Notes under the pieces: generated by a model | The model's database searches: none | What the model saw: the letters and a program-made list of their open reading frames with translations, nothing else | What the model was told of the DNA's origin: nothing | Translations under genes and position numbers: made by a program | Part shown: positions 1 through 32,412 of the stretch, one piece after another | Layout of the letters: each line of letters opens with the position of its first letter | How positions within the stretch are numbered: position 1 is the stretch's first letter | From: Patescibacteria group bacterium | Lineage (GTDB): Bacteria > Patescibacteriota > Microgenomatia > UBA1406 > GWC2-37-13 | NCBI GenBank assembly: GCA_023380935.1 | Contig: JAMCST010000015.1 | Span: 1 to 32,412, forward strand | Direction of reading: 5' to 3' | Length of the DNA stretch: 32,412 bases

Positions 1-1
1 C

Positions 2-109
2 TCAACCATTGGTGTCAACGAGCAAACAATCAAATCCTACATCCAAAATCAAGGTCAAGAGGATTCTGGACAAGCTCTGCTTGAACTCCCCTCAAAACCC
101 CGAGCGTAA
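2..109 (+). CDS. C-terminal fragment of probable IS200/IS605-family TnpA transposase
   Basis: An open frame enters from the left window edge and ends at a TAA at 107-109, leaving 35 residues. The fragment begins STIGVNEQTIKSYIQNQ. This resembles the last helix of Y1 (HUH) single-strand transposases of the IS200 type, which commonly reads (V/S)T(V/I)G..E.TI..YI.NQ near the C-terminus. The stop codon lies in the loop of a hairpin (96-120), so the last residues are encoded by the hairpin's left arm, which fits a gene running into the right end of its element. The catalytic HUH motif and tyrosine would lie outside the window. The call rests on a short match plus the hairpin and is moderate. The gene is cut by the window edge, so whether the copy is intact cannot be seen. 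Confidence 0.55.
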   Translation, partial: STIGVNEQTIKSYIQNQGQEDSGQALLELPSKPRA

Positions 110-120
110 GCTCGTGGGTT
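96..120 (+). mobile_element. Hairpin at probable right end of an IS200/IS605 element
   Basis: Bases 96-105 (AACCCCGAGC) pair with 110-120 around a GTAA loop (106-109). The stem is 5 + 5 base pairs interrupted by one unpaired T at 115. IS200/IS605 elements have no inverted repeats but carry subterminal imperfect hairpins, and in IS608 an extruded T in the stem is read by TnpA. The hairpin overlaps the end of the transposase-like frame. An alternative is a weak rho-independent terminator, but only TTTATAAATT follows, not a clean T run. The element boundary cannot be fixed from this side alone. Confidence 0.5.
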
Positions 121-148
121 GTTTATAAATTAAAAAATAATTAGTAAC

Positions 149-171
149 AAAAAACCCCGCCGCAGCGGGGT
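149..171 (-). terminator. Rho-independent terminator of the trpR-like gene
   Basis: Read on the minus strand, this is a GC stem of 6 pairs (GCGGGG/CCCCGC, 155-170, plus a flanking A-T pair) with a 4-base loop, followed at once by six T residues (149-154). It lies 21 bases past the stop of the trpR-like gene and ends the leftward transcription unit. It also separates that unit from the transposon remnant. Confidence 0.85.
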
Positions 172-191
172 GGCATAAAGCATAACCGGCT

Positions 192-470
192 TTACCAGCC
201 GCTGCGTGGATATATGGAGTACCACCAGCGTTGGCTAAACCGGCCTTTTTTAATCTCGTTGGCGCCGCGCGTTACCGTGGCAACGCCCACGCCGAGCCGT
301 TGGGCAATCTGATGATGGGGAACGCCCTGTTTAAGAAAAAAAACGATTTTAGTGCGTCGGGCCAACTCATCGATTTCTTTGGGAGTCAATATGCCGCAGA
401 GAAAATCCTCCATGTCTTTCTTGGCGTGCATTTGCGCAAATACCGTCGTCAGTTGCCTTATTGCTTTCAT
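192..470 (-). CDS. trpR: TrpR-family transcriptional repressor
   Basis: A 92-residue all-helical DNA-binding protein of the Trp repressor family. The core contains GILTPKEIDELARR followed by a helix-turn-helix ending GVGVATVTRG (about 60-69). The E. coli TrpR recognition segment is GAGIATITRG, so the DNA-reading surface is nearly the same. Counterparts of E. coli T44, R54, R84 and G85, which bind tryptophan, are T29, R39, R68 and G69 here. L41 and S88 are replaced by G and E, so the co-repressor is not certain. The ATG at 470 is chosen over an in-frame TTG at 509 because that TTG is itself the -35 box of the promoter, and the operator lies between the two. The gene follows the PBP1A gene but has its own promoter and terminator. 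It is probably autoregulated through the ACTAGT palindrome at 478-491. Targets beyond itself are unknown, and no trp biosynthesis gene is in the window. Confidence 0.85.
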   Translation of the reverse strand: MKAIRQLTTVFAQMHAKKDMEDFLCGILTPKEIDELARRTKIVFFLKQGVPHHQIAQRLGVGVATVTRGANEIKKGRFSQRWWYSIYPRSGW

Positions 471-477
471 ATATGAT

Positions 478-491
478 ACTAGTATACTAGT
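478..491. promoter_or_regulatory. Trp-type operator (perfect palindrome)
   Basis: ACTAGTATACTAGT is a perfect 14-base palindrome (16 with the flanking T/A). It equals the E. coli TrpR operator core ACTAGT-N2-ACTAGT. It covers the -10 box (481-486) and ends 8 bases before the repressor's ATG, so bound repressor would block its own promoter. The encoded recognition helix is nearly identical to that of E. coli TrpR, which supports the match. Confidence 0.8.
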
Positions 492-509
492 ACAATGTAT
501 ATTTGTCAA
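481..509 (-). promoter_or_regulatory. Sigma70-type promoter of the trpR-like gene
   Basis: On the minus strand there is a perfect -35 TTGACA (509-504), a 17-base spacer, and a -10 TATACT (486-481). The ATG at 470 begins 10 bases after the -10 box, so the expected transcription start is only about 3-4 bases before the start codon. No ribosome binding site can fit, so the mRNA should be nearly leaderless. Confidence 0.85.
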
Positions 510-527
510 GGGGAAACGGGGGACTGA

Positions 528-2744
528 TTAACGTTGCACGGTCTGCGGCGTTTCGCCTTCGTGGTTGCAGTCGATGCAGTAGGTGGAGAACGGATCCTTG
601 ATTACCGTTTTTTCCTTCATTTCCGTATTGGGATCGCCGGGTTTGGCAAGCTTGTCGCTGTCTTTATATACCGGTACCAATTCCTTGGTGACGTCGGTCT
701 GGCGGTTTTCCGTGCCCTTGATGAAGTACTCGAAGCGCGCCGGACAACTGTCGCTTCCGTCTTCTTTCTTGGTCATCAGGGCGCCGGAGATCGTGCAGAC
801 CTGTCTGCCGACCACGTCGTCAGGCTTAACCGGCCAGATGTCGGGTTGGTGGCTCAAAATATACTGCATCATCCGGTTCCAGATCGGCGCCGCACCGGTG
901 ACGCCGGAAGTCAGATACGGGTTCATCGGCGTATTGTCGTCGTTTCCCACCCAAACAACCGTGAGAAAGTTGGGGGTGAATCCGATCGTCCAGTTGTCTT
1001 TTTTGTCGTCGGTGGTCCCGGTTTTTACCGAGACGGCGTGTTTGGGAATCACCAGATACGAGGAGTCTCCGAAAGCGGCAGTCCGAGCGTTGTTGTCCAG
1101 CAGAATGTGGGAGATGATAAAAGCGGTGGCCGGAGAAATAACCTTTTTGCCCGGTATGGCCAGATAATTTGGGCTACCAAGCGGATCGTGGACGTTTTTC
1201 ACGTAATTGCGGTCCTGGAATTCGTATAGTGGGCGGCCGTTTTTGTCCTCGATTTTGGTAATTTCCACCAACGGACGCGGTACGCCCCGGTTGGCAAAGG
1301 CGGAAAAGGCCTGGCTCATTTCAATCATCGTTACCTCGCCGCCGCCCAGGGTGAGTGACAGGCCGTATTTGGTTGAGTCTTGAAACGTACTGACGGTAAA
1401 GGCCGAGGCCGAGGCGATAAACTCCTTAACACCGTTGATTGCCAGCATCTTGACCGCCGGGATGTTGTAAGAGTTTCCCAAGGCGAAGCGTAATTGCACC
1501 GGGCCATGGAAGGTATTGTCATAGTTGACCGGACAATAGGGTTTGGGCTGACCGCCGCCGGTAAAGCAGATCGGTTCGTCGATAAACACGGTGGCGGCCG
1601 TTACCAGTTGGCGGTCAATGCCGACGGCATAGTTGAGCGGCTTGATTGACGACCCCGGCTGGCGCAGGGCAGTAGTGACGTTAAAGGCGCCGGACGGTGA
1701 AGCGAAATAATCGACCGAACCGACCATCGCCAAGATTTCCCCGGTCGGCGGCCGGGTAACGAGAATGGCACCGTTGGAAACCTGGAGCGACTTGATTTTA
1801 TCCAATTCTTCCTTAAGGATTTTTTCCGCCTGTTCCTGGATATCCAGGTCGAGGGTGGTGGTAACCTGCAGACCGCCTTCCTCAATTTCTTTGACGCCGT
1901 ATTTCTGTTCCAGCTGTGACTTGACGTAAAACACAAAGTGCGGTGCCTTAATGGCGGTTTTCGGTGGCGTGAAAACGTCGACTTCGGCCAGGGTTTTTTC
2001 ATAGGTGGATCGGTCGATGTATTTCTGCTCGTACATTTTTTTCAATACCTCGTTGCGTCGTTCTACTGTCAACTCCGGATTGTTGTAGGGCGAATAGTAG
2101 GTAGGGGCCTGGGGTAAACCGGCCAAGGTGGCGGCTTCGCTCAAACTCAACTGGGTGGCGGATTTGGAAAAATAGGTTTTGGCCGCTTCTTCGATGCCGT
2201 AAGCGGCGCCGCCGTACGGGACCTGATTCAGGTACATTTCCAGAATCTGGTTTTTGCTAAAGACTTTCTCGGCCCAGATTGCCAGAACGATTTCTCTGAT
2301 CTTTCTTTGGATGGTTCTTTCCGGAGACAGCAGGGCGGTTTTTACCAGTTGCTGGGTGATAGTCGAGCCGCCTTGGAGGTTTTTTTTGACGATCATATCT
2401 TTGATCGCCCGGAGAATGCCGCTGATCAGGGAAATGCCGCCGTGGTGATAGAAGTCCTTGTCCTCGATGGCCACAGTGGCCTGCCCGACATAGACGGGCA
2501 GCTCATTTAACTTGGTTGGCGTGCGGTTCTGATCGTGATAGATTTCGTAGAGCAATTTGCCGTTGCGGTCGTACAGATGGGTAGAGAGCGGCGTGCTTTT
2601 GAAGTTTTTCAGACTGTTAGGCGTAGGGAGTTGGTAGAAGATGAAAAAATACAACCCGATCAAGGCGGCGACGCTGCCGGCCAATATCAAGGCGACGATT
2701 AAGCGGCGGGACAACTTTTTTTGCGGTGCTAGCGTTTCTTTCAT
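528..2744 (-). CDS. mrcA: Class A penicillin-binding protein (PBP1A-type), bifunctional
   Basis: This protein polymerises lipid II into glycan strands and crosslinks the peptides on the outer face of the membrane. It has 738 residues, a usual length. A membrane anchor lies at about 15-37. The GT51 glycosyltransferase domain (about 55-230) has EDKDFYHHGG with catalytic Glu94, GGSTITQQLVK (125-135), RKIREIVLAIWAEK (147-160) and the MYLNQVPYGGAAYGIEEAA block. The transpeptidase domain (about 320-640) has SSIK with nucleophile Ser365, SYN (425-427) and KTG (574-576). The C-terminal tail contains Cys650, Cys667, Cys723 and Cys726, which could form disulfides outside the cell. It lies 27 bases after metG on the same strand and has no Shine-Dalgarno. 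The exact subclass (mrcA/ponA/pbpF) cannot be fixed from sequence alone. Confidence 0.95.
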   Translation of the reverse strand: MKETLAPQKKLSRRLIVALILAGSVAALIGLYFFIFYQLPTPNSLKNFKSTPLSTHLYDRNGKLLYEIYHDQNRTPTKLNELPVYVGQATVAIEDKDFYHHGGISLISGILRAIKDMIVKKNLQGGSTITQQLVKTALLSPERTIQRKIREIVLAIWAEKVFSKNQILEMYLNQVPYGGAAYGIEEAAKTYFSKSATQLSLSEAATLAGLPQAPTYYSPYNNPELTVERRNEVLKKMYEQKYIDRSTYEKTLAEVDVFTPPKTAIKAPHFVFYVKSQLEQKYGVKEIEEGGLQVTTTLDLDIQEQAEKILKEELDKIKSLQVSNGAILVTRPPTGEILAMVGSVDYFASPSGAFNVTTALRQPGSSIKPLNYAVGIDRQLVTAATVFIDEPICFTGGGQPKPYCPVNYDNTFHGPVQLRFALGNSYNIPAVKMLAINGVKEFIASASAFTVSTFQDSTKYGLSLTLGGGEVTMIEMSQAFSAFANRGVPRPLVEITKIEDKNGRPLYEFQDRNYVKNVHDPLGSPNYLAIPGKKVISPATAFIISHILLDNNARTAAFGDSSYLVIPKHAVSVKTGTTDDKKDNWTIGFTPNFLTVVWVGNDDNTPMNPYLTSGVTGAAPIWNRMMQYILSHQPDIWPVKPDDVVGRQVCTISGALMTKKEDGSDSCPARFEYFIKGTENRQTDVTKELVPVYKDSDKLAKPGDPNTEMKEKTVIKDPFSTYCIDCNHEGETPQTVQR

Positions 2745-2771
2745 GGATGCAAACCAAGTATTATATGGTAA

Positions 2772-4211
2772 TTATACTTTAGGAAATAACGGTTTAGTTT
2801 TGTGGATTTTTCCCTGAGTAGTGTTGATAATTTGATCGGCGGTCTTGGGTAGAAATGGTTGTAGCTGGCGGCCGATCAGATTGAGATTTTTCAGCTGTTT
2901 TTCCAAAAAAGCGCGTCGCGCGATCGGGTCTTTTCCCCAAGGAGCAAACGCGTCAATGTCTTTGTTAAGAAGACGGACATGCTTCCAGATGGTTTCCAGG
3001 ATCAGGTTGAACTGGAAGGCGGCAAACCAATCCCTCATCGCTTTATCATAAATCTGGCCGGCCGGGGGAGAAATAAACGTAATACCATCCTGTTCCGCCA
3101 AGGTCGTAATACGCATTACTAGATTCCCCAGTTCGTTGGCCAGTTCGGCCCGGTAAAGATTGTTCATTCGTGTATCAGAATAATCGCCGTCAGAAAACGG
3201 AGAGATCTCGCGCAGGAAGTAATAACGGACCGCGTCGCTGCCGTATTGGGCGATCAGCCGGAACGGGTCGACGATGTTGCCGAGGGTTTTACTCATCTTC
3301 TGGCCGTTGATGGTTAGATAGTCGTGGACAAGGATTGCTCTGGGTAGTTTCAGTCCGGCCGACAACAAGAAAGCCGGCCAGTAAACGGCGTGGAACCGGA
3401 TAATGCCTTTACCGATTACATGGAGTTGGGCGGGCCACCAACGCCGGTAACGGCTATCGTCCCAGCCGAAACCGATGCCGGTCTGGTAAATGTTTAAGGC
3501 GTCGAACCAGACATAGATCCTTTGGGTGGGGTCGTTGGGCACCGGTACCCCCCAGTTTTTGGCCCGTTCGTTCGAGCGGGAAATGCTGATGTCCTTTAGC
3601 GGCTGCCGGAGAAAACTAAGCAGTTCGTTTTTTCTTTTCTCCGGGTGGATTTTTATCTTTTCGTCTTTAATGAGACGAGTTAGTTGTTTTTGATAGCGCG
3701 ACAAACGGAAAAAGTAATTGGTTTCCGAGACGCGGTCCAGCTTTTTTCCCGGATGCTCCGGGCATTCGCCATTTTCGTTCAGTTCGTCCGGCGAATAAAA
3801 GGTTTCGCAACCGACGCAGTATAGGCCGGTATAGTTTTTTTTATAGATGTCGTCCGCTGCCGCGCAGAGTGACCAGAGTTTTTGGCTTGAGGGAAAATGA
3901 CGAGTTTGGTCGCTGCCTTTTTGAAAAACATCGAAACGGATGTCCAGCGCCTCGGCCAGTTGTTGAAACTGGCGGGCGTTTTTATCGACAAAGGTCTGAA
4001 TCTGGATGCCGGCCGCCTCGGCCGCCTGGACGTTTTTCAGGGCGTTTTCGTCGCTGCCGCACAGCAGGAGCACCTGATGGCCGCGTTGGCGGTAGTAGCG
4101 CGCCACGACGTCGGACTCGACAAATTCCAGGGCATGACCGACATGGGGAGCCGCGTTAACGTAAGGAATCGAGTTGGTGATATAGATTCTTTTTTTGGTT
4201 ACGACCGCCAT
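2772..4211 (-). CDS. metG: Methionyl-tRNA synthetase
   Basis: This enzyme charges tRNA-Met with methionine, using ATP, in the cytoplasm. The class I signature is HVGH (23-26, equivalent to HIGH) and the second is KMSKT (305-309, equivalent to KMSKS). A zinc knuckle is formed by Cys132-x2-Cys135 and Cys150-x2-His153, the single-knuckle type. The KISKS-side motifs WFDALNIY (235-242) and HVIGKGIIRFH (264-274) are typical of MetG. The protein has 479 residues and stops after the anticodon-binding helical domain, so it lacks the C-terminal Trbp111-like tRNA-binding domain found in longer MetG proteins. The start lies 8 bases after the small membrane protein gene, with no Shine-Dalgarno, which suggests one transcript with that gene and PBP1A. 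Confidence 0.96.
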   Translation of the reverse strand: MAVVTKKRIYITNSIPYVNAAPHVGHALEFVESDVVARYYRQRGHQVLLLCGSDENALKNVQAAEAAGIQIQTFVDKNARQFQQLAEALDIRFDVFQKGSDQTRHFPSSQKLWSLCAAADDIYKKNYTGLYCVGCETFYSPDELNENGECPEHPGKKLDRVSETNYFFRLSRYQKQLTRLIKDEKIKIHPEKRKNELLSFLRQPLKDISISRSNERAKNWGVPVPNDPTQRIYVWFDALNIYQTGIGFGWDDSRYRRWWPAQLHVIGKGIIRFHAVYWPAFLLSAGLKLPRAILVHDYLTINGQKMSKTLGNIVDPFRLIAQYGSDAVRYYFLREISPFSDGDYSDTRMNNLYRAELANELGNLVMRITTLAEQDGITFISPPAGQIYDKAMRDWFAAFQFNLILETIWKHVRLLNKDIDAFAPWGKDPIARRAFLEKQLKNLNLIGRQLQPFLPKTADQIINTTQGKIHKTKPLFPKV

Positions 4212-4219
4212 AGGCGTAC

Positions 4220-4501
4220 TTATTTTAACATAATTTTCACCCCGACAAAAAAGACCAACAGCAGTACGGAGTTGAACCAGGTGAACCCGGCCAAAACCGT
4301 AATCGTCATCAGTCCGGCCAGAAACAATCCGAGTAGATAACTGTCCTTGCGCCGCAAACGCAGTCCGGCAATCTGAATAACGGCGGCACCGGCCGACACG
4401 ATAAAACCGGCGATCAGTAACGGCGACTGCGGTGAGGTAAAAAAAACCAGGGCCGCCGCCACCGCCAAGTAGACGATGCCGCTAAACAGTTTGGTCGTCA
4501 T
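4220..4501 (-). CDS. Small membrane protein of unknown function
   Basis: This 93-residue hydrophobic protein has about three predicted membrane helices (roughly 4-21, 28-46 and 54-90, the last possibly a hairpin of two). A short basic loop, RLRRKD, lies near 47-53. I do not recognise the family. It is the first gene of the leftward unit that continues into metG (8-base gap) and PBP1A, and it is divergent from rpsO. The frame has an ATG start, uses codons like its neighbours and is not better explained by an overlapping gene, so it is likely real. No function is proposed. Confidence 0.6.
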
Positions 4502-4523
4502 GGATTATCTCTTTTAATTACCC

Positions 4524-4552
4524 TTGCAACTGATTCCCCTATCAATTATAAT
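4524..4552 (+). promoter_or_regulatory. Sigma70-type promoter of rpsO
   Basis: The -35 is TTGCAA (4524-4529), the spacer is 17 bases and the -10 is a perfect TATAAT (4547-4552). Only 9 bases separate the -10 box from the rpsO ATG at 4562, so the expected transcript starts about 2-3 bases before the start codon. Confidence 0.8.
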
Positions 4553-4561
4553 CTTTTCACT

Positions 4562-4831
4562 ATGACGAAACTACCCGATGACAAATCCAAAATTATCGAA
4601 ACCTTCGCCCAGAAAAAGGGTGATACAGGTTCACCGGAAGTCCAGATCGCCCTCTTAAGCTGGAAAATCCAAAAGCTTTCCGAGCACCTGGAGGAGAATA
4701 AAAAAGACAACCATTCGCGCCGCGGCCTGCTGAAAATTATTGCCAAACGCAGACGCATTCTTAACTACCTTTCTAAACTTGACGAGAAGCGCTACAAAAA
4801 ATTAATTGAGAAATTGGGACTTAAGAAATAA
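4562..4831 (+). CDS. rpsO: Small ribosomal subunit protein uS15
   Basis: An 89-residue protein of normal S15 length that binds the central domain of 16S rRNA early in 30S assembly. Diagnostic blocks are [13 protein letters not shown] (20-32), the helix [19 protein letters not shown], and the C-terminal [25 protein letters not shown]. It is followed 14 bases later by pnp, the widely conserved rpsO-pnp pair. No terminator is visible between them, so they are probably cotranscribed. The start is fixed by the promoter immediately upstream. Confidence 0.98.
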
Positions 4832-4845
4832 CAACATAAATAAGA

Positions 4846-6936
4846 ATGAAAATCATTGAAGACTCCATTGAAATTGACGGCAAAAAGTTAAAACTACAGT
4901 ACGGTAAAATGGCGCCGGCCGTCGATATGGCGGTTTACGCCTCGCTCGGGGACACGGCAGTGTTGGTGACGGTGGCCGTCGGCCCGGAAAATCCGAACAT
5001 CGACTACTTTCCTTTAATGGTTGATTACGTGGAAAAACTCTATGCCGGCGGTCTAATCAAAGGGTCGCGTTGGGTGAAGCGGGAAGGCCGTCCCTCCGAT
5101 GAAGCGGTTTTGATCGGTAGGCTGATCGACCGGTCGCTCCGCCCCCTTTTCCCGAAATCCTTTCGCAAGCAGGTTCAGGTGGTGGTGACGTTGCTGTCGG
5201 TTGACGGAGATAACGCTCCGGAGATCGTGGCGGCGATCGGGGCATCGGCTGCGGTATGCGCTTCGACCATCCCCTGGGACGGACCGATCAGCACCATCAA
5301 AATCGGTTACATCCCCGCCTTGGAGAACAAATTGGGCAGTTTGATCATTAATCCATCCGAACAAGAGCAGGAGTATTCGGCCCTTGACCTGGTGGTGTCT
5401 TCAACCAAGGAAAAGGTAATCATGATCGAGACCAAGGCCGAGGCCTTGGATGATCAGCTGGTGCAGGAAGGCATTGAGATGGCCAAGCGCGAAAATGGCC
5501 GGATCATCGATCTGATCAAGAAGTTCGCCAGCCGGATCGGCAAAGCCAAACTCAGCTTCAACGAAGAAGAAATCCAACCAGAAATCATTTCACTCATAAA
5601 ACAGAAATACGCCAACGGACTCGAAACAGCCATCAAAGAGGCGGCCGCGACCGCCGGAAGCAGCAGCGACGGGTTGAATGATATTATTGATCAGATCTAC
5701 GAGGAAACCGAGAAAAAATTCGACAAGAAACAAATTATACACGCGATTGAAAAATACAATTACGCCAATATTAAAAAGAATATTCTCGACAAAAAGCTGC
5801 GGCCGGACGGACGCAAGATCGATGAGATCCGTCCCCTCAACATTGAGGTGGGATTGCTGCCGCGTACCCACGGATCGGCCATTTTCCAGCGCGGCCAGAC
5901 CCAGGTGCTTTCCATTGTTACGCTCGGTTCCACCACGCTGGAACAGCTGATTGAGGGCCCGGAGGGAAAAGAAGCCAAACGTTACATCCACCATTACTCC
6001 GACGGTCCGTATTCCTACGGTCAGGTGGGACGGATGTTTGGTCCCAGCCGGCGGGCGATCGGACACGGCGCGTTGGCCGAAAAGGCGATTGAACCGGTTC
6101 TGCCGTCGACCGAAGCCTTTCCCTATGCGATTCGCGTCGTTTCAGAAATTCTTTCCGAAAACGGTTCTTCTTCAATGGGATCGGTATGCGGTTCGTCACT
6201 GGCGCTGATGGATGCTGGTGTCCCCGTCAAATCGCCGGTAGCCGGGATTGCCATGGGTTTGATGAGTCGGTCCGACGACGACTATGTCGTCTTGACCGAT
6301 ATTGTCGGACTGGAAGACTTTGCCGGGGAGATGGATTTTAAAATTGCCGGAACCGCCACGGGGATCACGGCGATTCAGCTTGACGTAAAAAATAAAGGTT
6401 TAACGGGCCGTATGATTAAGGAGATCTTTGCTCGGGCCAAGGAGGCGCGCTTGCGCATTTTGGAGGCAATGAACGCGGTGCTTGCCCAACCGGAAAAGGA
6501 AATTTCGCCCTATGCGCCCAAGGTGGTCGTTCTGACGCCGCCTCCGGACAAGATTGGAGAGATCATCGGTCCGGGAGGGCGCAACATTCGCAGCCTGATT
6601 GCCAAGACCGACACGGAGATCAACGTCGATGATGACGGAAAAGTGACAATCAGCGGACTGGATCGGGAAAAGGTTAACCAGGCCGCCCGCGCGATCGAAG
6701 ATATCACCCGGGAGATAGAAGTAGGAGAAGAATTTGTCGGTCCGGTGGTCCGGATTCTGCCGTTCGGTGCCTTTGTCGAACTGACTCCGGGGAAAGACGG
6801 ACTGGTCCACGTTTCAAAAATGGGAGCCGGTTTTGTACGCGATCCGGGAAAAGTGGTGAAGATCGGTCAGGTGGTTAAAGTCAAGGTGGTCCAGATCGAC
6901 AATCAAGGCCGCATTAATCTCCAGTTGGTGAAGTAA
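4846..6936 (+). CDS. pnp: Polyribonucleotide nucleotidyltransferase (PNPase)
   Basis: This is a phosphorolytic 3'-to-5' exoribonuclease that releases nucleoside diphosphates from RNA and can run in reverse to add tails. It has 696 residues, the usual size. Two RNase PH domains lie at about 10-135 and 315-545, separated by a helical region. The second contains the MDFKIAGTATGITAIQLDVK block with the conserved metal-binding aspartates. A KH domain (about 561-625) has KIGEIIGPGGRNIR, and an S1 domain (627-696) begins GEEFVGPVVRILPFGAFVEL. The start has no Shine-Dalgarno (AACATAAATAAG upstream). A ribosomal-protein promoter drives it through rpsO. Confidence 0.98.
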   Translation: MKIIEDSIEIDGKKLKLQYGKMAPAVDMAVYASLGDTAVLVTVAVGPENPNIDYFPLMVDYVEKLYAGGLIKGSRWVKREGRPSDEAVLIGRLIDRSLRPLFPKSFRKQVQVVVTLLSVDGDNAPEIVAAIGASAAVCASTIPWDGPISTIKIGYIPALENKLGSLIINPSEQEQEYSALDLVVSSTKEKVIMIETKAEALDDQLVQEGIEMAKRENGRIIDLIKKFASRIGKAKLSFNEEEIQPEIISLIKQKYANGLETAIKEAAATAGSSSDGLNDIIDQIYEETEKKFDKKQIIHAIEKYNYANIKKNILDKKLRPDGRKIDEIRPLNIEVGLLPRTHGSAIFQRGQTQVLSIVTLGSTTLEQLIEGPEGKEAKRYIHHYSDGPYSYGQVGRMFGPSRRAIGHGALAEKAIEPVLPSTEAFPYAIRVVSEILSENGSSSMGSVCGSSLALMDAGVPVKSPVAGIAMGLMSRSDDDYVVLTDIVGLEDFAGEMDFKIAGTATGITAIQLDVKNKGLTGRMIKEIFARAKEARLRILEAMNAVLAQPEKEISPYAPKVVVLTPPPDKIGEIIGPGGRNIRSLIAKTDTEINVDDDGKVTISGLDREKVNQAARAIEDITREIEVGEEFVGPVVRILPFGAFVELTPGKDGLVHVSKMGAGFVRDPGKVVKIGQVVKVKVVQIDNQGRINLQLVK

Positions 6937-6963
6937 CGATTAGCTTCCCGTGTCGATCGATCA

Positions 6964-6992
6964 TTGCAATCTGGTTACGGTTGGGCTACAAT
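6964..6992 (+). promoter_or_regulatory. Sigma70-type promoter of ftsK
   Basis: The -35 is TTGCAA (6964-6969), identical to that of rpsO. The spacer is 17 bases and the -10 is TACAAT (6987-6992). The ATG at 7000 follows after exactly 7 bases, so the transcript should begin at or within one base of the start codon. It lies in the 63-base gap after pnp. Confidence 0.75.
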
Positions 6993-6999
6993 AATCGGT

Positions 7000-9183
7000 A
7001 TGGGAAGACGAAGAAAGTCATGGTTGAATTTTCGCGTTAGCCGAAAAACCATTTTTAACATTCTCGGTTTTTTTTTAGTCGCCTTGGCGGTGATACTGCT
7101 ACTCTCGTTCATTAATTTTTTGTCCCCGGGTCAAGGAGAAGGCAGAGTCTTGCAGATCCTCAATCAAACGCTAATGGACAAATTTGGGGGTCTGGCAATC
7201 TTCTTGCCGTTTATCGCTCTGTTAGCCAGCGGTCATTTCTTCAACAGCAAAAAACTTAAGTTCATCAAGGCCAATATCACGGTAGGCATCATCCTCATTT
7301 TCATGGCTTTGTTGGGGATCGTGCAGGCGGGTAACTGGGGCAGGACAATTTTTTCCAGTTTGAGCGCAGACTTTACCGCGATCGGGGCGGCGTTCATCTT
7401 GCTGGTGCTGTTGTTGATCGGCGTGATTCTGTTTTTGGACACCTCGATCGACGTTTTTGTCATCTTTTTTTTGAAGCTGGCCCGCGGCGCGTTTCGCGTA
7501 GTGAAGAACTACATGTTGCGTCAGTTGTTGGCCAAAAAGACCAAAAAAGAGGCAAACGCAAAAAAAGACCAATGGGAGGAAGCGCCGTTCATTAAGGACA
7601 AGCAAATGTTGACCAGAACCAAACCTGTTCCGATGGTACCATCCGCCGCTCATGCTCCGGCCGCCGGCGCGACTGCGAACAAGGATTTTGTTATCCGGCC
7701 GATTAACCAGTCGGTCTCGTCAACCTGGGTATTCCCGCCGATTAACTTGTTGGTGGACATTACCCAAAGGGAGGCCGACCGCGGCGACGTCAAACATAAC
7801 GCCGCCACGATTGAAAGTACACTGGAGAGTTTCGGCATCCGCGCCCATGTAAGCGAAATCAACTACGGTCCGGCCGTTACCCAGTACGCCCTGGAGATTG
7901 CCATGGGGACCAAGCTGTCAAAGATCACCGCGTTGGGCAATGATCTGGCCCTGGCGTTGGCCGCCTCGACCGGAACGGTAAGAATCGAGGCCCCCATTCC
8001 CGGCCGGTCTTTGGTGGGAATCGAGATTCCTAACGTTAAGCCGGAAATTGTCACTCTGAAAAAAATGCTTAACTCTGAGATTTTTACCAAAGAAAAAGAT
8101 CCGTTACTCGTTCCTTTGGGCCTGGACGTGTCCGGTCATCCTCAGGCGGCCAGCATCGGTCGTATGCCCCATGTTTTAATTGCCGGAACGACCGGTTCGG
8201 GAAAATCGGTAATTCTTAACGCCTGGATTTCCACCTTTTTGTTTCGAACCAAACCCGAGGAGCTGCGTATGATTCTCGTTGATCCAAAACGCGTCGAGCT
8301 GACGCTGTACAACGGCATTCCTCACCTGATGACCGAGGTGGTGGTGGAACCGAACAAGATTATTTCCGCGCTGCGCTGGACGGTGGCCGAGATGGAAAAC
8401 CGTTACAAGGAGTTTGCCAAGGCTGGAGCAAGAAATCTTGACAGCTATAACAGTACTGCGGGAAGCGTAAAAATGCCCTATATTATTTTCGTGATCGATG
8501 AGTTGGCCGATCTGATGACATTTGCTCCGGGTGAGGCCGAAGAACTGATCACGCGCATTGCCCAAATGGCGCGCGCCACCGGAATTCACCTCGTATTGGC
8601 GACCCAACGTCCGTCGGTTGACGTCATCACCGGTTTGATGAAGGCCAACATCCCGACCCGGATCGCTTTTAACGTTTCCTCGATGGTCGATTCCCGGGTG
8701 ATCATCGATACGCCGGGTGCGGAAAAACTACTGGGGCGGGGCGACATGCTCTACTTGCCTCCGGACCAGGCCAAACCGCGCCGTATCCAGGGGCCGCTGT
8801 TAACGGAAAAAGAGGTGTCACATCTGGTTAAATTTTTGCGTAGTCAGAGTCCGGAAGTGCATTATACAGAGGAGATCACCGAAGTTGAGACCGCGTCCCA
8901 TCTGGGGACAACGGCGGGAAGCGGCGACGGTCACCGCGATCCCCTGTTCAACAAAGCGATAGAATTGATTATGCAGCACGACAAAGCGTCGTCATCGTTG
9001 CTCCAGCGGCGCATGTCGGTGGGTTACGCGCGGGCCGCCCGCATCCTCGACCAGCTTGAGGAAGCGGGATTTGTCGGACCGGCCGAAGGCTCAAAGCCGC
9101 GCGAAGTGATTAAGCGCAGTTTGGTTGACGACGAAACCGCCCCTCCTGACGCCTCCGCTTCGGCTGAGCGATCTACCGATTAA
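7000..9183 (+). CDS. ftsK: DNA translocase FtsK/SpoIIIE
   Basis: A septal DNA pump that clears chromosome termini from the division plane. It has 727 residues from the ATG at 7000. The upstream in-frame TTG at 6964 is the -35 box and is rejected as a start. About four membrane helices lie at roughly 18-42, 62-80, 92-110 and 125-146. A short linker (about 175-240) is followed by the alpha domain, with TQREADRGDVKHNAATIESTL-type sequence near 255-276. The ATPase has Walker A GTTGSGKS (396-403) and Walker B IIFVIDELADLM. The C-terminal winged helix (gamma, about 645-715) contains DPLFNKAIELI and RRMSVGYARAARILDQLEEAG and reads polar chromosome motifs in other bacteria. It is convergent with mltG, with only 4 bases between the stop codons. 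Confidence 0.96.
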   Translation: MGRRRKSWLNFRVSRKTIFNILGFFLVALAVILLLSFINFLSPGQGEGRVLQILNQTLMDKFGGLAIFLPFIALLASGHFFNSKKLKFIKANITVGIILIFMALLGIVQAGNWGRTIFSSLSADFTAIGAAFILLVLLLIGVILFLDTSIDVFVIFFLKLARGAFRVVKNYMLRQLLAKKTKKEANAKKDQWEEAPFIKDKQMLTRTKPVPMVPSAAHAPAAGATANKDFVIRPINQSVSSTWVFPPINLLVDITQREADRGDVKHNAATIESTLESFGIRAHVSEINYGPAVTQYALEIAMGTKLSKITALGNDLALALAASTGTVRIEAPIPGRSLVGIEIPNVKPEIVTLKKMLNSEIFTKEKDPLLVPLGLDVSGHPQAASIGRMPHVLIAGTTGSGKSVILNAWISTFLFRTKPEELRMILVDPKRVELTLYNGIPHLMTEVVVEPNKIISALRWTVAEMENRYKEFAKAGARNLDSYNSTAGSVKMPYIIFVIDELADLMTFAPGEAEELITRIAQMARATGIHLVLATQRPSVDVITGLMKANIPTRIAFNVSSMVDSRVIIDTPGAEKLLGRGDMLYLPPDQAKPRRIQGPLLTEKEVSHLVKFLRSQSPEVHYTEEITEVETASHLGTTAGSGDGHRDPLFNKAIELIMQHDKASSSLLQRRMSVGYARAARILDQLEEAGFVGPAEGSKPREVIKRSLVDDETAPPDASASAERSTD

Positions 9184-9187
9184 TCTC

Positions 9188-10150
9188 TTAACGGAGATAA
9201 TTATCGATGTTGGCGTTGTGTTCTTCTAGAGTTACCGCGTAATGCACGTGGCCGTTGGCGTCGGTCAGGTAGTACCAATACGGCGTGTTGGGATCGATGT
9301 TGGCGACCGCGGTGATGGCCGAAAGACTTGGACTACAGATCGGCCCGGGCGGCAGACCGATGTACTTATAGGTATTATAGGAAGAATTGACTGTCAGATC
9401 GGCGGCGGACAACTGTTTTTTCCACCAGGACTTTTCCTGGATTTGATAGCCTAAGGCGTACTGAACCGTGGCGTCGATATTTAAAAACCAGTCGTTTTTG
9501 TAACGTTTGTATATGATGCTGGCCACCTGTTGGCGTACCGTGTCGGAGCGCGCCTCGCGTTCGACCAACGACGCCAAGGTGATCGCCTGGTCCTGCGATA
9601 ATCCCAGCCGTTTGATTTTATCGGCGACGGCGGAGGAGTATTTTTTTTGGAAGTTGAGACGGAGGATGCTTAAAACCGTGGCGATGGTGGCGTTGCGGGG
9701 AAACAGGTAGGTGTCGGGAAAAAGATAACCTTCGGCGGCGCGTTTGATGATCTCGCTTTCCGGGATGTTTAGTTTCGCGCTGATGGCTTGGGCGGCTTCT
9801 TCCTTTCTCCAGCCTTCAAGAATGGTTACCCAAACGTCGGTGGTGCCGTGCGTAAGCGTTTGGGCGATCTGCGTGCCGGTCATCCGTGGGGAAAGACGAA
9901 ACTCGCCGGCCTGAATGTTTTTTTCAATTCCGGCGCGTTTAACGATTAAATAAAACACCAGACGGTTCCTGATCAGGCCGTCCGCCGCCAGTCGGCGCGC
10001 GATACTACTCAATCCTTCACCGGGCGGGATGAGAAAAATCTTGTACTCTTGGGAATTTCTGTCGACGGGCAGGTTGCCTTCGCGATAGACCGCGGCGGAA
10101 ATGACGAATGCCAAAATCACCAGTGTGACAAAAACGGACAATTTTTTCAT
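9188..10150 (-). CDS. mltG: Endolytic murein transglycosylase MltG (YceG-like)
   Basis: A membrane-anchored lytic transglycosylase that cuts nascent glycan strands, and a possible terminator of glycan elongation. It has 320 residues. An N-terminal membrane helix lies at 4-21, followed by a LysM-like region with IPPGEGLSSIARRL (41-54). The YceG core holds EGYLFPDTYLFP (140-151), LASLVEREA with probable catalytic Glu197, NIDATVQYALG (224-234), and SSYNTYKYIGLPPGPICSPS (256-275). The start ATG overlaps the stop of the phosphorylase gene in an ATGA arrangement, so the two are probably translationally coupled. It is the last gene of the murJ unit. Confidence 0.95.
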   Translation of the reverse strand: MKKLSVFVTLVILAFVISAAVYREGNLPVDRNSQEYKIFLIPPGEGLSSIARRLAADGLIRNRLVFYLIVKRAGIEKNIQAGEFRLSPRMTGTQIAQTLTHGTTDVWVTILEGWRKEEAAQAISAKLNIPESEIIKRAAEGYLFPDTYLFPRNATIATVLSILRLNFQKKYSSAVADKIKRLGLSQDQAITLASLVEREARSDTVRQQVASIIYKRYKNDWFLNIDATVQYALGYQIQEKSWWKKQLSAADLTVNSSYNTYKYIGLPPGPICSPSLSAITAVANIDPNTPYWYYLTDANGHVHYAVTLEEHNANIDNYLR

Positions 10151-11412
10151 AAATGATCGGAAAATTGATAAATAGGAAAACTCTTTAGGGTCGCCTGGGC
10201 TTCTTGGAGACAGTAAAGTTCGCAGGAATGGAATTCCATCAGCGTTTCTCCCTTTCTGACATAATCGCCGATCTTCTTTTTTAACAGAATGCCACCGTAT
10301 TTGTCTTTCGGAGCACCGAGAATCTTGGCTACCGCATTAAGATTATAGTTATTGATTTTAATGACCTGGCCGCCGTGTTGTGACATGATTTCCCTGACTT
10401 TGCCGCGGTTGGGGAAACGGGCCAGTTCAATTTGGCCGTCGCCGCCCTGGGCACGGACGATTTCGCGAAATTTGCGCAAGGCCAGCCCCTCGACCAAGAT
10501 CCTTTTTGCCTCGGCCAAACCGTCTTTTTTATGTCCAGAGTCAGCGTAGCACAGATCGAGCAGTTTACCGGCCAACCGCAACGCCTTTTCCTCCAACGCC
10601 GGCGGCCGCCGGCGGCTTTGCTCGAGAACCAGCAGGACATCGCGCGCTTCAAGATACGGGCCGACGCCGTGGCCGGCCGGTTGACGGGTCGGATTAACAT
10701 CGGTGACCACCTTCATATGGAAATGTTTTCCCAGGGCGATGAATTTATCGGAGATCAGCTCGGCGTCACGGGGATGGCGGATTTTCATGGTCGGCCCGAC
10801 CGGAATATCGATAATCAGATGATTGGTGGAAGCGGCCACTTTTTTGGCCATGATAGACATGATAATTTTATCAAACGACTCAAACGCCAGTGGTTGTTCA
10901 ACCTTAATGATAACGTCGTCGGCCGGCGCCATACCCAGATGACCGTTCCAGGCAATGCAGCCGTTAACATTATTGACGATTTTTTCGATCCGGCTTGAGG
11001 TAAAGTCCACTTTGGCCAGGGTTTCCATCACGTCTGCGGTTCCGGCCGGCGTCGTGATGGCGCGCGAGGAAATCTTGGGGATTTTAAAACCGGCCGCCGC
11101 CACGATCGGAACCACGATCATCGTCGTCCGGGTGCCTGACACGCCGCCGGTTGAGTGTTTGTCGGCGACGATTCCGTCAAAGTGCAGTTTGGTGCCGGTT
11201 TCCACCATCGCCTTGGTAAATTGATACAACTCCTCGGGACGATAACCCTCCTTAAAGCTGGCCGCGACAAAATAAGTAGTGAGGACGCTGCTGAGTCGCT
11301 CGTGGGAAATTTCATCCATCAGGTTATAAATTTCCTGATAATTCAGGCGTTTGCCCAACAGCTTTTTTTGGATCGCCAGGACGGCGGCGCGATGGTGGTC
11401 GGGACCGTTCAT
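10147..11412 (-). CDS. deoA: AMP phosphorylase / thymidine phosphorylase family enzyme
   Basis: A nucleoside (or nucleotide) phosphorylase of the DeoA fold: it uses phosphate to split the base from the ribosyl moiety. The phosphate site is DKHSTGGVSGTRTT (84-97). The next block is SSRAITTPAGTAD (115-127). This is the form found in archaeal AMP phosphorylases (SSRAIT.PAGTAD) and not the HTGGTLDKLE form of thymidine phosphorylases. KKVAASTNHLIIDIPVG also fits the AMP enzyme, which yields ribose-1,5-bisphosphate for the AMP/RuBisCO route known in archaea and many CPR bacteria. At 421 residues it lacks the roughly 80-residue N-terminal oligomerisation domain of archaeal AMP phosphorylases, so the substrate remains open. 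It sits between murJ and mltG with ATGA overlaps on both sides. Confidence 0.85.
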   Translation of the reverse strand: MNGPDHHRAAVLAIQKKLLGKRLNYQEIYNLMDEISHERLSSVLTTYFVAASFKEGYRPEELYQFTKAMVETGTKLHFDGIVADKHSTGGVSGTRTTMIVVPIVAAAGFKIPKISSRAITTPAGTADVMETLAKVDFTSSRIEKIVNNVNGCIAWNGHLGMAPADDVIIKVEQPLAFESFDKIIMSIMAKKVAASTNHLIIDIPVGPTMKIRHPRDAELISDKFIALGKHFHMKVVTDVNPTRQPAGHGVGPYLEARDVLLVLEQSRRRPPALEEKALRLAGKLLDLCYADSGHKKDGLAEAKRILVEGLALRKFREIVRAQGGDGQIELARFPNRGKVREIMSQHGGQVIKINNYNLNAVAKILGAPKDKYGGILLKKKIGDYVRKGETLMEFHSCELYCLQEAQATLKSFPIYQFSDHL

Positions 11413-13037
11413 TGTGTGCCAACGGTAACTTCTATGATTTTTTTCTGATACTGTTTGGCTTTAATGATTAATCTGCCAATCAGATAGATTTGCTTAACGT
11501 TGAGAAACCAACTGATTAATAAATATAAACCAAGATAAAAGGCGCCGCTGATCAAAAGAATTAAGAATACGTTGATCGTGCGCGCCGTATCAAAGATCAA
11601 CTGATCGAGTATTTTGATCAGGTAATGACTGAAGAAGGCGGCGATCATGGCGGCCGCGGCGATTTTTCCGGTCGACACCGCCAAAAGTCTCCAGGAAAAC
11701 CCCTTTAGTCTCCGATCAAGCACAATAAACATAAGGCAGACGTTGACGATGATCGAAATGGAAAATGACAGCGCCAGCGACCAGACGGGCAGTTTCAGTA
11801 TCAGGATGCTTGTCAGGCTGATGGCAATGTTAATCAATACGCTGATGAAACTGATAATGAACGGCGTGCGGCTGTCAAGCAGAGCATAGTAACAGCGGGT
11901 AAGAAAGTAATAGCTCGAGTGGAGCGGAATCGAAAGGGAAAAGAACGACAGGGTAATGGCCGTTTCTACCGTGGCATCCCAATCGAATTTTTGCGCTCCG
12001 AAAAACAGTCTGACGGTGGGTGTGCGGGCAAAAATAAGGAAAAAGGCAATGGGAATGGTGAAAAAAAACAGGTTAAGGAGTGATTCGCTGATGATCAACT
12101 TCAATCCTTCCGGTTTTTTTTCCCGATGAATCTCGGAAAGATACGGTAAAGAGGCCTGTCCGAAAGCCACCCCGATCACCGAGACCGGCAGCAGCTGCAG
12201 GTGTTGGGCAAGATAGAAGATGGTATAGGAACCCGAACCCAAGATGGTGGTGAGGGAAAGGTCAATGGTGGCATCGATCTGGCTGACCACCACCGTGAAA
12301 ATTCTCGGAATAACGATCCGGAAAAATTCCTTGGTCGCCGCGGAAATTTTAATCACGGGGAGGAAGTTGAAGTCCACCACAAAAAACAGTGGCACCTGGA
12401 CGCAAAAAAACAATAGCGCCCCGACCACCACGCCGACGATCGGAGCCAAAAGATAGAGCTGCTCGGCAAAAAGAATGGTAAAAACAATCACCGCCAGGTT
12501 GTAAAGAACCGGGGCGATGGCGCTGATAATGAAAATTTTGTTGGCCTGGGCGATGCCGGTAATGAAGTTTCCGATCATCAATAAAGGCAGTTGTCCGATG
12601 AGCAGTATCCTTGAGTAGAAAATAACCTGTTCGTTTTGCGCCGGGCTGAACCCCGGCGTGATCAATCTGACGATCTCCGGCATCAACAGCACCAACGCAC
12701 CGACAAAAAACACCAGACACAATATAATGAGGTTAAAAATGGAGGAAATGTTGTCCTCGAGCTCTTGGCGGTTCTTCCGATATTTAATAAAGATAGGAAT
12801 CAATGTGGTGGTGAGGGCGCCGGTGATCAGTATTTCGAAGATCAGGTCGGGGATGCGGAATGAAGCAAAAAAAACATCGAGCTCTTCCTTGGTAAAGTAA
12901 CCGGTGAGAATACGATAACGCCAGAAACCGAAAATTCGGGAAACGACAATCATGGCCGAAAGGATAAGGGTCGACGAGAACATCCCTCCTTGCTGGGCAA
13001 ACAACAGCCGCTTGGTACGTTTAATCAGATATTCCAT
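11409..13037 (-). CDS. murJ: Lipid II flippase MurJ
   Basis: A MOP-superfamily membrane protein that moves lipid II from the cytoplasmic to the outer membrane leaflet. It has 542 residues, most of which form about 13-14 membrane helices. The N-terminal block LILSAMIVVSRIFGFWRYRIL matches the MurJ/MviN pattern of S...G..R, and FASFRIPDLIFEILITGALTTTLIPIF (58-84) matches its conserved second block. FGQASLPYLSEI and the later RCYYALLDSRTP are also typical. Its ATG is 58 bases from the mraZ ATG on the opposite strand, so the two promoters share a short divergent region. It leads the murJ-deoA-mltG unit. I could not identify a convincing promoter for it. Confidence 0.95.
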   Translation of the reverse strand: MEYLIKRTKRLLFAQQGGMFSSTLILSAMIVVSRIFGFWRYRILTGYFTKEELDVFFASFRIPDLIFEILITGALTTTLIPIFIKYRKNRQELEDNISSIFNLIILCLVFFVGALVLLMPEIVRLITPGFSPAQNEQVIFYSRILLIGQLPLLMIGNFITGIAQANKIFIISAIAPVLYNLAVIVFTILFAEQLYLLAPIVGVVVGALLFFCVQVPLFFVVDFNFLPVIKISAATKEFFRIVIPRIFTVVVSQIDATIDLSLTTILGSGSYTIFYLAQHLQLLPVSVIGVAFGQASLPYLSEIHREKKPEGLKLIISESLLNLFFFTIPIAFFLIFARTPTVRLFFGAQKFDWDATVETAITLSFFSLSIPLHSSYYFLTRCYYALLDSRTPFIISFISVLINIAISLTSILILKLPVWSLALSFSISIIVNVCLMFIVLDRRLKGFSWRLLAVSTGKIAAAAMIAAFFSHYLIKILDQLIFDTARTINVFLILLISGAFYLGLYLLISWFLNVKQIYLIGRLIIKAKQYQKKIIEVTVGTQ

Positions 13038-13058
13038 AAATAGTGCCTCACATTACGC

Positions 13059-13087
13059 TTGACATTTGTCCGATAATGGCGTTAAAT
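13059..13087 (+). promoter_or_regulatory. Sigma70-type promoter of mraZ and the dcw cluster
   Basis: There is a perfect -35 TTGACA (13059-13064), a 17-base spacer and a -10 TTAAAT (13082-13087, 4 of 6 matches). The ATG at 13096 follows after 8 bases, so the mRNA should be leaderless. The -10 box overlaps the second of the 10-base-spaced MraZ boxes. This is the only clear promoter found before the 19 tightly packed dcw genes. Confidence 0.7.
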
Positions 13088-13119
13088 GGTTATATATGGT
13101 GTTTTATGGTGAATATTGG
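13076..13119 (+). promoter_or_regulatory. MraZ operator: five TGG boxes at 10-base spacing
   Basis: ATGG occurs at 13076, 13086, 13096 and 13106, and TTGG at 13116, each exactly 10 bases apart with unrelated 5-base spacers. The third copy is the mraZ start codon itself. MraZ in E. coli binds TGGGN repeats separated by 5 bases upstream of its own gene, giving the same 10-base period. A period of 10 is not a multiple of 3, so codon structure cannot produce it. The boxes cover the -10 region, the start codon and the first codons, consistent with autorepression. Confidence 0.8.
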
Positions 13120-13491
13120 GTGTCTTTTTCCGCTCCGGGACGGATCGTGTTGCCGAAAAAATTGCGCGAATTGCTGAAAGGCAACAGTTTTATTGTAACA
13201 AAAGGTTTTGACAATTGCTTGAACGGTTACGATCGCGACGACTGGGAACAACGGTCAAAGACGCTATTAAGCGTGTCGTTGCTGGAAAAAGAAAACTTGG
13301 ACAAGCGCCGGTTTTTGTTTGCTTCGGCGGTTTATCTGGACATTGATGACCAGGGCCGATTTGTCATTCCCCGCAATCTGCTGGCCTATTCACAGATCGG
13401 GAACAAGGCCTTAATCATCGGCGTCGGTGACCATTTTGAAATATGGAAACCAGAAAAATGGGAAAAATATCAAAAGGGTTTCAAGGAGTAA
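13096..13491 (+). CDS. mraZ: Transcriptional regulator MraZ
   Basis: A ring-forming DNA-binding protein of the AbrB/SpoVT fold that usually represses the dcw operon. It has 131 residues with two tandem swapped-hairpin repeats. The first contains PGRIVLPKKLREL (14-26) and the second DDQGRFVIPRNLL (84-96). The usual first-repeat D.KGR reads SAPGR here, a mild deviation. The start is the ATG at 13096, giving MVFYGEY, which matches the MF.GEY start of the family. An in-frame TTG at 13066 lies inside the promoter and is rejected. The operator overlaps its start. Its 3' end overlaps rsmH. Confidence 0.93.
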   Translation: MVFYGEYWVSFSAPGRIVLPKKLRELLKGNSFIVTKGFDNCLNGYDRDDWEQRSKTLLSVSLLEKENLDKRRFLFASAVYLDIDDQGRFVIPRNLLAYSQIGNKALIIGVGDHFEIWKPEKWEKYQKGFKE

Positions 13492-14336
13492 GACATACTC
13501 CGGTTCTTTTACAAACGGTGATGCGCGCTCTTAATGTTCGGCCAGGCGGAAAGTATATTGACGCGACCTTCGGGTCGGGTGGGTATGCCCGGGCCATGCT
13601 TGAACGGGGTGCCCAGGTGCTCGGAATTGATCGTGACCGTCGCCAGATCGAGGCGGCCGCCACCGACCTGAAAACAAACCCCGACCTGCGGTTGGTGGTG
13701 GGCAACTTTGCCGACATCGGTACCATCGCCCGGGCCAATCGTTATGCGCCGGCCGTTGGCGTCGTGTTTGACCTGGGTTTGTCAATGGAGCAAATCGGCG
13801 GATCGGGACGAGGTTTCTCTTATCGCCGATCGCAGGAGCGTTTGGACATGCGCCTTGATCCGGAGACCGGCTTCTCGGCCGCCGAGTTAATCAACCGGGC
13901 AACGGTCGAGGCGCTGTATCAAATTTTCGTAAAAAATTCCGAAGAGATCCGGTCCCGCGTCATTGCCCAGGCGATTGTCCAGGCCAGAAAAACCCGTCCG
14001 ATAATAACGGCAGGCGATCTGGTTATGGCGATTGAACGCGGGAGTGGTGTCAGGGACCAAAAAACCAGCGCAAGAATTTTCCAGGCGCTACGCATCGCGG
14101 TCAATAACGAATTTGAAAATTTGCCCCGCGGTCTGATCGGCGCCTATGAGTTACTGTGCGACCGGGGACGGATTGTCGTGGTAACGTTCCATTCGCTTGA
14201 AGACCGGCTGGTTAAACGGCTGATCAGGCAGCGGGGTTGGAGCAAGATCGAAGCGGCCAGACCACCTGACAATCGGAAAAACCGTTATGAGCGTTCGGCC
14301 ACCGTGCGTATTATCGAAAAACATGAAAAAAAATAA
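13458..14336 (+). CDS. rsmH: 16S rRNA (cytosine-1402-N4)-methyltransferase
   Basis: This enzyme methylates N4 of C1402 in 16S rRNA with S-adenosylmethionine and is a standard second gene of dcw clusters. From the ATG at 13458 it has 292 residues. Motifs are HTPVLL (13-18), the SAM loop DATFGSGG (35-42), then DLGLSMEQI, RGFSYRRSQERLDMRLDP and FHSLEDRLVKR, all diagnostic of RsmH. The start is uncertain: an ATG at 13443 is in frame and would add five residues. The 13458 start places HTPVLL nearer the family's usual distance from the N-terminus. Either start lies inside mraZ (34 or 49 bases of overlap). The AAGGAG at 13482-13487 lies downstream of both and cannot serve them. Confidence 0.93.
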   Translation: MGKISKGFQGVRHTPVLLQTVMRALNVRPGGKYIDATFGSGGYARAMLERGAQVLGIDRDRRQIEAAATDLKTNPDLRLVVGNFADIGTIARANRYAPAVGVVFDLGLSMEQIGGSGRGFSYRRSQERLDMRLDPETGFSAAELINRATVEALYQIFVKNSEEIRSRVIAQAIVQARKTRPIITAGDLVMAIERGSGVRDQKTSARIFQALRIAVNNEFENLPRGLIGAYELLCDRGRIVVVTFHSLEDRLVKRLIRQRGWSKIEAARPPDNRKNRYERSATVRIIEKHEKK

Positions 14337-14607
14337 TTTACCGCTGACTCAAATCACGATTATTATCATCTTATTACTGGTTGTTGCCAACATCTATTTG
14401 TTTGTCCGCGGCATGTATCTTGGTGATGACATCAGTCGGTTTGAGACAAAAACTCAACAGTTGCAGCAGGAAAATATCGAGTTGGAAAAAAAAGTGCTGG
14501 CCGCCGAGTCGCTCGAACACGCCGCTTCGGTGGCGGCGACCCTTGGTTTCACCTCTAAATCGCAACCCTACAGTCTCGAAAGCCTGAAATACGCATTTAA
14601 CCGCTAG
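14323..14607 (+). CDS. ftsL: FtsL-like septum protein
   Basis: A 94-residue single-pass membrane protein. A membrane helix lies at about 10-31 and is followed by a coiled coil (about 36-62, rich in Q, L, E and K), then a short tail. FtsL proteins are poorly conserved, so the call rests on length, topology and the fixed position between rsmH and ftsI. It would bridge FtsQ and the FtsW-FtsI synthase at the septum. The ATG at 14323 (MKKNNL) overlaps rsmH by 14 bases. An upstream ATG at 14287 would add 12 residues deep inside rsmH and is less likely. Confidence 0.8.
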   Translation: MKKNNLPLTQITIIIILLLVVANIYLFVRGMYLGDDISRFETKTQQLQQENIELEKKVLAAESLEHAASVAATLGFTSKSQPYSLESLKYAFNR

Positions 14608-14609
14608 CT

Positions 14610-16268
14610 ATGATTAAGCTTAGGCTGTTGTTGGTGCTTTTTGTGGTGGGTTACGTATTGGTTTATGTCAAGCTGTTTTATCTGCAGACTTTCAATTCCC
14701 TTTCCTCCAACGCCAATTATGTGAAGACCGAAAAGATCCAGCCGAGTCGAGGCAAGATCTCCGACCGTCATTTGCTTCCTCTTGCCGTCAACCAAATCAA
14801 ATACCGCCTCTACGTGGAGCCGAAACACATCGGCGACAAGGAGCAATTGGTCCAGCGCCTGGCTCCCAGTCTGTCGTTAAGCGAAGCGTCGCTGGAAGCG
14901 CGGATCGACATGAGCAAAAACTGGGTGTCGGTGGCGGCCGGGATCAGTCCGGAGATGCGCCGCCAGATCATGAAACTGAAATTAAACGGAGTTGGGTTTG
15001 GCGAAGAACCGGACCGCTTCTATCCCGAAGCGTCGCTGTCGGCGCACCTGCTCGGTTTTGTCGGCAAAAACGCCGCCGGCGGCGCAGTAGGATACTTTGG
15101 GGTCGAGGGTTATTACGACAAGGAACTGACCGGGTTGGGAGGGGTGGTACGCTCGGAGCAGGATCTGCTTGGCCGACCGATCTTCTTGGGTATCCAGGAG
15201 AAAATTGACGCGGAAAACGGCCGCGACCTGGTCTTAACCATCGACAACTCGGTGCAGGCGATTATCAAAGGGCGGTTAAAGAATGCCATGGAAAGTTATC
15301 AGGCCCAACAGGGTTGCGTGATCGTGGTCGATCCCAACAACCTTGAAGTCCTGGGTTTAAGTTGTCTGCCCGATTTTGACCCGACCACTTACTACCAGTT
15401 TGACGAAGCGTTGTACAAGAATCCGGCCATCTCCAACCTCTATGAACCGGGCTCGACCTTCAAACCCATGGTGGTGGCAGCGGCACTAAGCGATAAAGCC
15501 ATCAAGCCCAATGATACGTTTGAGGAGGCCGGTCCGGTAACCATAGGAGAGTATAACATCAGGACCTGGGACGACAAATACGAAGGAAAAGTTTCGGTGA
15601 CGCGCATTCTGGAAAAGTCATCAAACGTCGGCATGGTAGCGATCGGCGCGCGGCTGGGAAACCAGAAACTTTATCAGGCGCTAGAGAAATACGGGTTCGG
15701 CAGTCCAACCGGGATCGATCTCCAAGGCGAGGTGGGTGGTTATCTTAAGCCGAAAAACCAGTGGTATCCGATTGATTTTGCCACAGCAACTTTCGGTCAG
15801 GGGATTGCCGTGACCCCAATCCAGATGGTTAAGGCGTTCGCCTCCATCATCAACGGCGGGAATCTATTCCAACCCCATGTGGTAAAAAAACTGGTTTCTG
15901 ACCACGACGAACAGACTATCCCGGTCAAAAGCCTGGGAAGAAGCGTTGACGCAAAAACGTCAGAAATCATCAAACGCATGCTTGAGGCGACCGTGAACAA
16001 CGGCGAAGTTCACTGGGCAAAACCGGCCGGTTACCGGATCGGAGGGAAGACCGGGACAGCCCAAATTGCCATCAAAGGACATTATGATGCGTCAAAAACC
16101 ATCGCCTCGTTTATCGGTTTCGTTCCGGTAGATCAACCGAAATTCCTCGTGCTGACTATATTGTGGGAGCCCAAGGCGTCGCAGTGGGGATCAGAAACGG
16201 CGGCACCGCTCTTTTTCGACATCGCCAAAGACTTGATCGTATATTATAATATATCTCCAGATGAATAA
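14610..16268 (+). CDS. ftsI: Septal transpeptidase FtsI (class B PBP, PBP3-type)
   Basis: A monofunctional transpeptidase that crosslinks septal peptidoglycan together with FtsW. It has 552 residues. The membrane helix is at about 4-24. The PBP dimerisation/pedestal region runs from about 40 to 190, beginning with the RGKISDRHLLPLA motif. The catalytic domain has STFK with nucleophile Ser282 (282-285), SSN (337-339) and KTG (480-482, in GGKTGTAQ). No PASTA domains follow. It starts 2 bases after ftsL and its last 8 bases overlap murE. Confidence 0.95.
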   Translation: MIKLRLLLVLFVVGYVLVYVKLFYLQTFNSLSSNANYVKTEKIQPSRGKISDRHLLPLAVNQIKYRLYVEPKHIGDKEQLVQRLAPSLSLSEASLEARIDMSKNWVSVAAGISPEMRRQIMKLKLNGVGFGEEPDRFYPEASLSAHLLGFVGKNAAGGAVGYFGVEGYYDKELTGLGGVVRSEQDLLGRPIFLGIQEKIDAENGRDLVLTIDNSVQAIIKGRLKNAMESYQAQQGCVIVVDPNNLEVLGLSCLPDFDPTTYYQFDEALYKNPAISNLYEPGSTFKPMVVAAALSDKAIKPNDTFEEAGPVTIGEYNIRTWDDKYEGKVSVTRILEKSSNVGMVAIGARLGNQKLYQALEKYGFGSPTGIDLQGEVGGYLKPKNQWYPIDFATATFGQGIAVTPIQMVKAFASIINGGNLFQPHVVKKLVSDHDEQTIPVKSLGRSVDAKTSEIIKRMLEATVNNGEVHWAKPAGYRIGGKTGTAQIAIKGHYDASKTIASFIGFVPVDQPKFLVLTILWEPKASQWGSETAAPLFFDIAKDLIVYYNISPDE

Positions 16269-17490
16269 AAACGCCGATGATATGTACAGGGCCAAACGCC
16301 TGTACCAACGGGTAAAAAACCTTTATCATCTTTTGGTCGCAGTGCTGGCTAACCTGAGATATGGTTTCCCAAGCCGGCAGATAAAAGTGATTGGTGTTAC
16401 CGGTACCGACGGTAAGACCACGACCGCCAACCTTATTTACCATATTCTGAAGAGCGCCGGTAAACCGGTTTCTCTTATCTCCACCGTCTACGCTCAGGTA
16501 GGTGGGGTTCGTTACGAGACCGGCTTGCATACCACCAATCCGGACGCGATCCAGACTCAACGGTTAATCAGGAAAGCGGTGCAACACGGTGACGAATATA
16601 TGGTGTTTGAAACCACCTCGCACGGCATTGATCAGCACCGTGTTTTTGGCGTTCAATATTATCTAGGGGTAATCACCAACGTTACTCATGAACATCTCGA
16701 CTATCATTATACCTATAAGCATTATCTTGATACCAAAACCAAACTGCTTCTCTGGTCGCAGAAAGCGTTGGTAAACAAGGATGACGTTTCCTATGTCGAG
16801 ATCAAAAAAACGCTACGGAGAAAAAACCATCATTTCTTCACCTATGGCGTGCGCCCCGGGGCCGATTTTTGTCTGGACAAGACGCGTATCGCCAAAAATA
16901 CCCCGCGGTTTAACCGCTTTAATTTCTGCGCGGCATATGCGGTCGGGCGAATGCTGGGCATTTCCGAAGAGGTGATTTATCGGGCCATGGCTAGTTTCCG
17001 GCTACCAAACGGGAGGTGGGAATTAGTCTACGACAGAAAATTCAAGATACTGATCGATTTTGCCCATACTCCTAATGCTTTCAAAAATCTTTTGCCCGAA
17101 GTCAGGGAAAAATTGTTGGGAAACGGCCGATTGATCCATGTATTCGGGGCCGCCGGATTGAGAGATCATACTAAACGCTATCAGATGGGCAAAACCTCTG
17201 GTTCATATTCCGATGTAATTATTTTAACAGAAGAAGATTACCGGACCGAGAGTTTGTATAATATATGTGAACAAATAGGTAAAGGAATCCATTCCGTTAA
17301 TAAAGATTATACAATTATTAATAATAGGCTTGATGCTATCGAAAAAGCAATAAAAATCGCCCAAGACAACGATGTCGTGGTATTAACCGGTAAGGCCCAT
17401 GAACAGAGTCTGTGTCGCCACAAGACCGAGTATCCCTGGAACGAAAAAGCCGCCGTTATGAAAACGCTGAAACATTATGATCTATTATAA
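16261..17490 (+). CDS. murE: MurE-type UDP-MurNAc-tripeptide ligase, short form
   Basis: An ATP-dependent Mur ligase that adds the third amino acid to UDP-MurNAc-L-Ala-D-Glu. The P-loop is GTDGKTTT (48-55). Other Mur ligase landmarks are TTNPD (91-95), ETTSHGIDQHR (117-127), the lysine region YLDTKTK (155-161), RFNRFNFCAA (216-225) and IDFAHTPN (265-272). At 409 residues it lacks most of the N-terminal UDP-binding domain of standard MurE (about 480-500 residues). The amino-acid selectivity motif, DNPR in meso-diaminopimelate enzymes, reads EDYR (325-328). The arginine and the later GKAHE glutamate (381) are kept, so diaminopimelate is plausible but unproven. The overlap with ftsI is 8 bases and with pgeF 14. 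Bases about 17200-17370 are unusually AT-rich. Confidence 0.88.
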   Translation: MNKNADDMYRAKRLYQRVKNLYHLLVAVLANLRYGFPSRQIKVIGVTGTDGKTTTANLIYHILKSAGKPVSLISTVYAQVGGVRYETGLHTTNPDAIQTQRLIRKAVQHGDEYMVFETTSHGIDQHRVFGVQYYLGVITNVTHEHLDYHYTYKHYLDTKTKLLLWSQKALVNKDDVSYVEIKKTLRRKNHHFFTYGVRPGADFCLDKTRIAKNTPRFNRFNFCAAYAVGRMLGISEEVIYRAMASFRLPNGRWELVYDRKFKILIDFAHTPNAFKNLLPEVREKLLGNGRLIHVFGAAGLRDHTKRYQMGKTSGSYSDVIILTEEDYRTESLYNICEQIGKGIHSVNKDYTIINNRLDAIEKAIKIAQDNDVVVLTGKAHEQSLCRHKTEYPWNEKAAVMKTLKHYDLL

Positions 17491-18205
17491 CCGCGACCGG
17501 CAAGTTTTCCAATCCTCATTGTTTGACGGCCGGTTTTGTGCCGGTTTTGGCACCAAGCAAAACGGCAACGCCAAAAATCTTAACCAGACTTGGCATTATT
17601 TTGATGAACAGCAGGGTGATTTCCGACACATTGTTTTTCTTAAACAAGTTCACTCGGATCGCAGTTGTTATGTGAGCCGAGTAACTGAGCCGTTAACGGT
17701 AATCCTCGATACCGATGCGGCGGTGACGAAGCTGAATAAAACCGTATTTGTCGTCAAGACCGCCGACTGTCTGCCGCTAATTTACGCCGACGCGGCCAAC
17801 GGCATCATCGGCATTTCTCATAACGGTTGGCGCGGTACGGCCAAAAAAATATCCCATCGGGTGATCGATTTGTTCATCCGACACGGGTCGCGACCAGATC
17901 AGATTACGGTTGTGATCGGGCCGGGAATCAACCAGTGCTGTTACGAGATCGGCGACGAGCTTTATCAGCATTTTCACCACCACTATGGCAAATATGCCGG
18001 GCAAATTTTCAGGCGAGATCAGGGAAAAACTTATCTTAACCTGTTGCGTTTGAATTATTTGTTACTGCTGGAAAAACAGATTCTTCCCCAACGCATCGAT
18101 TATTTCCCTTTTTGTACCAGTTGCGACGCGCGAAGATTTTATTCTTTTCGCCGGGGAAACCGCCGGTCGTTCGGCGAGATGTTCAGTTATGTATCGCGCC
18201 CGTAA
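17477..18205 (+). CDS. pgeF: Multicopper-oxidase-fold protein PgeF (YfiH/YlmD family)
   Basis: A cytosolic laccase-domain protein. In E. coli, PgeF removes wrongly incorporated L-Ser from UDP-MurNAc-L-Ala-L-Ser; related proteins also act as purine nucleoside phosphorylases. It has 242 residues. The metal site is marked by QVH (57-59), TADCLPL (96-102, Cys98) and SHNGWRGTAKKI (114-125, His115). GPGINQCCYEIG (148-159) and the C-terminal CTSCD..RFYSFRRG block complete the family signature. Its place between murE and murC, with a 14-base overlap of murE, favours the precursor-editing role. This is inference from context. Confidence 0.92.
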   Translation: MIYYNRDRQVFQSSLFDGRFCAGFGTKQNGNAKNLNQTWHYFDEQQGDFRHIVFLKQVHSDRSCYVSRVTEPLTVILDTDAAVTKLNKTVFVVKTADCLPLIYADAANGIIGISHNGWRGTAKKISHRVIDLFIRHGSRPDQITVVIGPGINQCCYEIGDELYQHFHHHYGKYAGQIFRRDQGKTYLNLLRLNYLLLLEKQILPQRIDYFPFCTSCDARRFYSFRRGNRRSFGEMFSYVSRP

Positions 18206-18214
18206 TTTTCATTT

Positions 18215-19636
18215 ATGAAACCATTGCATCAATTCCAGCATCCGTTCCTGGTCGGTGTCAAGGGGGTGGCGATGGCCAATCTGGCCGTGCTTTTCAAGAA
18301 AATGGGAAAAACCGTAAGCGGAAGTGATGTCGAAGAGGCGTTTATTACCGATGTCCTACTTCAAGAAAACCGGATCGATGTGGTTCATTCGTTCCGTCCG
18401 GCAGGGCTGCCGCCCCAAACGGATTTGGTGATTTACTCCGGGGCGCACGGCGGCACGCATAATCCCCAGGTTGATTTCGCCCGGCATAGCGGACTGGCGG
18501 TCATGCACCAGGCGGGCGTCATCAACCGGATTGCCGACACATTTAAGGTCAAGATTGCCGTCTGCGGCTGTCACGGAAAAACCACTACCACGGCTCTGCT
18601 GGCTTATGGTTTAACCCGCCTGGGCAAACGACCGAGTTATCTGGTCGGAGCACCGAGTTTCCATGCCGGCACCAAGCGCTATCCCGGCGCCGGCTATCAC
18701 CTTTCCGATTATTTCGTTTGGGAAGCGGATGAATACGGAGTCAGTCCGCCCGACGACAAAACGCCAAAAATCAGTTACTATGCTTCTGACCTGACTGTGG
18801 CCACCAACATTGATTTTGACCACCCCGATGTTTATCAAAACATCGACCAGGTAAAAAATGCCTACCTGGATTTCTTCCGCCGCTGCGGCCAGCTGGTTTT
18901 TTGTGGTGACGACCACCGGTTGCGGTCGCTGCAAACACAGCTGCGGTGTCCGTACTCTACCTTTGGTTACGGTACTGACAACGATCTGGCAATTTCGGGT
19001 TTAAAGGTTGAGGGACGGGTGTCGCATTTTTGCTTATCGTATCGCGGTCAGGATCTGGGCGAGTGGACCAGCGCCTTGTTCGGAGAAAAAAACATTAGCA
19101 ATCTGAGCGGAGTAGTGCTTGCTTTGCTGCGGTTGGGTTTTCCGGTCAACCGGATCAAAACGGCCATCGCCGGTTTTTCTGGCGTGAAACGGCGCATGGA
19201 ACTGGTTTATCAAAACCACAACTACCGGATTATCGACGACTACGCTCATCATCCTCGGGAAATTGAGGCAACCATTCAGGCGTTGCGCCGGCGTTTTCCT
19301 GAGCGGCGTTTGCTCATCGTGTTCCAGCCGCACACGTTCTCCCGCACCAAGACCTTAAGCCGTCAGTTTGCCCGTGCCTTGTCGCAAGCGGACCTAAGCC
19401 TGATCGTGCCGATTTTTGTTTCGGCCCGCGAATCGCCGGTGCCTCCGGTGGCCGTCAACCAGCTACTGAAAGATATTGCCCGTCAAGCCAGGCCATCCTC
19501 GATAAGCGTTTGTCGCAATCACGCCGATTTGTTGGCGCAGCTGGCCCAGCGGATCAGTCCGGGAGACATAATGGTGACGATGGGTGCCGGTGACGTTTAC
19601 AAGCTGAAAAATGATATAATAAGGCTCATTAGATGA
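18215..19636 (+). CDS. murC: UDP-N-acetylmuramate-L-alanine ligase
   Basis: An ATP-dependent Mur ligase that attaches L-Ala to UDP-MurNAc, the first peptide step. It has 473 residues. The N-terminal UDP-binding loop is VGVKGVAMANLA (13-24), the P-loop is CGCHGKTTTT (117-126), and DDYAHHPREI (341-350) is followed by FQPHTFSRTK. The C-terminal GAGDVYKL is also typical of MurC. The central acidic motif is EADEY (170-174), closer to Mpl than to the usual MurC EADES. The C-terminal domain and cluster position still favour MurC. It starts 9 bases after pgeF without a Shine-Dalgarno and overlaps murB by 4 bases. Confidence 0.93.
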   Translation: MKPLHQFQHPFLVGVKGVAMANLAVLFKKMGKTVSGSDVEEAFITDVLLQENRIDVVHSFRPAGLPPQTDLVIYSGAHGGTHNPQVDFARHSGLAVMHQAGVINRIADTFKVKIAVCGCHGKTTTTALLAYGLTRLGKRPSYLVGAPSFHAGTKRYPGAGYHLSDYFVWEADEYGVSPPDDKTPKISYYASDLTVATNIDFDHPDVYQNIDQVKNAYLDFFRRCGQLVFCGDDHRLRSLQTQLRCPYSTFGYGTDNDLAISGLKVEGRVSHFCLSYRGQDLGEWTSALFGEKNISNLSGVVLALLRLGFPVNRIKTAIAGFSGVKRRMELVYQNHNYRIIDDYAHHPREIEATIQALRRRFPERRLLIVFQPHTFSRTKTLSRQFARALSQADLSLIVPIFVSARESPVPPVAVNQLLKDIARQARPSSISVCRNHADLLAQLAQRISPGDIMVTMGAGDVYKLKNDIIRLIR

Positions 19637-20544
19637 ACATTCAAAAGCAGATCAGCTTGGGAGCGTTTCTGACCCTGAAAACCGCGACAAAGGCGCGTTA
19701 TTTTACCGAAGCCGATTCTTTACCCGCTCTACAGGAAGCAATCGCCTGGGCCAGGTACCACCATCTGCCCTATTGCCTGATCGGCGGTGGCTCTAACCTG
19801 GTTTTCCGGACCGACGAGTACCCGGGTTTGATCATCAAAAACTCGCTAAAAGACGTCAAGGTCATCAAAGAAGACGAGCGCAGCGTTACGGTCCTGGTAG
19901 GAGGCGGTTGTCCATTGGCGTTGTTGATTAACCGCGCTCTTGCCCAGGGATGGTCGGGACTAGAATATCATCGGGGGCTGCCGGGAACAGTCGGCGGGGC
20001 ACTGGCAATGAACTCCAAATGGACAAAGCCGTTGGCGTTCGTAAGCGACAACTTGATCAAGGCGACTTTGTTGAATCGAGACGGAAATCGCGTGCGGTCG
20101 GTAAAACGCCCATACTTCCGGTTTGCTTATGATTTCAGCACGGTGCAGACGACCGGTGAAATCATCGTTGACGGATCGTTTCATTTTCCCAAGGCCGAAC
20201 CCGCTTTGTTGCGGAAGCGGGCCGAAGCGGCACTGGCCTATCGTAAAGAGACGCAGCCGGTCGGCGCAGCTACCTGCGGTTGTTTTTTCCAGAATATCAG
20301 TGCAGCGGACCAGCGTCGTCTGCGTCTGCCGACGGCCTCGGCCGGATATCTAATTGACCGCTGCGGTTTGAAGGGTGTTTCGGTGGGCGGTTTTTCCGTG
20401 TCCGCCGTCCACGCCAATTTTATCGTTAACCTTCATCCCGGAGAATCGTGTCTTGGCGACCTGTTCAACTTGACCAATCTCATAAAAACCCAGATTGAGG
20501 AAAAATATCAGATAAAATTGAAGGAAGAGGTCGTTATGATTTGA
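19633..20544 (+). CDS. murB: UDP-N-acetylenolpyruvoylglucosamine reductase
   Basis: A FAD/NADPH enzyme that reduces enolpyruvyl-UDP-GlcNAc to UDP-MurNAc. It has 303 residues. FAD-binding segments are IGGGSNLVF (50-58) and RGLPGTVGGALAMNS (114-128). The YRKETQP block (203-209) and the terminal LKEEVVMI (catalytic Glu299) are present. The catalytic loop, usually SAGS.FKNP with an active-site serine, reads TCGCFFQN (214-221), so a cysteine (Cys217) takes the place of the serine. The insert of long (type I) MurB is absent. The start overlaps murC by 4 bases. Confidence 0.94.
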   Translation: MNIQKQISLGAFLTLKTATKARYFTEADSLPALQEAIAWARYHHLPYCLIGGGSNLVFRTDEYPGLIIKNSLKDVKVIKEDERSVTVLVGGGCPLALLINRALAQGWSGLEYHRGLPGTVGGALAMNSKWTKPLAFVSDNLIKATLLNRDGNRVRSVKRPYFRFAYDFSTVQTTGEIIVDGSFHFPKAEPALLRKRAEAALAYRKETQPVGAATCGCFFQNISAADQRRLRLPTASAGYLIDRCGLKGVSVGGFSVSAVHANFIVNLHPGESCLGDLFNLTNLIKTQIEEKYQIKLKEEVVMI

Positions 20545-20553
20545 TATCCAAAC

Positions 20554-21882
20554 ATGGTTGAAGACGCCTATATCATCCAAGGAGGCAAAATATTGCGGGG
20601 CGAGGTGCAGTTGTCCGGTGCCAAAAACATCGCCTTGAAGACGATGATCGCCGCTCTGCTCTTCGATGGTCCGGTGACACTGCACAACGTGCCGCGCATC
20701 CGAGACGTAGACGAATTGATCAACCTGATTCGCCATATCGGAGGCGAGGCTGACTTTGTCGCCAAAAACACCCTGGTGGTTAACGGAAAAAATATCGGCG
20801 AAAATCGGCTCGACTTTCTTTATGCGGCCAAAGTACGGGTTTCGTTTATGTTTTTTGCGCCGTTGCTGTACAAATTCCACCAGGCGTTTATTCCCAATCC
20901 CGGCGGTTGCCGGTTGGGAGCCCGTTCGATCAATCGGGTAATTGCCGGAATGGAGGCGCTGGGAATCAGGGTAACTTACGATTCCACTACCGGATATTAC
21001 CGGGCGCAGATGAATGAGAAACCCAAAGGAAGATTCCGGTTTGAAAAACCAAGCCACACCGGTACGGAAATGATGATTATTCTGTCGGTGTTGAGCGATA
21101 ACCAGATCGTAATCGAAAACGCCGCGCTCGAGCCCGAGGTGGATGACCTGATCAACTTCCTTAATCGTTCCGGCGCCGCCATCAAGCGGGAAGGAACAAC
21201 GATTAAAATACGCGGAGTCGGTTCGCTCAAGCAGAGTGATCCCTATGTGATTGCCTGTGACCGTAACGAGGCGGCCACATTCATCTGTTTGGCTTTAGCC
21301 AGCCGGGGAGAGGTGGTGGTTTCCGACATCCCGAAAAACTACATTGGCGCTTTGGTGGAGGCGCTTGAGCGGGCCGGTGCCCAGGTAAAACAGATTAAGG
21401 CCAACCATTGGTATTTTGCTTATTCCCGCCCGCTGCGTGCCGTGAACATCGAAACCACGCCCTATCCCGGTTTCATGACCGACTGGCAACCGCTTTGGGC
21501 AGTCTTAATGACCCAGGCTCATGGAGTCAGCCAGATTCACGAACGGTTGTTTGAAAACCGCTTCAGCTATGTTGATGAACTGAAAAAACTGGGGGCGAAC
21601 ATTGAGTTTATCAATCTGCCGGTCGTCCATCCAGAACAGTATTATTTTTTTAATTACAGCGAAAAATCCAGTTATTCACAAGCCATTAAAGTTACCGGAC
21701 CGCAGCAGTTGCACAACGGCGTGTTGACGGTTGGAGATCTGCGTGCCGGGGCCACCCTGGCCATTGCCGCCCTGATTGCCCAAGGTGAGTCGGTGGTTTC
21801 CGGCGTTTCCATTTTGGAACGGGGTTATGAGGATTTTGTTGCCAAGGTCCGGGCACTGGGCGGGACAATTAAGAAAGTATGA
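20554..21882 (+). CDS. murA: UDP-N-acetylglucosamine 1-carboxyvinyltransferase
   Basis: This enzyme transfers enolpyruvate from phosphoenolpyruvate to UDP-GlcNAc, the committed step of peptidoglycan synthesis. It has 442 residues and the inside-out alpha/beta barrel repeats of the EPSP synthase fold. LSGAKNIALK (20-29) carries the conserved Lys-Asn pair. NPGGCRLGAR (115-124) keeps the active-site Cys119, the residue attacked by fosfomycin in sensitive enzymes. YPGFMTDWQ (304-312) carries the catalytic Asp310. It lies 9 bases after murB and overlaps the next gene by 4 bases. Confidence 0.96.
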   Translation: MVEDAYIIQGGKILRGEVQLSGAKNIALKTMIAALLFDGPVTLHNVPRIRDVDELINLIRHIGGEADFVAKNTLVVNGKNIGENRLDFLYAAKVRVSFMFFAPLLYKFHQAFIPNPGGCRLGARSINRVIAGMEALGIRVTYDSTTGYYRAQMNEKPKGRFRFEKPSHTGTEMMIILSVLSDNQIVIENAALEPEVDDLINFLNRSGAAIKREGTTIKIRGVGSLKQSDPYVIACDRNEAATFICLALASRGEVVVSDIPKNYIGALVEALERAGAQVKQIKANHWYFAYSRPLRAVNIETTPYPGFMTDWQPLWAVLMTQAHGVSQIHERLFENRFSYVDELKKLGANIEFINLPVVHPEQYYFFNYSEKSSYSQAIKVTGPQQLHNGVLTVGDLRAGATLAIAALIAQGESVVSGVSILERGYEDFVAKVRALGGTIKKV

Positions 21883-23114
21883 GAAAAATCAAGCAGGCAA
21901 TCATACTGGCCGGCGGGAAAAGTCGTCGCTTTTGGCCGCTGACCAATAAGGCGCTGATTCCTTTTATGGGAAAACCGATCATCGACTATCAGCACGAACT
22001 GATGCTTAGTTTTGTCGATACGGTTTATGTCGTCGGCAACCTCGAGTTACAAAAGCGTTGGTGGAAGCATCAATCCCACACCCGTTTTGTTAAGCAAAAC
22101 CAGGCCGACGGGATGGCCGGTGCCTTGCTCAGTCTTCCTAAAACCGTTAAAGGCGAAGCGCTGATCGTCAATGCCACCGACGTGTTTGAACCCGGACTGT
22201 TAACCCGCTATCAAAAAATATTAACTAACCGCTCCTACGATCTGGTGGTGACCGGCAAGCCGCTCGATCACTATTTTCCCGGCGGTTATTGGCGTTTGGA
22301 AGGTGGCCGGCCGGTCGGCGTGGTGGAAAAACCGCCGAGCAACCAACTTCCGTCTCGTCTGGTCAAACTGATGGTTGATTATTGCGCGGACATCGGTCAG
22401 TTAATCAACCAGGTCAAATCGACCACTAGTCAGATGGATGACCGGTATGAGCGGGCCCTTGACCGTCTTCTTAAGGCCGGGAAAAAAATCCGGTTGGTCG
22501 AGTATGCGGGAGAGTGGTTGGCACTGAAATATCCCTGGCAGGTTTTGTCGATGCTCGCATTTTTTCTCAAAACCCTCAAGCGCAACGCCTCAACTGTCCA
22601 GGTTGCTATCGCGCCTTCTGCGGAGGTTGTCGGGCCGGTGGTGTTCGGGAATAACGTTAGGATCGGCAGTTTTGCCAAAATAGTTGGTCCGTGTTACATC
22701 GGCAACAATGTTGCGATCGGTGATTATGCTTTGGTCAGGGAAAGCCAGGTGGGGGACAACTGTCTGATCGGCGCCCATAGCGAACTGGCGCGTTCCTATC
22801 TGTCGGAAAACGTGATGCTTCACCGTTGTTATGTGGGTGATTCGGTAATCGGACGCCGGGTGATGTTTGGTGCCGGCGCGGTGACTGCCAATCTCCGGTT
22901 TGACCAGCGTCCGGTGAGGTCAATGGTAGGAGAGGATAACATCGCTACCCGGCTAGGTAAATTCGGCACGGTGGTCGGCGACGGGAGTCAGATCGGCGTC
23001 AACGTCACCATTCTTCCCGGCAAAAAAATTGGCGCGAACGCCACGGTGATGTCAGGTACAGTGGTAAGGCGCGACATCGCTGACGATCAGTTTTTCCGAC
23101 CTGTCAACCTATGA
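21879..23114 (+). CDS. GlmU-like sugar-1-phosphate nucleotidylyltransferase / acyltransferase
   Basis: A 411-residue two-domain protein. The N-terminal nucleotidyltransferase has the sugar-nucleotide signature LAGGKSRRFWPLT..ALIPFMGKPII (10-35). The C-terminal part from about 240 is a left-handed beta helix of hexapeptide repeats such as VVGPVVFGNNVRIGSFAKIVG and IGNNVAIGDYALV. The segment GAGAVTANLRFD near the end is the form seen in archaeal bifunctional sugar-1-phosphate nucleotidylyltransferase/acetyltransferases rather than in E. coli GlmU. Its position directly after murA and before yvcK suggests that it makes UDP-GlcNAc, the substrate of MurA. Another sugar nucleotide remains possible, so no symbol is given. 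It overlaps both neighbours by 4 bases. Confidence 0.85.
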   Translation: MRKIKQAIILAGGKSRRFWPLTNKALIPFMGKPIIDYQHELMLSFVDTVYVVGNLELQKRWWKHQSHTRFVKQNQADGMAGALLSLPKTVKGEALIVNATDVFEPGLLTRYQKILTNRSYDLVVTGKPLDHYFPGGYWRLEGGRPVGVVEKPPSNQLPSRLVKLMVDYCADIGQLINQVKSTTSQMDDRYERALDRLLKAGKKIRLVEYAGEWLALKYPWQVLSMLAFFLKTLKRNASTVQVAIAPSAEVVGPVVFGNNVRIGSFAKIVGPCYIGNNVAIGDYALVRESQVGDNCLIGAHSELARSYLSENVMLHRCYVGDSVIGRRVMFGAGAVTANLRFDQRPVRSMVGEDNIATRLGKFGTVVGDGSQIGVNVTILPGKKIGANATVMSGTVVRRDIADDQFFRPVNL

Positions 23115-24085
23115 AAAAAATTACCGTGTTTGGCGGAGGCACCGGCAGTTTCGTGATATTGTCCGCACTGAAACAACTTCCGGTCGATCTCGCCGCCATC
23201 GTTACGATGACGGACGCCGGCGGCTCGACCGGCCGGTTGCGTGACCAGTTGGGCGTCTTGCCGCCGGGCGATCTGCGCCAGTGCCTGCTGGCTTTATCCG
23301 AAGCGTCGTTGCTCTGGCGTCGCCTGTTTCTTTACCGGTTTACCAGCGGGGACTTGCGCGGCCACAACTTCGGCAACCTGTTTCTGACGGCGCTGGAAAA
23401 AGTCACCGACAACTACCAGGCGGTGATCGATACTGCCAGCTATGTTTTAAAAGTCAAGGGTGAGGTAATTCCTGTGACGCTGGAAAAAACCCATCTGTTG
23501 GCACGATACGCCGACGGAACCGTTAAAGGCAACGAAGCCGAGATTGAAGCGAATACCCGAACCACCAGCCGGATTGTCGGACTGGAACTAAATCCCACGG
23601 TTCAGGCTAACCGGCGGGCGATTGCCCGCGTAAAACAATCCGATTGGATCATTTTGGGTCCAGGTGATCTGTTCACCAGTATTGTGCCCATATTATTGGT
23701 AAAGGAGATTAATATACTCTTACGAACCACCCGGGCCAAGATCGTCTATGTCATGAATTTAATGACGAAGTCTGGTCAAACCACCCACTATTCAGCCTCG
23801 GATCATCTTAGGGACCTGGAGCATTATTTGGGACGTCCGGTAGACTTGGTGATTGTCAATCGTGGAAAAATTCAACCGGATGTACTAGAATGGTATTTGC
23901 GTTGGCGTGAAACGCCGGTCAGCAACGATCTCGCCAGCGGGTTTCCCCGGCAGAAGCGCATCAGCCGAGATTTGGTAGACCGGAGAAAGTTTCAGAAAGA
24001 GCCCGGTGATGTTTTAAGTCGGAGCCTGGTGCGTCATGACAAAACTAAATTATCACGCTTATTAAAAACCGTCATCCTACCATGA
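23111..24085 (+). CDS. yvcK: YvcK/CofD-family UDP-sugar-binding protein
   Basis: A Rossmann-like protein of the gluconeogenesis factor family. B. subtilis YvcK binds UDP-GlcNAc and is needed for normal wall growth on gluconeogenic carbon; the true CofD enzymes make coenzyme F420. It has 324 residues with GGGTGSF (8-14), TDAGGSTGRLR (34-44), PPGDLRQ (51-57) and LGPGDLFTSIVP. Those features match YvcK rather than CofD. Its coupling by 4-base overlaps to the GlmU-like gene and to dgkA supports a role in controlling cell wall precursor flow. Confidence 0.92.
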   Translation: MKKITVFGGGTGSFVILSALKQLPVDLAAIVTMTDAGGSTGRLRDQLGVLPPGDLRQCLLALSEASLLWRRLFLYRFTSGDLRGHNFGNLFLTALEKVTDNYQAVIDTASYVLKVKGEVIPVTLEKTHLLARYADGTVKGNEAEIEANTRTTSRIVGLELNPTVQANRRAIARVKQSDWIILGPGDLFTSIVPILLVKEINILLRTTRAKIVYVMNLMTKSGQTTHYSASDHLRDLEHYLGRPVDLVIVNRGKIQPDVLEWYLRWRETPVSNDLASGFPRQKRISRDLVDRRKFQKEPGDVLSRSLVRHDKTKLSRLLKTVILP

Positions 24086-24444
24086 AACAACATCACATTT
24101 CCTTTAAAAACGCCTGGCGGGGACTGCGTTGGGCCTTGGCGAGCCAGCCGAACTATAAAATTCACTTGAGCCTGTCGGTAATTTCGTTGCTGGCCGGCTG
24201 GATGCTACGCATATCGGCGGCGGAGTTTTTAACGATTATTACCCTGATCGTGGTTGGTCTCACGATCGAAACGGTGAATACCGCGATTGAAGAAACCAAC
24301 GACGCCATCGATACCCGCTGGCGCGCCGATATCGGTATGGCCAAGGACGTAGCGGCCGGGGCGATGTTAATGTTCGCCGTCGGTGCCACCGTCATCGCCG
24401 GCGTCATCTTTATTCCTAAAATATTGATGGCGGTTGCCATTTAA
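24082..24444 (+). CDS. dgkA: DgkA-family undecaprenol/diacylglycerol kinase
   Basis: A small integral membrane lipid kinase of 120 residues with about three membrane helices (28-42, 48-64 and 93-113). The active-site signature is ETVNTAIEE (63-71) followed by AKDVAAGAML (87-96). In Gram-positive bacteria members of this family phosphorylate undecaprenol. Next to mraY, that activity would feed undecaprenyl phosphate to MraY, whereas diacylglycerol recycling is the E. coli role. The choice of undecaprenol is inferred from context. It overlaps yvcK by 4 bases. Confidence 0.92.
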   Translation: MKQHHISFKNAWRGLRWALASQPNYKIHLSLSVISLLAGWMLRISAAEFLTIITLIVVGLTIETVNTAIEETNDAIDTRWRADIGMAKDVAAGAMLMFAVGATVIAGVIFIPKILMAVAI

Positions 24445-24463
24445 CTTTATTGTTGATTTCCTT

Positions 24464-25501
24464 ATGGCGATATATCTGTTTGCCACATTCGTTGCCTTCA
24501 CCGTGAATTTTCTCCTCATCATTCCGTTTATCAACTTTCTCTACCGTTTAAAGATGCAGCGTCAGGATCAGGTGACCAAAGACGCATTCAATAAACCGAC
24601 ACCCATTTTTGACCGTTTCCACCACCACAAAAAAGGCGTTCCGGTGGGAGGCGGGGCATTGATTGTGGTTACAACCGTAGTGCTGTTTGCCCTGTTTCTC
24701 TCCCTGTTTATCATATTAAGGAAGCCGATTCAATCAAACTTTCCGTCTTTGTTGGGAGAGGCGAAGATTATTATCTTTACGATCGTCAGCTTTTTTCTGC
24801 TTGGTATCTATGACGATTTCAAGAAAATCTTCTTTTGGCAGAAACACCACTTTTTCGGTCTGCGCATGCGACATAAATTAATCGTGGAGATCGTTCTGGC
24901 CAGCGTGGTGGCGTTTTGGCTGTTCAACGACCTGAAGATCGATTTTGTTTATGTTCCTTTTTTTGGCGTCATCAAGCTGTATTATTTTTATATTATCTTC
25001 GCCGCCTTTGTGATTGTCGCTTTTGCCAACGCGGTAAACGTTACCGATGGATTGGACGGTTTGAGTTCCGGCGTTTTGATGATTGCTATGGCGAGCTTCT
25101 GGACGGTGGCGCGCTCGATTCTCGATGTGCCCACCTCGCTCTTTATCGGCGTCTGGTTGGGAGGGATCATTGCCTTTCTCTATTTTAACGTCTATCCCGC
25201 CCGCATCATGTTGGGAGATGCCGGCGCCTTGGCCTTCGGCGCCACTTTTGCCGTAATCGGGTTAATCTTGGGTAAGCCGTTTTCCCTGCTGATTATCGGT
25301 GGCATTTTCGTCATCGAGATCGTTAGTTCCTTCATCCAGCTGATGAGCAAGAGATTTCTTAAGCGGCCGATTCTTCCGGTTTCACCGCTGCATTTATGGT
25401 TGCAGTTGATCGGTTGGGAAGAACCAAAAATCGTGATGAGATTTTGGCTGGTTTCGGTATTATTAGCCATTTTCGGTTTAATGGTCGCATTCATGAAATG
25501 A
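24464..25501 (+). CDS. mraY: Phospho-MurNAc-pentapeptide transferase
   Basis: A membrane enzyme that moves phospho-MurNAc-pentapeptide to undecaprenyl phosphate, forming lipid I. It has 345 residues from the ATG at 24464 and about ten membrane helices. KKGVPVGGGAL (56-66), the Mg-binding YDDFKK (116-121), NVTDGLDGLSSG (192-203) and GDAGALAFG (251-259) are all in place. The late HHH motif of MraY (P[LI]HHH) reads PLHLWLQ (308-314), so only the first histidine remains. GWEEPKIVMRFW follows as usual. An in-frame TTG at 24434 would overlap dgkA and is less likely. The stop overlaps the murD start. Confidence 0.93.
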   Translation: MAIYLFATFVAFTVNFLLIIPFINFLYRLKMQRQDQVTKDAFNKPTPIFDRFHHHKKGVPVGGGALIVVTTVVLFALFLSLFIILRKPIQSNFPSLLGEAKIIIFTIVSFFLLGIYDDFKKIFFWQKHHFFGLRMRHKLIVEIVLASVVAFWLFNDLKIDFVYVPFFGVIKLYYFYIIFAAFVIVAFANAVNVTDGLDGLSSGVLMIAMASFWTVARSILDVPTSLFIGVWLGGIIAFLYFNVYPARIMLGDAGALAFGATFAVIGLILGKPFSLLIIGGIFVIEIVSSFIQLMSKRFLKRPILPVSPLHLWLQLIGWEEPKIVMRFWLVSVLLAIFGLMVAFMK

Positions 25502-26844
25502 TGAAACAGACGTTGATTGATCGGTTGAGGCGGCGGTTTCAGGGAAAAAAGGTCTTGGTGGTCGGATTGGGAATCCAGGGCGGCGGCGTCGGATTGGTGC
25601 GCTTTTTTTCTTCTTTGGGGGCGCGGGTAACCGTTACTGACGCCAAATCGGCCAGGCAGCTGCGCAGCGCGATAGATCAGTTGCGGGACTGTCCGGTCAG
25701 TTACCGGTTTGGCCCTCACCAGGAAAGGGATTTTCTTGACTGCGACGTTATTTTCACCGGACCATCGGTCAAACGCGATCTGCCGGCGCTGATGATTGCC
25801 CGAAAAAAACGCATCCCGATCGAAACCGAATTGGCCTTTTTTATGGAACATTGTCCGGCCAAACTGATCGGCGTGACCGGAACGCGTGGCAAATCGACTA
25901 CCAGTGCAATGATCTACCAGGTACTAAAGGCCGCCGGCAAAAAAGTTTTTCTTGCCGGTAATGTTTCGGGACAATCAACCATTAATCTACTGAACGTCGT
26001 TGATAAAAACAGTTTGGTGGTGTTGGAACTCTCTTCCTGGCAGTTGGCCGGTTTTCACGCCAAACGGATCAGTCCGAGCGCTGCTGTTTTTACCAACCTT
26101 TATCCCGACCACCTGAACTATTATCGGACGCTGGACGAATATCACAACGACAAAAAAGCGATTTACCTTTATCAACGCCCTGGAGATCTTCTCGTCCTTA
26201 ACCGCAGCTTGGCGCAACTGTTGCCACGCAAAGAAGTAAAAGGGCGGATGGTGTTTTTCCGAGCCGAAGATTTTCCGGCCAAACTCCGTTATCTGCGCGG
26301 CCGGCATAATCAGGAAAACGCCGCCGCCGCCCTGGTGACGTTGGAGCAACTGGGAATCAAAAAGGAGTTTGCGATCAAGCAGTTGTTGCGGTTTACCGGA
26401 CTGGTCAGTCGCCAGGAAACCATTGCAAAAATCGGTACAGTAGAAATCGTCAACGACACCACCTCAACTACACCGACCGCGACCATCAGGGCGATTGACA
26501 GTTTTTATGATAAGAACATCGTGCTAATTCTGGGAGGCAACAGTAAAAATTTACCGGTCGATGGTTTGCTGACAAAGCTGCCGCAGGTAAAAAAAATTGT
26601 GTTATTGGCCGGATCGTTTACTGATCAAATCCTTCCGCGCCTCCGGGCGAGTTGTCCGGACAAAATCACGCCGGTTTATCACGAACTGCAGCCGGCCGTG
26701 GCGACTGCCTATCGGCTGGCGTGCCGATTAAAACCGTCATACCTGTTGTTTTCTCCGGGAGCGACTTCTTTTGCGATGTTCAACAATGAGTTTCATCGCG
26801 GTGAGGAATTTGTCAGAATTTGTCGTGCTTTGACGTCAAAATGA
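25498..26844 (+). CDS. murD: UDP-N-acetylmuramoyl-L-alanine-D-glutamate ligase
   Basis: An ATP-dependent Mur ligase that adds D-Glu to UDP-MurNAc-L-Ala. It has 448 residues from the ATG at 25498, which overlaps the mraY stop; a second ATG follows at 25501. The N-terminal UDP domain has VVGLGIQGGG (21-30). The P-loop is GTRGKSTT (128-135), with ELSSWQL, TNLYPDHLNYY and GGNSKNLPVDGL further on; the last matches the MurD GG..K...F/V-type loop. A longer frame starting at 25396 lies inside mraY and adds no family-like sequence. It overlaps ftsW by 4 bases. Confidence 0.94.
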   Translation: MMKQTLIDRLRRRFQGKKVLVVGLGIQGGGVGLVRFFSSLGARVTVTDAKSARQLRSAIDQLRDCPVSYRFGPHQERDFLDCDVIFTGPSVKRDLPALMIARKKRIPIETELAFFMEHCPAKLIGVTGTRGKSTTSAMIYQVLKAAGKKVFLAGNVSGQSTINLLNVVDKNSLVVLELSSWQLAGFHAKRISPSAAVFTNLYPDHLNYYRTLDEYHNDKKAIYLYQRPGDLLVLNRSLAQLLPRKEVKGRMVFFRAEDFPAKLRYLRGRHNQENAAAALVTLEQLGIKKEFAIKQLLRFTGLVSRQETIAKIGTVEIVNDTTSTTPTATIRAIDSFYDKNIVLILGGNSKNLPVDGLLTKLPQVKKIVLLAGSFTDQILPRLRASCPDKITPVYHELQPAVATAYRLACRLKPSYLLFSPGATSFAMFNNEFHRGEEFVRICRALTSK

Positions 26845-27944
26845 AACGGATCAAAACCGTAAAAAAACCAATTCAGTTGATCCACTGGTTGTTGGTGTTG
26901 CCGGTGATTCTTTCGATAGTGGGAGTATTTTTTATCTTTGAGGCATCGGCGGTCAAAAGCTTCTCCGATCTGGGTAACAGTTTCTACTATCTGAAGCAGC
27001 AGCTGATTTGGTTGGTGATCGGTATCGTCATTGCCCTGGCGGTTTCCACCTTTGACTACCACCGTTTTTATTACCTGGCGTTTTTTCTGATGGGAGGGAC
27101 GGTTTTTTTGCTGATGCTGGTGTTGGTACCCGGGATCGGCGCCGAGGTCGGGGGAGCCCGGCGCTGGATTGATCTGGGTTTTTTCCGGTTGCAACCGACC
27201 GAACTGGCGAAATTGGCTACTATCATTTATCTTTCCGCTTGGTTTATCAATCGTGAGCGCAAGCGGTTTTTTTCGTTCCTGATCCTGCTTGGCGTGTTGA
27301 TGGTTTTGGTATTTCTTCAGCCCGACATGGGGACAGCGGCCATCATTTTTTTAGTCGGTTTGACAATCTACTATCTGGCCGGAGTCGAACTCCACTATCT
27401 TTTGTTCCTGATTCCGACCGCGGCCGTACTGGCCGGTTTGCTGATTAAATTTTCCCCGTACCGGTTTCACCGGCTGCTGGCGTTTTTTGATCCCAACCTT
27501 GATCCGTTGGGAATCACCTACCACATCAACCAGATTCTCATTTCTTTGAGCAACGGTGGTTGGCTCGGTCAAGGATTTGGAGCTTCGCGGCAGAAATATT
27601 TGTTTTTACCCGAAGCCCATACCGACTCGATTTTTGCCATCGTCGGAGAAGAGATCGGTTTTGTCGGATCGACCTTTCTTTTGCTCGGTTTTATTTTTCT
27701 CATGTATAAAATTTACCAAGTGGCGCAGCGTGCGCCGGACCGCTTCGGCCGGTTGCTGGCCGGCGGGGCGTTTGCCTTTTTCAATTTTCAGATTCTCATT
27801 AACCTGGGAGGCATGGTCAACCTGATTCCGTTGACCGGCGTGCCTTTGCCGTTCATCTCTTACGGCGGATCGAATCTGCTCGTTTCATTTTTTTTACTGG
27901 GAATGTTGATTAACATCGCCAAAAAGTCAAAGGTCGGTTCCTGA
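26841..27944 (+). CDS. ftsW: Septal peptidoglycan polymerase FtsW (SEDS family)
   Basis: A SEDS-family glycosyltransferase that polymerises lipid II at the septum with FtsI. It has 367 residues and about ten membrane helices. The family blocks are LGFFRLQPTELAKLA, YHINQILISLSNGGWLGQG, the conserved loop HTDSIFAIVGEEIGF with its glutamates, and IPLTGVPLPFISYGGSNL. Its place between murD and murG in the dcw cluster favours FtsW over RodA. The start ATG overlaps the murD stop (ATGA). An upstream TTG at 26820 is rejected. Confidence 0.95.
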   Translation: MKRIKTVKKPIQLIHWLLVLPVILSIVGVFFIFEASAVKSFSDLGNSFYYLKQQLIWLVIGIVIALAVSTFDYHRFYYLAFFLMGGTVFLLMLVLVPGIGAEVGGARRWIDLGFFRLQPTELAKLATIIYLSAWFINRERKRFFSFLILLGVLMVLVFLQPDMGTAAIIFLVGLTIYYLAGVELHYLLFLIPTAAVLAGLLIKFSPYRFHRLLAFFDPNLDPLGITYHINQILISLSNGGWLGQGFGASRQKYLFLPEAHTDSIFAIVGEEIGFVGSTFLLLGFIFLMYKIYQVAQRAPDRFGRLLAGGAFAFFNFQILINLGGMVNLIPLTGVPLPFISYGGSNLLVSFFLLGMLINIAKKSKVGS

Positions 27945-29057
27945 ATGAACTTTATGAAAATACTGATTACCGGTGGACACGTTACTCCGGCTCTGTCCGT
28001 GATCGACGCGCTGCGTCGTCATCCCCGTTGGCGCAACGCCCAGATCTTTTTTGTGGGGCGGCGGTATGTTTCCGATCGGGAAAAGACACTTTCCTACGAA
28101 TATCAGTCGGTGACCAAAAGACAGATCAGATTTTACCATCTGTGGGCGGGCCGTTTGACCCGGACCTTTTCCCTCGCCAATTATTTAAGCCTGGTTCTTA
28201 TTCCTTTGGGATTTTTCCATGCCTTATATCTCGCGTTGAGGATTCGTCCCCGGTTTGTTCTGTCGTTTGGCGGATACGTGGCGCTGCCGGTCGCCGTGTC
28301 CGCCTGGCTGATGGGCATACCGGTCTATACCCACGAACAAACCATGAAGCCGGGCCTTACCAATCGATTGATCGGCCAATTTGCCCAACGGGTGTTTCTG
28401 GCCTTTCCCCAGGCGCAACCGTACTTTTCCCAGCCAAAAATCCTGGTCACCGGTAATCCGGTGCGCCGAAGTATTTTTATCCACAATAAGACAATGTTCG
28501 GGACGGACCAGCGACCGACCATCTACGTTACCGGCGGATCACTGGGCGCTCACGCCCTGAATCAATTGGTAGAGGAAATTCTTCCCGATCTCCTCAAGCG
28601 TTACCGGGTGATTCACCAAACCGGCGCGGTACGCCAATATCGCGATTATGACCGATTATTGAAACGCCGGTATATGCTGCCCGCCGCCCTGCGTAACTTT
28701 TACTTTGTCCAAGAACAAATCGACGACGAGGAGATCGGGTCGGTGTTTTTCCGGGCCGATCTGGTGGTTGGACGCTCCGGAGCCAATACCGTTTACGAGT
28801 TGTTGATGTTGAAAAAACCGGCATTGTTAGTGCCTTTGCCTTGGTCCGCTAATGATGAACAATTGTGTCATGCCCGATACCTGCAAGAGAACGGGTTGGG
28901 GGAGATTTTTTTCCAGCGGCAGCCGGCGCGTTCCCTGCTTAGCGCAATTGAGGCCATGATCGGTCGGATACATTTTTATCAGGACAACTATCGTCGATTA
29001 TCATTATCATTACCCATCAATGCGTCAGAGAAAATTTTGGCCCAGTTGCCGGTTTGA
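27945..29057 (+). CDS. murG: Lipid II synthase MurG (GT28)
   Basis: A membrane-associated glycosyltransferase that adds GlcNAc from UDP-GlcNAc to lipid I, giving lipid II. It has 370 residues. HEQTMKPGLTNR, TGNPVR, TGGSLGAHALNQ and GRSGANTVYELLMLKKPALL correspond to the conserved MurG blocks. The first glycine loop, GGTGGH in E. coli, is shortened to TGGH (9-12) directly after the first beta strand. The ATG at 27945 follows the ftsW stop with no gap; a second ATG at 27954 is possible. The 3' end overlaps ftsQ by 38 bases. Confidence 0.93.
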   Translation: MNFMKILITGGHVTPALSVIDALRRHPRWRNAQIFFVGRRYVSDREKTLSYEYQSVTKRQIRFYHLWAGRLTRTFSLANYLSLVLIPLGFFHALYLALRIRPRFVLSFGGYVALPVAVSAWLMGIPVYTHEQTMKPGLTNRLIGQFAQRVFLAFPQAQPYFSQPKILVTGNPVRRSIFIHNKTMFGTDQRPTIYVTGGSLGAHALNQLVEEILPDLLKRYRVIHQTGAVRQYRDYDRLLKRRYMLPAALRNFYFVQEQIDDEEIGSVFFRADLVVGRSGANTVYELLMLKKPALLVPLPWSANDEQLCHARYLQENGLGEIFFQRQPARSLLSAIEAMIGRIHFYQDNYRRLSLSLPINASEKILAQLPV

Positions 29058-29751
29058 ATGGCGACCAGTAGTCGTGGTGGCGGGCGTGACAATCGGAACG
29101 CTGGTTATATTGATCAAGCTCAACGCCGTATTTTCCATCAAAAAAATTACGATTGTCGATGCCCAGAACGGGCAGAAGGTGATCGGTCTGTCCGATTTCC
29201 AGCAAAAGAATCTTTTATTGTTTCACGTCGACACCGGGGAAACCAACCTGTTGAGGAATAACGCCCGGCTTGAGAAGGTGGCGATTGTCAAGCAGTACCC
29301 CGACCAACTGATCATCTATCCGGTCTGGTCGACTTCGATCGCCCAGTTAAAGGTGGCGGCCGGATTTTTCCTGCTTGACGTAAACGGGAAGATCAATTTA
29401 AAAAGCAAAACCATGATCGCCGACTTGCCGGTGATTAATTACTATCAGCTACTCAATTACACGGGTTACTCAAGCAGCGCGGTGATTGATTTTTCCGACG
29501 TCAAAGCGGCGTTATTTTTCATCGACAAACTGCGCGGCCTGGGGCTTTTTGCTAATACTGTTGATATTAACGGTGCCGATATGATAGCATTGGATTTAGG
29601 AAAAAAACAGATAATTTTTTCCTCGGAAAAGGACGCCAATATTCAATGGCAGCAATGGTGGGAAATTTACAAACAGTTTAAGGTGGCGGGCAAAGACTAT
29701 CGGCGTCTGGATTTTCGTTATGACCGTCCGGTAATCGAGTTCGGCAATTAA
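29020..29751 (+). CDS. ftsQ: FtsQ/DivIB-like division protein
   Basis: A single-pass membrane protein that links FtsL/FtsB to the divisome. It has 243 residues: a basic N-terminus (MRQRK), a membrane helix at about 17-36, then a POTRA-like segment starting FSIKKITIVD (38-47) and an extracytoplasmic beta region. Sequence identity in this family is low, so the call depends on topology and on the position between murG and ftsA. The only plausible ATG lies 38 bases inside murG, which suggests translational coupling. Confidence 0.82.
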   Translation: MRQRKFWPSCRFEWRPVVVVAGVTIGTLVILIKLNAVFSIKKITIVDAQNGQKVIGLSDFQQKNLLLFHVDTGETNLLRNNARLEKVAIVKQYPDQLIIYPVWSTSIAQLKVAAGFFLLDVNGKINLKSKTMIADLPVINYYQLLNYTGYSSSAVIDFSDVKAALFFIDKLRGLGLFANTVDINGADMIALDLGKKQIIFSSEKDANIQWQQWWEIYKQFKVAGKDYRRLDFRYDRPVIEFGN

Positions 29752-29759
29752 CTACTAAT

Positions 29760-31031
29760 ATGGCGGAAGAAGTGATTTGCGGCATTGATATAGGCAGTTC
29801 CAAGGTTGCGACTGTGGTCGGTACCCGGTCGACTAGTGACGAAGAACTGCGCATTATCGGTTTTGACTCCACCAGATCCCGGGGAGTAAAAAAGGGCTTG
29901 ATTGTGGACATCGACAACGTGACGGCGGCGGTGGAGGAGAGCGTGGAAAAGGCCGAACGGATGGCCGGCCACAAAATCAACCAAGCCTTTGTTACGGTTG
30001 GCGGACCGCACATCTCCTCGTTGAACTCACACGGCGTGGTCGCGGTGGCCAATCGCCAAAACGAAATCGTAGAGGAGGACGTACAGCGGGCGGTGGACGC
30101 GGCCCGGGCCATCTCGCTTTCTACCACCCGTCAGGTCATTGAGGTGTTGCCGCGCGACTATGTGGTGGACGGCCAAGCAGGCATCAAGAACCCGGTGGGA
30201 ATGAGCGGGGTGCGTTTGGAGGTCGATACCCATATCATTACCGCATCACTTACCAACCTTAAGAATATCGAACGGTGTTTTTCGGACCTGGGGATCGCCA
30301 ATGCCGGTTTTATTTTCTCCGGACTGGCGTCGGCCGAAGCCGTGTTGACCGATACGGAAAAAGAGCTGGGCGTGGTGTTGGTGGACATCGGCGGCGGCAA
30401 GTCCGACATCTGCATCTACGTCGACGGATCGCTATCCTACTCGTCGGCCATTGCGGTCGGCGCGCGCCACATCACCAACGACATCGCGGTGGGAACACGC
30501 GTGTCTCTCGAGTCGGCCGAAAAGATCAAACTCCATTTGAGTGCGCATTTTGCCCGTGAACGCCAGTCCACCGCCAAGAAAAACGAAGAAATTAACCTGG
30601 CTGCACTCCATTTGCCCGAAAACATCAGCGACCTGTCTTTAAAAACGCTGGTTAACGGCATTATCGCCCCGCGTTTGGAGGAGATCTTTAAGATGATCGG
30701 TGACGAAATCACCAAGAGCGGCTTTGCCGAAGTGGTGCCGTCAGGATTGGTGGTAAGCGGTGGTGGTGCCTTGACGGTCGGAATCGTCGAACTGGGAAGA
30801 AAGATTCTTGGTTTGCCGATTCGCGTTGGCACGCCGACCCAGGTAACCGGACTGGTTGATGAAGTAATCGATCCCCAGTACGCGGCCACGGTCGGATTGA
30901 TTTTATACGGGAGAAAAAATATAATGAGCGAGGAAGGACGGGGCAAGAATTTCAATCGGATATTCAAAGATTTTTCTCTGGGCGGTTCGTTGACCCAAGT
31001 AAGAAATTTTTTCAAACAGTTCATCCCTTAA
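29760..31031 (+). CDS. ftsA: Cell division protein FtsA
   Basis: An actin-like ATPase that tethers FtsZ to the membrane. It has 423 residues. The phosphate-1 loop is GIDIGSSKVATVVG (8-21), the phosphate-2 loop is VDIGGGKSDICIY (208-220), and SGGGALTVGIVEL is the adenosine motif. The 1C subdomain special to FtsA lies between the two phosphate loops. The C-terminal segment LTQVRNFFKQFIP forms the expected amphipathic membrane-binding helix. It starts 8 bases after ftsQ and ends 2 bases before ftsZ, without a Shine-Dalgarno for either. Confidence 0.96.
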   Translation: MAEEVICGIDIGSSKVATVVGTRSTSDEELRIIGFDSTRSRGVKKGLIVDIDNVTAAVEESVEKAERMAGHKINQAFVTVGGPHISSLNSHGVVAVANRQNEIVEEDVQRAVDAARAISLSTTRQVIEVLPRDYVVDGQAGIKNPVGMSGVRLEVDTHIITASLTNLKNIERCFSDLGIANAGFIFSGLASAEAVLTDTEKELGVVLVDIGGGKSDICIYVDGSLSYSSAIAVGARHITNDIAVGTRVSLESAEKIKLHLSAHFARERQSTAKKNEEINLAALHLPENISDLSLKTLVNGIIAPRLEEIFKMIGDEITKSGFAEVVPSGLVVSGGGALTVGIVELGRKILGLPIRVGTPTQVTGLVDEVIDPQYAATVGLILYGRKNIMSEEGRGKNFNRIFKDFSLGGSLTQVRNFFKQFIP

Positions 31032-31033
31032 CT

Positions 31034-32155
31034 ATGCTGATCAAACCCAAAGCGGGACTGGCAGCACGAATCAAGGTGATCGGCGTCGGCGGCGGCGGTA
31101 GTAACGCCATTTCCTCGATGATTTCCGAAGGGGGAATCAGCGGTGTCGAGTTTGTGGCCGTCAATACCGATTCCCAGGCGCTTCTCAATAATAAAGCCAC
31201 CATCAAGATCCAGATCGGCGAGAATCTCACTAAGGGGTTGGGGTCGGGTGGCGATCCGGAGGTTGGTTACCAGGCAGCCGAAGAATCGCGTGACCGTCTT
31301 AAAGACGAACTGGCCGGTGCAGACATGGTATTTATCACCTGCGGCGAAGGCGGCGGTACCGGAACCGGGGCGGCTCCCATCGTTGCCGAGGTGGCCAAGG
31401 AAACCGGAGCACTGGTCGTGGCGGTGGTAACAAAACCGTTTGATTTCGAAGGCAGCAAGCGCCGACTGGCGGCCGAGGAAGGATCACAAAAGCTGAAAGA
31501 GAAAGTTGACACTCTGATTGTGGTGCCCAACCAACGGATTCTCCAGGTAATCGACAAAAAAACCTCCATTCTCGAGGCGTTCAAGCGCATCGACTCGGTA
31601 TTGCACCAGGGTGTCAAAGGGATTGCCGAACTCATCACTATTCCCGGATTGATCAACGTCGACTTTGCCGACGTACGCAGCATCATGAGTAACGCCGGCA
31701 CCGCCCTGATGGGGATTGGCACCGGCAGCGGCGAGAAACGGGCGATTGCCGCCATTAAACAGGCGATTTCTTCGCCGCTTTTGGACATTTCCATCGAAGG
31801 TGCACGCGGGGTGCTGTTTAACGTAATCGGCGGTCCCGACCTGACGATGAATGAGATCGACGAGGCCGCCTCTATCATTGCCAAGACGGTCGACAACGAT
31901 GCGGACATCATCTTCGGCGCGGTAATCGACGACAAGATGATTGACCAAATCAAAGTGACATTAATTGCCACCAAGTTCGATAACAGCCGGTTGAAGTTGT
32001 TCCGGTTCAAAAAAGAGGAGGCGGTGGAAAAGCCGGTTACCCTGTTGACGCCGACAGAAACCAAGTCGTCCAGCAACACCAAAGACGAGATTGACGAGGA
32101 ATTGATTGAGGAAGACGGCGAATTTGACATCCCGGCTTTCCTAAGGAAGAAATGA
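31034..32155 (+). CDS. ftsZ: Cell division protein FtsZ
   Basis: The tubulin-like GTPase that forms the division ring. It has 373 residues. An early glycine loop VGGGGSNA (18-25) is followed by the tubulin signature GEGGGTGTGAA (104-114), where Glu105 replaces the usual Met. The T7-loop region has NVDFADVRSIM. A linker of about 40 residues (roughly 325-363) leads to the conserved C-terminal peptide FDIPAFLRKK (364-373), which binds FtsA. It is the last gene of the dcw cluster, and only AT-rich sequence follows. Confidence 0.98.
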   Translation: MLIKPKAGLAARIKVIGVGGGGSNAISSMISEGGISGVEFVAVNTDSQALLNNKATIKIQIGENLTKGLGSGGDPEVGYQAAEESRDRLKDELAGADMVFITCGEGGGTGTGAAPIVAEVAKETGALVVAVVTKPFDFEGSKRRLAAEEGSQKLKEKVDTLIVVPNQRILQVIDKKTSILEAFKRIDSVLHQGVKGIAELITIPGLINVDFADVRSIMSNAGTALMGIGTGSGEKRAIAAIKQAISSPLLDISIEGARGVLFNVIGGPDLTMNEIDEAASIIAKTVDNDADIIFGAVIDDKMIDQIKVTLIATKFDNSRLKLFRFKKEEAVEKPVTLLTPTETKSSSNTKDEIDEELIEEDGEFDIPAFLRKK

Positions 32156-32212
32156 ATTTTATTCTGCGCTCAACTCTACGTAACTTAGCAATCTTACATA
32201 AGTAAAATCCCG

Positions 32213-32235
32213 TTGCTTATTTTTATTTTAAGCAA
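32213..32235 (+). terminator. Possible terminator hairpin after ftsZ
   Basis: TTGCTTA (32213-32219) pairs perfectly with TAAGCAA (32229-32235) around a 9-base T-rich loop. It is AT-rich and lacks a clear T run after the stem, so it would be a weak terminator. It is the best candidate for ending the dcw transcript, 58 bases after the ftsZ stop. Confidence 0.35.
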
Positions 32236-32254
32236 AGTTATTAATAGTTGTCAA
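32225..32254 (-). promoter_or_regulatory. Possible leftward promoter facing the ftsZ 3' end
   Basis: On the minus strand there is a perfect TTGACA (32254-32249), an 18-base spacer and TAAAAT (32230-32225, 5 of 6 matches). The surrounding sequence is AT-rich, so chance matches are likely. No leftward frame follows: the first ATG downstream is followed at once by a TAA. If active it would give an RNA antisense to the end of ftsZ. Confidence 0.25.
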
Positions 32255-32364
32255 GGGATAGTGCATTTCTTTTATACTGAAATTCGACTTAATTGCCAAA
32301 ATATACGGCTGAAAATGATACTTTAGACTGCTACAATAATCCTTTATTATCAATTTTTATTTTC

Positions 32365-32412
32365 ATGAATAAAAATGTCCATTTTGTCTGTCCTATAAGA
32401 CTAAGAAAAACG
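32365..32412 (+). CDS. Possible start of a gene cut by the right window edge
   Basis: An ATG at 32365 opens a frame of 16 codons that is still open at the window end (MNKNVHFVCPIRLRKT). The family is not recognisable and no convincing promoter box lies at the distance seen for the other first genes. It is listed only as a candidate. Confidence 0.2.
   Translation, partial: MNKNVHFVCPIRLRKT

Follow-up and report, generated by a model that had tools for sequence, protein, structure and literature searches.

How could the start codon of a regulatory gene also be one of the sites to which its product binds? This question is raised by the beginning of mraZ in the window analysed here, a 32,412-nucleotide stretch from a small genome (0.94 Mb) whose nearest named relatives are Candidatus Roizmanbacteria (Microgenomatia, Patescibacteria). 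MraZ represses the dcw (division and cell wall) cluster in E. coli and M. genitalium (PMC8475190). We propose, with a probability of roughly 0.78, that the TGG repeats at this locus would form the MraZ operator of the dcw cluster, with four boxes fused with a leaderless start, and that MraZ would repress its own operon through them. Our literature search found no paper describing a MraZ operator fused with a start codon.

The mraZ locus and its box array

The dcw cluster of the window runs from mraZ, which starts at 13096, through rsmH and the fts/mur genes to ftsZ, with murJ divergent (gene names other than mraZ, rsmH and murJ were taken from ORF translations). The mraZ coding sequence (13096-13491, + strand) specifies 131 residues, one above the usual length, with the N-terminus MVFYGEY. 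Homology firmly supports the view of the initial annotation that this gene encodes a bona fide MraZ: the product matches Pfam MraZ PF02381 (4.4e-29) in two stretches and NCBIfam TIGR00242 (103.5 bits, above the cutoff of 98.35), and it is homologous to solved MraZ structures (1n0e, 9qlr and others). Moreover, Arg16 is present without exception in 20 aligned MraZ proteins; its E. coli equivalent, Arg15, is reportedly the DNA-binding arginine. The second gene of the cluster, rsmH (mraW; 13443-14336, + strand; Pfam Methyltransf_5, 4e-68), overlaps the 3' end of mraZ, and its real start may lie slightly further in.

Counted from the A of the mraZ ATG, ATGG occurs on the + strand at 13076-13079 (box 1, TGG at -19, inside the -35/-10 spacer), 13086-13089 (box 2, TGG at -9, covering the last bases of the -10 element), 13096-13099 (box 3, TGG at +2, the start codon and the first base of codon 2) and 13106-13109 (box 4, TGG at +12, codons 4-5). 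A fifth repeat, TTGG at 13116-13119 (+ strand), includes Trp codon 8. All five are present as originally described, and TGG recurs five times in exact 10-base steps between 13077 and 13119. This is the only non-homopolymer 3-mer array with five copies at a period of 7-14 bases in the whole window, and 60 dinucleotide shuffles produced no five-copy 3-mer array. ATGG at period 10 is likewise the only 4-mer array with four copies at these periods in the window. When two mismatches are allowed, the four-box pattern matches five times, compared with 0.28 expected per window, and four of the five matches are the mraZ array in overlapping registers. Within the source genome sequence, both the four-box and the three-box patterns are confined to the mraZ array.

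The E. coli mraZp operator, with three TGGGN boxes, is also a set of TGG-core direct repeats at a MraZ-autoregulated dcw promoter, and it shares the 10-base period, as had been pointed out from the start (TGGG at -43, -33 and -23, counted from the E. coli mraZ ATG). However, all the E. coli boxes precede the start codon and are separated from it by additional leader, whereas the boxes here begin in the promoter spacer, take in the start codon and reach codon 5. The base preceding TGG also differs, being A or T here and mostly G in E. coli. Mollicute MraZ binds AAAGTG[T/G] repeats (PMC8475190), which resemble the present array in being direct repeats in the mraZ promoter region and, in M. genitalium, a single site in the genome. 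Their core differs from the WAATGGTG found here, and the parts of PMC8475190 that deal with the Mollicute operator do not describe it as part of a coding sequence.

Conservation of the boxes, the promoter and the predicted leaderless start

We compared 75 distinct mraZ starts from "Ca. Roizmanbacteria" and allies, 61 of them with identical geometry. The TGG is exact in 90% of these 61 loci at -19, 85% at -9, 79% at +2 and 87% at +12, and at least three of the four core TGG are exact at 63 of the 75 loci, although the GG of box 2 has been lost in some genomes. The strict pattern of promoter, array and start occurs in 46 of 83 genomes of the order. The four-box pattern is found in 27 of 57 related genomes, 23 times at mraZ, whereas a reversed-pattern control matches in 3 of the 57. 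Hardly any close relative with an mraZ gene lacks the periodic TGG, so that the observation withstands the refutation test which the initial annotation had set. As that annotation held, one of the boxes coincides with the start codon: box 3 is conserved with the others. Its five-box operator survives as four, which relatives keep; TGG at +22 is found at 2 of the 75 loci, the window counted in, and we reject the fifth box as a part of the operator. The repeat at 13116 is nearly peculiar to the source genome and appears to be a local accident on top of the operator. An extra TGG at -29 is present at 20% of the 61 loci. On the alignment, the conserved operator is four boxes reaching from the -35/-10 spacer to codon 5, and MraZ is predicted to bind them.

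We also considered a wider MraZ regulon and rejected it, as outside mraZ the three-box pattern turns up no more often than the reversed control. In a very large collection of viral contigs, the promoter-array pattern gave 24 matches, which we treat as chance.

The promoter is held in fixed register with the boxes. A -35 element, TTGACA (13059-13064, + strand; -37 to -32 from the ATG), is followed after a 17-base spacer by a predicted -10 element, TTAAAT (13082-13087, + strand), that shares bases with box 2. TTGAC is present in all 61 same-geometry loci, with 0 changes on the tree; among all 75 loci it stands at -37 in 61 and at -38 in 10 others. AAT at -11 to -9 is found in 60-61 of the 61 loci, and AT at -2,-1 in 64 of the 75. 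A consensus promoter scan at mraZ found nothing, because position 2 of the -10 hexamer is T instead of A. This weak hexamer counts against reading the stretch as promoter and operator.

How would such a message be translated? A Shine-Dalgarno (SD)-like motif is present at 4 of the 75 mraZ loci and absent from the other 71, and 24 of the 26 genes in the window have none in the 20 bases before the start. The lineage thus seems to depend on initiation that is SD-free or leaderless, and since SD-free initiation is normal in the window, a leaderless mraZ message is plausible. With TTGACA at -37 and no Shine-Dalgarno sequence, we predict an mRNA without a leader. The geometry of the -35 and -10 elements would place the transcription start at 13094-13096 (+ strand), at the ATG or within two bases of it, so the leaderless start of the initial annotation is well supported as a prediction. 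An in-frame TTG at 13066 is disfavoured as the mraZ start, because any upstream in-frame start occurs at just 15 of the 75 loci while the ATG of box 3 is conserved.

Constraint on the DNA and a probable origin of the start-codon box

Because boxes 3-5 lie inside the coding sequence, their conservation had to be tested separately, against codon usage and against leadered relatives. It is doubtful, at about one chance in eight in our judgement, that only boxes 1 and 2 (at times with -29) form the operator while boxes 3 and 4, in the coding sequence, arise as by-products of the ATG and the conserved FxGEY protein motif. Protein needs do fix the ATG and Gly5, box 3 is ATGT or ATGC in place of ATGG in one subgroup, and the 10-base step to box 4 is broken in L106 and L109, where the spacing is 13 bases. 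However, codon 5 is GGT at 50 of 60 loci, compared with 177 of 563 Gly codons (31%) elsewhere in the gene (Fisher 5e-15, with relatedness ignored), and the preference for GGT over GGA fits a TGGTG box and not base composition. Additionally, the third base of codon 4 is mostly T even though the residue may be F, Y, V, I, L or S, and the G at +4 has changed few times on the tree. Third positions of codons 3-7 show 0-7 changes, as opposed to 19-32 in codons 8-14, a synonymous constraint for which leaderless translation could partly account.

Upstream of the gene, the TGG columns of box 1 show 4, 2 and 1 changes on the tree of 60 loci, compared with 18-27 in columns -31 to -23, and the GG columns of box 2 show 3 and 4. 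Judged by these counts, the conservation of box 1 cannot be explained by either promoter or protein. The substitution pattern across the array indicates that the boxes are constrained as DNA.

Leadered relatives bear on the same issue. In sister orders, TTGAC is followed after 18-19 bases by the first TGG and then by 10-base steps before mraZ at 27 of 39 loci, and the mraZ start codon lies 16-171 bases past box 3. The leadered operators of Daviesbacteria, Gottesmanbacteria and Shapirobacteria share this spacing from the -35 element and this box period with the operator described here, but their boxes are non-coding, with the leader following box 3. The register of box 3 in sister orders is mostly TGG and in many cases ATGG, though translation does not start at it (e.g. 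L114, TAGATGGTGAAA), which again argues against the by-product explanation. The MraZ N-terminus is mostly M-F-x-G in leadered loci and M-(V/A/F/L)-F-x-G in this order, and the additional codon sets box 4 exactly 10 bases on, a further point against that explanation. On the MraZ tree, a single branch (support 0.999, one label change) parts all leaderless from all leadered loci.

The simplest account of these patterns is that the leader was lost one time, turning box 3 into the start codon. Operator and promoter would have travelled as a single module across the class; with the loss of the leader in this order, boxes 3 and 4 would have become the start codon and codons 4-5, and MraZ would have gained one N-terminal residue. 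We lean slightly towards a more specific history, in which the start codon was recruited from box 3 (ATGG) upon a single leader loss at the base of the order and the flank of the box became codon 2. Thereafter, the operator would have dictated the first codons, and with them how the repressor protein that recognizes it begins, and a single short stretch would act as promoter, operator and coding sequence at once.

Arrays with as many as five boxes finish near the mraZ start in other parts of the phylum, and the patescibacterial locus L118 carries five of them, 10 bases apart, ahead of the gene. A long array in this position is therefore not unique, and exceeding the three boxes of E. coli, which the initial annotation had remarked on, is no distinction of this locus. 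What is special here is that the promoter keeps register with boxes lying on the start codon and codons 4-5.

Two further features of relatives were observed. In other Patescibacteria (L175-L177), five boxes follow one another at exactly 10 bases, and 12-13 bases separate the final TGG from the mraZ start. L112, L114, L121, L137 and similar Daviesbacteria-type loci carry a conserved palindrome-like sequence, TTCTGCCCAGAA, in the mraZ 5' leader, at most 45 bases from the start.

Proposed autorepression and its alternatives

How would the array act? It comprises four direct repeats, with a consensus of about WAATGGTG, that start in the -35/-10 spacer, cross the downstream edge of the -10 element and the start codon, and reach codon 5. 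Because the period is 10, the boxes lie on one face of the helix, where the identical subunits of a MraZ oligomer could sit side by side on in-phase boxes, from about -22 to +16. MraZ would thereby keep RNA polymerase off the -10 region and the start site and repress its own operon. Occlusion of RNA polymerase at the initiation site, suggested by the initial annotation, is the likeliest effect because the boxes cover both the -10 element and the start site, and the array is most likely an operator for steric autorepression of the dcw cluster. We infer autorepression here by analogy with E. coli and M. genitalium.

An alternative that we consider unlikely keeps the same operator but has MraZ activate, or act mainly on the divergent murJ promoter. 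Activation is conceivable because MraZ overexpression raised FtsZ in M. gallisepticum (PMC8475190). murJ (11409-13037, - strand; Pfam MurJ, 9.4e-66) starts only 58 bases from mraZ (13038-13095), which obliges the two promoters to share this stretch and places that of murJ on or directly beside the operator. It lies immediately upstream of mraZ and divergent in most family relatives, with a gap of about 50-60 bases in many of them. Given this distance and the retained neighbourhood, MraZ may also affect murJ. However, boxes over the mraZ -10 element and start site occupy a classic repressing position, the module stays over the mraZ promoter in the leadered orders, and MraZ is a repressor in both E. 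coli and M. genitalium (PMC8475190). We therefore favor repression of mraZ itself. Finally, a near-SD-free lineage and synonymous conservation across codons 3-7 might suggest that periodic TGG is a leaderless translation signal or early-codon mRNA composition with no protein site, but this is highly improbable, as the predicted transcript begins downstream of boxes 1 and 2, leadered relatives share the boxes, and TGG-type arrays are absent from the other genes of the window.

In TrpR-type autorepressors, the operator overlaps the promoter and start of the repressor's own gene. In both systems, the product of the gene would sterically block RNA polymerase; here, however, the operator is a direct-repeat array for an oligomeric regulator, and the start codon is one of the repeats. 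The window also contains a TrpR-like gene (192-509, - strand; TIGR01321 match below cutoff), preceded by TTGACA and then the palindrome GTACTAGTATACTAGTAT, with the ATG a few bases later. The same arrangement occurs in G018 and G008. From this layout, the gene is probably a second leaderless autorepressor with its operator packed between the -35 element and the start.

Why does this locus matter? As read from its sequence, the stretch at the mraZ start would serve at once as promoter, control switch and protein code, a clean case of three simultaneous constraints on one piece of DNA. It extends a widespread regulator of cell division to Patescibacteria, a group whose gene regulation is little known, and the predicted operator is open to testing in vitro. 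Together, the leadered sister orders and this leaderless order offer a natural series for the fusion of operator and coding sequence through leader loss, one that also bears on whether oligomeric MraZ needs four in-phase boxes.
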